NCBI GenBank assembly: GCA_021787335.1
Contig: JAJYMC010000034.1
Span: 62,001-126,000, forward strand
From: Bacillota bacterium
GTDB taxonomy: Bacteria > Bacillota > Sulfobacillia > JAJYWN01 > JAJZPE01
Reading direction: 5' to 3'
Length of the DNA: 64,000 nucleotides
Part shown: positions 1 to 64,000 of the stretch, piece by piece
Layout of the letters: each line of letters opens with the position of its first letter
Numbering within the stretch: the first letter of the stretch is position 1
The notes under the pieces: model-generated
Databases searched by the model: none
The model's input: the letters and a program-made list of their open reading frames with translations, nothing else
What the model was told of the DNA's origin: nothing
Made by a program: the position numbers and the translations under genes

Positions 1-37
1 CTGTGAGAATCCCAAGCACAAGCAACGTCAGGGTTAG
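1..37 (+). CDS. rpmJ: 50S ribosomal protein L36, 3' end only
   Basis: The first 37 bases carry the last eleven codons of a gene cut by the window edge: C-E-N-P-K-H-K-Q-R-Q-G followed by TAG at 35-37. This is the invariant C-terminus of ribosomal protein L36, including the last Cys and His of its zinc knuckle. The order rpmJ-rpsM-rpsK-rpsD-rpoA-rplQ is the normal end of the ribosomal super-operon, so the identification is secure despite the short length. Everything upstream is outside the window. Confidence 0.9.
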   Translation, partial: CENPKHKQRQG

Positions 38-52
38 GGGGTGCATCGATAA

Positions 53-442
53 ATGGCCAGAATCTCCGGTGTTGACCTGCCGCGAGACAAGCGGGTCGAA
101 GTGGCTCTGGGTTACCTCTACGGGATCGGTCCGTCGCTATCCAGGAAGATCCTCGCGGAGACCGGGATCAACCCCGACACCCGCGTTCGCAATCTGACCG
201 AGGAAGAGGTCTCCCGTCTGCGCGAGTACATCGACAAGAACTACAAGGTCGAAGGCGACCTGCGCAGCGAGGTCAACCAGAACATCAAGCGGCTCATCGA
301 GATCGGGTCGTACCGCGGCCTGCGTCACCGCCGCGGCCTGCCCACCAGGGGCCAGCGCACGCAGACCAACGCCCGGACCCGTAAGGGCCCGCGGAAGACG
401 GTCGGCATCAAGCGCAAGGCGGCCGCCATCACGAAGCCGTAA
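53..442 (+). CDS. rpsM: 30S ribosomal protein S13
   Basis: This encodes a 129-residue small-subunit head protein that contacts 16S rRNA, the P-site tRNA and the large subunit through bridge B1. The protein opens [19 protein letters not shown] and ends in the usual lysine/arginine-rich tail ([15 protein letters not shown]). It contains the typical [13 protein letters not shown] rRNA-binding stretch near residue 85. The ATG at 53 follows a GGGGGTG ribosome binding site. It lies 15 bases after the rpmJ stop and 25 bases before rpsK, so it belongs to the super-operon. Length is normal for the family. Confidence 0.98.
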
Positions 443-467
443 GGCAGGGCAAAGGAGGAAGATGTAG

Positions 468-857
468 TTGGCGCGGAGAGCTGCGAGACCGAAGAAGAAA
501 GATCGCAAGCTGGTTGAGCGCGGCGTGGCCCACATCCGCTCGACCTTCAATAACACCATCGTCACCATCACCGATACCACGGGCAACGTCATCGCCTGGG
601 CTACCTCGGGCGGGATGGGCTTCAAGGGTTCCAAGAAGAGCACGCCATTCGCGGCCCAGATGGCCGCCGAGCAGTGCGCCCGCGAAGCCATGGAGCACGG
701 CATGCGCGAGGTCGAGGTGTTCGTCAAGGGTCCGGGCGCCGGCCGCGAGGCCGCCATCCGCTCCCTCCAGGCTGCCGGCCTCGAGGTCAGTCTGATCAAG
801 GACGTCACGCCGATCCCGCACAACGGGTGCCGGCCGCCCAAGCGCAGAAGAGTTTAG
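468..857 (+). CDS. rpsK: 30S ribosomal protein S11
   Basis: This is the platform protein of the small subunit, 129 residues. It shows the conserved [15 protein letters not shown] segment, the [16 protein letters not shown] motif and the C-terminal [18 protein letters not shown] end. The start is a TTG at 468: an AAAGGAGGA site lies 8-16 bases upstream, and the nearby ATG at 461 is followed at once by a stop. A TTG start for such a highly expressed gene recurs in this genome (see rplQ). It sits between rpsM and rpsD in the normal order. Confidence 0.97.
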
Positions 858-871
858 GGGGGTTAGTTCGA

Positions 872-1501
872 ATGGCGCGTTACAATGGGCCGGTCTGCCG
901 GCTCTGCCGCCGCGAGGGCGTGAAGCTCTATCTGAAGGGCGAGCGGTGCTACAGCACCAAGTGCATCCTCGATCGCCACGGCTACCCGCCTGGGGAGCAC
1001 GGCGATGCTCGGCCGCGTAAGGCCAGCGAATATTCGGCCCAGCTCCGCGAGAAGCAGAAGGCGCGGCGCATCTACGGGGTCATGGAGCGGCAGTTCCGGA
1101 AGTACTACGCCCGGGCCGCGAAGGTCAAGGGCGTCACCGGTCAGTACCTCCTGCAGCTCCTGGAGCGCCGGTTGGACAACGTCGTCTACCGCCTCGGTCT
1201 GGCCGCCTCCCGTCCGGAGGCGCGGACCCTGGTCCGGCACAATCACTTCACGGTCAACGGCAAGCGCGTCAACATCCCGTCCTATCAGGTCCGGGAGGGT
1301 GACGTCGTGGCCGTGGCCGAGAGGTCGAAGGCTTCCATCAAGTTCAAGGCTTTGGCTGAGGGCCTGAAACAGCGCGCCACGTTGCCCTGGCTGGAGCTTG
1401 ATGCGGAGAACCTCCGCGGGCGCGTCCTGCGGATGCCGCTCCGCGAAGAGATCGACGTTCCCGTCCAGGAACGCATGATCATCGAGCTTTACTCCAGGTA
1501 A
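872..1501 (+). CDS. rpsD: 30S ribosomal protein S4, zinc-binding form
   Basis: This encodes a primary 16S rRNA-binding assembly protein that also takes part in translational fidelity and, in many bacteria, represses its own operon. The 209-residue protein keeps four cysteines (C9, C12, C26, C31), the zinc-binding or C+ version of S4. The S4 RNA-binding domain follows at about residues 95-160 ([20 protein letters not shown], then [14 protein letters not shown]). The ATG at 872 begins [12 protein letters not shown], preceded by TTAGGGGGGTTAG. Open reading continues upstream in frame, but that part is only the shadow of rpsK. The gap to rpsK is 14 bases and to rpoA 27 bases. Confidence 0.97.
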
Positions 1502-1528
1502 AAGGTCCCCAAAGAGGGAGGGTACCCG

Positions 1529-2476
1529 ATGCTTGAGATTGAGAAGCCGAGGATTGAGCGTGTCCAGACGGAGAACGACGGGGTCTACGGGCGTTTCGTG
1601 GTCGAGCCGCTCGAGCGGGGCTATGCCACGACTCTGGGTAACTCGCTTCGGCGGGTTCTCCTTTCCTCGCTTCCCGGTGCGGCCGTCACCTCGGTCAAGA
1701 TCGAGAGCGTCCTCCACGAGTTCTCGACCATCCCCAAGGTCCTCGAGGACGTCACCGATATCGTCCTTGCCCTGAAGCAGCTCCGCCTGCGGATGCACAC
1801 CGAGGAGCCCCGGCTCCTGCGGCTGGAAGTGGAGGGCCAGGGCGAAGTGCTGGCCAGCCACATCTTGGCCCCGGCGGAGATCGAGGTCCTCAACCCCGAC
1901 CTGCACATCGCTACCCTCGACGCCGGCGGCCGCCTGGTCGCCGAGTTGACCGTCGAGCGCGGGCGCGGCTACGTGTCCGCCGACCGTAACAAGAAGCCCG
2001 ATCAGCCCATCGGGGTCATCCCCATGGACTCCATCTTCACGCCCATCCGGAAGGTCAATTACACCGTCGAGGCCACCCGCGTCGGCCAGATCACCAACTA
2101 CGACAAGCTGACGCTGGAAGTCTGGACCGATGGCAGCCTGCGTCCGGACGAGGCCGTCAGTCTGGGCGCCCGCATCCTCTCAGAGCACATGGCCCTCTTC
2201 GCGGGCCTGACCGAGGACGGCACCCGGGGCGAGATCATGGTCGAGAAGGCCGAGGACGACAAGCAGAAGGTCCTCGACATGCTCATCGAGGAGCTCGACC
2301 TGTCGGTGCGTTCATACAACTGTCTGAAGCGGGCCGGTATCAACACGGTCGGGGAACTCATCAACAAGACCGAGAGTGAAATGATCAAAGTGCGCAACCT
2401 GGGAAAGAAGTCCCTCGAGGAAGTCAAGCAGAAGCTGGCCAGCCTCGGGATGTCTTTGGCCCAGGCCGAGGAATAG
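1529..2476 (+). CDS. rpoA: DNA-directed RNA polymerase subunit alpha
   Basis: This is the alpha subunit of RNA polymerase, 315 residues. The N-terminal domain (about 1-230) dimerises and nucleates assembly: it shows [17 protein letters not shown] near residue 30. The C-terminal domain (about 250-300) binds UP elements and activators: it carries [16 protein letters not shown] and the N-L-G-K-K-S-L-E-E helix. The ATG at 1529 follows AAAGAGGGAGGG. It is placed between rpsD and rplQ as in nearly all Bacillota. Nothing in the sequence is unusual. Confidence 0.98.
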
Positions 2477-2487
2477 GAGGGCTCCCC

Positions 2488-2829
2488 TTGGCCAAACACG
2501 CTAAGCTCGGGCGGATCTCGAGCCATCGCATGGCCATGTTCCGCAACATCGTCACGTCCCTGTTGGAGCACGAAAAGATCGAGACGACCCAAGCCCGGGC
2601 GACCGAGGTCAAGTCGTTCGCCGAGAAGATGATCACCCTGGCCAAGCGGGGAGACCTCCACGCCAAGCGCCAGGTGATGGCCTTCGTCATGAACGAGGAC
2701 GTGGTCAAGAAGCTCTTCGACACCATCGCCCCGCGTTACACTGACCGGGCCGGCGGTTACACCCGCACCTACAAGCTCGACCAGCGCCGGGGCGACGCCG
2801 CTCCGATGGTCCGGATCGAGCTGGTCTAG
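2488..2829 (+). CDS. rplQ: 50S ribosomal protein L17
   Basis: This encodes a 113-residue large-subunit protein located near the exit tunnel. The sequence starts [20 protein letters not shown] and ends with the family signature [10 protein letters not shown]. The start is TTG at 2488, 11 bases after the rpoA stop and behind a TAGGAGGG site that overlaps that stop; no ATG or GTG fits. The short form without C-terminal extension is usual in Bacillota. It is followed 42 bases later by the ECF transporter genes, apparently without a terminator, so these are probably co-transcribed. Confidence 0.97.
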
Positions 2830-2871
2830 GTGAGGCTGACGAGCATTTCCAGCCGGGCGGGGGGATGACCC

Positions 2872-3705
2872 TTGGCCGCCCTCCTCTCAAGTGAAGGTCT
2901 CGGACATCTGTACAACCAGGGGCAGCCGAACGAGGTGGCTGCCCTGGTCGATGTCAGTGTGGCCATCGAGGCCGGGGAGTTCGTGGCCGTCGTCGGCCCC
3001 AACGGCTCCGGCAAATCGACCCTGGCCAAGCACTTCAACGCCCTGCTTCTGCCGACCTCGGGCCGTGTCCTGGTGGGCGGGATCGACACCCACGACCAGG
3101 CCCGGCTGTGGGAAGTCCGGCGGCTCGCCGGGATGGTCTTTCAGAACCCTGATAACCAGATCGTCGCCACCACCGTCGAGGAGGACGTGGCCTTCGGCCC
3201 CGAGAACCTGGGGGTCGCGCCCGCGGAGATCGGCGAGCGCATCGAACAGGCCCTCCGTTGGGTGGGGATGCTCGAGTACAGGCGGCACGCGCCCCACCTC
3301 CTCTCGGGCGGGCAGAAGCAGCGCGTGGCCATCGCCGGCGTGCTGGCCATGCGGCCGCGCTGCCTCATCCTCGACGAGGCCACGGCGATGCTCGACCCGG
3401 TCGGACGGGACGAGGTCATGGGCACGGCCAAGCGCCTGAACCGCGAGGAAGGCCTGACCGTCGTCCACATCACCCACTTCATGGACGAGGCCGCCGCGGC
3501 CGATCGCGTCCTGGTCATGGACCGCGGGCGAATCAGGCTCTCCGGCACGCCGCGCGAGGTCTTCAGCCGCCCGGCGGAGCTGCGCGAGGTGGGCCTGGAC
3601 CTCCCGCCCATGACGGAGCTGGCCGACCGCCTGCGCCAGGCCGGGTTCGACCTCCCGGCCGGGGTGACCTCGGTCGAAGAGATGGTGGACCTGCTATGCC
3701 GGTGA
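2872..3705 (+). CDS. ecfA1: ECF transporter ATPase, A1-type
   Basis: This is a cytoplasmic ATP-binding subunit of an energy-coupling-factor transporter, which powers uptake of vitamins or metals through interchangeable S components. It has 277 residues. Walker A is GPNGSGKST (42-50), the Q-loop is in V-F-Q-N-P-D-N-Q, the ABC signature is LSGGQKQR and Walker B is C-L-I-L-D-E-A. The D-N-Q-I-V after the Q-loop and E-N-L-G are typical of EcfA. The start is taken as TTG at 2872; an ATG seven bases upstream is out of frame. The reading frame overlaps ecfA2 by 10 bases. No S component is encoded in the window, so the module is probably the shared group II type. Confidence 0.93.
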   Translation: MAALLSSEGLGHLYNQGQPNEVAALVDVSVAIEAGEFVAVVGPNGSGKSTLAKHFNALLLPTSGRVLVGGIDTHDQARLWEVRRLAGMVFQNPDNQIVATTVEEDVAFGPENLGVAPAEIGERIEQALRWVGMLEYRRHAPHLLSGGQKQRVAIAGVLAMRPRCLILDEATAMLDPVGRDEVMGTAKRLNREEGLTVVHITHFMDEAAAADRVLVMDRGRIRLSGTPREVFSRPAELREVGLDLPPMTELADRLRQAGFDLPAGVTSVEEMVDLLCR

Positions 3706-4568
3706 CGGTCAGCGGTGTCTCCCATACCTACCTCGAGAAGACCCCCTTCGAGGCCCGGGCGCTGGTGGACGTGAACCTCGAAGTGGCCGATGGGGAGTTC
3801 GTCGGCGTCATCGGGCCCACCGGCTCCGGCAAGTCGACCCTCATCCAGATCATTGACGGGCTTACCCGGCCGACGTCCGGACGGGTGGTCGTCGATGGCC
3901 TGGACCTCTCGGTCAAGGCCAACCTCCGCGAGGTGCGCCGCCGCGTCGGGCTCATCTTCCAATACCCCGAGCACCAGTTGTTCGAGGAGACGGTGGCCGC
4001 CGACGTCGCCTTCGGCCCCAAGAACCTTGGTCTGACCGAGACCGAGGTGGGCGAGCGGACGCAGGAAGCGCTCAGCCTGGTCGGGCTGGATCCGGCCAAG
4101 ATGGGCCCGCGCTCACCCTTCGCTCTCAGCGGGGGGCAGATGCGCCGGGTGGCCATCGCCGGTGTGCTGGCCATGCGTCCGCGCCTGTTGATCCTCGACG
4201 AACCGGCCGCGGGCCTCGACCCGCGCGGTCGCGAGGAGATCCTGGGTTACGTCCGCCGCCTGCACAGGGAACGCAAGCAGACCGTCATCCTCGTCTCTCA
4301 TCACATGGAGGATGTCGCCCGGCTGGCCGACCGGGTCGTGGTCATGAACCGCGGCCGGGTGGTCATGGACGGTCCGACGGCCGAGGTCTTCACGGCCGGT
4401 GACCGCCTGCGGGAACTGGGTTTGCGCGTCCCAGCGGTGACTGAGCTGATGCTCCGGTTGAAGGAGCGCGGCTGGCCGCTGGGAGCCGACGCCCTGACCG
4501 TCGAAGAGGCCGCCCGCCGCATCATCGCGGCCGCCCCCAGGCCTCAGGCGGGGGGTGGGTCCCGATGA
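3696..4568 (+). CDS. ecfA2: ECF transporter ATPase, A2-type
   Basis: This is the second ATPase of the ECF module, 290 residues, which would form a heterodimer with EcfA1 on the cytoplasmic face of EcfT. Walker A is GPTGSGKST and the Q-loop reads I-F-Q-Y-P-E-H-Q-L-F-E-E-T, the E-H-Q-L-F hallmark of EcfA2. The signature is LSGGQMRR and Walker B L-L-I-L-D-E-P. The ATG at 3696 lies inside the 3' end of ecfA1 (10-base overlap), which points to translational coupling. The stop overlaps the ecfT start by four bases. The C-terminal region beyond about residue 230 is the usual EcfA dimerisation segment. Confidence 0.93.
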   Translation: MPVTVSGVSHTYLEKTPFEARALVDVNLEVADGEFVGVIGPTGSGKSTLIQIIDGLTRPTSGRVVVDGLDLSVKANLREVRRRVGLIFQYPEHQLFEETVAADVAFGPKNLGLTETEVGERTQEALSLVGLDPAKMGPRSPFALSGGQMRRVAIAGVLAMRPRLLILDEPAAGLDPRGREEILGYVRRLHRERKQTVILVSHHMEDVARLADRVVVMNRGRVVMDGPTAEVFTAGDRLRELGLRVPAVTELMLRLKERGWPLGADALTVEEAARRIIAAAPRPQAGGGSR

Positions 4569-5362
4569 GCCGCGGTCTGACGGTCGGGCAGTACCTACCC
4601 GGCGAGTCGGTCATCCACCGGCTCGACCCCCGGACCAAGATCACCATCGCCACCGTCTACGTCCTGGTCCTCTTTGTCATCAACAACCCATGGGGATACG
4701 CGCTGGCGGCGGTCTTTGCCCTGGCGGCCCTGGCCCTGTCCGGCGTCCCCCTTCGTTACATGGTCGACGGGATCAAGCCCATCCTCATCCTCATCCTGTT
4801 GACCCTGGCCCTGAACGTCTTCATGACCCCCGGAACGCCCATCTGGCGCCTCGGGAGGCTCGTGGCCACGCGGGAGGGGCTGGTCACCGGGGGCTTCCTG
4901 GCGGTCCGCCTCATCCTCCTCATTGCCGTGACCTCCCTCCTGACCCTGACGACCTCGCCGGTGGCCCTGACCGACGGCTTGGAGCGGCTCCTGAAGCCCT
5001 TCGCCCGGCTCGGCCTACCGGCTCACGAGTTGGCCATGATGATGACCATCGCCCTCCGCTTCATCCCGACCCTCCTCGAAGAGGCCGAGAAAATCATGAA
5101 GGCCCAGATGGCCCGCGGGGCCGACTTCGAGAGCGGGAACATCGTCCGGAGGACGAAGGCCCTCATCCCCCTCCTGGTGCCCCTGTTCATCAGCTCCTTC
5201 CGGCGGGCCGACGAACTGGCCATGGCCATGGAGGCCCGCGGTTACCACGGCGGCGCCGGGCGGACCCGGTTCCGTCAGCTCCGGGTGGGTCCGGCCGACT
5301 ATGCCGCGGCGGCGATCACCGTCCTCTTCGTCGGCGGCCTGGTCTACCTGAGGGTCAGGTGA
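4565..5362 (+). CDS. ecfT: ECF transporter transmembrane subunit EcfT
   Basis: This is the 265-residue membrane scaffold that joins the two EcfA ATPases to a substrate-binding S component. The start MSRGLTVGQYLPGESVIHRL and the L-D-P-R-T-K-I segment are characteristic of EcfT. Several hydrophobic segments follow (roughly residues 28-60, 75-90, 115-140 and 245-262). Two cytoplasmic A-R-G coupling motifs are visible (M-A-R-G-A-D-F near 183 and M-E-A-R-G-Y near 225), which insert into grooves of the ATPases. The ATG overlaps the ecfA2 stop as ATGA. The substrate cannot be told because no S component is nearby. Confidence 0.93.
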   Translation: MSRGLTVGQYLPGESVIHRLDPRTKITIATVYVLVLFVINNPWGYALAAVFALAALALSGVPLRYMVDGIKPILILILLTLALNVFMTPGTPIWRLGRLVATREGLVTGGFLAVRLILLIAVTSLLTLTTSPVALTDGLERLLKPFARLGLPAHELAMMMTIALRFIPTLLEEAEKIMKAQMARGADFESGNIVRRTKALIPLLVPLFISSFRRADELAMAMEARGYHGGAGRTRFRQLRVGPADYAAAAITVLFVGGLVYLRVR

Positions 5363-5367
5363 GGGGC

Positions 5368-6152
<785 letters not shown>

Positions 6153-6156
<4 letters not shown>

Positions 6157-6181
6157 CACTCCGGGAGCCCTAGTATACAAT
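6153..6181 (+). promoter_or_regulatory. Promoter for rplM-rpsI
   Basis: A perfect -35 box TTGACA (6153-6158) is separated by exactly 17 bases from TACAAT (6176-6181), one mismatch from the consensus -10. It ends 25 bases before the rplM ATG. The -35 overlaps the truA stop codon, so rplM-rpsI can be transcribed independently of the upstream super-operon. Confidence 0.8.
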
Positions 6182-6206
6182 TATCCTGTTTGAAGGAGGG
6201 TAAAGT

Positions 6207-6638
6207 ATGGACACCACCTACATGGCCAAGCTGAAGGACGTCGATCGCAAGTGGTATGTCATCGACGCCGAAGGCAAGACACTCGGCCGGCTGGCCAGCG
6301 AGGCGGCGCGCCTCCTGCGGGGCAAGCACAAGCCGATCTACACCCCTCACGTCGATACCGGTGACCATGTCATCGTCATCAACGCGGGCAAGGCCGTCCT
6401 CACCGGGAACAAGCTCAAGACCAAGCTCTACACGCGGTATACGGGCTATCCCGGCGGCCTCCGGACGATGACCTACGAGAAGTTCATGGCCACCAAGCCG
6501 GAGCGAGCTCTCGAGAAGGCGATCAAGGGGATGCTGCCCCACAACCGCCTGGGCCGGGCGATGGCCAAGAAACTCCGCGTCTACGCCGGCCCGACCCACC
6601 CCCACTCGGCGCAGCAGCCCGAGAAGCGGGAGTTCTAG
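6207..6638 (+). CDS. rplM: 50S ribosomal protein L13
   Basis: This is an early-assembling large-subunit protein of 143 residues. Recognisable are [18 protein letters not shown] near the N-terminus and the C-terminal block [10 protein letters not shown], then [11 protein letters not shown]. The ATG at 6207 follows GAAGGAGGG with seven bases of spacing. The gene has its own near-consensus promoter immediately upstream and is followed 12 bases later by rpsI, the conserved partner. Length and sequence are normal. Confidence 0.98.
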
Positions 6639-6650
6639 GAGGTTTTAACG

Positions 6651-7043
6651 ATGGCTGAGGCCATGTTGCAGGGCACAGGGCGCCGCAAGAACGCCATCGC
6701 CCGGGTCCGCCTGACCCCCGGCGAAGGTGTCGTGACGGTCAACAAGAAGCCCCTCGAGCAATACTTCCCCGTCCGGGTCATGCAGGCCACGGTGACCCAG
6801 CCGATGGAAGTCACCGGGATGACCGGAAAGGTCGACGTCGTCGCCACCGTCGTCGGCGGCGGCACGGCCGGCCAGGCCGGCGCGGTCAAGCACGGCATCG
6901 CCCGGGCCCTGGCCCGGTTCGACCCGAGCTTCCGCGCCCCCCTGAAGAAGGCCGGCTTCCTCACCCGCGACCCGCGGATGAAGGAACGCCGCAAGTACGG
7001 TCTGAAGAAGGCCCGCAAGGCCCCCCAGTTCTCCAAGCGTTAG
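6651..7043 (+). CDS. rpsI: 30S ribosomal protein S9
   Basis: This is a 130-residue small-subunit head protein whose C-terminal tail reaches the P-site tRNA. It shows [14 protein letters not shown] near the start, [19 protein letters not shown] in the middle, and the terminal K-A-P-Q-F-S-K-R, the conserved tail ending in arginine. The ATG at 6651 follows TAGGAGGTTTTAACG, a strong site overlapping the rplM stop. A strong intrinsic terminator stands 55 bases after the stop, ending the operon. Confidence 0.98.
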
Positions 7044-7097
7044 GCGGAGTGGGGCCGGACGGCCCCCGTTCATCCCATCCGCAATCCGAGAAGCGAA

Positions 7098-7125
7098 AGC
7101 CGGCGCCTGGCGCGCCGGCTTTTTT
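7098..7125 (+). terminator. Intrinsic terminator after rpsI
   Basis: A nine-base perfect stem AGCCGGCGC (7098-7106) and GCGCCGGCT (7112-7120) with a five-base loop is followed by an unbroken T run (7120-7125). It ends the rplM-rpsI transcript. Confidence 0.92.
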
Positions 7126-7229
7126 GGCTGTCCGGAAGATCGGGCAGAAACCGCGGTTCTTCCCAGTGGGCCATGTAACGCTGCGTCGCAGCCGGTAGGG
7201 AAGTCCTCACGGTCGTGGCCGATACAAGA

Positions 7230-7258
7230 GACCGGTGCCTCTGCACCGGTCTTATTTT
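7230..7258. terminator. Probable bidirectional terminator (GNAT gene / unassigned + transcript)
   Basis: A nine-base perfect stem GACCGGTGC (7230-7238) and GCACCGGTC (7243-7251) closes a four-base loop. On the + strand it is followed by TTATTTT; on the - strand it comes right after the GNAT stop with a weaker TCTCTTGTAT tract. The better T tract is on the + side, where no gene lies upstream after the rpsI terminator. Confidence 0.6.
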
Positions 7259-8207
7259 ACAGGGCTTTCTTGATTCGCCGCGGGCCGGGCAGATTGCAGT
7301 AACCGAGCTTCGCGTTGACGGCCAGCATCGCCCGGTTTTCCGGGTCATTGGTGGTGGTCAGGAACGGGACTCCGAGGGTCAGGGCGGATTCGATCGTCAG
7401 GAGCTTGAGAGCTAGGGCGAGCCCACGGCCCCGGTACTCCCGGAGTACGCCGGTGAAGTTAGTGTGGCCGCCGGCCCCCCTTACTCGCGGTAGCGAAAGC
7501 ACGCTCCACCCGACTATACGAGGGACGTCCATAGCCAGGGCGATGACCCTGGGCGCATTTCCCTGAAGGAATTCGACCGACCACTCCGCCCAGGTGGTGA
7601 CCTGCCCTTCAAAATCCGGGATATCGGGGGCGGTGGCCGCCTCCACGGCGTACATGCCCTGCAGGTCAGCCTCCGACGGCTGCTCCGTCGTGGTGAGCAA
7701 GAGACCACTTGCCCGGACACTATCCACATGGCCGACAAAACGTGTGGCGTCCCAGCTCGCCAGGTCTAGCACGGCCTCCATCCTGTCCAGGTCGAGCACG
7801 TAGCCGCGGCGCCCTGCCCAGGCGAATGATTCCAGGTCATCGCTGCGCATGCGGGCGGTCAACTCCTCCCGGGCGCCGTGGACCAGCGCCCACCGCTCGG
7901 CTTCCTCCAGGAGCCTGCTGCCGATTCCCCGGCCGCGGCAGTCCCGGCGAACGGTGGCGTAGACTGAGAAGCGGCCCTCCGTCATCCCCGCGAAGTGGCC
8001 CGACTCTGCATAGCCGGCGACGACGCCGGCCGGGTGCTCCGCCACCAGGCGGGTCCACATAGCAGAGGGGACGGCATTTTCCACCGCGTCCATCTCTTGA
8101 AGCATGGCGACTGAGACGGGCCGCCTGGGATTTGCGGCATTCCGGAGGGTCACCACGGCTGCGTAGTCATCAGACGCAAAAGGTCGAATCGTCACAGGGA
8201 GCGGCAC
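7257..8207 (-). CDS. GNAT family N-acetyltransferase, two tandem domains
   Basis: This 316-residue protein contains two GNAT folds. The first (about 5-150) carries the acetyl-CoA loop R-G-R-G-I-G-S-R-L-L. The second (about 165-316) carries R-E-Y-R-G-R-G-L-A-L-A-L-K followed by T-T-N-D-P-E-N-R-A-M-L, the C-terminal signature of this class. The acceptor substrate cannot be told. The GTG at 8207 overlaps its own GGAGG; the GTG at 8195 (giving V-T-I-R-P-F) has the same GGCGGAGG at better spacing and may be the true start. It is monocistronic, opposite in strand to its neighbours, with a hairpin directly after the stop. Confidence 0.85.
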   Translation of the reverse strand: MPLPVTIRPFASDDYAAVVTLRNAANPRRPVSVAMLQEMDAVENAVPSAMWTRLVAEHPAGVVAGYAESGHFAGMTEGRFSVYATVRRDCRGRGIGSRLLEEAERWALVHGAREELTARMRSDDLESFAWAGRRGYVLDLDRMEAVLDLASWDATRFVGHVDSVRASGLLLTTTEQPSEADLQGMYAVEAATAPDIPDFEGQVTTWAEWSVEFLQGNAPRVIALAMDVPRIVGWSVLSLPRVRGAGGHTNFTGVLREYRGRGLALALKLLTIESALTLGVPFLTTTNDPENRAMLAVNAKLGYCNLPGPRRIKKAL

Positions 8208-8372
8208 CTCCGCCGGTGGGATGTCGTATTCTCAGGTCGTTCTCAGCAAGGTTCAACATGATTTAAAGGCAGACCTGTTACTGGCAAAAATCTGGCCGTG
8301 CCCGTCAGGGGCCACGCCCCGGCATAGGCCGCTCGCCCGGCTAATATGCCTTCTACGAAGGAGGCGATGGGC

Positions 8373-9131
8373 GTGAGCTTCTGGCGAGTGGTCAAGCTGC
8401 GTCGGTGGGTCGCCGTCGGGGTCATCGCCGCCCCGGTCCTGGCGGCCGCCCTGGTCGGCTATTTTCGCTGGTGGGGGAACCAGGTGGACATGGCCATCAG
8501 TCGGACGGTGGCCGGGCGGAGGATCCTCGTCGACCCGGGCCACGGCGGCATCGACGCGGGCGCGATCCGCGGCAAGGTCCTCGAGAAGGACATCAACCTG
8601 GCCATCTCGCTGCAGCTGAAGGGCCTGCTGCAGGAGGCCGGGATGACTGTCCTCCTGACCCGGGAGACCGACACCGACCTCTGCTACTCCAAGGAGGAAG
8701 AGGAGGTCGGCCGCCGCAAGAAGATGGACCTGAAGAGCCGGGTGGCCGTGGCCGAGAACTTCGGGGCCGAGATTTACCTCGGCATCCACGCCAACGCCTC
8801 GTCCATCACCAGCTGCAAGGGGCCGCAGACCTTCTACAACAGCGCCTCCAACCCCGACGGCGGTCGGTTGGCCCGCCTCATCCAGGAAGAGATGGTCAAG
8901 GTCAGTCCGACCATCCGGGAGGCGGCCGACGTCACCAACCAATACATGCTCAAGACGCTGAGGGTGCCGGCCGTCACCGTCGAGGTGGGCTTCGTCAGCA
9001 ACGGGCAGGACGCGTCTCGCCTGACCGACCCACAGTACCAGCGTCGGATGGCCTGGGCCATCTTCAGCGGGACGGTCCGTTTCTTCGCCGAGGTGCCCGA
9101 GGAGAAGCCGTCACCCGACGACGGGCACTGA
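8373..9131 (+). CDS. cwlD: N-acetylmuramoyl-L-alanine amidase, CwlD-like
   Basis: This is a zinc amidase (Amidase_3) that removes peptide side chains from peptidoglycan; CwlD does so in spore cortex on the way to muramic delta-lactam. The 252-residue protein has one N-terminal membrane segment (about 12-31), then I-L-V-D-P-G-H-G-G (first Zn histidine), L-E-K-D-I-N-L-A, L-G-I-H-A-N-A (second Zn histidine) and V-T-V-E-V-G-F-V-S-N with the catalytic glutamate. The GTG at 8373 has AAGGAGG eight bases upstream; the ATG at 8367 is too close to it. Length and single-domain form match CwlD rather than multidomain autolysins. A role in sporulation is inferred from family only. Confidence 0.85.
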   Translation: MSFWRVVKLRRWVAVGVIAAPVLAAALVGYFRWWGNQVDMAISRTVAGRRILVDPGHGGIDAGAIRGKVLEKDINLAISLQLKGLLQEAGMTVLLTRETDTDLCYSKEEEEVGRRKKMDLKSRVAVAENFGAEIYLGIHANASSITSCKGPQTFYNSASNPDGGRLARLIQEEMVKVSPTIREAADVTNQYMLKTLRVPAVTVEVGFVSNGQDASRLTDPQYQRRMAWAIFSGTVRFFAEVPEEKPSPDDGH

Positions 9132-9151
9132 CGTAACGGCGATATTAGAGC

Positions 9152-9210
9152 CGTCTCCGCCGGGCAAGACTATCCCTGGAGAAGTTTCCAGGGGGCAGGA
9201 GACGCCCGGT
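9152..9210 (+). ncRNA. Compact potential pseudoknot in the ord leader
   Basis: Three short perfect complements lie in 59 bases upstream of ord. Strand A GTCTCC (9153-9158) pairs with GGAGAC (9198-9203). Strand B CCGGGC (9160-9165) pairs with GCCCGG (9204-9209). A hairpin CCCTGGA/TCCAGGG (9174-9180 and 9187-9193, six-base loop) sits between. The order A-B-hairpin-A'-B' means A and B cross: either a pseudoknot or two competing folds. It has no T tract and does not match any riboswitch consensus I can recall. Function is unknown. Confidence 0.4.
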
Positions 9211-9249
9211 CACGCGAGAAAGACAAGCAGGCGAAGGGAGTCGGGAACG

Positions 9250-10299
9250 GTGGCCGAGATCAAGGTCATCCACTGGGGCCTGGGGGCGATGGGCGGCGGC
9301 ATGGTCCGCCTGGTCGCCCGGAAGCCCGGGCTCGTGAGCGTCGGGGCGGTCGATAGGGACCCGGGGAAGGTCGGCCGGGACCTCGGTGAGGTGGCCGGGC
9401 TGGCGGAGAAGCTGGGGGTCAAGGTCTCGGGCAGCCTGGCCGAGGCCTCCGAGGGCGCCAGGCGCGACGCCGACGTCGTCCTCCTGAGCATCGCCTCGTT
9501 CACCCGCGAGGTCTACCCGGCCGTCATGGAGGCGGTCGAGGCCGGCCTCCACGTCGTGACCATCGCCGAGGAGATGGCTTACCCGAGCCTTCGCCAGCAG
9601 CAACTGGCCAAGAAGATGGATGACCTGGCCCGGAAGAAGGGCGTGACCGTCCTGGGGACGGGCGTCAATCCCGGGTTCGTCCTGGACGTCCTGGTCATCG
9701 CCCTGACCGGGGCCTGCCAGGAAGTCAGGAAGATCCGGGCGGCGCGGATCAACGACCTGTCGCCGTTCGGCCCGACGGTCATGCGGACGCAGGGGGTCGG
9801 GACGACCCCGGAGGAGTTCCAGCGCGGCCTGGAGAGCGGGGCCATCGTCGGGCACATCGGCTTCCCCGAGTCGATGACGATGATCGCCGAGGCCATCGGC
9901 TGGAAGCTGGACCGGATCGAGCAAGAGCGCGAGCCGATGGTCTCCAAGGTCCACCGGGAGACGCCGCACGTGAAGGTCGAGCCGGGGATGGTGGCCGGTT
10001 GCCGGCATATCGGCCGTGGCTTCATGGACGGCCGCGAGGTCATCACCCTGGAACACCCGCAGCAGATCCACCCGGAGCTGGAGGGCGTCGAGACGGGCGA
10101 CTTCATCTGGATCGAGGGCACGCCGGACCTGAACTTCGCCGGCAAGCCGGAGATCCCGGGCGGCCTGGGGACCATCGCGTTGGCGGTCAACTCCATCCCA
10201 GCGGTGATGAATGCCGAGCCGGGGCTGGTGACCATGGCCGACCTGCCCGTGCCCCGGGCGATCATGGGCGATCTGGGCCGGGCTCGCGGCCGGCGCTAA
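9250..10299 (+). CDS. ord: 2,4-diaminopentanoate dehydrogenase
   Basis: This NAD(P)-dependent enzyme oxidatively deaminates 2,4-diaminopentanoate to 2-amino-4-oxopentanoate in the oxidative branch of ornithine fermentation. The 349-residue protein begins with a Rossmann fold: I-H-W-G-L-G-A-M-G-G-G-M near residue 7, then A-V-D-R-D-P-G-K. T-G-V-N-P-G-F-V-L-D lies mid-protein. The family resembles dihydrodipicolinate reductase, and the neighbours ortA/ortB/oraS/oraE settle the substrate. The GTG at 9250 is preceded by GAAGGGAGTCGGGAACG. It is the first gene of the operon, 118 bases after cwlD, with a structured leader. Confidence 0.92.
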   Translation: MAEIKVIHWGLGAMGGGMVRLVARKPGLVSVGAVDRDPGKVGRDLGEVAGLAEKLGVKVSGSLAEASEGARRDADVVLLSIASFTREVYPAVMEAVEAGLHVVTIAEEMAYPSLRQQQLAKKMDDLARKKGVTVLGTGVNPGFVLDVLVIALTGACQEVRKIRAARINDLSPFGPTVMRTQGVGTTPEEFQRGLESGAIVGHIGFPESMTMIAEAIGWKLDRIEQEREPMVSKVHRETPHVKVEPGMVAGCRHIGRGFMDGREVITLEHPQQIHPELEGVETGDFIWIEGTPDLNFAGKPEIPGGLGTIALAVNSIPAVMNAEPGLVTMADLPVPRAIMGDLGRARGRR

Positions 10300-10339
10300 C
10301 GCCGTTCACAGAAATAGGACAGGCTGGGGAGGACGAACC

Positions 10340-10708
10340 ATGGGAGAGACCGTCAATGAAGGGTCGTGGGTGCAGGTCCACCGGGTCATCCTGCCGGCGG
10401 GCCAGCGTGCCCCGCAGGTCCCCGAGGAGACCCAGCGGGTGCCGCTGGAGCTGAGGGCCAAGGGATTTCTGTTGGGCGAAGCCCGGATGGGGGACGAGGT
10501 CACCGTCCGGACGATCATCGGCCGTGAGTTGAGCGGGACGCTGGTAGCCGTCAATCCGCCGTACGGGCACGACTTCGGGGCCCCGGTGCCCGAGCTGTTG
10601 ACCATCGGGCAGGAGCTGCGCGAGCTCTTGGCCGGCCGGCGCGGCGGGCGCGGCGGGGCCGCCGGCGGCGGGAACGGTCGTGGCGGCGCGGTCGGGGGTG
10701 ACGCCTGA
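10340..10708 (+). CDS. ortA: 2-amino-4-oxopentanoate thiolase, small subunit OrtA
   Basis: This is the small subunit of the PLP- and CoA-dependent thiolase that splits 2-amino-4-oxopentanoate into alanine and acetyl-CoA. The 122-residue protein carries the family features W-V-Q-V-H-R-V-I-L, R-A-P-Q-V-P-E-E-T and H-D-F-G-A-P-V-P-E-L. It is slightly longer than usual because of a glycine/arginine-rich tail (R-G-G-R-G-G-A-A-G-G-G-N-G-R-G-G) at about residues 101-117, which looks like a lineage-specific extension. The ATG at 10340 follows TGGGGAGGACGAACC. The stop overlaps the ortB ATG by one base (TGATG), as expected for subunits made in equal amounts. Confidence 0.92.
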   Translation: MGETVNEGSWVQVHRVILPAGQRAPQVPEETQRVPLELRAKGFLLGEARMGDEVTVRTIIGRELSGTLVAVNPPYGHDFGAPVPELLTIGQELRELLAGRRGGRGGAAGGGNGRGGAVGGDA

Positions 10709-12132
10709 TGGCCCAGGACGTGGGCTACGAGGCGGTCATGGCCCGCCGCAACGAGATCATGAAGAAGGCCGTCGGTATCGACTACAACCGCTTCGCCCAG
10801 GGGCCGCTGGCCTTCGACTACGAGCGGATGATGGCCGAGGTCGGTTACAGCCTGGACGAGATCAGGTCCATCCAGGAAGCGAACAGCGTCGGCCACACCC
10901 CGCTGATCGAGTTGAAGAACATCACCGAGGTGGTCCGGCGGACGGCCCCAGCGGGCAAGGGGGCTCGCATCTTCGTCAAGGACGAGGCGGCCAACCCGTC
11001 GGGCAGCTTTAAGGCCCGCCGCGCCTCGGTCTCGGTGTACCACGCCCAGGCCGCCGGGTACAAGGGCGTCATCTCGGCCACCAGTGGCAACTACGGGGCG
11101 GCGGTCGCCTCGATGGCCGCCATGCGGCGACTGGCGGCCATCATCGTCCAGGAGGTCTATGATAGCCGCGGCCTCGGCCAGCCGGAGATCGTCGAGAAAG
11201 GCCGGGCCTGCGAGGCCTACGGGGCCGAGGTCCTGCAGCTGACGGTGGGGCCGGAGCTGTTCTACGTCTTCCTGCTGCTCCTGGAGGAGACGGGTTTCTT
11301 CAACGCCTCGCTCTACACGCCGTACAGCGTGGCCGGCATCGAGACCCTCGGGGTCGAGGTGGCCGAGAACATGCAGGATCACGAGGGGCGGAACCCGGAC
11401 GTGGTGGTCGTCACCCACGCCGGCGGCGGTAACGTCACCGGGACGGCCCGCGGCCTGCGGGCGGCCGGGGCCAGGGACACCATCGTCGTCGGGGCCAGTG
11501 TCGACCTGTCGGGCTTGCACATGGCATCGGACGTGGACTTCAACCGGAAGTCCTTCACCACCGGGCACACCGGTTTCGGCGTCCCCTTCGCCACCTGGCC
11601 CGACCGGGCCGACGTGCCCCGCAACGCCGCGCGTCCGCTGCGCTACCTGGACCGCTACGTGACGATGACCCAGGGCGAGGTCTTCTACGTCACCGAGATG
11701 CTGGCCCAGCTCGAGGGGCTCGAACGGGGGCCGGCCGGGAACACATCGCTGGCGGCCGCCGTCGCGCTGGCCCGGGGGATGGACGAGGACCGGCTCATCG
11801 TGGTCCAGGAGACCGAGTACACCGGGGCCGGCAAACATCCCACGGCCCAGCTCACCTTCGCCCGCCAGAACGGAGTCGAGGTGCGGCGGGGCGACCCGCG
11901 CGAAAACGTCCCGGGGAAGCGCATCGTCATCCCGGAGACCCCGGGCCAGATCCGCGCGCAGGAGGTCGACCTCGACCGGATGCGGCGCTCCTACATCCGC
12001 AACGCCGTCGAGGGCACCGGCCTGAAGCGGACGGGCCAGATCGAGCTTGATTTCCTCCGCGAGGAGACGAATGCCCCGAAGGACTTCGTGGTCGCGGCCC
12101 TGAGCGACCTGGGTGTGGCCGTGGCCGAATAG
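10708..12132 (+). CDS. ortB: 2-amino-4-oxopentanoate thiolase, PLP subunit OrtB
   Basis: This is the large catalytic subunit of the ornithine-pathway thiolase, 474 residues, a fold-type II PLP enzyme like threonine synthase. The probable Schiff-base lysine lies in P-S-G-S-F-K-A-R-R-A (about residue 99). A serine/asparagine block S-A-T-S-G-N-Y-G-A-A-V follows near 128, and a glycine-rich phosphate-binding loop T-H-A-G-G-G-N-V-T-G-T near 235. Together with OrtA it forms alanine and acetyl-CoA. It starts with ATG at 10708 directly overlapping ortA, and ends 17 bases before oraS. Confidence 0.93.
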   Translation: MAQDVGYEAVMARRNEIMKKAVGIDYNRFAQGPLAFDYERMMAEVGYSLDEIRSIQEANSVGHTPLIELKNITEVVRRTAPAGKGARIFVKDEAANPSGSFKARRASVSVYHAQAAGYKGVISATSGNYGAAVASMAAMRRLAAIIVQEVYDSRGLGQPEIVEKGRACEAYGAEVLQLTVGPELFYVFLLLLEETGFFNASLYTPYSVAGIETLGVEVAENMQDHEGRNPDVVVVTHAGGGNVTGTARGLRAAGARDTIVVGASVDLSGLHMASDVDFNRKSFTTGHTGFGVPFATWPDRADVPRNAARPLRYLDRYVTMTQGEVFYVTEMLAQLEGLERGPAGNTSLAAAVALARGMDEDRLIVVQETEYTGAGKHPTAQLTFARQNGVEVRRGDPRENVPGKRIVIPETPGQIRAQEVDLDRMRRSYIRNAVEGTGLKRTGQIELDFLREETNAPKDFVVAALSDLGVAVAE

Positions 12133-12149
12133 TCGACTGGGGGTATCGC

Positions 12150-12533
12150 ATGCAACGCGACGACGACTTCGCCGTCCGGCGTCGGAAGATCGCCGGGTTG
12201 ACTGATGAACAACTGGAGAGGCGCTTCTGGCAACTGACCGAACGGGTCGTCGACCCCCTGGTGGACCTGGCCAGGGGGTACACCTCGCCGTCCATCGAGC
12301 GGTCCGTCCTGATGCGGATGGGCTTCTCGGGGCCGCAGGCCAAGGCCATCGTCGACAAGTGCGCCGAGCAACGGTTGCTGGGCAAGGGGGCCGGGCACGT
12401 CGTCTACCGGCTGGCCAAGCACCGCGAGATGGATGTGGCCGAGGCCGGCCAAGCCATGGCCGAGGGCCGCCACTGGGACAAGGTCGCCGCGCTGTTCCGC
12501 AAGGCCGGCATCCCCGGCGGCGGGCGGAGGTGA
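12150..12533 (+). CDS. oraS: D-ornithine 4,5-aminomutase, small subunit OraS
   Basis: This is the small subunit of the adenosylcobalamin/PLP mutase that moves the terminal amino group of D-ornithine to C4, giving 2,4-diaminopentanoate. It has 127 residues, close to the roughly 120 usual for OraS, and is mostly helical: it opens D-D-D-F-A-V-R-R and contains S-V-L-M-R-M-G-F-S-G near the centre. The C-terminal part H-V-V-Y-R-L-A-K is typical. It has no cofactor motif of its own, as known for the family. The ATG at 12150 lies 17 bases after ortB. The stop is followed six bases later by the oraE start. Confidence 0.9.
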   Translation: MQRDDDFAVRRRKIAGLTDEQLERRFWQLTERVVDPLVDLARGYTSPSIERSVLMRMGFSGPQAKAIVDKCAEQRLLGKGAGHVVYRLAKHREMDVAEAGQAMAEGRHWDKVAALFRKAGIPGGGRR

Positions 12534-12538
12534 ACCCC

Positions 12539-14755
12539 GTGGAGAAGCTTGACGTTGGGGCCATCCTGCAGGACCTGGATGACTATCGCCCGCGGCGTCA
12601 CGGCTGGCATTGGCGCAAGGAGCCGCCCGGCGGGGTGCTGATGGCCGGGCCCTTCGCTTATCTGGAGGCGTCGGAGCCGCTGGAGCGGAGCGTGCCTCTA
12701 CCGGCGGCCAAGTACTTCGGGAACATCGACCCGCAGCCGGACGCGGTCATCACGACGGAGATCGCCTCGGGGCGCTTCGAGGACGACCTCCGGCGGATGC
12801 GGATGGCCGCCTGGCACGGGGCCGACCACATCATGGTCATCCGGACGGCCGGGCAGAGCCACTTCGACGGGCTCATCGACGGGACGCCCGAGGGCGTCGG
12901 CGGCGTGCCCATCACCCGCAAGCAACTGCGGGCCACGCGCAAGGCCCTCGACCTCATCGAGGACGAGGTCGGCCGACCGATCAACTTCCACTCCTACGTC
13001 AGCGGCGTGGCCGGGCCGGAGGTCGCCGTCCTCTTCGCCGAGGAAGGGGTCAACGGGGCCCATCAGGATCCGCAGTACAACGTGCTCTACCGGAACATCA
13101 ACATGCTCCGCTCGTTCGTCGACGCGGCCGAGGCCAAGTCGGTCATGGCCTCCCGGAAGATGCTCCAGATCGACGGGGCCCACAACGCCAACGCCACCGC
13201 CCGCGAGGCTTGGAAGGTCATGCCCGAGCTGATGGTCCAGCACGCCATCAACGCGCTTTACTCAGTGAAAGCGGGGATGGACCAGGACTTCATCGCCCTG
13301 TCGACCGTCCCGCCGACGGCCCCGCCGGCCCCCTCGATGCGCCTCGACCTTCCTTACGCGGTGGCCATGCGCCAGCTCTTCCGCGGCTACCGCTTCCGGG
13401 CCCAGATGAATACGCGCTACATCGAGTCGGACACCCGCGAGGCCACCGTGACCCACGTCCTCGACCTGCTCATCTCCCGGCTGACCTCGGCCGACGTGCA
13501 GAGCACGATCACCCCGGATGAGGGGCGCAACATCCCCTGGCACTACAACAACATCGCCGCCGTCGACACGGCCAAGCAGGCCATGGACGGCATGGACGGG
13601 CTGACCGAGATGGTCGGCCTGAAGTTCGACGGCCCCCTCGGGAACACGGTCCGCGATTTGAAGGAGCGGGCCACCCTCTTCATGGAGGAGATCCTCGACA
13701 TCGGCGGCTACTTCCGGGCGGTCGAGGAAGGCTTCTTCGTCGATTCGGGTTTCTACCCCGAACGCAAGGGCGACGGCATCGTCCGTTCGATGACCGCCGG
13801 GGTCGGGGCGGGGTCCATCGTCCCGCGTGACTCGGACTACATGGCCCCGGTCTGTGAGCATTTCGGGGACAACCGCCTGCCGGCCGACCTGACCGAGAAG
13901 ATCGACCTCGGTGAGGGCCGCCCGTGCGATCTCATCGGCGGCTGCACCCTCCACAACCCGTCGAAGATCCCCTTCGTCGACGAGCTGGATGAGCGGGACA
14001 ACGTCCACGTCCGCCTGGACGAACACCGCGACCACCGCGAGCAGGGCCTCCTGCGACCGGAGGTGCAGTGGTACGCCGACGGGGTGGTCACCCTGACCCT
14101 CTTCCTGCCGGCCAAGCCCGAGGTGGCCGAGTACGCGGCCCTGGAGTACGCCAAGAAGCTGGGGCTGAGGGACCCGCTGGTCCTCCACCGCGGGCTGATG
14201 CACCCGGCCGAGGGCAGCGTCATCGAGGTCAAGGGGTTCGTCGACATCGACATCGACCCGCGCGAGTTGGTCATCCCGGAGAAGCAGGAGCCCCTGTCGG
14301 ACGACGAGATTCGGGCCGAGTTCGAGGCCCGGCCGCTGAGCGTGGTCGCGGCCACGCTGGGCGAGGACGAGCACTCGGTGGGGATGCGGGAGATCATTGA
14401 CATCAAGCACGGCGGGCTCGAGAAGTACGGGGTCGCCGTCCACTACCTGGGGACCTCGGTGCCCGTCGAGACAGTCGTCGACGCGGCTATCGAGGCCGAC
14501 TCGGAGGCCATCCTGGCCAGCACGATCATCACCCACTCCGACATCCATCGGGTGAACATGCGGCGGCTCAACGACCTGTGCGTCGAGAAGGGCATCCGCG
14601 ACCGGGTCATCCTCATCGCCGGGGGGACGCAGGTGACCGATGAGACGGCCCGCGAATGCGGGCTGGACGCCGGCTTCGGCCGCGGCACCAAGGGGCACGA
14701 CGTGGCCAGCTTCATCGTCCGGCGGCGGCGGCAGGACCGCGGTGAGACGCCGTGA
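12539..14755 (+). CDS. oraE: D-ornithine 4,5-aminomutase, large subunit OraE
   Basis: This is the catalytic subunit of D-ornithine aminomutase, 738 residues against about 730-740 in the family. The N-terminal TIM-barrel part carries the substrate and PLP region (M-V-I-R-T-A-G-Q-S-H-F-D near 100; I-N-F-H-S-Y-V-S-G-V near 145). The C-terminal Rossmann part (about 610-735) binds cobalamin: I-D-I-K-H-G-G supplies a histidine of the cobalt-ligand type, followed by A-I-L-A-S-T-I-I-T-H and L-I-A-G-G-T-Q. The start is GTG at 12539, eight bases after GGAGG and six bases after the oraS stop. The gene overlaps the next one by four bases. It needs adenosylcobalamin; cobO lies 31 kb downstream. Confidence 0.94.
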   Translation: MEKLDVGAILQDLDDYRPRRHGWHWRKEPPGGVLMAGPFAYLEASEPLERSVPLPAAKYFGNIDPQPDAVITTEIASGRFEDDLRRMRMAAWHGADHIMVIRTAGQSHFDGLIDGTPEGVGGVPITRKQLRATRKALDLIEDEVGRPINFHSYVSGVAGPEVAVLFAEEGVNGAHQDPQYNVLYRNINMLRSFVDAAEAKSVMASRKMLQIDGAHNANATAREAWKVMPELMVQHAINALYSVKAGMDQDFIALSTVPPTAPPAPSMRLDLPYAVAMRQLFRGYRFRAQMNTRYIESDTREATVTHVLDLLISRLTSADVQSTITPDEGRNIPWHYNNIAAVDTAKQAMDGMDGLTEMVGLKFDGPLGNTVRDLKERATLFMEEILDIGGYFRAVEEGFFVDSGFYPERKGDGIVRSMTAGVGAGSIVPRDSDYMAPVCEHFGDNRLPADLTEKIDLGEGRPCDLIGGCTLHNPSKIPFVDELDERDNVHVRLDEHRDHREQGLLRPEVQWYADGVVTLTLFLPAKPEVAEYAALEYAKKLGLRDPLVLHRGLMHPAEGSVIEVKGFVDIDIDPRELVIPEKQEPLSDDEIRAEFEARPLSVVAATLGEDEHSVGMREIIDIKHGGLEKYGVAVHYLGTSVPVETVVDAAIEADSEAILASTIITHSDIHRVNMRRLNDLCVEKGIRDRVILIAGGTQVTDETARECGLDAGFGRGTKGHDVASFIVRRRRQDRGETP

Positions 14756-16209
14756 CCTCGATTGACCTCCTGGTGGGCGAGATCGGCAGCACGACGACGA
14801 AAGTGAACGCCTTCGCCCTCGGAGGCGGAGGAGCGGCGGGCCCGGTGGGGCCCGCCTTCGTCGGTCAGGGACGAGCCCCGACGTCGGTGGCCCAGGGGGA
14901 CGTGGTGGTCGGGTTGCGGGGGGCCATCGACGACCTCGGCCGGCAACTGGGCGGAGAGGTCCGCTGGGGACGGATGATGGCCAGTTCAAGCGCCGCCGGG
15001 GGGCTCCGGATGAGCGTCCACGGCCTCGTCCGCGACATGACCGTCAAGGCCGCCCGCGAAGCGGCCCTGGGGGCCGGGGCCATCCTCCGCTTCGTGACCG
15101 CCGGCGACCTGACCGATTCCGACCTGGAGACCGTCGGCAGGGTCAGGCCGAACATCATCCTCCTGGCCGGCGGGGTGGATTACGGCGAGCGGGCCACGGT
15201 CGTCGCCAACGCCCACCGGCTGGCCGCCCTCGGGCCACCGGCGCCGGTCGTCTACGCCGGGAACGTGGCCGCCCGGGACGAGGTCGTCGGCGTGCTGCAG
15301 GCGGCGGGCATCCGCGTCTACCCGGTGGAGAACGTCTACCCCCGCCTCGACGAGATGGTCATCGAGCCGACCAGACGGGCCATCCAGAGGGTCTTCGAGG
15401 AGCATATCGTCCGGGCGCCGGGGATGGACCGCGTCCGCGAGCTGGTCGACGGGCCGATCATCCCGACCCCGGGGGCGGTCATGAACATGGCCGTCCTGCT
15501 CCGGACGGCCATCGGCGACCTGGTCGCGGTGGACGTCGGCGGGGCGACGACCGACGTCCACTCGGTCACCGAGGGCTCGGAGGAGATCGCGCGGATGCTC
15601 GTCGCGCCTGAGCCGGTGGCCAAGCGGACGGTCGAGGGCGACCTGGGGGTGTTCGTCAACGCCCCCAACGTCATCGACCTCATCGGCCCGGCCGAGCTGG
15701 CCAAGGAGTTCGGCGTGCCCGAGCCGGAGCTCGTCCGTCTGGCCAGGCCGCTGCCGACGACCGACCGCGAGCAGGCCTTCTCGGCCAGGCTGACCCGCGA
15801 GGCCGTCCGCGCCGGCCTGCTGCGGCACGCCGGCCGCCTGCGTTACCTGTACGGTCCGACCGGGCGGACGGTGGTCAGCGAGGGCAAGGACCTGACCGCC
15901 GTGAAATGGCTCATCGGCACCGGCGGCGCCCTGACCCGGCTGCCCGGGGGCGAGGAGGCCCTGGCGGCCATGCGCGCCCGGGACCGCGGGCGCGAACTCC
16001 TGCCGGGGCTCGAGGCCGCCGTCGCCCTCGACCGCGACTACATCATGGCCTCCTGCGGCGTGCTTTCGGCCGAACACGCGAAGGAAGCGGTGGCCCTGAT
16101 GCAGAAGAGTCTGGGCGTACCTGGACCTTTCGCGGCCCACCCGGCCCCGCCGGGGCCGTCGCCGACCAAGGAGGCCGATGAGTTTGCCAGCCCCGACCCC
16201 GCGGATTGA
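14752..16209 (+). CDS. MutL/GlmL-family mutase-reactivation protein
   Basis: This is a 485-residue actin-like ATPase of the MutL/GlmL family, found beside B12-dependent glutamate and ornithine mutases. The phosphate-1 loop is E-I-G-S-T-T-T-K-V-N (about 9-18). The second phosphate-binding loop is V-A-V-D-V-G-G-A-T-T-D-V-H-S-V near 258-272. A block I-G-T-G-G-A-L-T-R-L-P-G-G near 385 completes the fold. It probably repairs OraSE after cofactor inactivation, by analogy with the diol dehydratase reactivases; this is inference from family and position. The GTG at 14752 overlaps the oraE stop, and its 3' end overlaps orr by 32 bases. Confidence 0.85.
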   Translation: MTSIDLLVGEIGSTTTKVNAFALGGGGAAGPVGPAFVGQGRAPTSVAQGDVVVGLRGAIDDLGRQLGGEVRWGRMMASSSAAGGLRMSVHGLVRDMTVKAAREAALGAGAILRFVTAGDLTDSDLETVGRVRPNIILLAGGVDYGERATVVANAHRLAALGPPAPVVYAGNVAARDEVVGVLQAAGIRVYPVENVYPRLDEMVIEPTRRAIQRVFEEHIVRAPGMDRVRELVDGPIIPTPGAVMNMAVLLRTAIGDLVAVDVGGATTDVHSVTEGSEEIARMLVAPEPVAKRTVEGDLGVFVNAPNVIDLIGPAELAKEFGVPEPELVRLARPLPTTDREQAFSARLTREAVRAGLLRHAGRLRYLYGPTGRTVVSEGKDLTAVKWLIGTGGALTRLPGGEEALAAMRARDRGRELLPGLEAAVALDRDYIMASCGVLSAEHAKEAVALMQKSLGVPGPFAAHPAPPGPSPTKEADEFASPDPAD

Positions 16210-17305
16210 GATCGACCTGCCGAAGATAGAGGCCAACACGCGGACCATCGTCGCCATGTGCCGCCGCGCCGGGGTGACCGACGTCATCGGCGTGACCAAG
16301 GGCACGTTGGCCCATCCCGGGGTGGCCCGGGCGATGCTCGCCGGCGGCGCTACCGGCCTGGCCGACGCGCGCCTCTTGAACCTGGCCCGCCTGCGCGAGG
16401 CGGGCTTCACCGCACCCCTGACCCTTCTCCGCCTGCCGTCCCTGAGCCAGGTGGACGAGGTCGTCCGGCTGGCCGACCGTAGCCTCAACTCGGAGCCCGA
16501 GACCCTGCGGGCCCTGTCGCGCGTGGCCGTCGCCGCCGGCCGGACCCACGGCGTGACCCTCATGGTCGAGCTTGGTGACAGGCGTGAAGGGATGCCCCCC
16601 GAAGAGGTCGTCGAGGCCGCCCGGCTGGTGGCCGGGTTGCCCGGCCTGGAACTGGTCGGCGTGGGGACCAACCTGACCTGTTATGGGGCAGTCATCCCGT
16701 CGCCGGCCAACGTCGGGCGGCTGGTCGAGCTGGCCGAGACGGTGCGCCGCGAGGTCGGGCGGCCGGTGCCGGTCGTCTCCGGGGGCAACTCCTCCAGCCT
16801 CAAGCTGGTCATGGACGGGAAGCTCCCGCGCGGGGTGACCGAGCTGCGCATCGGCGACGCCGTCATGCGCGGCCACGAGACCTCCTACGGCGAACTCATC
16901 GCGGGGACCACCGACGAGACCTTCACCGTCGTCGCCGAGGTCGTCGAGGTCCGCGAGAAGCCGTCGCTGCCCGAGGGCGAAATGGGCCACGACGCCTTCT
17001 GGAACGTCCCGACCTTCGTCGACCGGGGCGTCCGGCGCCGGGCCATCCTGGCCCTGGGACGCCAGGACGTCGCCCCCGAGAACCTGGCTCCCCTGGACCA
17101 GGGGATGATCGTCCTCGGGGCCTCCAGCGACCACCTGCTGGTCGACGTGAGCGACGCCGCCCGGCCGGTTCGGCTGGGCGATGAGGTCCGCTTCCGGCCC
17201 AGCTACGCCGGCATCTTACAGGCCATGACCTCACCCTACGTGCACCAGCTGGTCCTGGGCGACAACGGCGTTCATGCGAAATCCGCCGGGGGTGCGTCGA
17301 AATGA
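16178..17305 (+). CDS. orr: Ornithine racemase, PLP-dependent
   Basis: This enzyme interconverts L- and D-ornithine and so feeds OraSE, which acts on the D form. The 375-residue protein has the alanine-racemase fold III barrel: I-G-V-T-K-G-T holds the PLP lysine (about residue 43), M-V-E-L-G-D-R-R-E-G-M is the mid-barrel strand, and S-G-G-N-S-S-S-L-K and I-G-D-A-V form the phosphate-binding loop. The ATG at 16178 has AAGGAGG at good spacing inside the preceding gene (32-base overlap). The stop overlaps the next gene by four bases. Racemase rather than decarboxylase function follows from the ornithine-operon context. Confidence 0.88.
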   Translation: MSLPAPTPRIEIDLPKIEANTRTIVAMCRRAGVTDVIGVTKGTLAHPGVARAMLAGGATGLADARLLNLARLREAGFTAPLTLLRLPSLSQVDEVVRLADRSLNSEPETLRALSRVAVAAGRTHGVTLMVELGDRREGMPPEEVVEAARLVAGLPGLELVGVGTNLTCYGAVIPSPANVGRLVELAETVRREVGRPVPVVSGGNSSSLKLVMDGKLPRGVTELRIGDAVMRGHETSYGELIAGTTDETFTVVAEVVEVREKPSLPEGEMGHDAFWNVPTFVDRGVRRRAILALGRQDVAPENLAPLDQGMIVLGASSDHLLVDVSDAARPVRLGDEVRFRPSYAGILQAMTSPYVHQLVLGDNGVHAKSAGGASK

Positions 17306-18267
17306 TCACCGTCAAGGACGTCGAGGCGGCGCGGGAGCGCATCGCCCCGCACATCTATCGGACCCCGCTGGTCCGCTCGGCCTTCCTGAGCGACCTCATC
17401 GGGGCCGACGTCCATCTGAAGCTCGAGTGCCAGCAGCGTTTGAACGCCTTCAAGGTCCGCGGGGTCCTCAACCGCGTCCTCACCCTGACCCCCGAGGAGC
17501 GCAAGCGCGGGGTGGTCGTCCCGTCCTCGGGCAACCACGGCATCGCCGCCAGCTACTGCGGTCGCCTCTGGGACATCGACGTCGAGGTCTTCGTCCCGCG
17601 GGACACGCCGAAGACGAAGACCGATAAGATCAAGTACTACGGCGGCCATCTGAACACGGACGGGGCCGACTATGACGGGGCCTTCCAACTGGCCACGGCG
17701 CGGGCTAAGGCGACCGGCAAGACCCTCCTCGACCCGTCGGCCGACCCGCTGGCCGCGGCCGGACACGGCACGGTCGGCTTCGAGATCCTCGAGGACCTCC
17801 CGAACGTCGACGACGTTCTCGTCCCCGTGGGCAGCGGCGGGCTGGTCACCGGGATCGGCCTGGTGATGCGGAGCCGCCGGCCCGGCGCCCGCGTCTACGG
17901 CGTGCAGAGCGAGGCCAGCCCGGCCCTGACGGCCTCGCTGACCGAGGGCGTGCTCTACGAGGTCTACCCGTCGGCCCCCTCCATCTGCGAGGGACTCATC
18001 GGCGGCATCGGGCCGATCTGCTTCGCGAAGGCCAAGGAGTGCCTCGACGAGGCCGTCAACGCCGACGAAGAGGCCGTCCGACGGGCGGTCGTCACCCTCC
18101 TCCGATACGACAAGGTCGTCTCCGAAGGGTCGGGCGCGGTCGGCGTGGCCTACCTGATGGAGCATCGTGAGCGCTTCCGGGGCCGCCAGGTCGTGACCGT
18201 CATCACCGGCGGCAACCTGGACTTTTCGGTGCTGGTCCAGGAGGTCCGAAAGGCGGTCGATTTCTGA
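17302..18267 (+). CDS. Threonine-dehydratase-like PLP enzyme
   Basis: This is a 321-residue fold-type II PLP enzyme of the serine/threonine dehydratase family. The lysine is in L-N-A-F-K-V-R-G (about residue 51), the substrate loop is P-S-S-G-N-H-G-I-A, and the phosphate loop is P-V-G-S-G-G-L-V-T-G near 176. The sequence ends in T-G-G-N-L-D. No ACT regulatory domain is present, so it is a catabolic-type dehydratase or a related lyase. It overlaps orr by four bases and is the last gene before a strong terminator, so it is part of the ornithine operon. No step of the known pathway requires it; the substrate is unknown. Confidence 0.8.
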   Translation: MITVKDVEAARERIAPHIYRTPLVRSAFLSDLIGADVHLKLECQQRLNAFKVRGVLNRVLTLTPEERKRGVVVPSSGNHGIAASYCGRLWDIDVEVFVPRDTPKTKTDKIKYYGGHLNTDGADYDGAFQLATARAKATGKTLLDPSADPLAAAGHGTVGFEILEDLPNVDDVLVPVGSGGLVTGIGLVMRSRRPGARVYGVQSEASPALTASLTEGVLYEVYPSAPSICEGLIGGIGPICFAKAKECLDEAVNADEEAVRRAVVTLLRYDKVVSEGSGAVGVAYLMEHRERFRGRQVVTVITGGNLDFSVLVQEVRKAVDF

Positions 18268-18284
18268 GCCAGGTCAAGCCAGGA

Positions 18285-18317
18285 GGGCCCCCCGATGGCG
18301 GGGGCCCACCTTTTTTT
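18285..18317 (+). terminator. Intrinsic terminator ending the ornithine operon
   Basis: GGGCCCCC (18285-18292) pairs with GGGGGCCC (18300-18307) around a seven-base loop. ACC and seven consecutive T follow (18311-18317). The stop of the last operon gene is 17 bases upstream. Confidence 0.92.
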
Positions 18318-18422
18318 CTCCGGGGCGGCGGTCGGCGTCCGGCCCGGGCATCCGGCGCGGCCCGGAGGGCAAAATAGGACGGTACGGCGACGCCCGGACC
18401 GCCTTGAGAAGCAGGATATAGC

Positions 18423-18446
18423 AACGTTTATGCGGAACTGTATAAT
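18423..18446 (+). promoter_or_regulatory. Candidate promoter for the MEMO/AMMECR1 gene
   Basis: A perfect TATAAT (18441-18446) stands 70 bases upstream of the gene start, in the only AT-rich patch of the gap. It is directly preceded by TG. No good -35 is present at 16-18 bases, so recognition would rest on the -10 or on an activator. Confidence 0.45.
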
Positions 18447-18515
18447 GGAGTGGACCCCGCGTGGGTCCCTCCGGCGGACCCCGGGCGTAGAGCCGTCGAA
18501 GGGGTGGTGGTAGCG

Positions 18516-19967
18516 TTGGAGGCGACCAATCAGACCGGCCCCGAGGCCGGTATCGTCATGGCCGGTGTCTCTCCGCACCCGCCGATCATTGTCCCCGAGG
18601 TGGGCGGGGCCGAGGCCGAGCGGGCCGCCGACACCAGTCGGGCCCTGCAAGAACTGGCCCGCCGGGTGAAGGCGGCCCAGCCCGAGACGGTCATCATCAT
18701 CAGCCCACACGCCCCGGTCTTCCGGGACGCCACGGCCATCCTCGGCGAACCGCGCCTGGAGGGCAGTTTCTCGGCCTTCGGGGCAGGCCAGGTCAAGCTG
18801 GCCCGGGAGAACGACCTCGAGCTGGTCCAACTCATCGAGGAGGAGATCGCCCGGGCGGGCCAGATGACCGTCCGCCTCGACCGCGAGACGGCCGCCCGCT
18901 ACGGGACCACCGCCGCGCTGGACCACGGCGTCCTCGTTCCGCTGTACTACCTCGACAAAGAAGGCGTCCAAAGCAAGCTGGTGGCCATGGCCATGGCCTT
19001 CCTCCCCCAGGAGGAGCTGTACGCCCTGGGGCGGGCCATCGACGCGGCCGCCCGGAAGTCGGGCAAGCGCGTGGTCCTCATCGCTTCGGGTGACCTCTCG
19101 CACCGGCTCCTGCCCGAGGCGCCGGCCGGCTACGACCCGGAGGCCAAACGCTTCGACCAGGCCGTCGCCGCCGCCATCAAGAAGGGCGACGTGGCCGACC
19201 TTCTGAACATCGACCCGAACCTCGTCGAACGGGCCGGGGAGTGCGGCTACCGGCCGCTGATCATGCTCTTCGGGGCCTTCGACGGGCGCAAGGTGGAGCC
19301 CGAGGTCCTGTCCTACGAGGGGCCCTTCGGGGTCGGTTACCTGGTGGCCTCGCTGGCCCCCGGCGGCGCGGACGCCGGGCGGGCCGTCGGCGACCGGCTC
19401 TTCGAGCGGCGCGCGGCCAAGATCCGGGAACGCCGGGCGGGCATGCACCCGCTGGTGGCCCTGGCCCGCGAGACCCTGGAGAGCTTCGTCCGCACGGGGC
19501 GCAAGCCCAAGGTGCCGGATGACCTCGGGAAGTGGCTCGGCGAGCGGGCCGGCGTCTTTGTTTCCCTGAAGAAGCACGGCGAGCTGCGGGGCTGCATCGG
19601 GACCATCGAGCCGACCACCGCCAGCGTCGCCCACGAGATCATCCAGAACGCCGTCAGCGCCGGGACCCAGGACCCGCGGTTCGACCCGGTCGAGCCGGAG
19701 GAACTGGACGAACTCGACTACTCGGTCGACGTCCTCGGGGCGGCCGAGCCCATCTCCGGCCTCGACGAACTCGACCCGGAGCGCTACGGGGTCATCGTCC
19801 AGAAGGGCGGCCGCTCGGGTCTGCTCCTGCCGCACCTGGAGGGCATCCACTCGGCCGAGCAGCAGGTCTCCATCGCCAAACAGAAGGCGGGCATCTCCCC
19901 GCATGAGAAAGACGTCCGCCTCTTCCGCTTCGAAGTCGTGAGGTTCCGTGACGACTCCGCCCGCTGA
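18516..19967 (+). CDS. amrA: AmmeMemoRadiSam protein: MEMO/LigB-like domain fused to AMMECR1
   Basis: This is a two-domain protein of the AmmeMemoRadiSam system, whose reaction is not known. Residues about 1-285 resemble MEMO / class III extradiol dioxygenases: S-P-H-P-P-I-I-V-P-E, I-I-I-S-P-H-A-P-V and A-S-G-D-L-S-H-R-L carry the histidines that bind metal in dioxygenases. Residues about 300-480 are AMMECR1, with L-R-G-C-I-G-T and N-A-V-S-A-G-T-Q-D-P-R-F. The TTG at 18516 has AAGGGG about 12 bases upstream; ATG at 18558 (M-A-G-V-S-P-H-P-P) is the alternative. The radical-SAM partner (21340) should follow directly but is separated by a tnpB insertion sequence. Confidence 0.85.
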   Translation: MEATNQTGPEAGIVMAGVSPHPPIIVPEVGGAEAERAADTSRALQELARRVKAAQPETVIIISPHAPVFRDATAILGEPRLEGSFSAFGAGQVKLARENDLELVQLIEEEIARAGQMTVRLDRETAARYGTTAALDHGVLVPLYYLDKEGVQSKLVAMAMAFLPQEELYALGRAIDAAARKSGKRVVLIASGDLSHRLLPEAPAGYDPEAKRFDQAVAAAIKKGDVADLLNIDPNLVERAGECGYRPLIMLFGAFDGRKVEPEVLSYEGPFGVGYLVASLAPGGADAGRAVGDRLFERRAAKIRERRAGMHPLVALARETLESFVRTGRKPKVPDDLGKWLGERAGVFVSLKKHGELRGCIGTIEPTTASVAHEIIQNAVSAGTQDPRFDPVEPEELDELDYSVDVLGAAEPISGLDELDPERYGVIVQKGGRSGLLLPHLEGIHSAEQQVSIAKQKAGISPHEKDVRLFRFEVVRFRDDSAR

Positions 19968-19984
19968 GCCAGGGCGGCTTCTCG

Positions 19985-20049
19985 GTTCATCTGCGACGCC
20001 CAGCCCCTTCGCATCCCCGAAGGCTCCGTCCGAGCCTCGATGTGTTTTG
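19985..20049 (-). ncRNA. Predicted omega-RNA 3' region / right end of the element
   Basis: In TnpB elements the guide (omega) RNA comes from the 3' part of tnpB and the right end. Here, reading on the - strand, AGGCTC/GAGCCT (20032-20037 with 20021-20026, five-base loop) is followed by CCTTCG/CGAAGG (20018-20023 with 20006-20011, six-base loop). The two stems share the bases at 20021-20023, so only one can form fully at a time. The guide segment would be host sequence beyond the right end, that is, the 3' end of the MEMO/AMMECR1 gene. Boundaries are inferred. Confidence 0.45.
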
Positions 20050-21138
20050 CTAGGCTGCTGCCCTGTGCAGGATGTTAATCGCGGCGTTTACGTCCCGGTG
20101 AAGCGATGCCCCGCATGTCGGGCAGCTGTGCCACCGCTCGGACAGCGGTTTTTGGACGAAGCCGCCGCAGCAACTGCAGGTCTGTGATGTGTTCCGCGGG
20201 TCGACCTCGAAAACCTGACGCCCAGCCTCTGCCGCTTTGGCCTTCAGGATGTTCACGAAGAGGTTCCAACCCACATCACTGATGCTTCTTGCCAGATGGC
20301 GGTTCTTGAGCATGTTCCCCACCCTAAGATACTCTACGGCGATGAGCCCGTATCTGTTGACCAATGATCGGGCGACCTTGTGCGCATTGTCTTTCCGCCG
20401 ATTAGCGATCTGCAGGTGAGCCCTGGCGAGCTGATGGACGGCCTTCCTTCTCCGGTTTGAGCCCTTTCCCCGCCGCGACACTTGCCGCTCCAATAGTTTG
20501 AGGTTCCTCTCCGCTCTTCGGAGGTACTTGGCTGCCGGGAAGAACTGGCCGTCGCTCGTAACCGCGAAGAATTCGAGCCCCAGATCCACTCCGCACGCCT
20601 GGTCGGAAGGCGGAAGGGTTACAGCGTCGACCTCACAGACGAAGGAAGCGTACCAACCATCGGCCTTCCGGGCGACGGTAACGGTCTTGATCCTACCTTC
20701 GAGCGGGCGATGGAACTTGAGCTTAACTCTCCCGACATGTTGGAGGTACAGCCTTCCGTCCTTGAGCCGGCAACCGTCGCCGTAAGCGGGGAATGTTATC
20801 GAGTCGTAGCGCCCCTTGGCCTTGAATCGCGGATAACCCGGCTTCCCGCCAGCTTTCGCCCGTCGGAAGAAGGCTTGGAACGCTTTGTCGAGACGGCGAA
20901 GCACGTCCTGAGCTGCGGAGTAGTTGACTTTGGCGAGGTATGGGTTCCGCTTCCGCTGCTCACTTAGCATATGGGCCTGGTCGTAGTAGTTCAGGGACTT
21001 GCCTTCGCGTTCATAGGCGTCTCGGCGCTCCTCGAGCGAGTGGTTATACAGGTGGCGACAGGTTTCCAGCATCTCCGCCAGGGCTTCAGACTGTGCCTTA
21101 CTGGGGTACAGACGGTACTGGAAGGCCTTAAGCACCAC
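20050..21138 (-). CDS. tnpB: RNA-guided endonuclease TnpB, IS200/IS605 family
   Basis: TnpB is the RNA-guided DNA nuclease of IS200/IS605 elements and the ancestor of Cas12. The 362-residue protein starts at GTG 21138, seven bases after GGAAAGGA; open reading farther upstream is noncoding. The N-terminus A-F-Q-Y-R-L-Y-P-S is typical. All three RuvC acidic residues are present: D in G-V-D-L-G-L-E-F-F, E in I-A-V-E-Y-L-R-V, D in H-R-D-V-N-A-A-I-N. The zinc ribbon is intact: C-S-C-C-G, then C-P-T-C-G. No frameshift is seen, so an active nuclease is predicted. A consensus promoter containing a LexA box lies 85 bases upstream. Confidence 0.93.
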   Translation of the reverse strand: MVLKAFQYRLYPSKAQSEALAEMLETCRHLYNHSLEERRDAYEREGKSLNYYDQAHMLSEQRKRNPYLAKVNYSAAQDVLRRLDKAFQAFFRRAKAGGKPGYPRFKAKGRYDSITFPAYGDGCRLKDGRLYLQHVGRVKLKFHRPLEGRIKTVTVARKADGWYASFVCEVDAVTLPPSDQACGVDLGLEFFAVTSDGQFFPAAKYLRRAERNLKLLERQVSRRGKGSNRRRKAVHQLARAHLQIANRRKDNAHKVARSLVNRYGLIAVEYLRVGNMLKNRHLARSISDVGWNLFVNILKAKAAEAGRQVFEVDPRNTSQTCSCCGGFVQKPLSERWHSCPTCGASLHRDVNAAINILHRAAA

Positions 21139-21222
21139 GTCACCGTCCTTTCCGGAACTCCGACCACTTCGCCGTGATGGAGTCAACCGTATTCCCGGCG
21201 CAAGCAGAGTCTTCCGGTTCCC

Positions 21223-21251
21223 ATTATACCCGAACACATGTTCGATGTCAA
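21223..21251 (-). promoter_or_regulatory. Consensus promoter of tnpB
   Basis: On the - strand a perfect TTGACA (21246-21251) is followed after exactly 17 bases by a perfect TATAAT (21223-21228). This is the strongest promoter match in the window. It reads toward tnpB, whose start is 85 bases downstream. Confidence 0.88.
21231..21244 (-). promoter_or_regulatory. LexA (SOS) box inside the tnpB promoter
   Basis: The spacer between the -35 and -10 boxes contains CGAACATGTGTTCG, an inverted repeat of CGAACA/TGTTCG around TG. It contains the GAAC-N4-GTTC core and fits the Bacillus LexA/DinR consensus CGAACRNRYGTTYC at 13 of 14 positions. An operator there would block polymerase and make tnpB damage-inducible. 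Binding is inferred from the sequence. Confidence 0.7.
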
Positions 21252-21289
21252 GGACTACCATATGGAAAGGAAGGGAAGGGCGCATTCCT

Positions 21290-21309
21290 CTGCCGCCTGA
21301 AGACGGCAG
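21290..21309. repeat. Left-end hairpin of the IS element
   Basis: CTGCCG (21290-21295) and CGGCAG (21304-21309) form a perfect six-base stem with the loop CCTGAAGA. Subterminal hairpins of this kind are bound by the Y1 transposase in IS200/IS605 elements. It lies just upstream of the next host gene. Confidence 0.55.
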
Positions 21310-21339
21310 TCCCCTGCGCCCGGATTCATGGGCACGCCG

Positions 21340-22374
21340 ATGCATGAGGCCATGTTCTGGCACCCGAGCGACGGCCAGGGGGGTGCCGAGGGCCGGGTGG
21401 ACTGCGTCCTGTGCCCGGTCTTCTGCCACATCGCCCCGGGGAAGCTCGGGGCCTGCCGGGCCCGCAAGAACGTCGACGGGACCCTCTTCAGCATGAACTA
21501 CGGCCTCGTCGCCTCCTACGGGATGGACCCTATTGAGAAGAAGCCGCTCTACCACTTCTATCCCGGGTCCTACATCTTCTCGCTCGGCACCTTCGGCTGC
21601 AACCTGCACTGCGCCTTCTGTCAGAACTGGGAGATCTCGCAGCAAGAGGCGCCGACCGCGCGACTTTCGCCGGATGAAGCGGTGGCCGCCGTCGAGCGGG
21701 CCGGGAGGCGCGAGGACTACTTCTCGGTGGGCCTCGCCTACACGTACTCGGAGCCGTTCATCTGGTACGAGTACGTCTACGACACGGCCCGCGCGGCCCG
21801 GAAGAAGGGCCTCAAGAACGTCATGGTCACCAACGGGTACGTGAACCCCGAGCCCCTCGAGGAGCTGCTGCCCTTCATCGACGCCATGAACGTCGACGTC
21901 AAGGGCTTCACCGAGGGCTTCTATAAGAAGGTCTGCCTCGGCAAGCGCGACCCGGTGCTGCACACGGTGGAGCGGGCCCACGCCGCCGGGGTCCACGTCG
22001 AGGTGACCAACCTCATCATCCCGACCCTCAACGACGACCCGGCCCAGATCGAGGCCCTCGTCGACTGGCTGGCCGGGGTCGACCCGCGGATCGCCCTCCA
22101 CTTCTCGCGCTACTTCCCTAACTACAAGCTGGACCTGCCGCCGACCCCGGCGACGACCCTGCGCCAGGCACGGGAGATCGCCAGGAGGAAGCTCAAACAC
22201 GTCTACATCGGCAACATCGGCGGGGTCGAGGGCAGCGACACCTTCTGCGAAGGCTGCGGCGAGGCCATCGCCGAGCGCGACGGGATGGCCCTGATCGGCC
22301 ACCACGTGGAGGGCGGCAAGTGCGTGTCCTGCGGGACCGCGGCCCCCTTCGTCGGGGACGTCAGGCTGTCATAG
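21340..22374 (+). CDS. amrS: AmmeMemoRadiSam system radical SAM enzyme
   Basis: This is a radical SAM protein of the AmmeMemoRadiSam system, a distant relative of pyruvate formate-lyase activating enzymes; its substrate is unknown. The 344-residue protein begins M-H-E-A-M-F-W and has an N-terminal cysteine pair region (C-V-L-C-P-V-F-C). The D-P-I-E-K-K-P-L-Y-H-F-Y-P-G-S block is diagnostic. The 4Fe-4S/SAM motif is C-N-L-H-C-A-F-C-Q-N-W-E-I-S. A C-terminal rubredoxin-like pair of cysteine knuckles (C-E-G-C-G near 300; C-V-S-C-G near 328) is present. I prefer ATG 21340, which aligns with the family start; ATG 21328 is also in frame. No ribosome binding site is evident, probably because the insertion replaced the original upstream sequence. 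Confidence 0.87.
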   Translation: MHEAMFWHPSDGQGGAEGRVDCVLCPVFCHIAPGKLGACRARKNVDGTLFSMNYGLVASYGMDPIEKKPLYHFYPGSYIFSLGTFGCNLHCAFCQNWEISQQEAPTARLSPDEAVAAVERAGRREDYFSVGLAYTYSEPFIWYEYVYDTARAARKKGLKNVMVTNGYVNPEPLEELLPFIDAMNVDVKGFTEGFYKKVCLGKRDPVLHTVERAHAAGVHVEVTNLIIPTLNDDPAQIEALVDWLAGVDPRIALHFSRYFPNYKLDLPPTPATTLRQAREIARRKLKHVYIGNIGGVEGSDTFCEGCGEAIAERDGMALIGHHVEGGKCVSCGTAAPFVGDVRLS

Positions 22375-22458
22375 GTTCGATGAATGGCACTGGGCTAGCC
22401 CCGGCGCTTGTTCAGACGTGACGACGCAAGGATTTCAGCAACGGAGGAGGCCGGTTCG

Positions 22459-23391
22459 ATGAGTGTGAGCATGAAGGGCAAGGACATCATCTCCTTGCAC
22501 GACCTGTCCCGGGAGGAGATCGAGCAGATCGTCGACCTGGGGGCCATGATGAAGCTGCGGCGCAAGGCCGGTGAGGAGCAGCAACTCCTGAAGGGCAAGA
22601 CCCTCGGGATGATCTTCACCAAGACCTCGACCCGGACCCGCGTCTCGTTCGAGGTGGGGATGGAACAACTCGGCGGGCACGCCCTCTATCTCGGGGCCAA
22701 CGACCTGCAGTTGAAGCTGGGTGAGACCATCGCCGACACGGCCCGCGTTCTTTCCAGGTACCTGGACGGCATCATGATCCGCACCTTCGCCCACAAGGAC
22801 GTCACCGACCTGGCCGAGTACGCCAGCATCCCGGTCATCAACGGCCTGACCGACCTGCTCCACCCGTGCCAGATCCTGGCCGACCTCCTGACCATCAAGG
22901 AGAAGAAGGGCCAACTCGACGGGCTGAAGCTGGCCTACGTGGGCGACGGCAACAACGTCTGCCACTCGCTGATGTTCGGCACGTCCAAGGTCGGCATCGA
23001 CATGGCCATCGCCACCCCGGAGGGCTACGAGCCCAACCAGGACATCACCAAGCTGGCCAACGAAGACGCCAAGGCGAGCGGGGCGACCATCGAGATCGGC
23101 AACGACCCCTTTGTCGCTGTCGACGGGGCCGACATAATCTACACCGACACCTGGGCCAGCATGGGCCAGGAGGCCGAGCACGCCAAGCGGGTCAAGGTGA
23201 TGAAGCCCTTCCAGGTCAACGCCAAGCTCGTCAAGGCGGCCAAGAAGGACTGCCTGTTCCTGCACTGCCTGCCGGCCCACCGCGGCGAGGAGGTCACCGA
23301 CGAGGTCGCCGACGGGCCGCACTCGGTCATCTTCGACGAGGCCGAGAACCGGTTGCACGCCCAGAAGGCCATCCTCGCCCTGGTCATGTAG
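22459..23391 (+). CDS. argF: Ornithine carbamoyltransferase
   Basis: This enzyme interconverts ornithine plus carbamoyl phosphate and citrulline plus phosphate. The 310-residue protein has the carbamoyl-phosphate motifs S-T-R-T-R-V-S-F-E and H-P-C-Q-I-L-A-D, the ornithine loop D-T-W-A-S-M-G-Q-E, and H-C-L-P-A-H-R-G-E-E-V-T. The S-M-G loop points to ornithine rather than aspartate or putrescine as acceptor. The ATG at 22459 follows GGAGGAGG. No other arginine biosynthesis gene is near, while an ornithine-degrading operon is 4 kb away, so a catabolic role (citrulline to ornithine) is plausible but inferred. The P-loop gene downstream (23474) probably shares the transcript. Confidence 0.93.
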   Translation: MSVSMKGKDIISLHDLSREEIEQIVDLGAMMKLRRKAGEEQQLLKGKTLGMIFTKTSTRTRVSFEVGMEQLGGHALYLGANDLQLKLGETIADTARVLSRYLDGIMIRTFAHKDVTDLAEYASIPVINGLTDLLHPCQILADLLTIKEKKGQLDGLKLAYVGDGNNVCHSLMFGTSKVGIDMAIATPEGYEPNQDITKLANEDAKASGATIEIGNDPFVAVDGADIIYTDTWASMGQEAEHAKRVKVMKPFQVNAKLVKAAKKDCLFLHCLPAHRGEEVTDEVADGPHSVIFDEAENRLHAQKAILALVM

Positions 23392-23409
23392 GGCGGCGGG
23401 ACGGTCCGG

Positions 23410-23458
23410 GCTTTAGTTAGATAAAGCACCACACAAAGACACAGCGGGGCTTAAGCCC
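23410..23458. repeat. Hairpin and 12-bp palindrome upstream of the first CpgS-like gene
   Basis: GCTTTA/TAAAGC (23410-23415 and 23422-23427, six-base loop) is followed by a perfect 12-bp palindrome GGGCTTAAGCCC (23447-23458), which ends just before the GGGGGAGGAG ribosome binding site. It could be an operator or an RNA hairpin that affects ribosome access. No T tract follows, so it is not a terminator. Confidence 0.35.
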
Positions 23459-23473
23459 TGGGGGAGGAGACCC

Positions 23474-24790
23474 ATGAAGAGGACGCGCGTTCTCATTCTG
23501 GGAGCCGCCGGACGCGACTTCCACAACTTCAACACGTTCTACCGCGATAGCGAGGCATATGAGGTGGTGGCCTTCACGGCCACCCAGATCCCCGACATCG
23601 ATGGCCGCCGGTACCCGCCCGAGCTGGCCGGCAAGCTCTACCCGCAGGGCATTCCCATTTTCGCCGAGTCCGAGATGATCCGGCTGATCAAGGACCTGAA
23701 GGTCGACGAGGCCGTCTTCTCTTACAGCGACGTGGCCTACGAGAACGTCATGCACAAAAGCGCGATGGTCCTCGCCGCCGGGGCCGACTTCCGGTTCCTC
23801 GGCCCGGACAAGACGATGCTCAAGTCGAACAAGCCGGTGGTCGCCGTCGGCGCCGTGCGGACGGGCGTCGGCAAGAGCCAGACCACTCGCCGGGTGGCCG
23901 AGATCCTCCGGGGGATGGGCAAGAAGGTCGTCGCCATCCGCCACCCGATGCCCTACGGCGACCTGGCCAAGCAGGCCGTCCAGCGCTTCGCGACGTACGC
24001 CGACCTCGATAAGCACCAGTGCACCATCGAGGAACGCGAGGAGTACGAGCCGCACATCGACCGCGGGGTCATCGTCTACGCGGGCGTTGATTACGAGGCC
24101 ATCCTCCGCGAGGCCGAGAAGGAAGCCGACGTCATCCTGTGGGACGGCGGCAACAACGACTTCCCCTTCTATCGCCCGGACATCATGATCACCCTGGTTG
24201 ACCCGCACCGGCCGGGCCATGAGCTGAGGTACCACCCCGGTGAGGTCAACCTCCGGATGGCCGACATCGTCGTCATCAACAAGATCGATACGGCGGCCCC
24301 GGAGGGCGTGGCCACCGTCCGCAAGAACATCGCCGAGATCAACCCGACGGCCGTCGTCGTCGACGCCGCCTCGCCGGTCAGCGTCGAGGGCTGGGAGCAG
24401 ATCCGCGGCAAGCGCGTCCTGGTCATCGAGGACGGCCCGACAGTCACCCACGGCGAGATGACCTACGGCGCCGGCGTCGTCGCCGCCCGCAAGTACGGGG
24501 CCGCCGAGATCATCGACCCGCGCGAGTACGCCGTCGGCTCCATCGCCGCCACGTTCGAGAAGTACAATCACCTGAGCACGGTCCTGCCGGCCATGGGCTA
24601 CGGGGCCAAGCAGATCAGTGAGCTCGAGGCGACCATCAACGCCGTCGACTGCGACCTCATCGTCGTGGCCACGCCCATCGACCTGCGCCGGGTGGCCAAG
24701 TTCACCAAGCCGGCCGTCCGCGTGCGGTATGATTTGCAGGAGATCGGGAAGCCGGACCTCAGCACGCTGCTCAAGGAGAAGCTGGGGTAG
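23474..24790 (+). CDS. P-loop enzyme annotated in relatives as cyclic 2,3-diphosphoglycerate synthetase (copy 1)
   Basis: This 438-residue protein belongs to a COG2403-like family of predicted P-loop NTPases distantly related to archaeal cyclic 2,3-diphosphoglycerate synthetase. Residues about 1-120 form a Rossmann-like domain (L-G-A-A-G-R-D-F-H-N-F-N). The Walker A motif is R-T-G-V-G-K-S-Q-T-T-R-R near 136-147. Then come W-D-G-G-N-N-D-F-P-F-Y, V-I-N-K-I-D-T and E-D-G-P-T-V-T-H-G. No biochemical role is established for bacterial members. It follows argF by 82 bases in the same direction, an association that suggests carbamoyl-phosphate or ornithine metabolism. A closely similar paralogue starts at 34868. 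Confidence 0.75.
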   Translation: MKRTRVLILGAAGRDFHNFNTFYRDSEAYEVVAFTATQIPDIDGRRYPPELAGKLYPQGIPIFAESEMIRLIKDLKVDEAVFSYSDVAYENVMHKSAMVLAAGADFRFLGPDKTMLKSNKPVVAVGAVRTGVGKSQTTRRVAEILRGMGKKVVAIRHPMPYGDLAKQAVQRFATYADLDKHQCTIEEREEYEPHIDRGVIVYAGVDYEAILREAEKEADVILWDGGNNDFPFYRPDIMITLVDPHRPGHELRYHPGEVNLRMADIVVINKIDTAAPEGVATVRKNIAEINPTAVVVDAASPVSVEGWEQIRGKRVLVIEDGPTVTHGEMTYGAGVVAARKYGAAEIIDPREYAVGSIAATFEKYNHLSTVLPAMGYGAKQISELEATINAVDCDLIVVATPIDLRRVAKFTKPAVRVRYDLQEIGKPDLSTLLKEKLG

Positions 24791-25207
24791 ACCCCGAAAG
24801 GCAGACGCCCAAGGACCCAAGCTCGTGGGATATACAGGGCCGAGCGGCAGACGAGGCCGCCCGGCCCTTCCGCATGCCATCTAGAGCGGTCGCAGGGGGG
24901 AACCAGACCGTGGGAACAATCGGGGTGCTTGGCCTGCGGCGGCCTTGGTTCTGGCCCCCCCACCAGCTTCTCGCTGACTCCGGCCCCCGAGAACGCAAAA
25001 GGAGGCCAGTGGCAGCCTCCTTTCCACCTCACGATACCTAGCGGGCCAAGGTCCAAGCGACCGGAGGCCCTTTGCCCATCTAGCCAGGGCATATCCAGGA
25101 CTTAAATCCGTTCAGATTTCGTTCGAATAGTATATTGCGGGAGATTACAACGTAAAATTAACACCGCTCAACTGGAGGAAATCGACAATAAAGAAGGAAT
25201 CTTCCGC
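24791..25207. other. Intergenic region at the left edge of the accessory island
   Basis: This 417-base gap holds no convincing gene. Its first half is GC-rich and contains one hairpin terminator (24998-25023). From about 25100 the sequence becomes AT-rich (AGTATATTGCGGGAGATTACAACGTAAAATTAAC), which marks the start of the lower-GC island and probably holds the promoter of the gene at 25208; I could not pick a clear -35/-10 pair. Confidence 0.5.
24998..25023 (+). terminator. Hairpin terminator after the first CpgS-like gene
   Basis: AAAGGAGGC (24998-25006) pairs perfectly with GCCTCCTTT (25015-25023) around an eight-base loop. The T tract is short (TTT within the stem, then CC), so strength is uncertain. 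It is the only terminator-like structure between the gene ending at 24790 and the island. Confidence 0.55.
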
Positions 25208-25477
25208 ATGGACGCTGAACGTAATGATTCCCCTGTAGGCTTTGTGGCCACAGGCCTTACCCATCGGGGAGGGAAAAAGGTGCGAATAGCAGTCAGGGTT
25301 CTCGATTCAAAAGGTAATGAGAGAGTTTTTGAGAGCGAAGCGCTCTATAAGGCTGCCCCTGAGCAGAAGGAAAGCCAAACGAACAGGGAGGCAGGCCCCT
25401 CTTTTGTGTTTCCGACCAGAACGGGCCCAGAAGCTCCTATCGTGATCTGGTCAGAAAGCTTCATCGAAGTGGACTGA
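25208..25477 (+). CDS. Hypothetical protein, 89 aa
   Basis: This is a small hydrophilic protein with no family I recognise. The ATG at 25208 follows AAGAAGGAATC at suitable spacing. The N-terminal half reads like a small beta-sheet protein (V-G-F-V-A-T-G-L-T, then V-R-I-A-V-R-V-L-D). The second half is rich in Pro, Glu, Gln and Ser and probably disordered, ending in V-I-W-S-E-S-F-I-E-V-D. There is no signal peptide or membrane segment. Base composition is well below that of the flanking core genes. It converges on the SDH_sah-like gene, whose stop is only five bases away. Confidence 0.55.
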   Translation: MDAERNDSPVGFVATGLTHRGGKKVRIAVRVLDSKGNERVFESEALYKAAPEQKESQTNREAGPSFVFPTRTGPEAPIVIWSESFIEVD

Positions 25478-25481
25478 GCAG

Positions 25482-26543
25482 TCAAGTTATCTGCTGCCAT
25501 TTGCCCCCTAACATCTTAACGACTATTCTCTTGATTGGAGATTGCAGTCTGAGCTGTTCTTCTACAAGCCCCCGGATGCTCCGGGAGGCTTGTTGTATTT
25601 GTTGGTCGATTATCTGTGGCATGGTTTGCGGTAGTTGGTTGACATCAATTCCAGGCGGCAAACCGATGTTCATGTTGATGTTGATGTTCGGATGCTCCGG
25701 AATGCCCCTGACCCGTTCAGCGACCAATCGGCCCGTGAACGTGTCCAGCCTCTTCGCGGACTCGATAATCGAGGCGATAGACTCTTGTTCGACGTATTTG
25801 TCCGGCCCGTCATCGGTGAAGAACCTCATGGGATCGGTGGAGTCGCGTAGCTTCAAGAGCTTCTCGTACTCCAGGTACAGCTCCCAAGCGGCATCTTCGG
25901 CCTTACCGTCGAGGTCCCCTACGTCAAGACCGAGCTCTTTGGCCTCCTGCCTGCCAATCCCGTGGCCGTGGACATAGGTCTTCTCCGTCAGGGCATCGAT
26001 GATCTGGGATATGCTTTGTTCGGTCATCGGCGGCCGGTGCTGGGAAAGCAGCTTCTTGGCAACCAACCGAATGTGGGAGTAGATCCTCTCGACTTTTCCC
26101 AATAGCACCGGTGTGAGGTTGGAGGCCAAAGAGCCGACCAATTGAGCCAAAGCGTGCTGGTCGGAGATTCCGGCTCTTTCCCGAACAAACCGAAGGTAAG
26201 CTGTCACATCCTCGCTACCCAACTCCCCAAAGGAGAAGGGTCCACCGGGGGCGTTTACCCCCGCGGGCCTGATTGAGGGGTCTATTGGGCCAAGTTCCGC
26301 TTTCTTGGTCATCCAGATTTTGTCGGCCCCGAGAGTGATCATTGTGGCAGCGCTGTAAGCCTTATAGGGCACCACCACGTGGAACTCGTCGGTATGAGCG
26401 CGGAACATCGTAACAAGCTTCCACGGTATGTCCAAGCTGCCGCCTAGACTGTACAGGAAAAGCGTGAGTCGTTGGTGCTTGCCGCTGCCAGCGAGTTCTC
26501 TAACGTGGTCGTACATCGGCCGGATGGCGTCACCCGCTATCAT
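25482..26543 (-). CDS. SDH_sah / ClpP-like serine protease family protein
   Basis: This belongs to the SDH_sah family, cytoplasmic relatives of ClpP/SppA-type serine proteases; the substrate is unknown. From ATG 26543 it has 353 residues. Y-S-L-G-G-S-L and P-Y-K-A-Y-S-A-A-T-M-I-T-L-G-A form the oxyanion and probable nucleophile region, followed by M-T-K-K-A-E-L-G-P-I-D-P-S, the family signature. A C-terminal helical extension (about 220-353) contains N-I-N-I-N-M-N-I-G-L-P-P-G. Family similarity clearly continues upstream in frame (V-I-V-Y-F-V-G-D-R-P-G-A-E-A), back to a stop at 26673-26675, yet that stretch has no ATG, GTG or TTG. Translation may begin at ATA 26660, seven bases after AGAGGTG, at CTG 26609, or the gene may be damaged. 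Confidence 0.7.
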   Translation of the reverse strand: MIAGDAIRPMYDHVRELAGSGKHQRLTLFLYSLGGSLDIPWKLVTMFRAHTDEFHVVVPYKAYSAATMITLGADKIWMTKKAELGPIDPSIRPAGVNAPGGPFSFGELGSEDVTAYLRFVRERAGISDQHALAQLVGSLASNLTPVLLGKVERIYSHIRLVAKKLLSQHRPPMTEQSISQIIDALTEKTYVHGHGIGRQEAKELGLDVGDLDGKAEDAAWELYLEYEKLLKLRDSTDPMRFFTDDGPDKYVEQESIASIIESAKRLDTFTGRLVAERVRGIPEHPNININMNIGLPPGIDVNQLPQTMPQIIDQQIQQASRSIRGLVEEQLRLQSPIKRIVVKMLGGKWQQIT

Positions 26544-27171
26544 TGCCTCTGCACCTGGCCGGTCGCCGACAAAATAGACGATTACACTCGAGTCTGTTAT
26601 TTTCTCCAGCCTGCGGATGAGCCTAGTTCGCGTACCGCGCTTCTTGGCTTCTGTGATTATGTGCCAGCACCTCTATTCGGGGCGATTCGGCTAACTCTCG
26701 CCGACTAGCTTTCGACAGGACTTGCGGTAATCCTCCATATGTTTCCACGTCCAACCGGTCAATGACTTTCCCGCCGCGGGGTAAACCTCGGGCTGTGGTT
26801 GGCCTTTTTCCGCCCGGTTCCGTCCCCTTGGCCAAGGGAAATGCCCACCATCAAAGCGAAGGCTCCCACCATGCTGCCCTGCAGAGGAGGGGCGCTCGTG
26901 GTCGGAACCGAGAACGGTACTGACAAATGCGCCATCGAGTTTACGGTTCGCGTTTGGTATGAACCCCAGGGCCGGGTCATCCACATTGCCGGCCCGGAGG
27001 GGATGGGTATCGAGTTGTCTCAGACCACCCGGCATCGCTTTGCTTCCACCCCGAGCTGTTCAAAGAGCTTGGCGCGGCATTGAGAAAGTTCAGGTGCTGG
27101 CCAGCCACCCACTCTCAGGCGGACCAGCCTCTCCCACATATCTGCAAGAGCCCGCGTACGCACCCACTGGG
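26544..27171. other. Gap between the SDH_sah gene and the HEPN-like gene
   Basis: This 628-base stretch has no intact gene. It contains the start-less 5' extension of the SDH_sah gene (26544-26675, - strand) and a frameshifted small gene on the + strand (26898-27090). Between 26676 and 26897 several short overlapping frames are open on both strands, but none has a convincing start and family signature. The segment looks like a decayed part of the island. Confidence 0.5.
26898..27090 (+). pseudogene. Frameshifted small hypothetical gene
   Basis: A GTG at 26898 has GAGGAGGGG eight bases upstream and opens M-V-G-T-E-N-G-T-D-K, then I-E-F-T-V-R-V-W-Y and G-R-V-I-H-I-A. This resembles a family of small proteins I recall as ending in a His-Pro-x-Leu-Phe-x-x-Leu helix. 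That ending is present here, but in another frame: from about 27014 the frame two bases on reads V-V-S-D-H-P-A-S-L-C, then F-H-P-E-L-F-K-E-L-G-A-A-L-R-K. The simplest reading is a single indel near 27005-27016 in a gene of about 65 codons. A sequencing error cannot be excluded. The + direction is opposite to both neighbours. Confidence 0.5.
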
Positions 27172-28068
27172 TCAAGGCGGGCCGGGGACCTCCCTTTTTA
27201 CGACAACGGTGTCCGGCGCAAACCTGGCCCGGATGATCTGTGACGGGGCGACTTCCTGAAATAGAACGTGCAGCTGAAAGAGCAGCCCTGCGGTTCCCAT
27301 TCTAAACCGGTTTGCCAAGTCGGCAAGCTCTTCGAACCTTATTCCGTAACCGTCTTGTTTGGGGTGGATGGTCAGGTTGTCGCGGATTCCCCGAAGTTTC
27401 TTAAAGTCGGCCCACTCCTGCCCACCCTTGTCCAACTTCCGCCCGTTGGCCATCTTGGGGATCCAGTGGTCAATCTTGTCATCCAGGCTGACCTTGTGGT
27501 CGCGGTCGTCAACGAGTAGGTCGCTTGGGTTCCTCTTGTTCCAAATCCCGACTCGATGGGCAATGTACGCCTCAACGGCTGCAATGCCGGCAACTATCGC
27601 TGACTGAAGCTCCCCGTAAGACAACCTCTCGATGGCCCTCTCCAAATGGCCCGCGGCTGTTTCGAGAAGAGCCCAATAGGTGGACGTAGCGAATGTCCCG
27701 GGCCCGTCGACGAGCGGCGTTTCGTCCCCGGTGTCATTGTCGACGAGAGACACTTTTGCGTCCCCGACGGTGCTCCCGGTGCTCCCAATGAGATTCTCGA
27801 AAAACGGAACGCTCTGTTTAGGGTCTCGGCACTGGGCTACCACGTCGTCGAAGTCCAGTCCCCGAGAAACAAAGAATCGGATGACATCCGCATCGGTCTT
27901 GGGTCGGCCTTTGTCGTAATGGTTACCGTATTTGGCCAGGGCGATTATCAGGTCATGGGCAGTTTTTCGCTGAAGTCGGCCCGACCTCTGCAAGCCATAT
28001 TCCTCCACGCGATCACCCCTTTCGAAACCAGGGTAGTGAGACAAGCTCCAACCAATTCTATGCCGCAA
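27172..28068 (-). CDS. Hypothetical protein with HEPN-like C-terminal region
   Basis: This encodes a protein of up to 298 residues that I do not recognise as a named family. The N-terminal part (K-T-A-H-D-L-I-I-A-L-A-K-Y-G-N) is helical. From about residue 150 a long helix I-V-A-G-I-A-A-V-E-A-Y-I-A-H-R precedes K-I-D-H-W-I-P and then L-R-G-I-R-D-N-L-T-I-H-P-K near residue 240. R-D-N-L-T-I-H fits the R-x(4-6)-H motif of HEPN ribonucleases, and the helix spacing agrees. HEPN assignment is inference. ATG 28068 has no ribosome binding site; TTG 27993 lies a few bases after GGAGGAAT and is a good alternative. It lies between the SDH_sah and DGQHR genes on the same strand. Confidence 0.6.
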   Translation of the reverse strand: MRHRIGWSLSHYPGFERGDRVEEYGLQRSGRLQRKTAHDLIIALAKYGNHYDKGRPKTDADVIRFFVSRGLDFDDVVAQCRDPKQSVPFFENLIGSTGSTVGDAKVSLVDNDTGDETPLVDGPGTFATSTYWALLETAAGHLERAIERLSYGELQSAIVAGIAAVEAYIAHRVGIWNKRNPSDLLVDDRDHKVSLDDKIDHWIPKMANGRKLDKGGQEWADFKKLRGIRDNLTIHPKQDGYGIRFEELADLANRFRMGTAGLLFQLHVLFQEVAPSQIIRARFAPDTVVVKREVPGPP

Positions 28069-28276
28069 GTTGCAAAAAACAGCACTCTTCGACCGGAATC
28101 CTTTTCAAGCGCCAATAACTCGGGCCAGGGAGGGCGTTGCGAGATCGCAGCGCTGTGTGGTGCCTCTGGCGATCCGGGAACGAGCCGGCGCTGGCGAAGG
28201 TGCCGAACACCTGCGACCTAGCAGAGGACACGGACGAGCCGGAGCCACCGTCGCGCTCCGGCCTGTCTATCCGCCG

Positions 28277-29407
28277 CTAGATCTTAATCCTGCGGCCTAC
28301 CCGTGGCAGAGCTTGTTTGATGTCATCCGCCAGGACCCTGAACGCGCCCATCGAGTTCGCGGTAGCGGCGTGTCCATTGACGGACTGCCAAAACTCGTCC
28401 TCAAAAATGTCCTCCGCCTGGGTCAAAACCCTCTTGATGGCGTCCTTGGTCAAGTCGTCCCCGCAGATGTCGAACACCAATGGGGCCACCATATGGAGCG
28501 TGTAGAGCCCGGGCGTCTTCTGAACCACATGCTTCTTTGGGTCTTTGAAGGCTGTCGGCATCAGCTCGCTCAAGGCCGCCCAGAAGTTGCTGATGACCCC
28601 GACGAGTTCCTTGTCATCCACGAGCCGATCAGCCAGCTCGCTCGTCAAAATGGGCCTGAGTGAGGCCGAGAACGAGGCTTCCGTGGCCACCATCAACTTC
28701 GTGTCCGCGGTGTTGGGGGCGTTTGGCGGCTTGATGCGGTGGTACCACGGCGAACCCTCGACCTCGTTCAACATGTCGGTAATCCTCGTGGCTCTCAAGC
28801 GCCAGGTCTTGCCGCCTTCCTTTATCTCGTTCTCGACGCTCTTGTCCTGCATAGACAGCTGGAGAAGCAGCCGATGCGCCAGGTCGGTCCTGATCCGTCT
28901 CGCGGTCGTGTTGATCACATAGAACTGAGTGATCTCCTCGACCTTCTCCATGTTCTCAATGATGACGACGGGCAACATGGTACTCAGGGCTTCCTTTGCC
29001 CCGTGGTGAAGGTATACGTAACGAAAGCCTTCCAGCCGGTGCTGGCCGTCCACGACGAAAAGCTCCTCGTCTTCCGCGAGGCGTAGCATTCCGATGCCAT
29101 CGGCCCCCCCCCTGTCCGCCTCGTCGAAGGTCAGCTCCCCTCGCGAGCTTAGAAGGATCGCGGTGGGGAGCAGCGCCCTCTTGTCCCTGAGGATGTAACG
29201 GGCGACTTTGGAGTAATGGCTCTTGACCGGGGCCCGCTGATAGCCCTGCTTCTTAAGCTGGTCCAAGGTGTCGATGTCCAACTCCGGGTCCCAGACATCG
29301 AGCTTCATCACCTTCAAAAGGTCGCCGGCCGTCATGTTGGCTATGTAGAGAACCTTGTCGCCCTGCCGGAACCGGATGGCGGGAACCCTCAAAGTGCCGT
29401 TCTTCAT
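28277..29407 (-). CDS. DGQHR domain-containing protein (DndB/DpdB-like)
   Basis: This 376-residue protein carries L-F-V-V-D-G-Q-H-R-L-E-G near residue 120, the signature of the DGQHR superfamily that includes DndB (phosphorothioation regulator) and DpdB (7-deazaguanine DNA modification). A parB-like layout is visible: R-A-P-V-K-S-H-Y-S-K-V-A-R-Y-I before it and F-Y-V-I-N-T-T-A-R-R-I-R-T-D after it. No dndCDE or dpd genes are in the window, so a free-standing or new context is likely. The ATG at 29407 follows GCAGGAGGTCTCGCT, an excellent site, and a promoter lies about 60-90 bases upstream. It starts the - strand island transcript. Confidence 0.82.
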   Translation of the reverse strand: MKNGTLRVPAIRFRQGDKVLYIANMTAGDLLKVMKLDVWDPELDIDTLDQLKKQGYQRAPVKSHYSKVARYILRDKRALLPTAILLSSRGELTFDEADRGGADGIGMLRLAEDEELFVVDGQHRLEGFRYVYLHHGAKEALSTMLPVVIIENMEKVEEITQFYVINTTARRIRTDLAHRLLLQLSMQDKSVENEIKEGGKTWRLRATRITDMLNEVEGSPWYHRIKPPNAPNTADTKLMVATEASFSASLRPILTSELADRLVDDKELVGVISNFWAALSELMPTAFKDPKKHVVQKTPGLYTLHMVAPLVFDICGDDLTKDAIKRVLTQAEDIFEDEFWQSVNGHAATANSMGAFRVLADDIKQALPRVGRRIKI

Positions 29408-29468
29408 AGCGAGACCTCCTGCAATTTCCTAGTAAGTCAGGGGCTAGCTCCCTGGCTTTCCATCTTAC

Positions 29469-29498
29469 ATTCTAAGGGACAAGCCCGGATGTAGTCAA
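29469..29498 (-). promoter_or_regulatory. Promoter for the DGQHR gene
   Basis: On the - strand TTGACT (29493-29498) and TAGAAT (29469-29474) are separated by 18 bases. Each differs from consensus by one base. The ATG of the DGQHR gene is about 60 bases downstream. It lies in an AT-rich patch of the gap. Confidence 0.65.
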
Positions 29499-29830
29499 GA
29501 GGTTGTTTCGTCGGGGATGTGAACTCTGAGATGTGGCGCACAACATCCTCCCGCGCCTACGGCGGAGGAGGGGCGGGACCCTCAGTGCCGGTTGCACCGG
29601 CCTGCGCCATCACATCCGCCATCCCGTTCCGCGGAACGCGCGGTGTGTGCAGCGAGTGTGCAGACCCAGCCGAACAGGGCCAAACTGATGACCACTGAGC
29701 GGAAGACCACATTAGCCCAGAGGACTCCGTACCTGCACTTTGGAGCGCTCCCAGCAACGAGTCGTAACCAGGGGAATGAGCGCGGCGGTGAAGCGTAATC
29801 TCATCCGAAAACCTGCCACGGCCGATAAGA

Positions 29831-29857
29831 AGCCGGGCCCGCCCATGCGGCCCGGCT
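29831..29857. terminator. Terminator after the HdrA-like gene
   Basis: AGCCGGGCC (29831-29839) and GGCCCGGCT (29849-29857) form a nine-base stem with a nine-base loop. On the - strand it is followed by TCTTAT and lies 33 bases after the HdrA-like stop; on the + strand TTTT follows, so it can work in both directions. Confidence 0.75.
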
Positions 29858-29889
29858 TTTCGCGTACCACTTGCAGCGTGCGAGATGGC

Positions 29890-32800
29890 TCAGTCCCCCG
29901 CCGCCAGGCTCCGCAACATCGCCGCGATCTGGCGGTCCTTGTACTGCGGCAGCTCGATGGCCTTGCCCGGGCACTCGCCGGCGCAGGTCCCGCAGCCGCG
30001 GCACTGGACCGGGTCGATGACGGCGATGCCGTCCTCGTTGATCAGCGGGACGTCGAAGGGGCAGACGCGGACGCAGGTCAGGCAGGCCGCGCAGCGGTCG
30101 GGGTCGACGGTGGCGACGATGCCGCCGACGGTCAGGGCTTCCTGGGCCAGGATGGTCGCCGCCCGCGAGGCCGCCGCCTGGGCCTGCGTGATGCTCTCGA
30201 CGATGGACTTGGGCGAGTGGGCCAGGCCGCAGAGGAACAGTCCCTGGCTCGGGAAGTCGACCGGGCCCAGTTTGGCATGCAACTCAGAGAGGAAGCCGTC
30301 CTCGGTCAGGGGCAGTTTGAAGGCCCGGGCGGCCTCGGCCGTGCCCTCTGATGGGAGCGCCGCCGTGCCCAGGACGACCAGGTCGGCCCCAAGGGCCACG
30401 GTCATGCCCGTGTCGGCGTCGGTCACGGTCACGTCGAGCTGCGTCGGCGTGGCCGCCACGATGGGCTTGGCGTCCTCCTCGTAGCGGATGAAGACCACCC
30501 CGCGCTCGCGGGCCAGCCGGTAGTGGTCCTCGGCCAGGCCGTAGGCGCGGACGTCACGGAACAGAACGTAGGTCTCGCAGGACGGGTCGGCTTCCTTGAG
30601 GGCCAGGGCGTCCTTGATGGCCCCGGAGCAGCAGGTCCGGCTGCAGTAGAGGCGGCCCTCCTGGCGCGACCCGACGCACTGGATGAAGACCGCCCGCCGG
30701 GTGGCGATGGTCGGCTCGTGGGCCTTCAGGCGGCGCTCGAACTCGAGGCGGGTGAGGACGCGCGGGTCCGTGCCGTAGAGGTACTCGCTCGGCCGGTACT
30801 CGCGCCCGCCGGTGGCCACGACGACCACCCCGTGCTCGACGTCCACGGCCTTGCGCCCGCCGTCCGCGCCCGGGACCTCCAGGCGGGTGGTGAAGTGCCC
30901 GGCGTGGCCGTGGAAGTCCTTGACCACGGCTTCGGTCAGGACCTCGATCCCCGGCTCGGCGTCGACCTGGGCGATGAGGTCGTCGAGGTAGGCCGGCACG
31001 TCGGGGATGTCGAGGGTCGAGGCCAGATCGGCCAGGTGGCCGCCGAGGGCCGCGGTCCGCTCGACCAGGGTCACCGGGAAGCCCATCGTCGCCAGGGACA
31101 GGGCCGACTGCATCCCGGCCAGGCCGCCACCGACGACCATGGCCCGCTTGACCACGGGGACGGGGAAGGTGGTCAGGGGTTCGAGGACGGCCGCCTTGGC
31201 GACGGCCATCTTGACGAGGTCGATGGCCTTGGCCGTGGCCGCGGCCGGGTTGCTCTTGTGGACCCAGGAGCACTGCTCGCGGATGTTGGTCATCTCGCCG
31301 AGGAACGGGTTCAGGCCGGCCTCCCGCAGGGCGTCGCGGAAGAGCGGCAGGTGGGTCCTTATCGTGCAGGAGGCGATGACCACCCGGTTGAGTTGCTTCT
31401 CCTCGACGGTCTCGCGGATCTTCCGGAGCGAATCCTGGGAGCAGGTGAAGAGGAACTCCTCGGCGTGGGCGACCCCTGGCAGGCGCGCGGCCGCGGCGAC
31501 CACGGCCCCGACGTTGACCACCGAGGCGATGTTGATGCCGCACCGGCAGACGAAGACGCCCGTGCGCGGGTCCTCGCCGCCCACGTCGCGCTCGGCTGGG
31601 TAGGCCCGGGGACGGGTCAGGGTGCCGCGGGCGAGGGCCAGGAGCGAGTTGGCCTCGGCGGCCGCGGCCCCGGCGCTCATCACGGTCTCAGGGATGTCAC
31701 GCGGTCCGGCGAATCCTCCGGCCACAAAGATCCCTCCCTTGCTGAGACGAGCCGGAGAGGCCTTCGACCAGTCGGCGAAGCCGTGCCGGTCGAGGTCGAT
31801 GCCAAAGGTCGCGGCCAGCTCGCGACTTGCGGCCGGCGGCCGCAGCCCGGTGGCCAGGACGACGAGATCGAAACGTTCTTCGTGGAGCTTGCCGTCGAGG
31901 GCGTAGCGGATGGTCAGGTCACCGGTGGCCGGATCCTCCTTGACCCCGGAGATGAAGGCCCGGATGTAGCGGACCCCAGAGTCGCGCTTGGCCGAATCGA
32001 CATAGCGGTCGAAGCCCTTGCCCTGGGCCCGCAGGTCGAGGTGGAAGATGGTGCTCTGGCACGCGGGGTCGTGCTCGCGGGCGATGGTCGCTTCCTTGGT
32101 CGAGTACATGCAGCAGACGGCGGAGCAGTAGGACGCGCCGCGCTTGGTGTCGCGCGAGCCGACGCACTGGATGAAGGCGACCTTCCGCGGGTGGTGGCCG
32201 TCGCCCGGCCGGCGCAACTCGCCGCGGCTCGGCCCGGTGGCGCTCAGCAGGCGCTCGAACTCGAGCCCGGTGATGACGTTGGGGTAGACGCCGTAGCCGA
32301 ACTCGCCGAGGGCCTTGGCGTCGACCAGGCTGAAGCCGGGGGCCAGGATGACCGCGCCGACCGCGACGCTCTCGGCCGTCGGGCCCTCGTCGTGACGGAC
32401 GGCCTGGCGCTTGCAGGCCGCCTCGCACTGCTTGCACTCGGAGCAGCCGCCGCAGGACAGGCAGCGCTGAGCCTCGGTCGAGGCCGACTCAGCGGTGTAG
32501 CCCCCGACGACCTCGGCGAAGGAACGCCGCCGCTCGGCCGCCGCCAGGCGAGGCAGGGGTTCGCGGCGCCGCCGGGCGGTCCCGGTGGTGTCGATGTCGA
32601 GCCGCTTGGCGTCCTCGGCCCGCGGGCGGCGGGCCCGCCCGGCCCTGAGGTCCCAGCCGCGCAGGTAGCGGTCGATGGACTCGGCCGCCTCCTTGCCCGC
32701 GGCGGCCGCCTCGACCAGGGTGGCCGGTCCGGAGACGGCGTCGCCGGCGGCGAAGACCCCCGGCAGCTTGGTGGCCAGGGTCAGGGGGTCGGCGATGATG

Positions 32801-34401
32801 GTCCCGCCGCGGGTCGTCTCGAGGGTCGTGTCGTGCAGGAAGGTGTGGTCGGGGGCCTGGCTGACGGCGATGATGACCGAGTCGGCGGGGATGAGGAACT
32901 CGGAGCCGGGGACGGGCACGGGGCGACGACGTCCATCGGGGCCGGCCTCGCCGAGGGCGTTGCGGAGGCACTCGATGGCCTCGACCCGCTCGTCGGCGGC
33001 CCCGATGATGCGGACCGGCGCGGTCAAGAACTCGAAGCGGACGCCCTCTTCGCGGGCCTCCTCGACCTCCTCGGGGAGGGCCGTCATCTCGGCCTCGGAA
33101 CGGCGGTAGGCCACGGTGACCTCCTCGGCCCCCAGGCGCAGGGCCGTGCGGGCGGCGTCGATGGCCGTGTTGCCGCCGCCGATGACCACCGCCCGGCGCC
33201 CCACGTTCACCCGCTCGCCCAGGTTGACCTGGCGCAGGAAGGCGACCCCGTGGAAGACGCCCCTCAGGTCCTCGCCGTAGATGCCGATGCGCTGCGGGGC
33301 GTGGGCCCCGACGGACAGGAGGACGGCGCCGTAGCCCTGGGCGAAGAGGTCGTCGACATCCAGGTCGCGGCCGATGGCCACGCCCGTCCGGAGCTCGATG
33401 CCGGTCTTCAGGATCTGGTCGATCTCCGCCTCGACGAGCCGCTTGGGCAGCCGGTATTCGGGGATGCCGACCCGCATCATCCCGCCGGCCACGTCGAGGG
33501 CCTCGAAGATGGTCACCCCGTAGCCGCGCCGCCGCAGGTGATAGGCGGCGGCCAGGCCGGCCGGGCCAGAGCCGACGACGGCGACGCTCTCGGGGTGCGT
33601 CCGCGGGAGCACCGGGACGCCCTCCGGGTACAGCTCGTCGAGGTGGCTCAGGACGTGGTCCCCGACGAAGCGCTTCAGCCGGGAGATGGCCACCGGGTCG
33701 TCGACCTCGCCGCGCTGGCAGATGCCCTCACACGGGTGATGGCAGGCGGTCCCGCAGATGATCGGGAAGGGCATCTCCTGGCGGATGAGCTCCCAGGCCT
33801 CGCGGTACTTGCCGCGGGCGATGAGGCTGACGAAACCCTGGGTGTTGATGTCCGACGGGCAGGCCATCCGGCAGGGGGACTGGCCGCGCTTGTCGATGGC
33901 GTATTTGTTCGGGCTGGACTGCGGGAACAGCCGGTAGATGGCCTTCCGCTGGCCCATCCCCTGGTTGAAGGCGTCGGGCAGCTCGACCGGGCAGGCCGCC
34001 TCGCAGTCGCCGCAGCCGGTGCAGGCCTCCAGGTCGACGTAGCGGGGGAGCTGACGGACCTCGGCGGTGAAGCGGCCGGGCTCGCCCTGGAGCGCGGTGA
34101 CCTCGGCCAGGGTGTGGAGGACGATGTTCGGGTGGTTGAGGCAGTCGGTCATCTTCGGCCCGAGGAGGCACATCGAGCAGTCGTTGGTCGGAAAGGTCTT
34201 GTCGAGCTGGGCCATCTTACCGCCGATGGACGGCTCGCGGGTGACCAGGTGGACCAGGTAGCCCGACTGGGCCAGGTCCAGCGAGGCCTGGATGCCGGCG
34301 ATGCCGCCGCCGACGACGAGGACGGCGCCGGTGACCGGGGCCACGGCCGCGGGGGCCGCCGCGGACCGGTCCCGCGAAAATTGAGCCGATTGTTGCTCCA
34401 C
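29890..34401 (-). CDS. Giant HdrA-GltD-HdrA flavoprotein with C-terminal ferredoxin
   Basis: This 1503-residue FAD and iron-sulfur protein is much longer than normal HdrA (about 650). In order: an HdrA-type FAD fold (G-G-G-I-A-G at 31-36, then D-C-S-M-C-L-L-G-P-K-M); a 4Fe-4S knuckle C-T-G-C-G-D-C-E-A-A-C-P; a GltD-like NADPH:acceptor module from about 165 to 590 (C-R-M-A-C-P-S-D-I-N, V-V-G-S-G-P-A-G-L-A-A-A, V-I-G-G-G-N-T-A-I-D-A); an HdrA middle part (C-V-G-S-R-D-T, C-C-M-Y-S-T-K-E-A); a second HdrA core (C-R-C-G-I-N-I, V-V-G-G-G-L-A-G-M-Q-S-A, C-V-G-S-R-Q-E-G); and two C-terminal 4Fe-4S ferredoxin motifs (C-A-A-C-L-T-C-V-R-V-C-P and C-R-G-C-G-T-C-A-G-E-C-P). It probably passes NAD(P)H electrons to ferredoxin or a disulfide-reductase partner, possibly by bifurcation. 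No HdrBC genes are nearby. The GTG at 34401 has GGAGGT nine bases upstream; GTG 34410 is too close to it. Confidence 0.85.
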   Translation of the reverse strand: MEQQSAQFSRDRSAAAPAAVAPVTGAVLVVGGGIAGIQASLDLAQSGYLVHLVTREPSIGGKMAQLDKTFPTNDCSMCLLGPKMTDCLNHPNIVLHTLAEVTALQGEPGRFTAEVRQLPRYVDLEACTGCGDCEAACPVELPDAFNQGMGQRKAIYRLFPQSSPNKYAIDKRGQSPCRMACPSDINTQGFVSLIARGKYREAWELIRQEMPFPIICGTACHHPCEGICQRGEVDDPVAISRLKRFVGDHVLSHLDELYPEGVPVLPRTHPESVAVVGSGPAGLAAAYHLRRRGYGVTIFEALDVAGGMMRVGIPEYRLPKRLVEAEIDQILKTGIELRTGVAIGRDLDVDDLFAQGYGAVLLSVGAHAPQRIGIYGEDLRGVFHGVAFLRQVNLGERVNVGRRAVVIGGGNTAIDAARTALRLGAEEVTVAYRRSEAEMTALPEEVEEAREEGVRFEFLTAPVRIIGAADERVEAIECLRNALGEAGPDGRRRPVPVPGSEFLIPADSVIIAVSQAPDHTFLHDTTLETTRGGTIIADPLTLATKLPGVFAAGDAVSGPATLVEAAAAGKEAAESIDRYLRGWDLRAGRARRPRAEDAKRLDIDTTGTARRRREPLPRLAAAERRRSFAEVVGGYTAESASTEAQRCLSCGGCSECKQCEAACKRQAVRHDEGPTAESVAVGAVILAPGFSLVDAKALGEFGYGVYPNVITGLEFERLLSATGPSRGELRRPGDGHHPRKVAFIQCVGSRDTKRGASYCSAVCCMYSTKEATIAREHDPACQSTIFHLDLRAQGKGFDRYVDSAKRDSGVRYIRAFISGVKEDPATGDLTIRYALDGKLHEERFDLVVLATGLRPPAASRELAATFGIDLDRHGFADWSKASPARLSKGGIFVAGGFAGPRDIPETVMSAGAAAAEANSLLALARGTLTRPRAYPAERDVGGEDPRTGVFVCRCGINIASVVNVGAVVAAAARLPGVAHAEEFLFTCSQDSLRKIRETVEEKQLNRVVIASCTIRTHLPLFRDALREAGLNPFLGEMTNIREQCSWVHKSNPAAATAKAIDLVKMAVAKAAVLEPLTTFPVPVVKRAMVVGGGLAGMQSALSLATMGFPVTLVERTAALGGHLADLASTLDIPDVPAYLDDLIAQVDAEPGIEVLTEAVVKDFHGHAGHFTTRLEVPGADGGRKAVDVEHGVVVVATGGREYRPSEYLYGTDPRVLTRLEFERRLKAHEPTIATRRAVFIQCVGSRQEGRLYCSRTCCSGAIKDALALKEADPSCETYVLFRDVRAYGLAEDHYRLARERGVVFIRYEEDAKPIVAATPTQLDVTVTDADTGMTVALGADLVVLGTAALPSEGTAEAARAFKLPLTEDGFLSELHAKLGPVDFPSQGLFLCGLAHSPKSIVESITQAQAAASRAATILAQEALTVGGIVATVDPDRCAACLTCVRVCPFDVPLINEDGIAVIDPVQCRGCGTCAGECPGKAIELPQYKDRQIAAMLRSLAAGD

Positions 34402-34867
34402 CGCACACACACCTCCGTCACTTTACTTTGAAAAAGCCTCGGAAAAGCGCTCAGAACGGCCTTTTCTAGCACGCCTTTCGTTTCGCGTTTGTGAATGTGA
34501 AGCCCGGAACGCAAGAAAGCGGGCATCGCCCGCTTTCCCCTTCGCTAGCTTTGCTTTTTCAGTTGGCCCGGGACCCGCCCGCGGCGGTCCGCCGGGCTGT
34601 TCTGGTCGAAATGTGAGGCACTCGCACAAGCGACCTCACCTCTTGTGGGGCGTCGGGCAAAACCGCTGCCCAAGCGACGTCCGTATTGTCAGTCTATTCG
34701 GGAAAAGGGCGGAGTTATCCTTCCGGCGGAGTGCGGATGGCGCACATTTTCCAGTCGAATAAGGCTTCCGGGGCGAAGGATAATAACTAGGCGGGGGCTC
34801 AAGGCGCCCGCGGCCGGGCAAAGGCGCAGCGACATGGGGCGTCGAGGCCCGAAACGCGAAGGGGGTC
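34402..34867. other. Divergent intergenic region between the HdrA-like and second CpgS-like genes
   Basis: This 466-base gap must hold the promoters of two divergent genes. The only strong structure is a hairpin at 34517-34537. Toward the + gene there is an AT-rich patch GGATAATAACTA (34777-34788) that may hold a -10 box, without an evident -35. I see no gene in it; short open frames here lack starts with ribosome binding sites. Confidence 0.5.
34517..34537 (-). terminator. Hairpin in the HdrA leader, possible attenuator
   Basis: AAAGCGGGC (34517-34525) and GCCCGCTTT (34529-34537) form a nine-base stem around ATC. On the - strand it is followed by CTTGCG, so only the TTT within the stem provides U residues. 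It lies about 115 bases before the HdrA-like start, inside its likely leader, so it may attenuate rather than end a gene. Confidence 0.4.
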
Positions 34868-36301
34868 ATGCGCTTGCAGGACGGTGTCAGGAAGGTCATC
34901 ATCATGGGAGCCGCCGGTCGCGACTTCCACAACTTCAACGTTTATTTCCGGGACAACCCGCACTATCAGGTGGTCGCCTTCACGGCCACCCAGATTCCGA
35001 ACATCGAGGGCCGGGTGTACCCGCCGGAGCTGGCCGGCGGCGGGTATCCCGAGGGGATCCCCATCTACCCCGAGTCCGACCTGACCAAGCTGGTCACCAA
35101 CACCCACGCCGAGCAGGTCATCTTCGCCTACAGCGACGTCCCCTTCGACCACGTCATGCACAAGGCCTCGCAGGTCATCGCGGCCGGGGCCGACTTTCGG
35201 TTGATGGGCCCGCGGACGACGATGCTCAAGGCCCGCCGGCCGGTCATCGCCGTCACCGCCGTGCGGACCGGGGTGGGAAAGTCCCAGACCACCCGGCGCG
35301 TGGCCGACATCCTGCGGCAGATGGGCCACCGAGTGGTCGCCGTCCGCCACCCGATGCCCTATGGGAACCTCCTGAGCCAGGCGGCCGAGCGCTTCGCCAC
35401 CTACGAGGACCTGGACGCCAACCGCTGCACCATCGAGGAGCGCGAGGAGTTCGAGCCGCTCATCGACCGCGGCGTGGTCGTCTACGCGGGCGTCGACTAC
35501 GAACGCATCCTCCGCGCGGCCGAGCGTGAGGCCGACGTCATCATCTGGGATGGCGGCAACAACGATCTCCCGTTCTACTGGCCCGACCTCCACATCGTCC
35601 TGGTCGACCCGCACCGCCCGGGCCACGAGATAGCCTTCCACCCCGGCGAGAGCAACCTGCGCATGGCCGACGTGGCCATCATCAACAAGATCGAGACGGC
35701 CGACCCGAAGGGCATCGACATCGTCAGGAGGAACATCGGTCGCTACAACCCGGACGCGACGGTCATCGACGCGGCCTCGCCGATCTTTGTCGACGACCCC
35801 GGCCTCATCCGCGGCCGTCGGGCCCTGGTCATCGAGGACGGGCCGACCCTCACCCACGGGGAGATGGCTTATGGGGCCGGCGTCATCGCGGCCCGCAAGT
35901 TCGGGGCGACCGAGCTCATCGACCCGCGACCCTACGCCGTCGGGACCATCGCCCGGACCTACGAGAAGTATCCGAAGGTCGGGACGCTCCTGCCGGCCAT
36001 GGGCTACAGCGGCCAGCAGGTCCGCGACCTCCAGGAGACGATCAACGCCTGCCCGGCCGAGGTCGTCGTCGTGGCCACGCCCATCGACCTGCGCCGGATC
36101 ATCCGCATCGAGCATCCGGCCGTCCGCGTCCGCTACGAACTGCAGGAGATCGGCCAGCCGACCTTGACCGAGGTCATCGAACGGGTGCCCGGGGTCGGCC
36201 GCGAGGCGGGCCACCGTAGCCGCCCGACCGGCTGGGTCGAACCGTCGCTCCGGCCGTACGCCCCACCCGAGGCCTGGCCGCCGGGGCCACCCCAGTCCTG
36301 A
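34868..36301 (+). CDS. P-loop enzyme annotated in relatives as cyclic 2,3-diphosphoglycerate synthetase (copy 2)
   Basis: This 477-residue paralogue of the gene at 23474 matches it through long identical blocks (A-A-G-R-D-F-H-N-F-N, A-V-R-T-G-V-G-K-S-Q-T-T-R, C-T-I-E-E-R-E-E, V-V-A-T-P-I-D-L-R-R). It adds a proline-rich C-terminal tail of about 35 residues. Walker A and the N-K-I-E-T / E-D-G-P-T-L-T-H-G-E motifs are intact. The start may be ATG 34868 or TTG 34874; the TTG has AAGGGGG at better spacing. Function is unestablished; the context here is a divergent HdrA-like flavoprotein and a downstream DUF421 protein, not argF. Two diverged copies in one window suggest separate roles. Confidence 0.75.
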   Translation: MRLQDGVRKVIIMGAAGRDFHNFNVYFRDNPHYQVVAFTATQIPNIEGRVYPPELAGGGYPEGIPIYPESDLTKLVTNTHAEQVIFAYSDVPFDHVMHKASQVIAAGADFRLMGPRTTMLKARRPVIAVTAVRTGVGKSQTTRRVADILRQMGHRVVAVRHPMPYGNLLSQAAERFATYEDLDANRCTIEEREEFEPLIDRGVVVYAGVDYERILRAAEREADVIIWDGGNNDLPFYWPDLHIVLVDPHRPGHEIAFHPGESNLRMADVAIINKIETADPKGIDIVRRNIGRYNPDATVIDAASPIFVDDPGLIRGRRALVIEDGPTLTHGEMAYGAGVIAARKFGATELIDPRPYAVGTIARTYEKYPKVGTLLPAMGYSGQQVRDLQETINACPAEVVVVATPIDLRRIIRIEHPAVRVRYELQEIGQPTLTEVIERVPGVGREAGHRSRPTGWVEPSLRPYAPPEAWPPGPPQS

Positions 36302-36326
36302 ACCCGGGGCCTGGACAAGGAGACCG

Positions 36327-37082
36327 ATGAACGTCATCGTCAAGACCGTCGGCCTGTATGCCTTCGCCCTCTTCCTCTTCCGCGTGATGGGGCAGAGGAC
36401 CCTCGGAGACATGCAGGCCTTCGATTTCGTGGTCGTCATCGCGGTGGCCGAGATCCTCGGCGCCCCGCTGGCCGACCCCCGGCTCCCCATGAACCCCGCC
36501 CTGCTGGCCATCGTCACCCTCGTCGGCCTGCAGCTGGTGCTGGCCTGGCTGTGCGTGAGGAGTTCGTTCGTGAGGTGGGTCCTCGAGGGGCGGCCGCTGC
36601 TCGTCGTCTGGCGCGGCCGCATCCTGGAGGGCAACCTCATCCGGGCCAAGATCAGCCGGGAGGAGTTCGCCGAACGCCTCAGGGAGAAGGGCGTCGCCAC
36701 GCTGGACGAGGTCGCCCGGGCCTACCTGGAGACCGACGGGAACGTCAGCGTGCTCAGAAGGAAAGACCGCCGGCCGTTGACCGCGGCCGACCTCAAGGGC
36801 CTGGACCTCATCAAGGAAGGACGGCTCCGGCGGGACAATCTCGACCGGGCCGGGATCGACCTGGACCGCCTGAAGACGCTCCTCCAGCGGCAGGGCGTGC
36901 GGCGGATGATCGACGTGGAGACGGCCATCCTCGGTCCCAGCGGCCGGCTGGACGTGCGGAAGAAGCGCCGGCCGGGCGAGGCCGATAAAGGTCGGCCGGG
37001 CGAGGCCGATAAAGGTCGGTCGGGCGAGGCCGCGGATAAGAGGAAGAGCCCTCCGGACAACGAAGATGGAAAAGGTAAATGA
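36327..37082 (+). CDS. DUF421 (YetF-like) membrane protein
   Basis: This 251-residue protein has three hydrophobic segments at its N-terminus (about 5-20, 30-48 and 55-75), then the soluble DUF421/YetF domain: R-P-L-L-V-V-W-R-G-R-I-L and I-S-R-E-E-F-A-E-R-L-R-E-K-G are characteristic. In Bacillus, YetF-type proteins affect spore or membrane properties, but no reaction is known. The C-terminal 45 residues form a lysine/arginine/proline-rich tail with an eight-residue repeat R-P-G-E-A-D-K-G. The ATG at 36327 follows AAGGAGACCG. It lies 25 bases after the second CpgS-like gene and is probably co-transcribed with it. Confidence 0.8.
   Translation: MNVIVKTVGLYAFALFLFRVMGQRTLGDMQAFDFVVVIAVAEILGAPLADPRLPMNPALLAIVTLVGLQLVLAWLCVRSSFVRWVLEGRPLLVVWRGRILEGNLIRAKISREEFAERLREKGVATLDEVARAYLETDGNVSVLRRKDRRPLTAADLKGLDLIKEGRLRRDNLDRAGIDLDRLKTLLQRQGVRRMIDVETAILGPSGRLDVRKKRRPGEADKGRPGEADKGRSGEAADKRKSPPDNEDGKGK
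36969..37030 (+). repeat. 24-bp tandem repeat in the DUF421 gene
   Basis: Two identical 24-bp units (36969-36992 and 36993-37016) are followed by a partial third (37017-37030). They encode R-P-G-E-A-D-K-G twice and then R-S-G-E-A. Being a multiple of three, the array can expand or shrink without breaking the frame. It lies in the positively charged C-terminal tail. Confidence 0.85.
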
Positions 37083-37170
37083 GCCCGGCGAATACCGTAT
37101 GGCGATGCCCGTCTGAGGAACGACGGACGCCCGCCCTGCGGAATCCGGCCGGGGAAGCGGAGGGTGAAGA

Positions 37171-37443
37171 TTGGACTGGAGAGCGCTGTTCAGTACGTTC
37201 GGACTCATCTTCCTGGCTGAGCTGGGGGACAAGACTCAGCTCACGACGATGACCCTGGCCGCCCAGAGCAAGTCGCCGTGGTCGATCTTCCTGGGGTCGG
37301 CCGCCGCCCTTGTCCTCACGTCACTGCTTGGGGTGGTCTTCGGAAGCGCCCTGACCCGGCTCATCCCAAAGGAGTACCTACACACCGGGGCCGGGTTGGC
37401 CTTCATCGTCCTCGGCCTGTTGCTCGTCTTTCGCAAGCTTTGA
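37171..37443 (+). CDS. TMEM165/GDT1 family protein, half-size
   Basis: This 90-residue membrane protein shows F-L-A-E-L-G-D-K-T-Q-L-T-T near residue 12, the E-x-G-D-K-T motif of the UPF0016/GDT1 cation transporters (Mn2+/Ca2+, proton-coupled in characterised members). Full-length members have two such repeats in about 190 residues; this gene has only one, so it may work as a homodimer. Three hydrophobic segments are visible (about 5-25, 35-55 and 65-88). The TTG at 37171 follows CGGAGGGTGAAGA. No second half-gene is nearby, and no yybP-ykoY-type leader could be recognised upstream. Confidence 0.8.
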   Translation: MDWRALFSTFGLIFLAELGDKTQLTTMTLAAQSKSPWSIFLGSAAALVLTSLLGVVFGSALTRLIPKEYLHTGAGLAFIVLGLLLVFRKL

Positions 37444-37521
37444 ACCTGAAGGGCATCCCTGTCGCCGGTCAGCCCGGCCCTAGCGGGCCGTTTGTTGTCC
37501 CGCCTGGGCGCCATGGGGGGC

Positions 37522-37583
37522 GGAAAAGAGGTTTTGCCCACTCCGGGGAAGAATCCCCCGACCGTGGGTAGAGCCTCTTTTCC
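37522..37583 (+). promoter_or_regulatory. Three-tier nested hairpin upstream of the sigma factor gene
   Basis: The outer stem GGAAAAGAGG (37522-37531) pairs perfectly with CCTCTTTTCC (37574-37583). Inside, CCCAC (37537-37541) pairs with GTGGG (37564-37568), and CGGGG (37544-37548) with CCCCG (37556-37560). The 62-base structure ends 30 bases before the sigma factor ATG. It has no T tract after it. It may be a regulatory leader, a recognition site, or a small structured RNA. Confidence 0.5.
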
Positions 37584-37613
37584 AGGTTTCAGACTGCGCC
37601 CCGGAGGCGAACG

Positions 37614-38213
37614 ATGAGCCCGGCCCGAAAGCCGTCCGGTCCGTCCGATGAGGCCCTCGTCCGCCGGTCCCTCGACGGGGACCGATGGGCGTTCACGGAA
37701 ATCGTCGACCGGTACAAGGGCCCCATCTATAACGTGGCCTACCGGATGCTGCGCCAGCGCGAAGACGCTGAGGACGTGGCCCAGGAGGTCTTTTTGCACG
37801 TCTACCGGGCCCTTGACAAGTTCGACCTGGAGCAACGGTTCTCGCCCTGGATCTACCGCATCGCCTCCAACCTGTGTCTGGACAAGCTGCGGAAGAACAA
37901 GAACGTGACCATCTCTCTGGACGCCCCGCTGGCCGAGGACCGTGGCCTGTACCGACAGATCCCCGACGCGGCGGAGGGGCCGCCCGAGCTGGCCGCGAAC
38001 GCTGAGACCCGGCGAGAGATCCAGGCGGCCATCGACGCCCTGCCAGAGAAGTACCGCCTGATAGTCATCCTTCGCCACACCCGCGACCTGGCCTACGAGG
38101 AGATCGCCGAGGCCATGGACCTGCCCCTCGGCACCGTCAAGACCCGGCTCTTCCGGGCCCGCGAGTTCCTCCGCCGGTACCTCGAGGGACAGCGGATGGA
38201 TCTGGAGGACTGA
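37614..38213 (+). CDS. ECF-type RNA polymerase sigma factor (SigW/RpoE-like)
   Basis: This 199-residue sigma-70 family protein has only regions 2 and 4, as in extracytoplasmic-function sigma factors. Region 2 includes I-Y-N-V-A-Y-R-M-L-R and D-A-E-D-V-A-Q-E-V-F near residues 40-60, with the W-I-Y-R-I-A-S-N-L element. Region 4 (about 140-185) has L-P-E-K-Y-R-L-I-V-I-L-R-H and the helix-turn-helix Y-E-E-I-A-E-A-M-D-L-P-L-G-T-V-K-T-R-L-F. The ATG at 37614 follows CCGGAGGCGAACG. It is followed three bases later by its probable zinc anti-sigma factor. Target promoters are unknown; the decaheme cytochrome gene downstream is one candidate. Confidence 0.92.
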   Translation: MSPARKPSGPSDEALVRRSLDGDRWAFTEIVDRYKGPIYNVAYRMLRQREDAEDVAQEVFLHVYRALDKFDLEQRFSPWIYRIASNLCLDKLRKNKNVTISLDAPLAEDRGLYRQIPDAAEGPPELAANAETRREIQAAIDALPEKYRLIVILRHTRDLAYEEIAEAMDLPLGTVKTRLFRAREFLRRYLEGQRMDLED

Positions 38214-38216
38214 AAG

Positions 38217-38513
38217 ATGCTCATGAAGTGCGAGGAAGTGTACCATTTCCTGCAGGCCTACTTGGATGGGGAGATCGGCCCCGAGGAGGAGCGCAAGCTC
38301 GAGGCCCACGTGCGGCTGTGCCCCTCGTGCAAGAAGAAGCTTTTTTCCCTACAGGGCCTGATCACGTCGATCGAGGACCTCGATGAGGCCCGACCGGACG
38401 AGGGTTTCACCAAGCGGCTCATCGAGCGGCTACCGGAAATCGCCGAACCGGCCCGCCGGACCGACCGCGGTGGCTTCTGGCGGAGGTTCCTGGGGCCGCG
38501 TCCGAGGGGATAG
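38217..38513 (+). CDS. Zinc-finger anti-sigma factor, soluble
   Basis: This is a 98-residue protein with a zinc-associated anti-sigma (ZAS) domain: C-E-E-V-Y-H-F-L near the N-terminus and E-A-H-V-R-L-C-P-S-C at about 29-38, giving the H-x3-C-x2-C core. It would bind and hold the sigma factor encoded three bases upstream. Most partners of SigW-type factors have a membrane segment; this one ends after about 60 further charged residues without any hydrophobic stretch, so it should be cytosolic and might sense redox or metal state, as RsrA-type proteins do. The start is ATG 38217 (or ATG 38223). Confidence 0.85.
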   Translation: MLMKCEEVYHFLQAYLDGEIGPEEERKLEAHVRLCPSCKKKLFSLQGLITSIEDLDEARPDEGFTKRLIERLPEIAEPARRTDRGGFWRRFLGPRPRG

Positions 38514-38565
38514 CCCCTGGCACGCGGGGGACGCTAGAACGTAGGTCACGTTAGGGGGGCTCGCG

Positions 38566-39897
38566 ATGAGGATAAGCGACCAGCAGCTCGAGGCGATCAT
38601 CAAGAAATGCCTTGACGGCATCAAACAGGACCCGAAGAACTGGGTCTTACATCACGACCTGGCCGTCGCCTACATGCAGAAGAAGCAGTTCGACCAGGCG
38701 CAAAAGGAGTTCCAGGAGACCCTGAGGCTGGACCCGCTCAACGTCAGCGCTCATTACCTCCTGGGGGTGTCCTACTCCGAGCAACTCCTCTTCGACGAGG
38801 CCCTGGACCACTTCAAAGAGGTCACCAAGCTCAACCCGAAGCACGCCCATGCCCGCTTCTTCATGGGCAAGGTCTACGCCATCAAGGGGATGCTGGACGC
38901 GGCCGTCCACGAGCTGAAGAAGGCCATCGAGCTTGACCCGAAGAACCGGTCGGCCCTGGCTCCGACCTATCTCGGTGAGGTCTATCTGGCCATGGGCAAG
39001 CTCGACGAGGCCGTCGAGGCCTGGGGCAAGGCGTCCGAGCTCGACCCGAACAACCCCACCATCCACCAGAACATCGGGGCCGCGCTGGTCGACGCCGGCC
39101 GCTTCGATCAGGGCATCGCCGAGTGCCAGAAGGCCCTCCGGTTGGGCGGGGACAACCCCAATGTGCAATACAACCTGGGCGTGGCCTTCGCCGCCCGCCG
39201 GCAGCTCGACCGGGCCGTCGAGCACTTCAAGAAGACCCTCGAGGGGGCCCCCGGGGACGTCCGGACGCTCGTCAACCTGGGCGAGGTCTACGCCCTCAAG
39301 GGCGACATCAAGGCCGCCCGGGCCCAGTGGGAGCAGGCCCTGGAGAAGGACCCGAACAACGCCGACGCCCGCTACAACGTCGGCCTGACCCTGGCCCAGA
39401 CCGGCGACATGGAAGGGGCCATCGGGGCGTGGCGGCGGGTCATCGAAATCAACCCGCGGTTCGACCGGGCCGTCATCAACATCGCCGTCGCCCTGTCACT
39501 GCTCGGGCGGCACGATGAGGCCATCGTCGAGTGGCGGCACCTGGGTGAGCTGGCCCCGGACAACCCGGACGTGCCGGTCAACATCGGGGAGAACCTCCTC
39601 CGCATCGGCCGGGCGGATGAGGCCGCCGTCTCGTTCGATAAGGCCCTCTCTTTTGGGGAGAATAACGCGCGGGCTCATTTCGGGCTCGGCGCCGCTCGCC
39701 TGCAGCTGGGAGACTTGGACCAGACCCTGTCCCACTGGAAGCGGGCTAAGGAGATCGACTCCAACTTTGCCCTGAACCTGCAGCCGGTGATCAAGACCTG
39801 CTTGACCAAGGAGCAGGCGGCCAAGGCGGAACAGGCGGCGAAAGGGGGGGACCGCGCGGCCTTAGAGGCAGTCCGGTCGATAAAGAGTCTGCTCTAG
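38566..39897 (+). CDS. Tetratricopeptide repeat protein
   Basis: This 443-residue cytosolic protein is built almost entirely of TPR units, about eleven: blocks of the form L-D-P-x-N-x-x-A-H-Y-x-L-G repeat every 34 residues from about residue 18 (for example L-D-P-L-N-V-S-A-H-Y-L-L-G and L-N-P-K-H-A-H-A-R-F-F-M-G). There is no signal peptide, membrane segment or enzymatic domain, so it is probably a scaffold. The ATG at 38566 follows TTAGGGGGGCTCGCG. It lies 52 bases after the anti-sigma gene, possibly in the same transcript. Its stop touches the direct repeats upstream of the cytochrome promoter. Confidence 0.88.
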   Translation: MRISDQQLEAIIKKCLDGIKQDPKNWVLHHDLAVAYMQKKQFDQAQKEFQETLRLDPLNVSAHYLLGVSYSEQLLFDEALDHFKEVTKLNPKHAHARFFMGKVYAIKGMLDAAVHELKKAIELDPKNRSALAPTYLGEVYLAMGKLDEAVEAWGKASELDPNNPTIHQNIGAALVDAGRFDQGIAECQKALRLGGDNPNVQYNLGVAFAARRQLDRAVEHFKKTLEGAPGDVRTLVNLGEVYALKGDIKAARAQWEQALEKDPNNADARYNVGLTLAQTGDMEGAIGAWRRVIEINPRFDRAVINIAVALSLLGRHDEAIVEWRHLGELAPDNPDVPVNIGENLLRIGRADEAAVSFDKALSFGENNARAHFGLGAARLQLGDLDQTLSHWKRAKEIDSNFALNLQPVIKTCLTKEQAAKAEQAAKGGDRAALEAVRSIKSLL

Positions 39898-39929
39898 GGG
39901 CTGAACCGGCCACCTTTCAGGGCTGAACC
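39898..39929 (+). repeat. Direct repeats upstream of the cytochrome promoter
   Basis: GGGCTGAACC occurs at 39898-39907 and again at 39920-39929. The 22-bp period places both copies on the same face of the helix (two turns). The second copy ends 15 bases before the -35 box, the usual position of an activator site. No protein can be named. Confidence 0.6.
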
Positions 39930-39944
39930 ATTCCCGCTCGGGTA

Positions 39945-39975
39945 TTGACGCCCCCCCGGCCCCCCATGATATAAT
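39945..39975 (+). promoter_or_regulatory. Extended -10 promoter for the decaheme cytochrome
   Basis: TTGACG (39945-39950) and a perfect TATAAT (39970-39975) are separated by 19 bases, two more than optimal. TGA precedes the -10, giving an extended TGnTATAAT. The spacing suggests help from an activator bound at the direct repeats just upstream. Transcription should begin near 39982, about 100 bases before the gene. Confidence 0.7.
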
Positions 39976-39987
39976 TGCTCAGGTACT

Positions 39988-40039
39988 TTGGCAATTTTTT
40001 CATTAAAAAACTGCCAAAAAAGATTAACCCGCGGGTTAA
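39988..40039 (+). promoter_or_regulatory. 5' hairpin and 16-bp palindrome in the cytochrome leader
   Basis: TTGGCA-A-TTTTTT (39988-40000) and AAAAAA-C-TGCCAA (40005-40017) form a 13-position stem with one A-C mismatch and a four-base loop, right at the expected 5' end of the transcript. A perfect 16-bp palindrome TTAACCCGCGGGTTAA (40024-40039) follows. They could stabilise the mRNA or be a repressor site, respectively. The composition differs strongly from the GC-rich surroundings. Confidence 0.55.
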
Positions 40040-40084
40040 CCTGGGGACACAAGGGGGCACCGGAACGGCCGTCGTTCCAATCGG

Positions 40085-40924
40085 ATGGAGTGGTTTCGCC
40101 GTCATTTCAGGACTATCTATCAAGGTATCAAGGGATTGCCCGCCGGGCTACGGACCGCGCTCCTAGCCGGCTCGGTGGTCATCCTGGTCGTCCTTTTCCT
40201 CACCGGTTTCCGGTTCTACAGCTACACCCAGAACAATCCGCAGTTCTGCCTGTCGTGCCACCTGATGGCTCAGCCCTATGAGCTGTGGCAGACCAGCGAG
40301 CACAAGTCGGTCAACTGCCATAGCTGCCACGAGGCCTCCATCAAGAGCAGCCTCAGCCAGGTCTACGAGCAGGTGACCAAGCACCCGACGACCATCACCA
40401 AGCATGCCGTGGTCCCCAGCACCGCCTGCCAGAGTTGCCACACCGGCAAGGGTCCCACCGGGGCCAAGGACATCACCGGTACCAACGTCCACATCATCCA
40501 CGCCGACAAACAGAAACTCGAGTGCACCCAGTGCCACTCGACCAGCCTCCACCGCTTCGAGGCGCCCGAGAACATCTGCCAGAAGTGCCACCAGGCCAAC
40601 TTCCAGGGCGGGGATAAGGCTGAGAAGATCGCCGGGATGCAGAACCTGAAGTGCTCGAGTTGCCACGACCTGCTGGGTAAGTCGGGCGCGCTGGTGCCCA
40701 CCCGGGCGACCTGCATCACCTGCCACGCGCAGGCTCCCAAGACCGGGCTGCACGCCGCCGTTCAGATGCATGCCCAGAGCGACTGTTACGTCTGCCACAA
40801 GCCGCACGTCGAACCGGCCCCGTCCCGCGCCACCTGCCAGACCTGCCACACCGACCGCCAGAACCACTTCCCCGGCATCGTCTGCCGGACGTGCCACAGC
40901 TTCACGACGGGCGGCGGCGACTGA
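40085..40924 (+). CDS. Membrane-anchored decaheme c-type cytochrome
   Basis: This 279-residue protein has a single N-terminal membrane anchor (about 23-46) followed by ten C-x-x-C-H heme-binding motifs (C-L-S-C-H, C-H-S-C-H, C-Q-S-C-H, C-T-Q-C-H, C-Q-K-C-H, C-S-S-C-H, C-I-T-C-H, C-Y-V-C-H, C-Q-T-C-H, C-R-T-C-H). The first part resembles NapC/NirT/NrfH quinol-oxidising cytochromes (N-N-P-Q-F-C-L-S-C-H, then K-S-V-N-C-H-S-C-H); the rest is a longer multiheme chain. It would carry electrons from menaquinol to an acceptor outside the membrane. No reductase or cytochrome maturation gene is adjacent. The ATG at 40085 has only a weak site upstream. Confidence 0.87.
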   Translation: MEWFRRHFRTIYQGIKGLPAGLRTALLAGSVVILVVLFLTGFRFYSYTQNNPQFCLSCHLMAQPYELWQTSEHKSVNCHSCHEASIKSSLSQVYEQVTKHPTTITKHAVVPSTACQSCHTGKGPTGAKDITGTNVHIIHADKQKLECTQCHSTSLHRFEAPENICQKCHQANFQGGDKAEKIAGMQNLKCSSCHDLLGKSGALVPTRATCITCHAQAPKTGLHAAVQMHAQSDCYVCHKPHVEPAPSRATCQTCHTDRQNHFPGIVCRTCHSFTTGGGD

Positions 40925-40950
40925 GCGGACCCACCACAATAGAGACGACG

Positions 40951-40983
40951 AAGCCGGCCCTATCGCGGGCCGGCTTTCTTTTT
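40951..40983 (+). terminator. Intrinsic terminator after the cytochrome gene
   Basis: AAGCCGGCCC (40951-40960) pairs with GGGCCGGCTT (40967-40976) around a six-base loop. TTCTTTTT follows. It isolates the cytochrome transcript from tldD. Confidence 0.92.
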
Positions 40984-41042
40984 GCCTGGCGGCGCAGGAG
41001 TTGCCCGCTCGCGGTCGAATCTTCGCCTCCAAAAGGAATGAG

Positions 41043-42491
41043 GTGAGCGCCGAGATGCGAGAGACCCTGCGGGAAGTGCTCGAACTGGCGAAGGCCCGCG
41101 GCGCGGGCTACGCCGACATCCGCGTCGTTGAGACCCGCGCGGAGCCAATCACCATGCGAAACGGCAACGTTGAACGAATCTCGACCCGGACCGGCCGCGG
41201 GGCCGGCCTGCGGGTGCTCGTCGACGGGGCCTGGGGCTTTGCCTCGCCGACCTCGATGAACCGCGAGGGCCTCGAGGAGGCGGTCGATCTGGCCGTCCGC
41301 GTCGGACGAGCCAGCGCCCGCTGGAAGCACGGCGCCGGAGTCGAACTGGCCTCTGAGCCGCCACACGAGGATCGCTGGGAGAACCACGTGGCCAAGGACC
41401 CCTTCGAGGTGAAGGTGGAGGACAAGGTCGAACTCCTGACGGCGGCGACCCGGGCGATGACCGAGGTCCCGGAGATCAAGGTGACCGGGGCGCAGGTCGA
41501 CGCGTGGGAAACGAAGCAACTCTTCGCCAGCACCGAAGGCTCGTTCATCGAGCAGCGCAAGGTGGAGTGCGGGGCCGGGGTCATGGCCGTCGCCCGCGAC
41601 GGCCACGATGTCCAGCGCCGCTCGTTCGACGATTACGAGTCCCGCGGCTGGGAGTTCGTCGAGGGCCTGGACCTTGTCGGCCGGGCCGGCCGGCTGGCCC
41701 GCGAGGCCGCCGATCTGCTGAAGGCCGACGTCTGCCCGCGCGGGCGGACGACCTACGTCGCCGGCGGCGGGATGATGGCTCTCCAGATCCATGAGTCCGT
41801 CGGCCACCCCATCGAACTCGACCGGGTCCTCGGGACCGAGGCCACCTTCGCCGGGACCAGCTTCCTCACGCCCGCGGAGCGCGGCCGCTTCCAATACGGC
41901 TCGCCCGAGGTCAACCTGACCGCCGACGCCACCATCGAGGGCGGCCTGGGCAGCTTCGGTTACGACGACGAGGGCGTGCCGGCCCAGCGGAGCGTCATCG
42001 TCGAGAAGGGCCGGTTCGAGAACTTCCTCATGTCGCGGGAGACGGCGACCATGTTCGGCGTCCGGTCCAACGGGACGATGCGGGCCGTGGGGGCGCACAA
42101 CCTGCCGCTCATCCGGATGACCAACGTCAACCTCGAACCGGGGGACTGGACCTTCGAGGAAATCATCCGCGACACCAGGGAAGGCGTCTTCGTCGAGACC
42201 CCGAAGAGCTGGAGCCTCGACGACAAGCGGGTCAACTTCCACTTCGGCCAGGAGATAGCCTGGGAGATCAAGGACGGGGCCCTCGGGCGGATGCTCAAGA
42301 ACCCCGCCCACACGGCCCTCACCCCCGAGTTCTGGGGCTCGATGGACGCCGTCGCCGGGCGGGGCAAGGGCGAGTGGAAGGTCCACGGCACGCCCGGGTG
42401 CGCCAAGGGTGAGCCGGTCCAGGTCATCCACGTCGCCCACGGGGCAGCCCCGGCCCGCTTCCGGAACATCAAAGTGGGGGTGGGACAATGA
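41043..42491 (+). CDS. tldD: Metalloprotease TldD
   Basis: This is the zinc-dependent subunit of the TldD/TldE protease, which removes residues from peptides and matures some modified peptides. The 482-residue protein has the catalytic H-E-S-V-G-H motif (HExxxH) in M-A-L-Q-I-H-E-S-V-G-H-P-I-E near residue 250. The C-terminal block includes R-S-N-G-T-M-R-A-V-G and P-K-S-W-S-L-D-D. The GTG at 41043 follows AAAGGAATGAG; the ATG at 41055 is a less well placed alternative. It overlaps tldE by four bases, so the two subunits are made together. No RiPP precursor was recognised nearby. Confidence 0.92.
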   Translation: MSAEMRETLREVLELAKARGAGYADIRVVETRAEPITMRNGNVERISTRTGRGAGLRVLVDGAWGFASPTSMNREGLEEAVDLAVRVGRASARWKHGAGVELASEPPHEDRWENHVAKDPFEVKVEDKVELLTAATRAMTEVPEIKVTGAQVDAWETKQLFASTEGSFIEQRKVECGAGVMAVARDGHDVQRRSFDDYESRGWEFVEGLDLVGRAGRLAREAADLLKADVCPRGRTTYVAGGGMMALQIHESVGHPIELDRVLGTEATFAGTSFLTPAERGRFQYGSPEVNLTADATIEGGLGSFGYDDEGVPAQRSVIVEKGRFENFLMSRETATMFGVRSNGTMRAVGAHNLPLIRMTNVNLEPGDWTFEEIIRDTREGVFVETPKSWSLDDKRVNFHFGQEIAWEIKDGALGRMLKNPAHTALTPEFWGSMDAVAGRGKGEWKVHGTPGCAKGEPVQVIHVAHGAAPARFRNIKVGVGQ

Positions 42492-43834
42492 TCGGCCGCG
42501 AAGAGGCGCAGCGCCTGCTGGCGAAGACCCTCTCGCTCTCGAAGGCGGAGGAGACTCAGGTCAACCTGCGCGGCGAGACCCTCCACCTGACCCGCTGGAA
42601 CAACAACCACATCCACCAGAACCTGGTCCGCCGGAACACCATCCTGACGGTCAAGGCCATCGACGGCAAGCGCGTTGGGACGGCCTCGACCAATGTCCTC
42701 GACGAAGGCTCCCTCCGGGCGACGGTCGAGCTCGCCCAGCGGAACGCCGCCCTCCAGAAGCCCAACCCGGACCTGGCCCCGCTGCCCGGCCCGGAGCCCA
42801 TCCCCGAGGTGGCCGGCTTCGTCGGACGGACGGCTGAATCGAGCCCCGAGGAACGGGCCGACGCCGCCGGGGTCATCATCACCGCGGCCCAGAAGAAGGG
42901 GCTGACGGCGGCCGGGACGTACTCGGCCGAGGTCGAGGAGATGGCCGTGGCCAACTCCCGCGGGATCAGCGCCTACAACGCCGGCACCACCGGCTTCATC
43001 CGGACCATCGTGAACGCCGGCGACAATACCGGCTACGCCGACCGGATGTCCCGCGACACCGACGACTTCGACCCGGCCGAATTAGCCGCCGAGGCCATCC
43101 TCAAGGCCACCCTCCGCCGGGAGGCGGCCGATCTCGCGACCGGCGAGTGGGACACCATCTTCGAAGAGTACGCCGTGGCCGACCTCATCCGCTTCTTCGG
43201 CTACATCGCCTTCGGGGCCCTGGCCGTCCAGGAGGGTCGGAGCTTCATGGCCGAGGTGATGGGCGAGAAGGCCCTCGGCGAGAACGTCACCATCTGGGAT
43301 GACGGCCTCGACCCGCGGGGGCTGGCCGAGCCCTTCGATGTCGAGGGAGTTCCGAAGAGGAGGGTCGTCATCATCGACCGCGGAGTGGCCCGCGGCGTCG
43401 TCCACAACACGATGACCGCGGCCAAGGAAGGTCGGGCCTCGACCGGCCACGCCGCCGTCAGCGACTGGGGCGACATGGGGCCGATGCCCTCGAACATGTT
43501 CCTCGCCACCGGCTCCTCGACCAAGGACGAGATGGTCCGGAAAACAAAAAAAGGCGTCCTCGTGACGCGCTTCCATTACACCCATTCGCCCGAACCGACA
43601 AGGGTCGTGGCCACGGGGACCACCCGTGACGGGACGTTCCTTATCGAAAACGGGGAGATAACCACCAGATTGCGGAATCTGCGCTACACGCAGAGCCTTA
43701 TCGAGGCCTTCAACCGGGTCGAGGCCGTCGCCTCCAGCGCGCGCATCACCCGCGACTGGTGGAGCACCTTCACCTCGGTGCTGCCGGCCATCAAGATCGG
43801 CGGGTTCAACTTCACCGGCGGCACGACCTTCTGA
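42488..43834 (+). CDS. TldE/PmbA subunit of the TldD/TldE protease
   Basis: This is the 448-residue non-metal partner of TldD. It lacks the HExxxH motif, as expected for TldE, and shows the family blocks E-E-M-A-V-A-N-S-R-G-I, R-R-V-V-I-I-D-R-G-V-A-R-G-V-V-H-N, and S-D-W-G-D-M-G-P-M-P-S-N-M-F. The heterodimer forms a closed chamber in which TldD cleaves. The ATG overlaps the tldD stop (ATGA). It ends 22 bases before the stop of a small convergent gene. Confidence 0.9.
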   Translation: MIGREEAQRLLAKTLSLSKAEETQVNLRGETLHLTRWNNNHIHQNLVRRNTILTVKAIDGKRVGTASTNVLDEGSLRATVELAQRNAALQKPNPDLAPLPGPEPIPEVAGFVGRTAESSPEERADAAGVIITAAQKKGLTAAGTYSAEVEEMAVANSRGISAYNAGTTGFIRTIVNAGDNTGYADRMSRDTDDFDPAELAAEAILKATLRREAADLATGEWDTIFEEYAVADLIRFFGYIAFGALAVQEGRSFMAEVMGEKALGENVTIWDDGLDPRGLAEPFDVEGVPKRRVVIIDRGVARGVVHNTMTAAKEGRASTGHAAVSDWGDMGPMPSNMFLATGSSTKDEMVRKTKKGVLVTRFHYTHSPEPTRVVATGTTRDGTFLIENGEITTRLRNLRYTQSLIEAFNRVEAVASSARITRDWWSTFTSVLPAIKIGGFNFTGGTTF

Positions 43835-43856
43835 GAGGCGCGGCCGAACGCCGTCC

Positions 43857-44027
43857 TCAGGTCGGGCTCTTCTCCAGGAGGGCGCGGACAAGCGACAACC
43901 CGATGAGGGCGATGCCGACGATCCGGGCCACCCAGCTCAGGGTACCAGTCGTCGCGCCGGCCACGAAGATGAAGGCCCACAGGCCGGCGATGGTCCAAAG
44001 AGCGTATTCGAAGAAGGACAGGTCCAC
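43857..44027 (-). CDS. Small membrane protein, 56 aa
   Basis: This encodes a small protein with two hydrophobic segments (about residues 8-25 and 32-50: Y-A-L-W-T-I-A-G-L-W-A-F-I-F-V-A-G-A and R-I-V-G-I-A-L-I-G-L-S-L-V). The GTG at 44027 has AGAGGTG at good spacing. The second segment resembles the closing turn of YqaE/YtpI-like small membrane proteins, but I cannot assign a family. It converges on tldE and diverges from the TIGR04076 gene, whose ATG is only 33 bases away, so the two genes share a regulatory region. Confidence 0.6.
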   Translation of the reverse strand: MDLSFFEYALWTIAGLWAFIFVAGATTGTLSWVARIVGIALIGLSLVRALLEKSPT

Positions 44028-44059
44028 TGCAAAATCACCTCTATGGGAGGGTTTCACGA

Positions 44060-44326
44060 ATGGCTCAAACCTATGATGTCATCGTCACAGTCACCAGTCA
44101 GAAAGGCAAGTGCTCCCACGGGCACAAGGTCGGTGACTCCTGGCGAGTCGGCGGGACCACTCCGGCCGGCCTTTGTCTGTCGGCCCTCGACGCCATGTTG
44201 ACAAACGTCAGGACGATGCAGTTCGGAGGGGAGTTCCCCTGGGAAAGCGACCCCGACCGGGCCACCGTGGTCTGCCCTGACGCCGCCAACCCCGTGGTCT
44301 TCGAACTCAGGCGGGTCAAGCGCTGA
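44060..44326 (+). CDS. TIGR04076 family protein
   Basis: This 88-residue protein has the pattern of the TIGR04076 family: V-I-V-T-V-T-S-Q-K-G-K-C-S-H-G-H-K-V-G-D near the N-terminus, T-T-P-A-G-L-C-L-S-A in the middle, and C-P-D-A-A-N-P-V-V-F-E-L at the end. The family is common in anaerobes and its function is unknown; conserved cysteines and histidines suggest metal binding. The ATG at 44060 follows GGGAGGGTTTCACGA. It appears to be monocistronic. Confidence 0.8.
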   Translation: MAQTYDVIVTVTSQKGKCSHGHKVGDSWRVGGTTPAGLCLSALDAMLTNVRTMQFGGEFPWESDPDRATVVCPDAANPVVFELRRVKR

Positions 44327-44556
44327 CCAGGCGGGGTGAGCCCCGTATGATCTTCGGACTCGAACCGTAGGCTTCGCCCCAACGGGGGCGGAATCCTACC
44401 AGCCGCCGGCCACCTTTTGTCGACTGCGGTCGAAGCAGGGCAGGAACGGGGCTGGCCGGTAGCGAATGCACCGCCCTAATGTGTGGCCGCGGCGCGACCA
44501 ATCGGCGGGATCACCGCCTGGCGCGACCGCTGCCGCCGGGACGGGGAGGGACAGGC

Positions 44557-45672
44557 ATGCCAGAGGGCCGGCGACGGGCCCGTGAGCTTGGTCTGAAAAT
44601 GGGGCGCTTTCCGACCGGACCGCTGAATGCCATCACCGACGTGCCGGGCATCCGTGTCGGCCATCGCGACGTCGTCTTCGGCCAGGGGCGTCTGGTCCCA
44701 GGTGAGGGGCCGGCCCGGACCGGAGTCACCGTCATCGTTCCCGACCAACTCTTTCAGGGTGGCTTCATCAACCGGCTCTTCGCCGGCCACTTCGTCCTGG
44801 CCGCGGCCGGGGAGATGAACGGCTCGGTGATCATCGACGAACTCGGGATCATCGAGGCCCCCATCGCCCTGACCAACACGGTCAGCGTCGGGGTGGTCCG
44901 GGACGCCGTCCTCCACTGGCTCATGAGGCGCTACCCCAGTCTGGGTCTGACCCACGACCCGGTCGCCCCGGTGGTGGCCGAGTGCGACGACAGTTACCTC
45001 AACGATATGCAGGGCGGACACGTCCGAGAAGCCGACGTCTGGGCCGCCCTCGACACGGCCGTGAGCGGGCCGGTGGCCGAGGGGGCCATCGGGGCCGGGA
45101 TGGGGATGACCTGTTTCGACTTCAAGTCGGGGATCGGCACGGCCTCACGCCTGGTGACCATCGGCGAGGCCACCTACACCGTGGGTATCATGGTCATGAC
45201 CAACTTCGGCGAGCGCTGGGCCTGCAACATCCTGGGCGTCCCGGTGGGCGAGGAGATAACCGGTCTGACGACGACGGACACCGTCGAGGGCTCGGGGGTC
45301 ATCATCGTCGCCACCGACGCCCCGATGCTCCCGCACCACCTGCGTCAATTGGCCAAGCGGGCCGCCCTGGGGTTCGGACGGGCCGGCTCCTACGCCTCAT
45401 ATGGCAGCGGCGAGTTCATCATCACCTTCAGCACGGCCAACGCGGTCTCCCGCGACGCGCGGCGGAACACCGTGCCGATGGAGGTCATGGTCGGCTCGCG
45501 GTCCCGGATGAACCCGTTCTATCAGGCGTCCATCGAGGCGGTCGAGGAGGCCGTCCTCAACTCCCTGCTCATGGCGGAGACCATGGAAGGTCGCGACGGC
45601 AACATGGCCTACGCCATCCCCGTCGACGAACTCCTGACGGTCCTCAGGAAATACGGGCGCGGGGCAAAATAG
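44557..45672 (+). CDS. P1 family (S58) peptidase, DmpA/BapA-like
   Basis: This is a 371-residue N-terminal nucleophile aminopeptidase of the S58 family, which acts on D-amino-acid-containing or beta-peptides and is made by self-cleavage. Seen are N-A-I-T-D-V-P-G-I-R-V-G-H near residue 28, G-G-F-I-N-R-L-F-A-G, and T-V-E-G-S-G-V-I-I-V-A-T-D-A-P near 245; the serine in that block is the expected cleavage point and nucleophile. A final G-R-A-G-S-Y-A-S-Y-G-S-G-E block is typical. The ATG at 44557 follows GGGGAGGG; no upstream start is as good. cobO follows 41 bases later. Confidence 0.88.
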   Translation: MPEGRRRARELGLKMGRFPTGPLNAITDVPGIRVGHRDVVFGQGRLVPGEGPARTGVTVIVPDQLFQGGFINRLFAGHFVLAAAGEMNGSVIIDELGIIEAPIALTNTVSVGVVRDAVLHWLMRRYPSLGLTHDPVAPVVAECDDSYLNDMQGGHVREADVWAALDTAVSGPVAEGAIGAGMGMTCFDFKSGIGTASRLVTIGEATYTVGIMVMTNFGERWACNILGVPVGEEITGLTTTDTVEGSGVIIVATDAPMLPHHLRQLAKRAALGFGRAGSYASYGSGEFIITFSTANAVSRDARRNTVPMEVMVGSRSRMNPFYQASIEAVEEAVLNSLLMAETMEGRDGNMAYAIPVDELLTVLRKYGRGAK

Positions 45673-45713
45673 TTCCGGCTTGGCGGGCCGAGCCGGGAAG
45701 CGAGGTGCGGGCG

Positions 45714-46250
45714 ATGGTCAACCGGAAGAAGCGCGGTCTGGTCATGGTCTACACGGGCAACGGCAAGGGCAAGACGACGGCCGCCCTGGGCCTCACGGTC
45801 AGGGCGGTCGGGCATGGTTTCTCGGTCTACCTGATCCAGTTCATGAAGGGCTCCGACACCTACGGCGAGATCGTCGCCCTCCGGAAGTACCTGCCCGGCG
45901 TGACCGTCGAGCAGTTCGGACTGGAGACCTTCGTCAACAAGGCCAACCCCTCGCCTGAGGACAAGGCTCTGGCCGCGCGCGGGCTGGCCCGGGCGCGCGA
46001 GGTGGTGACGGCCGGCGAGCATGACCTGGTCATCCTGGACGAGGTCAATGTGGCCGTCGACTTCAACCTCATCCCCTTCGAGGATCTCATGGCCTTGATC
46101 CGGACGAAGCCGACCCACGTCGACCTGGTCCTGACCGGCCGCTACGCCCGTCCCGAACTGGTCCGCCAGGCCGACCTGGTCAGCGAGGTCCTCGAGATCA
46201 AGCACCACTACGAGGCCGGTGTGCCGGCCCGCGAGGGGATCGAGTTCTGA
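45714..46250 (+). CDS. cobO: Cob(I)yrinic acid a,c-diamide adenosyltransferase
   Basis: This enzyme transfers the adenosyl group of ATP to cob(I)alamin or its precursors, forming adenosylcobalamin. The 178-residue protein has the CobA/CobO P-loop Y-T-G-N-G-K-G-K-T-T-A-A at 13-24, I-Q-F-M-K-G, D-L-V-I-L-D-E-V-N and L-T-G-R-Y-A-R-P, and ends E-I-K-H-H-Y-E-A-G-V-P-A-R-E-G-I-E-F as in the family. It provides the cofactor needed by the ornithine mutase OraSE encoded 31 kb upstream. The ATG at 45714 is 41 bases after the P1 peptidase stop, in the same direction. No other cobalamin gene is in the window. Confidence 0.93.
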   Translation: MVNRKKRGLVMVYTGNGKGKTTAALGLTVRAVGHGFSVYLIQFMKGSDTYGEIVALRKYLPGVTVEQFGLETFVNKANPSPEDKALAARGLARAREVVTAGEHDLVILDEVNVAVDFNLIPFEDLMALIRTKPTHVDLVLTGRYARPELVRQADLVSEVLEIKHHYEAGVPAREGIEF

Positions 46251-46360
46251 TCCTGGCCGGGTTTCCTGGTCGCCAGGGCTCCATCCGCCGGAATCAGGGC
46301 GTAGAATCCCAGAATACGGGCGGGAACCCAGATGAAAAAGGGTTTCTGCCTTTTCCTTTG

Positions 46361-46369
46361 TGCTACAAT
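46361..46369 (+). promoter_or_regulatory. Extended -10 promoter for the TauE-DUF1634 pair
   Basis: TGCTACAAT (46361-46369) matches the extended -10 form TGnTATAAT with one change. It lies 48 bases before the TauE ATG in an otherwise GC-rich gap. The -35 region is poor. Confidence 0.45.
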
Positions 46370-46417
46370 CATGATTGGTCTCGAACAACAAAGACCACGA
46401 ATCCAAGGAGCAGTCCA

Positions 46418-47248
46418 ATGACCACCATCCTCATCTTCGTCATCTCCATCGCCGCGGGCATGCTCGGCGCCATGACCGGCCAGGGCGGCGGCGTCCTCCT
46501 GGTCCCCTTCCTGACCCTGATCATGCGGGTCGACGTCAAGACGGCCATCGCCGCCAGCATCGTCTCGGTGATCGCCACGAGCAGCGGCTCGGCTTCCGCC
46601 TATGTCCGGGACCGACTGTCCAACGTCAAGATCGGCATGTACCTCGAGATGTTCACCATCATCGGCGCCCTCGTCGGGGCGGCCATCACCCTCAGGTCGG
46701 GCGGCCACTTCATCTACATGATCTTCGGCCTCGTCCTCCTGGCGTCGTTCGTGGCCCTCTGGTTCAAACCGGACATGGGTGAAACGGCCAACCTGAAGCA
46801 GGACCGCCTGTCAGCCTTTCTCGAGCTCCACGGGGAGTACTACGACCAGGCCACCGGCAAGACCGTCGCCTACAAGGGGACCCGGGCCGCCTTCGGGGGG
46901 ACGCTGATGTTCGGCGCCGGCCTCATCGCCGGCATGCTGGGGATCGGCGCGGGGGCCCTGAAGGTCCTCATCCACGACCTGGTCATGGAGCTGCCCCCGA
47001 AAGTCTCCACGACCACCAGCAACTTCATCATCGGCGTCACCGCCCTCGCCGGGACCAGCGCCTACCTGGCGGCCGGGCTCATCAAGCCGTCCATCGCCGT
47101 GCCCGTCATCGTCGGCGTGACCATCGGGTCCCGTTTCGGGACCCGCGTCCTGGTCCGGCTGACCAACGCGGCGGTGCGCAAGTTCTTCATGGTCGTCCTC
47201 TTCATTCTCGGATCGGAAATGGTCCTTAGGGGGCTGGGTGTCCTATGA
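46418..47248 (+). CDS. TauE/SafE family sulfite/organosulfonate exporter
   Basis: This is a 276-residue integral membrane protein of the TauE/SafE (COG0730) family, exporters of sulfite or organic sulfur anions. Both halves show the repeated G-M-L-G-x-G-x-G-x motif: A-G-M-L-G-A-M-T-G-Q-G-G-G-V-L-L near residue 12 and A-G-M-L-G-I-G-A-G-A-L-K near 175. Hydrophobic segments fill the rest, with one longer polar loop at about 125-160. The ATG at 46418 follows CAAGGAGCAG. It overlaps the DUF1634 gene by four bases; that pairing is conserved in other bacteria. The true substrate is unknown. Confidence 0.88.
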   Translation: MTTILIFVISIAAGMLGAMTGQGGGVLLVPFLTLIMRVDVKTAIAASIVSVIATSSGSASAYVRDRLSNVKIGMYLEMFTIIGALVGAAITLRSGGHFIYMIFGLVLLASFVALWFKPDMGETANLKQDRLSAFLELHGEYYDQATGKTVAYKGTRAAFGGTLMFGAGLIAGMLGIGAGALKVLIHDLVMELPPKVSTTTSNFIIGVTALAGTSAYLAAGLIKPSIAVPVIVGVTIGSRFGTRVLVRLTNAAVRKFFMVVLFILGSEMVLRGLGVL

Positions 47249-47661
47249 GCAGCAACGTGGTCAGGGATGACGACCCCAAGGGCGGCGAGACGCGCCTCGA
47301 CTTCGACATGGAGATCGTCATCAGTTACGTCCTCATCACCGGGGTGGTCATCAGCCTCATTCTCCTCGTCGCCGGCACGGCGGCTTACGCCATCGCCCAC
47401 CACAGTCTGGCGCTGGCGTACTCCCTGCCGCAGGTGAACCTATACGCGTTCATCAGCCTGACGTTCGTCCACCTCTTCACGGGCGTCTTCACCGCCAAAG
47501 ACGTCATCAACCTGGGGATCATCGCCTTAATGCTGACCCCCTACGTCCGGGTCCTCTTCTCGGCCATCTACTTCGGCGCTATCGAACATAACATGAAGTA
47601 CACCTTGTTCACGACGTTCGTTCTGACCGTCCTGACCTATAGCCTGTTCCTGCGCCTGTAA
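47245..47661 (+). CDS. DUF1634 membrane protein, TauE partner
   Basis: This is a 138-residue DUF1634 protein with three membrane segments (about 28-52, 75-110 and 116-137). The first includes I-S-Y-V-L-I-T-G-V-V-I-S. Genes of this family almost always follow a TauE/SafE exporter, and here it overlaps it by four bases (ATGA), so it is probably an accessory subunit. The role is not known. A GC-rich hairpin 36 bases after the stop may end the transcript. Confidence 0.83.
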   Translation: MSSNVVRDDDPKGGETRLDFDMEIVISYVLITGVVISLILLVAGTAAYAIAHHSLALAYSLPQVNLYAFISLTFVHLFTGVFTAKDVINLGIIALMLTPYVRVLFSAIYFGAIEHNMKYTLFTTFVLTVLTYSLFLRL

Positions 47662-47696
47662 GAAGCGGCGGGGCGACGCCGCCGGAAACCCAAGAA

Positions 47697-47722
47697 GGCC
47701 CACCCCGAAGGTCGGGTGGGCC
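47697..47722. terminator. Hairpin between DUF1634 and the coiled-coil gene
   Basis: GGCCCACCC (47697-47705) and GGGTGGGCC (47714-47722) form a perfect nine-base stem with an eight-base loop between two convergent genes. No T run follows on either strand, so it may rely on Rho or only block 3' decay. Confidence 0.5.
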
Positions 47723-47790
47723 TCATCGGCGCTCGCCGGGACATGGGTCGGGGCGCCGACCGGAGTGCCGGGCCGGGACCTGGCGGGGGT

Positions 47791-48027
47791 TCAGCCCACC
47801 GCCAGCGTTGCCTTGAGCTGGGCGATGCGCTCCTCCAGCCGCTTGGCCTCGCTCCTGTACTCATCCTCCATGGCCTTCAGCCGGACGGCTGAGATATGGA
47901 TGCCGGTCTGCTTCAGGACATAGTTGCGCTCGTGCTCCAGATCGTCCAACTCGGTCTGGAGCTTCTTGATTTCGGCCTCGATGGCCGCGCCGTCGCGCGG
48001 AGCGGCTTGCGGCGTGGCTTCCGACAC
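47791..48027 (-). CDS. Coiled-coil hypothetical protein, 78 aa
   Basis: This small soluble protein has a heptad pattern from about residue 14 to 74 (I-E-A-E-I-K-K-L-Q-T-E-L-D-D-L-E-H-E, later L-E-E-R-I-A-Q-L-K), so it is almost entirely a coiled coil interrupted near residue 45 (T-G-I-H-I-S). The GTG at 48027 follows ACAGGAGGTGCCCTCATC. I recognise no family. The gene seems monocistronic; upstream is the broken ABC transporter gene on the same strand. Confidence 0.6.
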   Translation of the reverse strand: MSEATPQAAPRDGAAIEAEIKKLQTELDDLEHERNYVLKQTGIHISAVRLKAMEDEYRSEAKRLEERIAQLKATLAVG

Positions 48028-48134
48028 GATGAGGGCACCTCCTGTAATATACCCGCCAGGGTATTAGGGTGATGCCCTCATTTTAACTCTATCGGTTCTC
48101 GGTCGTCAACCGTGCTGCGCGTTTCGCGGCCAGC

Positions 48135-48809
48135 TCAGGCCGTGTCCACGTCTTCCTCGAGGTCCAACGCCTCCGGCCGTTGCCGGCGGAACTGCTTCTG
48201 ATACAACCGCCAATATAGGCCGCGCTGCTCCAGCAGTTGGTCGTGGGTGCCCTTCTCGATGATCCGCCCGCCGTCGATGACCAGGATCCGGTCGGCGTTC
48301 TGGATGGTCGACAGGCGGTGGGCGATGACGAAGGCCGTCCGCCCGGCCAGAAGGACCTTGAGGGCCTCCTGGATGAGCCGTTCGGTCTCCGAATCGATGC
48401 TCGAAGTGGCCTCATCGAGGATGAGGATGCGCGGGTCGGCCAGGATGGCCCGGGCGAAGGCCAGGAGCTGCCGTTGCCCGATGGACAGGGCGCTGCCGCG
48501 CTCCTGGGTCTCGGTCTCGTAGCCCTTGGGGGTCTTGGCGATGAAGCCGTCGGCCCGGGCCGACCGGGCGGCCGCCTCCAGCTCGGCCCGGACCGCCTCA
48601 AGCCGTCCGTAGCGGATGTTCTCGGCGATGGTCCCGGAGAAGATGAAGGTGTCCTGGAGGACCAGACCGAGCTGGCTCCGGAGCGACTTCAGGGTGACCG
48701 TCCGGAGGTCGCGACCGTCGATGAGGACGCGGCCCGCGCTCGGGTCGTAGAAGCGGGCCAGAAGGTTGATGATGGTCGTAAGAGAGAAGATCCGCCCGAA
48801 GCCTTTCAT
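48135..48809 (-). pseudogene. 5'-truncated ABC exporter gene (MdlB/MsbA-like)
   Basis: The 224-residue reading frame is the C-terminal ATPase part of an ABC exporter of the MsbA/MdlB type. It has R-F-Y-D-P-S-A-G, the Q-loop L-V-L-Q-D-T-F-I-F, the signature L-S-I-G-Q-R-Q, Walker B I-L-I-L-D-E-A-T-S-S and the H-loop I-A-H-R-L-S-T. The six-helix membrane domain (about 330 residues) is missing. Family similarity begins at T-T-I-I-N-L-L-A-R; the preceding G-x-x-G-x-G-K of Walker A is replaced by unrelated residues (I-F-S-L). Without Walker A it cannot bind ATP normally. The break is near 48778. An assembly join is an alternative explanation. Confidence 0.8.
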
Positions 48810-48936
48810 GACAGCACCTCACCGATCTCCATTCGCCCTCGGGGGCTGGCAAACCTCTCCACTTCTGGGCGAAGGGTTCGGGGCGGGCGGCCGAGAAGTG
48901 AATCAGGCCAGGGATTGGCCTCAGGGGGTGGGTACG

Positions 48937-49737
48937 ATGAGTTGGTTCCAGATCAGTCGGGTCGCCGAGGGGGTCTACCGCTTCGCCGAGCCTCTCGGGA
49001 TGGTCGACCCGAGCTGGCAGGTCTACTGGGTCAACAGCTACCTCGTGGTCGGGTGCGAGCGGGCCGCCCTCATCGACACCGGGCTCGGCTTCGTCCCCAT
49101 CCGGCCGCTAGTCGAGGACCTGACCCACCTTCCCGTGCTCGTCCTGAACACGCACAACCACTGGGACCACCGGGGCGGCGACGCCGAGTTCGAACAGGTG
49201 GCCATCCACGGGCTGGAGGCGGCGGGCCTGCGGGAGCGGCCCGACCTGGCCGGCTTCCGCAAGGTCCTGGCCGGCCCGGGGGCGCGGCCGTTCCTGCCGA
49301 AGGGCTTCGACCCGGCCACGTACGAGGTCAAGCCGTCGCGGGGGACCTGGCTTTTGGGCGGGGGCGAGACCATCGACCTGGGCGGCCGGCGGCTCCGGTG
49401 CCTGCCCGTCCCGGGGCACTCCCCGGGGGGGCTGTGCTTCTTCGAAGAGGAGACGGGGTTGCTCTTCACCGGGGACAGCGCTTACGCCGGTACGCTCTGG
49501 CTGCAGACGGACGACGCCGACCCGGCCCGATTGGCCGTCGGCCTGCGCCGGCTGCTGGCGATGGACCCGCCGCCGCGCCTACTCCTAACCGGCCATGAGG
49601 AGGCCCCGGTGGGGGCGAGCCTGTTGACCGACATCGAGGCCGGCCTGAACGCGGCCCTCAGCGGGCGGGCCCAGTCCCGTCCGACCAAGCTGGGGCGGCG
49701 CTTCGATTTCAAGCGCTTTTCCATCCTGTTGGCCTGA
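48937..49737 (+). CDS. MBL-fold metallohydrolase
   Basis: This is a 266-residue metallo-beta-lactamase fold hydrolase. Metal ligands are in N-T-H-N-H-W-D-H-R-G-G near residue 72 (HxHxDH), P-V-P-G-H-S-P-G-G near 157, F-T-G-D-S-A near 178 and L-T-G-H-E near 218. The general layout resembles hydrolases of the glyoxalase II/quorum-lactonase group; substrate unknown. The ATG at 48937 follows CAGGGGGTGGGTACG. It is divergent from the truncated ABC gene and stands alone. Confidence 0.85.
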   Translation: MSWFQISRVAEGVYRFAEPLGMVDPSWQVYWVNSYLVVGCERAALIDTGLGFVPIRPLVEDLTHLPVLVLNTHNHWDHRGGDAEFEQVAIHGLEAAGLRERPDLAGFRKVLAGPGARPFLPKGFDPATYEVKPSRGTWLLGGGETIDLGGRRLRCLPVPGHSPGGLCFFEEETGLLFTGDSAYAGTLWLQTDDADPARLAVGLRRLLAMDPPPRLLLTGHEEAPVGASLLTDIEAGLNAALSGRAQSRPTKLGRRFDFKRFSILLA

Positions 49738-50091
49738 ATCGTGGGGCTGGTGGGGCCGAATCGCCCGCCACGGGCGCTCATCGGCTCTCCTGGGCTCCCG
49801 AGCGGTCCCTTTGAAAAAGTAAAGTCTGGGCGGGTGGCGGTCGATAGAGAAGGTGAGCGGAGGCTCGCCTCCACTCACTCAATAACGCCCGACCTGCCCA
49901 CACGGGTTAACCCCGCCCCATGATCGCTCCCACGGCGAGAGGGCGGGGCTTTTTTTGTGCCCGTCGGACGGCGGGGGCGGGAGGAATTCTCCTTCGATAC
50001 CCGAAACTTGAACCTTCGAGCACTCGGACGACGGCGGCGCGCGAGAGGCCGTCGCGACTGGTCCGGGACCGCAAAGGAGGGCGTTGCCGAG
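49738..50091. other. Gap between the MBL and first M14 genes
   Basis: This 354-base gap holds a short GGAGGC/GCCTCC hairpin near 49858-49871 and a strong terminator (49911-49957). From there to the M14 start it is GC-rich with no clear promoter. No gene is seen. Confidence 0.5.
49911..49957 (+). terminator. Intrinsic terminator upstream of the M14 operon
   Basis: CCCCGCCC (49911-49918) pairs with GGGCGGGG (49941-49948), with an inner TCGC/GCGA pair in the loop. CTTTTTTT follows. It ends transcription from the MBL gene side. Confidence 0.85.
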
Positions 50092-51807
50092 ATGCCCGAG
50101 TACAGCATCGATTTCACCCGCTACCACAAGTACGATGAACTGGTGAAGATCCTCCGCGACCTGAACGCGCTCTACCCCGACTTCACGGCCCTGCAGTCGG
50201 TGGGCAGGTCTTTTGAAGGCCGTGACCTCTGGCTGATGGAGATCACCAACCATAAGACCGGCCCGGGCGACACCAAGCCCGGCTTCTACATCGACGCCAA
50301 CATCCACGCCGGCGAGGTCACCGGCTGCGCCGTGGCCCTCTACACCATCTCGTACCTCCTGACCAAGTACGGCCAGGAGGAGCGGGCCACCGAGCTTCTC
50401 GACACGACCGTCTTCTACATCCTGCCGCGGGTCAGCGTCGACGGCGCGGAGCTCTACCTGACCACGCCGACCATGCTCCGGTCGAGCACCCGGCCGTACC
50501 CTGACCCCGAGGACGAGTGGCTGGAGCAGGAGGGGCTGGCGGCCGAGGACATCAACGGCGACGGGCTCATCCTTCAGATGCGGATCAAGGACGACAACGG
50601 GAACTGGAAGGTCTCGGCCTCCGACCCGCGGCTGATGGTCCTCCGCGCCCCCGACGACCGCGGCGGCCAGTACTATCGGCTCTATCAGGAAGGCGTCCTG
50701 CGGAACTGGGACGGCGGCCCCTTCGAACAGGTCCGGCCGAAATGGGGCCTGGACATCAACCGGAACTGGCCGTCCAACTGGGCGCCCGAGACCCAGCAGT
50801 TCGGCTCCGGCCCGTACCCGCTATCGGAGCCGGAGACGCGGGCCGTGGCCGAGTTTCTCATCAAGCACAAGAACATCGGCGGGGTCATGGCCTACCACAC
50901 CTCCGGCGGCGAGATCCTGCGGCCCTTCGGGACCAAGGGCGACGACAAGATGCCGCCCAAGGACCTCATCGCCTACCGGACCCTGGCCGAGCGCGGCAAA
51001 CAGCTGACCGGGTACACCCCGAAGTCGGTCTTCGAGGACTACACGGCCGACAAGACCAAGCCCCTGCGCGGGGTCTTCATGGACTGGACCTATGAGCAAC
51101 TCGGCATCATCACCTACTCGACCGAGCTGTGGAACGTGGCCCAGCGGGCCGGCATCGCCGAGCGGACCCCGGCGCAGATGATGAAGCTCAGCGACCGGGA
51201 GCGCGAGGAGGATGGGCTCAAACTGCTCAAGTGGAACGACGAGGTCCTCGGGGGCGAGGGCTTCGCGAACTGGACTCCTTTCAAGCACCCGCAACTTGGC
51301 GAGGTCGAGCTCGGCGGCTGGAAGGCCAAGTACGTGCGGCAGAACCCGCCGGGGAAGCTCCTCCCCGAGGAGTGCCACAAGAACGCGATGTTCACCCTGA
51401 CCCACGCCCTGGCCTTGCCCCACCTGAACTTCAGCCGGGTCGAGACGCAGCCGGTCGGCGGCGAGGACAAGGAACGCTTCTACAAGGTCCAGGTGACCCT
51501 GCAGAACGAGGGCTACTTCCCGACGAGCGGCTCGGACCAGGCCGTGGCGGCCAAGGCGGTGAAGGCCATCGAGGTCGTCGTGACCCCCGGCGACGGCGTC
51601 GAACTGGTGGCGGGCAAGGACAAGGAAGAGATCGGCCACCTCGAGGGACGCGTCGGCAACTTCGCGGGCTACTTCTTCGGCGGCTCGCCCAAGACCGAGC
51701 GGCGTCTGGAGTGGCTGTTCAAGGTGGGAAGCGACCGGGGTCGGGTGACCATCACCGCCCGCTCCGAGAGGGCCGGCACCATCACCCGCCAGATCGAACT
51801 GGCGTAA
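50092..51807 (+). CDS. M14 family zinc carboxypeptidase (copy 1)
   Basis: This is a 571-residue zinc metallopeptidase of the M14 family. The zinc ligands are H and E in N-I-H-A-G-E-V-T-G (near residue 75) and H in A-Y-H-T-S-G-G (near 268). N-R-N-W at about 222 is the substrate-carboxylate region, and E in Y-S-T-E-L-W near 345 the catalytic glutamate. The C-terminal 150 residues form an additional beta domain. There is no signal peptide, so it is probably cytoplasmic. The ATG at 50092 follows AAAGGAGGG. A close homologue follows after 12 bases. Confidence 0.88.
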   Translation: MPEYSIDFTRYHKYDELVKILRDLNALYPDFTALQSVGRSFEGRDLWLMEITNHKTGPGDTKPGFYIDANIHAGEVTGCAVALYTISYLLTKYGQEERATELLDTTVFYILPRVSVDGAELYLTTPTMLRSSTRPYPDPEDEWLEQEGLAAEDINGDGLILQMRIKDDNGNWKVSASDPRLMVLRAPDDRGGQYYRLYQEGVLRNWDGGPFEQVRPKWGLDINRNWPSNWAPETQQFGSGPYPLSEPETRAVAEFLIKHKNIGGVMAYHTSGGEILRPFGTKGDDKMPPKDLIAYRTLAERGKQLTGYTPKSVFEDYTADKTKPLRGVFMDWTYEQLGIITYSTELWNVAQRAGIAERTPAQMMKLSDREREEDGLKLLKWNDEVLGGEGFANWTPFKHPQLGEVELGGWKAKYVRQNPPGKLLPEECHKNAMFTLTHALALPHLNFSRVETQPVGGEDKERFYKVQVTLQNEGYFPTSGSDQAVAAKAVKAIEVVVTPGDGVELVAGKDKEEIGHLEGRVGNFAGYFFGGSPKTERRLEWLFKVGSDRGRVTITARSERAGTITRQIELA

Positions 51808-51819
51808 GGAGGGCACTCC

Positions 51820-53532
51820 ATGCCGACCAAGGTGGAACTGGACTTCACCCGCTACCACAAATACGATGAACTCGTCGAGGCCCTGAACCGTCTGGCCGCC
51901 GCCCACCCGGGTCTCGCCCGGGTCTACTCCATCGGCCGCAGCCTGGACGGGCGCGACCAGTGGCTCATCGAGATCACCAATGAGGCGACCGGGCCGGCGG
52001 CCGACAAGCCGGCCTACCACATCAACGGCAACCATCACGCCGGGGAGGTCACCGGTTCGTCGGTGGCCCTCTACACCGCGTGGTATCTGCTCTCGCGCTA
52101 CGGCGACGACCAGGAGGTCACCGACCTCCTCGACACGCGGGCCTTCTACATCCTGCCCCGCATCGCCGTCGACGGGTCGGAGAAGTACCTGACCACCCCG
52201 TACATGATCCGTTCGAGCGTCCGGCTGTACCCGGACTCCGAGGCCGAGACCAAAGACGGCCTCTACCCCGAGGACATCAACGGGGACGGCAAGGTCCTGA
52301 CCATGCGGGTCCGTGACGACAGCGGCGAGTGGAAGGTCTCCGACGGCGACGCCAGGCTGATGGTCCGGCGCCGCCCGGACGAGAACGGCGGGACGTACTA
52401 CCGGCTCCTCACCGAGGGCCTCATCCGTAACTACAAGGAGGGCCCCTTCACGGCCGCCCCGAACCGCTGGGGCGTCGACTTCAACCGGAACTACCCGGCC
52501 AACTGGAGCCCTGAGCCCAGGCAGCGCGGGGCGGGGTCCTTCCCCTTCTCGGAACCGGAGATCCATAACCTGGCCAGGTTCATCCTCGAACACCCGAACA
52601 TCGCCGGGGCCATGTCCTACCACACCACCGGCGGGGTCATCCTGAGGCCCTTCGCCACCCAGAGTGACGAGAAGTTCCCGCCCAAGGACCTGGCGGCCTA
52701 CAAGGCCATCGGGGAGCGCGGCGAGGAGATCACCGGTTACCCGTGCTGGCAGATCTGGGAGCGGTTCACGGCCAACAAGGGCCGGCCCGAGGTCGGCTCG
52801 TTCCCCGAGTGGGTCTACGAGGACCTGGGCATCTTGGCCTACGAGATCGAGCTGTGGGACATGAACACCCAGGCGGGCGTGCCCAAGCGGGACTTCAAGG
52901 GCCTCATCGAGCTGACCGACAAGGAGCGCGAGGAGGACGGCCTGAAGTTCCTCCAGTGGAACGACCGGGAACTCGGCGGCCGCGGCTTCACCGACTGGGC
53001 GCCCTTCGACCATCCGCAACTCGGCGCGGTGGAGATCGGGGGATGGGACCCCAAGTTCGTCCGCCAGAACCCGCCGCCGCACCTGCTCCCCGGCGAGTGT
53101 CACAAGTGTGCCCGGTTCACCCTACGGCACGCGGCCGCCTCGCCCCGGCTGAAGCTGGCCCAGGCCAAGGCCGAACGGGTCGGCGGGGCGGGGAGCGGCG
53201 CCTCCCTCTGGAAGCTGGCCGTGACCGTCGAGAATGAGGGCTACCTGCCGACGGCGGTGACCGAGATGGCCGTGAGCAACCGACGGGCCAAGCCGGTGAC
53301 CGCCAAGATCGCCCTGACAGCGGGGGCGGAACTGGTCTTCGGCCGGGAGAAGGAAGACCTCGGGCACCTCGGCGGGCGGGTCGCCGCCGGTGGGGCCTTC
53401 GGTGGCGGCGGCGTGCCGGACAACCAGAAGATGGTCACCTGGCTGATCAAGGCGCCCGCGGGCGGCGAGGCCACGGTCACCGTCGAGTCGCCGCGGGCTG
53501 GGAAGGTGACGCGGGAGGTGGTCCTGTCATGA
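51820..53532 (+). CDS. M14 family zinc carboxypeptidase (copy 2)
   Basis: This is a 570-residue paralogue of the preceding gene. Both start with D-F-T-R-Y-H-K-Y-D-E-L-V and share N-G-D-G, L-T-T-P and S-E-P-E blocks. Zinc ligands are in N-H-H-A-G-E-V-T-G and S-Y-H-T-T-G-G; the catalytic glutamate is in Y-E-I-E-L-W-D. No signal peptide is present. It arose by tandem duplication and has since diverged, particularly around the C-terminal beta domain. The ATG at 51820 follows TAAGGAGGGCACTCC, and the stop overlaps the RidA gene by four bases. Confidence 0.88.
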   Translation: MPTKVELDFTRYHKYDELVEALNRLAAAHPGLARVYSIGRSLDGRDQWLIEITNEATGPAADKPAYHINGNHHAGEVTGSSVALYTAWYLLSRYGDDQEVTDLLDTRAFYILPRIAVDGSEKYLTTPYMIRSSVRLYPDSEAETKDGLYPEDINGDGKVLTMRVRDDSGEWKVSDGDARLMVRRRPDENGGTYYRLLTEGLIRNYKEGPFTAAPNRWGVDFNRNYPANWSPEPRQRGAGSFPFSEPEIHNLARFILEHPNIAGAMSYHTTGGVILRPFATQSDEKFPPKDLAAYKAIGERGEEITGYPCWQIWERFTANKGRPEVGSFPEWVYEDLGILAYEIELWDMNTQAGVPKRDFKGLIELTDKEREEDGLKFLQWNDRELGGRGFTDWAPFDHPQLGAVEIGGWDPKFVRQNPPPHLLPGECHKCARFTLRHAAASPRLKLAQAKAERVGGAGSGASLWKLAVTVENEGYLPTAVTEMAVSNRRAKPVTAKIALTAGAELVFGREKEDLGHLGGRVAAGGAFGGGGVPDNQKMVTWLIKAPAGGEATVTVESPRAGKVTREVVLS

Positions 53533-54014
53533 GCGCCGGCGAGGTGGCCAGGGGCCGAGTCGAAAGGCGGCTGGCCGAGCTCGGGATCGAGCTGCCGCCG
53601 ATGAGCGAGTCGGTGGGGAACTACGAGAAGGCCGTCCTTTCGGGCAACCTCCTCTTCCTGTCCGGGCAGGGGCCCCGCAAGCCGGGTGCCTACCTGTATC
53701 GCGGGAAGGTCGGCCACGACTACACGCTGGAGGAAGGTTACGAGGCGGCGAGGTTCACCGCCCTCGCCCTCCTGGCCACGGCCAGAGCGGTCCTGGGCGA
53801 CCTCGACCGGGTCCGGCGGGTGGTCAAGGTCCTCGGCTTCGTCAACTGCACTGAGGACTTCACCGACCAGCCGAAGGTCATCAACGGGGCGTCGGACCTC
53901 CTGGTCCAGGTCTTCGGGGACAGGGGCCGGCACGCCAGGTCGGCCATCGGGGCGCAACAACTGCCGGGGGGCATCCCGGTGGAGATTGAGATGATCCTGG
54001 AGGTCGAGGGGTAA
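53529..54014 (+). CDS. RidA/YjgF family protein
   Basis: This 161-residue protein belongs to the RidA (YjgF/YER057c/UK114) group, deaminases of reactive enamine/imine intermediates formed by PLP enzymes. It is of the longer subtype: E-L-G-I-E-L-P-P near residue 18, L-F-L-S-G-Q-G-P-R, V-K-V-L-G-F-V-N-C near 100 and the terminal G-G-I-P-V-E-I-E-M-I-L-E. The conserved arginine that binds substrate carboxylate in RidA is not evident, so it may belong to another Rid subfamily. It overlaps the second M14 gene by four bases and is followed by a terminator. Confidence 0.83.
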   Translation: MSAGEVARGRVERRLAELGIELPPMSESVGNYEKAVLSGNLLFLSGQGPRKPGAYLYRGKVGHDYTLEEGYEAARFTALALLATARAVLGDLDRVRRVVKVLGFVNCTEDFTDQPKVINGASDLLVQVFGDRGRHARSAIGAQQLPGGIPVEIEMILEVEG

Positions 54015-54020
54015 AAAAGA

Positions 54021-54053
54021 GACCCGGGATCGTGAGATCCCAGGTCCATTTTT
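54021..54053 (+). terminator. Intrinsic terminator after the RidA gene
   Basis: GACCCGGGATC (54021-54031) pairs with GATCCCAGGTC (54036-54046) with one C-A mismatch and a four-base loop. CATTTTT follows. It closes the M14-M14-RidA operon. Confidence 0.85.
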
Positions 54054-54073
54054 GCCTCGCTCAGGGCCTGATA

Positions 54074-54166
54074 TCAAAGGATGCCGGGTCCCTTACAGAT
54101 GCCGCTGGGGACGACGAAGAAGGCGGAGATGAGAACCAGAAACGCAAGCCATCTTAGCTTTCTCAC
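54074..54166 (-). CDS. 30-residue hydrophobic peptide downstream of the TPR/HD-GYP gene
   Basis: A GTG at 54166 with AAAGGTGG eight bases upstream opens a 30-codon frame ending in TGA at 54074-54076. The peptide has a basic start (V-R-K-L-R-W), a hydrophobic core of about 13 residues (L-A-F-L-V-L-I-S-A-F-F-V-V) and a short tail P-S-G-I-C-K-G-P-G-I-L. This is the layout of a signal-peptide-bearing pheromone precursor such as Phr. It is 63 bases after the stop of a TPR-domain protein on the same strand, like rap-phr pairs. No homologue is recognised, and a chance frame cannot be excluded. Confidence 0.45.
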   Translation of the reverse strand: MRKLRWLAFLVLISAFFVVPSGICKGPGIL

Positions 54167-54229
54167 AACACCTGCCACCTTTCACCAATGTGATCTCGGT
54201 CGGCTCATTTATGTGCCTTGCTCTTGGCG

Positions 54230-55879
54230 CTAATCCAGGTCGACCTCATGGAGGGCGACGAAGGCGGCGACGACATCCGGGTCGAACTGCCGTCCGGCTC
54301 CCTCTCGTAGCTTGTCCATGGCCAGTGAGTGCGGGAAGGCCTGCCGGTAGGCCCGGTCGGTGGTCATCGCGTCGTAGGCGTCGGCCACGCTGAGGATCCT
54401 CGTCAGGAACGGGATGGACTCGCCCTTCAGACCCACAGGATAACCGGTCCCGTCATACCGCTCGTGGTGATGCTTGACCAGAGAGACGGCCTCGTCCGAG
54501 GTGAGGATGAAGCGGGTCATGTCCACCCCGGTGACCGGATGACGCCGGATGGCCTCGTACTCTTCGGCGGTCAGGACGCCCGGCTTGTTGAGGATGGCCG
54601 AGCTGATGGAGACCTTGCCCACATCGTGCAGGCGTCCGGCCAGAGCCATGACGTCGCGGTCTCGCTGGGGGACCTCCATCGCCTCGGCGATCTTCAGGGC
54701 GTAGGCGGTTACTCGTTCGGAATGGCCGCGTGTGTATGGATCCTTGGCCTCGATGGCGTCGGCGAAGCGGAGGAAAGTGTCGAGGTAGTGGAAGCGCAGT
54801 TCCTGCTCGGAGAAATCCTGATCCGGCCGAGCGGGGACGTCCTTCGGTGACTCGTAGACGGTCAGACGCTTGGTTTTCTTACCCCCCGTCGAGGGGTTCA
54901 AGCTTTCGACGCCTGCCGGGGGAATTCCTTCCAGGTCATGGCCGGAGTCTGAAAGTTTTGTCTTGAGCCGGCGAAGGACGGCGTCGGCCTCGGCCAGCCG
55001 CCCCCGGGCGCGGAGTTGGCCGTAGTAATGGGAGGCCCGCCGGGCGTAGATCATCCCCTTGACGGCCTGGCCGATGGCCTCGAAGATGAGGGCGAAGACC
55101 AGACTGACCTGGCCGACTTCCTCACGGTCGAGGGCGTTGACATCGGAGAATAGGGCGACCAGGGACCGGTTACAGAAGTGCATCGCCAACTGGTAGTCGC
55201 CCTGGAGGTAGTAGACCCGGGCCATCTCCGTATAGGTGTAGGCGATCTGCTTCTGATTCCCCAGCGCTCGCCCGGCGGCCAGGGCCCGTTCGAAATAGCT
55301 CAGGGCGCGCCGGTATTCGGCCAGGGCCCCATGGGTGATACCCAGGTTGGTACAGGCCATGGACTCGTAGTTCTTGGCCCCGGACCGTTCGAAGAGCGCC
55401 AGGGCCTCATTGGTGCGCTTGAAGGCTTTGCGATAGGCCCCCAGGTCGAGGTGAAGCCCACCTAACCACATAAGGACGCGACCGCGCATGACCTCGTCGT
55501 CGAGGTCGTTGAGGAGGACGAGGGCCCGCCGCAGGTGACGCTCCGACCGTCCGTACTGACCGAGGTGCCACAGGACCGAGCCCAGGTTGGCCTCGATCTT
55601 GCCCATGGCCACGTCGTCCTTGCGGGGTCCCTGGGCCAGACGGCGACGGGCGTTCTGAAAGCATTTCAGGGCCTCGTCGACCGAGGCCTCCTCGAGGCAG
55701 GCGACGCCAAGGGCGTTCTCGGCCAGGGCCGCGTCGACATTGTCGCCGGCCTGCCGGGCCTCGTCGAGCCAGCTCTGGAACTCCTCTATGGACGCCTTCA
55801 AGAGGCCCTTCGAGAACAGGGCCCCGCCCCGGCGCCGGTGGTTGTCACCGGCCGTCCGCGGCCAGGCTGATGTGGTCAA
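54230..55879 (-). CDS. TPR-HD-GYP protein, probable cyclic-di-GMP phosphodiesterase
   Basis: This 549-residue cytosolic protein joins an N-terminal helical repeat array (about residues 20-310, with TPR-like blocks such as A-L-G-V-A-C-L-E-E-A and A-C-T-N-L-G-I-T-H-G) to a C-terminal HD-GYP domain (about 365-545). The latter has F-A-D-A-I-E-A-K-D-P-Y-T-R-G-H-S-E, the L-H-D-V-G-K motif, H-H-H-E-R-Y-D-G-T-G-Y-P, and V-A-D-A-Y-D-A-M-T-T-D, all the residues expected for a phosphodiesterase acting on cyclic di-GMP. The start is probably TTG 55879 after a GGGGGGGAAG site; ATG 55909 is an alternative. The TPR part would serve as the sensor. A small peptide gene follows. Confidence 0.85.
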   Translation of the reverse strand: MTTSAWPRTAGDNHRRRGGALFSKGLLKASIEEFQSWLDEARQAGDNVDAALAENALGVACLEEASVDEALKCFQNARRRLAQGPRKDDVAMGKIEANLGSVLWHLGQYGRSERHLRRALVLLNDLDDEVMRGRVLMWLGGLHLDLGAYRKAFKRTNEALALFERSGAKNYESMACTNLGITHGALAEYRRALSYFERALAAGRALGNQKQIAYTYTEMARVYYLQGDYQLAMHFCNRSLVALFSDVNALDREEVGQVSLVFALIFEAIGQAVKGMIYARRASHYYGQLRARGRLAEADAVLRRLKTKLSDSGHDLEGIPPAGVESLNPSTGGKKTKRLTVYESPKDVPARPDQDFSEQELRFHYLDTFLRFADAIEAKDPYTRGHSERVTAYALKIAEAMEVPQRDRDVMALAGRLHDVGKVSISSAILNKPGVLTAEEYEAIRRHPVTGVDMTRFILTSDEAVSLVKHHHERYDGTGYPVGLKGESIPFLTRILSVADAYDAMTTDRAYRQAFPHSLAMDKLREGAGRQFDPDVVAAFVALHEVDLD

Positions 55880-56119
55880 TGAGCTTCCCCCCCCCAAGGC
55901 ATACCCCATACACAGGATTCGGAGCCAAGGTCTGGGAATGTGAGGGTCGTCCAGACGGCTCCGGGCGACCATGGCGGACCATGGCCGCAGATGAAGCCCT
56001 TTAATCGCCCATCCAGGCCGCGGTGCGCCTCATCGTGGCCTCGCTGGCGATCTCGGCGGAGGAACCCCTTCGGGCGCCGTCGAAGCACTAACCATCGGAC
56101 AGCATGGAGGTGTGGGGAA

Positions 56120-59100
56120 TTGGCCCTGCGCTTCATCCTCGGCCGGGCGGGCAGCGGCAAGACGTGGACCTGCCTCGAGGAGATAAGAGACGAGCTGCGC
56201 CGGAGCCCGGATGGGCCGGCGCTTGTGTTTATCGTCCCGGAGCAGGCCTCGTTCCAGATGGAACGGGCCCTTTTCGGTTTCGGCGACCCGGCCGGGGCGA
56301 TGCGGGCTCAGGTTCTGAGCTTTCGCCGGCTGGCCTGGAGAATCCTCGGGGAGACCGGCGGGGCCGCGCGGCCGCACCTTGACGACCTCGGCAAGCGGAT
56401 GGTCCTGCGGGCCACCCTGGAGCGGGAGAAGGAGCGTCTCGAGGTCTTCGGCCGGTCGGCGGGCCGGACCGGCTTCGTCGAGAAGCTGGCAACGGCCCTC
56501 AAGGAGCTGAACCTCTATCGGGTGGAACCGGAGGCCCTGCGGGCGGCGGCCGACGACCTCGCCAGGCGCGGTCTCGAACGTTCGACCCTGGCCTGCAAGC
56601 TGCGGGACCTGGCCCTGGTCGCCGGCGACCTGCGGGAGTACCTGGCCGACCGCTACACCGACCCTGATGACTACCTGACCTTGTTGGCCGAGCGGCTGCC
56701 ATCCTCGCCCGCCATCAGGGGGGCCCGGGTCTACGTCGACGGCTTCGCCGGCTTCACCCCGCAGGAGGAACTCGTCCTGGAGGCCCTGCTGAAGGTCGCG
56801 GCCGAGGTCAGCGTGGCCCTCTGCCTTGACCCCGAGGAACTCGGGCGCCGGCCGGACGAGATCGACCTCTTCCACGCGACCAGGGAGACGCACCGCCGGC
56901 TGCTGGACACGGCGGCGCGGGCCGGGGTGACGGTCCTTCCGGATTTCATCCTGTCCGCGGCTTCAGGGGCGACGCGGTTCTCCGCCTCGCCGGCCCTGGC
57001 CCACCTGGAAGGGCAGTTCACCCGACCGCGGACCGAGACCTTCCCGGCCGACCCGGCCCCGTCCGTGGCCCTGGTCGCCGCGGGCGACCGCCGGGCCGAG
57101 ATCGACGCGGCTGCCCGGGAGCTCGTCCGGTTGTGCCGCGATCAGGGCTACCGCTATCGCGACGTGGCCGTCGTCGTCCGTGACCTGGAGCCCTACGAAG
57201 CCCTCATCAACGCGGTCTTCACCGACTACGGGCTGCCCTTCTTCCTCGACCGCCGGCGGCCGGCCAGCCATCATCCGCTGATCGAGCTGGCTCGCTCGGG
57301 GCTGGAGACGGCGGTCACCGACTGGGCGGCCGACCCCCTCTTCCGCATCCTCAAGACGGACCTCATGCCACTGGACCGCGCGGAGGTCGACCGTCTCGAG
57401 AACTACGTCCTGGCCCACGGCCTCCGCGGGCGTCGGTGGTCAGACGGGAAGCCGTGGTCCTTCCGGCGCGGCGTCTTCGACGCCGAGGGCGGTCAGGCGT
57501 CGCCCGGCGAGGAAGAGGAACTGGCCCACGTCAATCGGACGCGGGAGAGGGTCGTCGGTCTCGTCGGGAAGACGATCGAGGAATGGCGACGGGCGGCCGG
57601 GTCGCCCGTCCCGGCCCGCCGTCTGGCCGAGAGCCTCCTCGCATGGCTTGAGGCCCTCGGTGTCGCCGAGACCCTCGCGGGTTGGGGTGAGGCCGCCGCG
57701 CGGGCCGGCGACCCCGCCGGGGCCCGCCAGCACGAGCAGGTCTGGAACGGGCTGATGGGCGTCCTGGACCGGCTGGTCGAGGCCCTCGGCGACCGGCCGA
57801 TGACCCTGGACGAATTCGCCGGCATCCTCGAGTCCGGTCTGGAAGGCCTGCGGCTCGGCCTGATCCCGCCAAGCCTCGACCAGGTGCTGGTCGGGGCGGT
57901 CGACCGCTCCCGCCAGCCCGAACTGCGGGCCGTCCTGGTCCTCGGGGTCAACGACGGGAGCTTTCCGTCGGCGGTCGCTGAGGACAGCGTCTTCACCGAT
58001 CAGGACCGCGACGACCTGATGGCCGGGGGCCTGGAACTCGGACCGGCGGCGCGTCTGCGCTCCTTCCACGAGGAGTACCTCGGCTACATCGCCCTCACCC
58101 GGGCCCGCGAACGGCTCTACGTCAGCTACCCGCTGGCCGACCAGGAGGGGCGGCCGCTCCTGCCGTCGCCCTTGGTGGCCCGGATGCGACGGCTCTTCCC
58201 CGCGTTGCGACCGGCCTCGGTCGGACTCGACCCCGGCGACGAACCTACCCGCGCCCTCGACCACCTGACCGACGCCCGCCGGGCGGCCCTTCATCTTGTC
58301 CGGCGCCTGGCCGCGGCCCGGGGCGGGCCACGCCCGTCCCCCCTGTGGTTTCAGGTCTACCGCACCCTCGCCCGCGACTCGGCCCGCCGCGCCAGGGCCC
58401 TGCCCGTGACGCGGGCCTTGGTCTACGCCAACGCGGCCGCCGAGCCGCTGGACCGGGACCTCGTGGTCCGCCTTTACGGCGAGCCCCTGCGGTCGAGCGT
58501 CACCAGGCTCGAGCGGTTCGCCGCCTGTCCGTTCAAGCACTTCCTGGCCGATGGCCTGCTCCTCAGGGAGCGGGGGGTCTATCGGGTCGAGGCGCCCGAC
58601 GTCGGGAGCGTCTTCCACGCCGCCCTGCAGCTCTTCGTCGGGCAAGCCGTCAAGTCCGGAGCGGATCTGGCGACGATGAGCGAGGGCGAGGCGGCCGCCC
58701 TCGTCGACCGGGTCGTCGCCGAGGTGTCGCCGCGGCTGCGCGATGAGATCCTCCTGAGCACGCCCCGCTATCGTTACCTTGGAAAGCTGCTCGGTCGGAC
58801 CCTCGGGCGGACCGCCCGGACCATCCTCGAGCACGCGCGCCGTGGCCGGTTCCAGCCGGCCATGGTCGAGGAGCGGTTCGGCGCCGGGGGGGATTGGCCG
58901 GCCCTCTCCATCGAGCTCGAACCTGGGCGTATCCTTCAGGTCCGCGGGCAGATCGACCGGGTCGACGTGGCGGAGAGCGGAGACCGCCGCTTCTTGCGGG
59001 TGGTCGATTATAAGAGTGGGCGCCGCGACCTCCGGGTCGAGGACCTCTACTATGGGCTCAGCCTACAGCTCGCCCTCTACCTGACGGTGGCCATGGAAAA

Positions 59101-59608
59101 CCGGCCCGGCTCCGAACCGGCCGGTCTGATGTACCTGCGCGTCCACGACCCCATCCTGCGCGCCGACGGGCCTCTACCGGAGGAAGAACGGGAGCAGAGG
59201 AAGCTCAAGCAGATGAAGGCGGGGGGCCTGTTCCTCTCTGACCCTGAAGTGCTCAGGCTGATGGACGCGAGGGCGGCCGGGTACTCGGACATCGTCCCCA
59301 TGCGGCTCAATAGCGACGGCGCCGTGGGCAAGACCAAGGCGGCCATCGATGGGGAGAAGATGGCGGCCATCCTTCGCTTCACGCGCAAGCAGGTCAGGTC
59401 TCTGGGCAGGCGGATCGCCGGCGGCGAGATAAAGGTCGCGCCCTACCGGCGCGGGTCGGAACGCCCCTGCACCTATTGCGAGTTCAGGGCGGCCTGTGGC
59501 TTCGACGTCCTCTTGCCTGGTTGCGACTATCGCCACCTGAGCACCGAGGGCGACCAGGTCTGGCGCCGCCTGACCGAAGAAGGCCGCGAGAGGGGGGAGA
59601 ACGCTTGA
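56120..59608 (+). CDS. addB: Helicase-exonuclease AddAB, subunit AddB
   Basis: This is the AddB subunit of the Gram-positive RecBCD counterpart, which processes double-strand ends for recombination. The 1162-residue protein starts at TTG 56120 after GGAGG, with the P-loop G-R-A-G-S-G-K-T at residues 8-15. The C-terminal nuclease domain has R-V-V-D-Y-K-S-G-R near 972. A 4Fe-4S cluster is predicted from A-A-C-P-F-K-H-F near 804 and C-T-Y-C-E-F-R-A-A-C near 1118. An in-frame extension upstream of 56120 lacks any ribosome binding site. Its stop overlaps the addA start (TTGA). Confidence 0.93.
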   Translation: MALRFILGRAGSGKTWTCLEEIRDELRRSPDGPALVFIVPEQASFQMERALFGFGDPAGAMRAQVLSFRRLAWRILGETGGAARPHLDDLGKRMVLRATLEREKERLEVFGRSAGRTGFVEKLATALKELNLYRVEPEALRAAADDLARRGLERSTLACKLRDLALVAGDLREYLADRYTDPDDYLTLLAERLPSSPAIRGARVYVDGFAGFTPQEELVLEALLKVAAEVSVALCLDPEELGRRPDEIDLFHATRETHRRLLDTAARAGVTVLPDFILSAASGATRFSASPALAHLEGQFTRPRTETFPADPAPSVALVAAGDRRAEIDAAARELVRLCRDQGYRYRDVAVVVRDLEPYEALINAVFTDYGLPFFLDRRRPASHHPLIELARSGLETAVTDWAADPLFRILKTDLMPLDRAEVDRLENYVLAHGLRGRRWSDGKPWSFRRGVFDAEGGQASPGEEEELAHVNRTRERVVGLVGKTIEEWRRAAGSPVPARRLAESLLAWLEALGVAETLAGWGEAAARAGDPAGARQHEQVWNGLMGVLDRLVEALGDRPMTLDEFAGILESGLEGLRLGLIPPSLDQVLVGAVDRSRQPELRAVLVLGVNDGSFPSAVAEDSVFTDQDRDDLMAGGLELGPAARLRSFHEEYLGYIALTRARERLYVSYPLADQEGRPLLPSPLVARMRRLFPALRPASVGLDPGDEPTRALDHLTDARRAALHLVRRLAAARGGPRPSPLWFQVYRTLARDSARRARALPVTRALVYANAAAEPLDRDLVVRLYGEPLRSSVTRLERFAACPFKHFLADGLLLRERGVYRVEAPDVGSVFHAALQLFVGQAVKSGADLATMSEGEAAALVDRVVAEVSPRLRDEILLSTPRYRYLGKLLGRTLGRTARTILEHARRGRFQPAMVEERFGAGGDWPALSIELEPGRILQVRGQIDRVDVAESGDRRFLRVVDYKSGRRDLRVEDLYYGLSLQLALYLTVAMENRPGSEPAGLMYLRVHDPILRADGPLPEEEREQRKLKQMKAGGLFLSDPEVLRLMDARAAGYSDIVPMRLNSDGAVGKTKAAIDGEKMAAILRFTRKQVRSLGRRIAGGEIKVAPYRRGSERPCTYCEFRAACGFDVLLPGCDYRHLSTEGDQVWRRLTEEGRERGENA

Positions 59609-62600
59609 GCCCGCGCTGGACCGAAGAGCAACGCCAGGCCATCGAACACCGTGGGACCAACCTCCTCTTGTCGGCGGCGGCCGGGGCCGGAAAAACGGCC
59701 GTCCTCGTCGAGCGCGTGGTCCGGCTGGTGACCGACCCCGCCCGACCGGTGAGCCTCGAGCGGCTCTTGGTGGTGACTTTCACCGACGCCGCCGCGGCCG
59801 AGATGAAGGACCGCATCCGCGCGGCCCTCACCGAGCGACTGGCCGCCGACCCGGGTGACAACTGGCTCCGCCGCCAGGTCGCCCTGATCAACCGGGCCCC
59901 CATCTCGACCATGCACGCCTTCTGTCTCCGCCTGCTGCGCGGCAACTTCCACCGCCTTGGACTGGACCCCGCCTTCAGGGTCCTCGACGAACAGGAGGGC
60001 GAGCTTCTCCGGCGCGAGGTCCTCGACGGCCTCTTCGAGCGTGAGTACGAGGCCGGGGCCGAGGACTTCACCGGGCTGGTCGACCGCTACGGCGGCAGCC
60101 GCGGCGACGAAGGGTTGCGCGAGTTGGTCCTGCGGGCCTACGACTTCTCGCGGGCCGTGTCAATGCCCGAGACCTGGCTGGCCCGGGTGGCCGAAGCCGC
60201 CGTGCCCGCGCCGGGCGCTCGGCTGGGCGAGCTGTCGTGGGGGCGGGCGGTCTTGGACGAAGCGGCCCTGGCCCTCGATGAGGCCGCGGCGCACCTCCGG
60301 GCCGCGTCGGAAGTGGCCGCTCGGCCGGACGGGCCGGCGGCCTACGGCGAACAGCTTGGCCGCGAGCTGGCGGCCGTCATGGAGTTGGGCCGGGAAGTAC
60401 GGTCCAGCGATTGGGGCCGGGCGGTGACAAGCTTCACCGCTTTCCCGGGGTTCAGGTCCCTGCCGCCGACGAGGGTCCAGGGACCCGCCGCGGCCTTGCG
60501 CGACCAGGCCAAGGAGGCCCGCGACGCGGCCAAGGGCATCGTCGCCAAGCTGGGCACGGCCTACTTCGCCCGGACCGAGGACGAGCTGTTGGCCGAGGCC
60601 GGGGCGGTGGCGCCGTGGGTGAGGGCACTGGTCCGCCTGGTGAATGCCTTCGCCGAGGCCTACTGGCAGGCGAAGAACGGCCGAGCCCAACTCGACTTCT
60701 CCGACCTCGAGCACCTGGCCCTCGGGTTGCTGTATGAGGACGGGGACCGTCCCTCGGACCTCGCCCGCGAACTGCAGGCCCGTTACGACGAGGTCCTCGT
60801 CGATGAGTATCAGGACATCAACGGCGTCCAGGAAGCCATCCTGGGGCTCGTCTCGCGGCAGTGGGGGGCGGGGCAGCCCAACCTGTTCATGGTCGGCGAC
60901 GTGAAGCAGAGCATCTACCGCTTCCGCCTGGCCGACCCGGGGATATTTCTTGGAAAATACAGGGAGTACGTGCGGGACCCCGAGGAAGCGGCAACGGCCG
61001 GCGGGCGACTCATTGACCTCCTGGCCAACTTCCGCAGCGCGGGGCCGGTCATCGGGGCGGTCAACGCCGTCTTCCGCCGCATCCTGACGGCCCGGGTCGG
61101 CGAGGTCGACTATGACGAGAAGGCCGAATTGGTGGGGCAGGCCGACTTCGCCAGCCACCCGACCCCGCCGGCGGCCGTCGAGGTTCATCTCATCGAGCGG
61201 GAGGGCCGGGACGGGGACGCGGACGAGGGCGCTGAGGATGAAGCCGGTGACGATGAGGTCGCCGAGCTCGAGGCCCTCGAGAAGGAAGCCATCGTCGTCG
61301 CCGAGCGGATCAAGGCCATGGTCGGCGGCCACGCGGGCGCGGAGGGCGAGTTCTGTGTGCGCGACCGCGGCCCGGGGAGTTATCGCCCGGCGCGTTTCCG
61401 TGACATCGTCATCATCCTCAGGGCCACCCGCGACCGGGCCAACAAGTTCATGGAAGTCCTCGCCCGGTACGACATTCCGGCCTATGCCCAACTCGGCACG
61501 GGCTACTTCGAGGCCACTGAGGTCGAGACGATGCTGGCCCTCCTGCGGGTCATCGATAACCCGCGGCAGGACATCCCGCTGTTCGCTGTCTTACGGTCGC
61601 CCATCGGCGGGTTCAGCGAGGACGACCTGGCCCGGGTCCGCTTGGCCGATCGGCGGGGTGAGTATCACGACGCCCTGACCCGCGCCGCGACGGCGGTCGT
61701 CCCCGACGACCTGCGGCGGCGGTGCGTCGAGTTCCTCGCCCGGTTGGAGGAGTGGCGCTCCTGGGCCCGGCGCGGCGGCCTGGCCGACCTCGTCTGGCGG
61801 CTCTATCGCGAGACCGGCTACCTCGATTTCGTCGGCGGTCTGCCGGGCGGGCCGCAGCGGCGGGCCAATCTCCTCGCCCTCCATGGGCGGGCCGGCCAGT
61901 TCGACCGGTTTGCCGTGCACGGCCTGTCGCGGTTCCTCCGCTTCATAGACCGGCTCCGGGAGACCGAGGGCGACCTCGGCCCGGCCCGGGCGGTCGGCGA
62001 AGATGAAGATGTGGTGCGGATCATCAGCGCTCACGGATCCAAGGGCCTCGAGTTCCCCGTGGTCTTCCTGGCCGACCTGGGGCACCGGTTCAACCTCAAG
62101 GACCTCACCGCCGACTGGCTCTTCCACCGCGAACTGGGATTGGCTCCGTACTTCGTCGACCCGGAGGCCCGGCTGGCCTACCCGACCCTGGCCTGGCGGG
62201 CCGTGAAGGGGCGGCGCCGCCTGGAGACCCTGGCCGAGGAGATGCGGCTGCTCTATGTGGCGATGACCCGGGCCAGGGAGCGCCTTGTCCTGGTGGGCTC
62301 GGCCAAGAAGCTCCCGGCGGCGTGCCACGACTGGGCCGCCGGCGCGGAAGCCGCCGGGACCATGGGCGGGCCCGGCCGGACCGGACCCCTGCCCGATCAC
62401 GTCCTGGCCGGGGCGAAGTGCTGGCTCGACTGGCTCGGACCGGTCATCAGCGGCCACCCCGACGGCCAGGAACTGGCGGCCCTCGGGAGTGACGGCGACG
62501 GGGCGCGGGAGATCGCCGCGGCCGCCGCCCCGGGCCTGACAGCCGCCGGCCAGACCGCGCCGGGGGCAGCCTCGACGCCGCGACCCGACGGCAGTCATTG

Positions 62601-63483
62601 GGCGGTCAAGCTCTACGGCCTGCCCGGCGCACCGGATGTGGCCGCCACCGCCCCCTCGGCCCGAGGCGGGCTTCCATGGTCGGAGCTGGCCGCCCTGAGG
62701 CCACTGCCGCCGGACCTGGACCCCGCCGGCGACGACGCCGAGATCGTCCGGCGCCTTGATTGGGCCTATCCTGAACCCGTCTCGTCGGGCCTGCCGGCCA
62801 AGTTCAGCGCGAGCGAAGCCAGATTGAGTGGCCCGGGACGCCCGGGCGCCGGCCTCGACGAGACCTCGCTGGCGGACGAGGAAGAGGCGGCCGAGGTCGG
62901 ACCGTCGTTCGGCCGGCCCGGGAAGCTGTGGCGCCGCCCCGCATTCGCCGCCGAAAGCGGAGGGGAGCTGACCGGGGCCGAGCGCGGCTCGGCCATCCAC
63001 CTGGTCATGCAGCACCTGGACCTATCGGCCGAGCTCGATGAGGCGGACCTGCGACGGCAGTTGGACGGGATGATCGCCGCCCTGATGCTCACGGAGCGCG
63101 AGGCCGCCGGGGTCGACCTGCCGGCCCTGGCCCGCTTCTGGCGGTCCGACCTCGGGCTGCGCCTGCGCGCCGAACGGGAGTGGGTCCGCCGCGAAGTCGC
63201 TTTTACCATGGCCCTCCCGGCCCGCGAGGTGACCGGCGCCCCGGTCGACGACCGGGTCGTCGTCCAGGGCATCATCGACTGCCTGCTCGAAGAGGACGAT
63301 GGGGACGTGGTCATCGACTACAAGACTGACCGGGTCGACGCGGCCCAGGTGCCGGAGACGGCCGAGGGCTACCGGGCCCAGGTGGCCCTCTACAGGCGGG
63401 CCGTCGAGGCCATCCGCGGCCGACCGGTGCGGCGGACTCTGCTCGTCTTCCTGCACGCGGGCGTGGTCCATGAGGTGCCCTGA
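59605..63483 (+). CDS. addA: Helicase-exonuclease AddAB, subunit AddA
   Basis: This is a UvrD-type helicase and nuclease subunit of AddAB, 1292 residues. Walker A is A-A-A-G-A-G-K-T-A-V near residues 26-35, and the Walker B block L-V-D-E-Y-Q-D-I-N near 400. Q-S-I-Y-R-F-R-L-A-D and I-S-A-H-G-S-K-G-L-E-F are helicase motifs III/IV and V. The C-terminal RecB-type nuclease domain has G-S-A-I-H-L-V-M-Q-H near 1130 and V-V-I-D-Y-K-T-D-R-V near 1237. The start is TTG 59605 overlapping the addB stop by four bases. No LexA box was found upstream of addB. Confidence 0.95.
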   Translation: MSPRWTEEQRQAIEHRGTNLLLSAAAGAGKTAVLVERVVRLVTDPARPVSLERLLVVTFTDAAAAEMKDRIRAALTERLAADPGDNWLRRQVALINRAPISTMHAFCLRLLRGNFHRLGLDPAFRVLDEQEGELLRREVLDGLFEREYEAGAEDFTGLVDRYGGSRGDEGLRELVLRAYDFSRAVSMPETWLARVAEAAVPAPGARLGELSWGRAVLDEAALALDEAAAHLRAASEVAARPDGPAAYGEQLGRELAAVMELGREVRSSDWGRAVTSFTAFPGFRSLPPTRVQGPAAALRDQAKEARDAAKGIVAKLGTAYFARTEDELLAEAGAVAPWVRALVRLVNAFAEAYWQAKNGRAQLDFSDLEHLALGLLYEDGDRPSDLARELQARYDEVLVDEYQDINGVQEAILGLVSRQWGAGQPNLFMVGDVKQSIYRFRLADPGIFLGKYREYVRDPEEAATAGGRLIDLLANFRSAGPVIGAVNAVFRRILTARVGEVDYDEKAELVGQADFASHPTPPAAVEVHLIEREGRDGDADEGAEDEAGDDEVAELEALEKEAIVVAERIKAMVGGHAGAEGEFCVRDRGPGSYRPARFRDIVIILRATRDRANKFMEVLARYDIPAYAQLGTGYFEATEVETMLALLRVIDNPRQDIPLFAVLRSPIGGFSEDDLARVRLADRRGEYHDALTRAATAVVPDDLRRRCVEFLARLEEWRSWARRGGLADLVWRLYRETGYLDFVGGLPGGPQRRANLLALHGRAGQFDRFAVHGLSRFLRFIDRLRETEGDLGPARAVGEDEDVVRIISAHGSKGLEFPVVFLADLGHRFNLKDLTADWLFHRELGLAPYFVDPEARLAYPTLAWRAVKGRRRLETLAEEMRLLYVAMTRARERLVLVGSAKKLPAACHDWAAGAEAAGTMGGPGRTGPLPDHVLAGAKCWLDWLGPVISGHPDGQELAALGSDGDGAREIAAAAAPGLTAAGQTAPGAASTPRPDGSHWAVKLYGLPGAPDVAATAPSARGGLPWSELAALRPLPPDLDPAGDDAEIVRRLDWAYPEPVSSGLPAKFSASEARLSGPGRPGAGLDETSLADEEEAAEVGPSFGRPGKLWRRPAFAAESGGELTGAERGSAIHLVMQHLDLSAELDEADLRRQLDGMIAALMLTEREAAGVDLPALARFWRSDLGLRLRAEREWVRREVAFTMALPAREVTGAPVDDRVVVQGIIDCLLEEDDGDVVIDYKTDRVDAAQVPETAEGYRAQVALYRRAVEAIRGRPVRRTLLVFLHAGVVHEVP

Positions 63484-63512
63484 CCGACCCCGCAGGATGG
63501 GGGGGCCTTAAC

Positions 63513-63959
63513 GTGAGACGAACAGCCGTGGTCGTCATTGGCTGTATAGCCCTGGTCGCCGTCATCATCGCGCTTACTCCGGGGGTCCGCGCACGAGCCC
63601 TGGGGTCCTGGGGCTTTGCGCACCTGACGACTCTCGGGGAAAAGATCCGATTCATCAACGACCCAGAGAAGGCATGGGCGTCGTCGGAAGGCGAGCAGTT
63701 GGGACTGGCGTGCGGGTCGGAGTACATCCCGTACTCTGGCGAGTTCGTCATGGTTGCCAGCGCAAGTCCGGTCCGCCTCACGGTCGCCAGGAGGGACCCC
63801 CATGGTGGGCAGAGTGAAGAACCCATGGAGCAGTTGGATGAACGGACCTTTCAGTACGTGTCCAAGCGGTTTCCGATAGTCATCGTGGCCAGAGTGATTG
63901 GGGTATCCACTGGAGAGAACCCCGTTGTTCGATTGACTGTCAAGGCGGTGCCGAAGTAG
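63513..63959 (+). CDS. Hypothetical exported or membrane-anchored protein, 148 aa
   Basis: This 148-residue protein has a basic start and one hydrophobic segment (about residues 4-24: V-V-V-I-G-C-I-A-L-V-A-V-I-I-A-L) and is otherwise extracytoplasmic. The cysteine at residue 11 lies within the segment and does not fit a lipobox well, so it is a membrane anchor or an uncleaved signal. The rest looks like a small beta-rich domain (F-V-M-V-A-S-A-S-P-V-R-L-T-V, then V-V-R-L-T-V-K-A-V). I recognise no family. The GTG at 63513 follows GGGGGGCC. It may be co-transcribed with addA, 29 bases upstream. Confidence 0.6.
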   Translation: MRRTAVVVIGCIALVAVIIALTPGVRARALGSWGFAHLTTLGEKIRFINDPEKAWASSEGEQLGLACGSEYIPYSGEFVMVASASPVRLTVARRDPHGGQSEEPMEQLDERTFQYVSKRFPIVIVARVIGVSTGENPVVRLTVKAVPK

Positions 63960-64000
63960 AGCAAGAGACAGATAAAGGCGACACCCGTCTGGGCGCCGCC

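Follow-up and report, generated by a model that had tools for sequence, protein, structure and literature searches.

The locus studied here lies in a 64,000-nucleotide stretch of DNA (hereafter the window) and raises the question of whether a gene for a TPR–HD-GYP protein and the very small gene that follows it form a peptide-signalling module with a second messenger as its output. An initial annotation had named a TPR array fused to an intact HD-GYP domain and, 63 bases downstream, a signal-peptide-like frame with a good ribosome binding site, and it had compared the pair with RRNPP systems; all of the elements that it named are present at the positions that it gave. On the data described below, the reading with the best support is a peptide quorum-sensing module of RRNPP-like type whose output is a cyclic-dinucleotide phosphodiesterase.

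The TPR–HD-GYP gene occupies positions 54230..55879 of the minus strand and encodes 549 aa, with a TTG start at 55879 and a TAG stop at 54230. An upstream ATG at 55972 is an alternative start, but the TTG is favoured because the two nearest homologues, from a same-family genome (G002; GTG) and a same-genus genome (G001; TTG), start at the same position, each after GGGAGG. Pfam assigns TPR_12 to four stretches of the window protein and, besides the TPRs, detects only HD_5/HD. An AlphaFold model built on a 13-row alignment (pLDDT 85, pTM 0.80) consists of seven TPR helix pairs (residues 12–311; 54947..55846, minus strand), a disordered linker (residues 312–357; 54809..54946, minus strand; pLDDT <50 over residues 315–356) and the HD-GYP domain (residues 358–549; 54233..54808, minus strand). 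The protein read from the TTG lacks a hydrophobic N-terminus and is thus predicted to be a cytoplasmic TPR protein without a signal peptide, as RRNPP receptors are. It is present in a single copy in its own genome, in which the other full-strength matches span the HD-GYP part only.

The active site of the HD-GYP domain is well preserved. With ligand roles taken from the phosphodiesterase PmGH (PMC4159591), the window protein has D380, H386, H418, D419, K422, H447, H471, H472, the GYP motif at 479–481, D500 and D503, so that the PmGH residues D183, H189, H221, D222, K225, H250, H276, H277, GYP, D305 and D308 are all kept. The ligand E185 of PmGH is replaced by Tyr, all other metal ligands being retained, which places the domain in the Y/F subfamily, a group for which a binuclear centre is expected (PMC4159591). 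The catalytic domain is shared with the phosphodiesterases PmGH (4MCW), PA4781 (4R8Z), V-cGAP3 (5Z7C) and DvhD (9RBZ), and PmGH carries a GAF sensor ahead of its HD-GYP domain, whereas the window protein has a TPR sensor and a paired peptide gene. Foldseek searches with the catalytic part returned DvhD, PA4781 and PmGH, the closest folds including an HD-GYP domain bound to c-di-GMP, and the PDB entry that matches best in sequence is V-cGAP3, a cGAMP phosphodiesterase. This match, together with the Y/F assignment, makes both c-di-GMP and 3′3′-cGAMP candidate substrates. The fusion of a TPR array to an intact HD-GYP domain is thereby borne out by Pfam, AlphaFold and the active-site residues; the breakdown of c-di-GMP had been suggested as its output, but sequence does not fix which of the two dinucleotides is the substrate.

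The peptide gene (54074..54166, minus strand; 30 codons plus stop, GTG start) encodes MRKLRWLAFLVLISAFFVVPSGICKGPGIL and has a homologue in G002. It lies on the same strand as the receptor gene, exactly 63 nt beyond the TAG stop, and is preceded by the Shine–Dalgarno-like sequence AAAGGTGG (54175..54182, minus strand) 8 nt before the GTG, in agreement with the initial annotation. A terminator scan found none between the two genes and identified an intrinsic terminator directly past the peptide gene (54020..54047, minus strand; z = −3.2), a 12-pair hairpin with a U-run located 3′ of the peptide stop. Signal peptidase would cut after VPS, and the likely mature peptide is GICKGPGIL (54077..54103, minus strand) or a piece of it; the tail ending in KGPGIL noted previously is thus confirmed and the likely mature form refined. 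The peptides tested gave no Pfam or NCBIfam family above cut-off. A tandem pair of genes resembling M14 zinc carboxypeptidases, neither with an obvious signal peptide (Pfam was run on the second gene only), lies on the plus strand at 49957–53532, convergent with the peptide gene, and the downstream stretch read at the syntenic G002 locus contains no M14-like genes.

Comparison of the last nine codons of the peptide genes in the window (G000) and G002, which encode GICKGPGIL and GICKGPGLL, revealed eight nucleotide differences with eight of the nine residues identical (P = 1.8e-4 under random placement of changes), while the signal part has diverged. This pattern indicates purifying selection on the mature part of the peptide. 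A search of 61 genomes with the degenerate GICKGP motif matched one site in each of these two and none in the rest. In a more distant homologue (G015), the propeptide MKKMLALFTVLAVLLAGTPALAKAKSNTTKGPIIGDALYGPIIGDALYGPIIGDALYTQLNK contains three tandem copies of GPIIGDALY whose 27-nt repeat units share 81–85% DNA identity and are identical in protein. Repeats that differ in DNA and agree in peptide are typical of pheromone propeptides, and tandem pheromone copies within one propeptide are documented for Rap–Phr systems (PMC11343458). Ten of the 12 mature parts contain a GP dipeptide, whereas shuffling predicts 3.9 (P = 1e-4); the contexts are KGPGIL, KGPGLL, IGPPMW, QGPVIQ, QGPFTI, SGPIIR, SGPWWW, NGPMVS, HGPMVS and KGPIIG. 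When one peptide is picked per clade, the dipeptide is present in seven of seven under favourable picks and in five of seven (P = 0.04) under unfavourable ones.

Conservation of the peptide frame next to homologues, on which the initial annotation had hinged its proposal, was examined in 61 relatives, the class (154 genomes) and two draws of 398 phylum genomes. Homologues combining TPRs with an HD-GYP-like domain numbered 22, and downstream DNA was available for 21 of them; the contig of the same-genus genome G001 ends before the peptide position. One scan of genome contigs gave matches almost entirely in the HD-GYP part because the matching patterns fell in the conserved HD part. An exported-peptide gene was scored as intact when the enzyme gene was immediately followed, in the same orientation, by an ORF whose product has a basic N-terminus, then a hydrophobic segment and finally a short tail. 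Such a gene is present in 12 of the 21 homologues, namely the window and 11 others (G002, G028, G036, G140, G141, G143, G144, G164, G087, G011 and G015; the class of G164 contains one genome only). At loci with an undamaged enzyme frame, the gap between the two genes ranges from −4 to +63 nt; G140 and G015 retain the peptide gene next to a frameshifted or damaged enzyme gene. In G044, the sister of G144, the tail TQSRPIIRDGGF lies right after the enzyme stop (L130, about 2998–3040) and the signal part is missing, so that the peptide gene has decayed although the enzyme is intact.

The remaining eight homologues (G361, G009, G034, G113, G115, G124, G013 and G037) have no peptide gene and, together with the remnant in G044, are counter-points to the module. 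In all eight, the lysine equivalent to PmGH K225 is replaced, and six of them also lack the His of the HD pair; the association between peptide presence and an intact lysine is significant (Fisher P = 7e-4) when homologues are counted as independent despite their relatedness. In a maximum-likelihood tree, the peptide-bearing receptors are scattered over deep branches outside a clade with a degenerate HD domain. At loci L164, L168, L169, L189, L192 and L193, a TPR clade with a degenerate HD-GYP domain has no peptide gene, and RLAD(V/F/Y)GL replaces HDxGK.

Control comparisons were all scored by one set of criteria, a Shine–Dalgarno-preceded signal-peptide-like ORF within 100 nt downstream. Within the class, none of 24 HD-GYP genes lacking TPRs is followed by such an ORF; among HD-GYP genes from named genomes the figure is one of 78, and among long frames in the window it is two of 83, the TPR–HD-GYP gene itself accounting for one of these. 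For the first ten loci, the pairing differs from the controls with Fisher P = 2e-7. On the strength of these controls and of the conservation of GICKGPG(I/L)L, a chance ORF was rejected. A general habit of TPR genes in the window's genome was likewise rejected, the other intact TPR genes checked having no such ORF within 500 nt. Elsewhere, a deltaproteobacterial HD-GYP gene (L042, about 5585–5690) overlaps a 32-codon signal-peptide-like ORF (MRQAHWLAVALGLIVTLTPWPLACSTPILPLY).

RRNPP receptors hold the peptide backbone by a strictly conserved Asn, which in RapF is N227, beside Tyr226 (PMC3601957). The groove of the window TPR domain presents N55, N98 and N178. N178 is invariant across all 13 rows of the family alignment, and a profile alignment matches it to the Asn of the YN pair in the phage phi3T Rap; N55 and N98 occupy the equivalent place in two other repeats. 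A counterpart of the backbone-binding Asn on which the earlier RRNPP comparison turned is accordingly present. Foldseek searches with the TPR part returned the peptide-binding TPRs of LGN as the nearest structures, with the phi3T Rap bound to its pheromone at rank 45. That TPR domains also bind other proteins, and that the nearest folds are those of LGN, not Rap, argue against taking peptide binding for granted. In an AlphaFold model of a single-chain fusion made by reading through the stop, the tail had a pLDDT of 23–30 and was not docked; given the shallow alignment and the inclusion of the signal segment, this outcome counts neither for nor against binding.

We consider it probable that the two genes form a module in which an exported and re-imported peptide binds the TPR domain and alters the rate at which the HD-GYP domain hydrolyses cyclic dinucleotides. 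Sequence evidence demonstrates that the two genes are paired and in what order, that a terminator follows them, that the mature part is conserved under purifying selection, that one relative carries a pheromone-like tandem repeat and that the groove Asn and the active site are conserved. The propeptide would leave the cell via Sec and be trimmed to a few C-terminal residues (GICKGPGIL or part of it), and this peptide would build up outside the cell and be taken up again by an oligopeptide permease. Inside the cell, it would bind within the TPR superhelix of the co-transcribed receptor and change its phosphodiesterase activity, so that the peptide level, reflecting density or an export–import timer, would set c-di-GMP. 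By analogy with Rap–Phr, inhibition is slightly favoured as the sign of regulation. The window's genome has 11 GGDEF matches and nine matches to SBP_bac_5 oligopeptide-binding proteins, which make a c-di-GMP pool and oligopeptide uptake plausible.

Three other explanations were weighed. The peptide could be a pheromone for the TPR protein while the HD-GYP-like domain serves as a nucleotide sensor or protein-binding module. This is suggested by changes in peptide-bearing homologues at the K225 position (G141 and G140) or the D305/D308 positions (G036, G087 and G011), since K225A and D308A abolish PmGH activity (PMC4159591), and in these five the output may indeed be non-enzymatic. As a general account we hold it unlikely: the window protein and its homologues in G002, G143, G144 and G164 keep the PmGH ligands except E185, whose place is taken mostly by Tyr and in G143 by His, and all eight homologues without a peptide gene have lost the lysine. 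The small gene might instead encode a secreted peptide with an extracellular job of its own, for example antimicrobial or surface-active, which the TPR–HD-GYP protein merely regulates or with which it shares an operon. Several mature parts are 17–54 residues long, compared with the usual 5–10 residues of pheromones, and are rich in glycine or histidine, as this explanation would have it; nevertheless, the conserved portion comprises only a few C-terminal residues, GPIIGDALY is tandemly repeated, no Pfam or NCBIfam family fits and peptide genes accompany the TPR form but not ordinary HD-GYP genes, so that we regard a separate function as distinctly unlikely.

Least probable in our judgement is a one-helix membrane anchor or sensor whose tail recruits the TPR–HD-GYP protein to the membrane with no export–import cycle. 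The hydrophobic segment is strong in all of the peptides, the cut site of the window peptide (VPS) is weak and the read-through AlphaFold model retains a long helix, all of which would suit an anchor. Most homologues, however, have clear AxA-type cut sites (ASA, AVA and AWA) followed by a polar tail, and the tandem tail repeats fit a processed propeptide. Paired peptide sequences are known for twelve receptors, which makes the idea of a pheromone module directly testable.

The module shares with the RRNPP(A) receptors (Rap, Rgg, NprR, PlcR, PrgX and AimR) a cytoplasmic TPR protein, an adjacent short propeptide gene of 10–100 aa with a Sec-type N-terminus (in the window and 11 homologues), a conserved groove Asn and, as in some members, tandem repeats in the propeptide. 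It differs in its architecture: RRNPP(A) receptors have an N-terminal HTH or the three-helix bundle of Rap and NprR, whereas the TPRs of the window protein start at residue 12 and the output is a C-terminal HD-GYP domain. The GP-x-(I/L) core of the peptides is unlike Phr, and the pairs occur in other Bacillota lineages. To our knowledge, the RRNPP receptors described so far have DNA or response regulators as their targets. At 549 aa, the window receptor is also longer than the known members (285–473 aa), and RRNPP_detector, which retains only receptors of 250–500 aa (PMC10075063), would have missed it. Because its output is neither an HTH nor a three-helix bundle and its length falls outside 250–500 aa, we file it as RRNPP-like and not as a member.

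In Gram-negative bacteria, DSF acting through RpfC/RpfG links cell density to an HD-GYP enzyme. These systems, which also include the DSF-responsive RpfR of Gram-negatives (PMC6361424), share with the window pair the control of a c-di-GMP phosphodiesterase (HD-GYP in RpfG) by a density signal, but they use a fatty-acid signal and kinase or PAS sensing, in contrast to a ribosomal peptide and a TPR domain fused to the enzyme. The initial annotation had regarded a direct route from density to c-di-GMP as undescribed; given DSF–Rpf, the novelty narrows to the peptide/TPR type in one protein, and no TPR–HD-GYP/peptide pair was found in searches that covered mainly the open literature. The data suggest an undescribed route by which peptide signals between cells would act directly on a second messenger, and we lean towards an ancient form of peptide quorum sensing in Bacillota, a family whose pheromone receptors are themselves cyclic-dinucleotide phosphodiesterases. 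If so, a single protein would link peptide signalling to second messengers in Gram-positive-type bacteria, and surveys confined to receptors of 250–500 aa would overlook part of peptide quorum sensing.

HTH–TPR regulators of 450, 683 and 710 aa were also encountered (L163, 922–2274, L170 and L172, in G017, G261 and G319, respectively), and each of their genes is followed by a signal-peptide ORF within 26 nt. The peptides of the 683- and 710-aa regulators, which are longer than the RRNPP_detector limit, have a QWPT motif in common.
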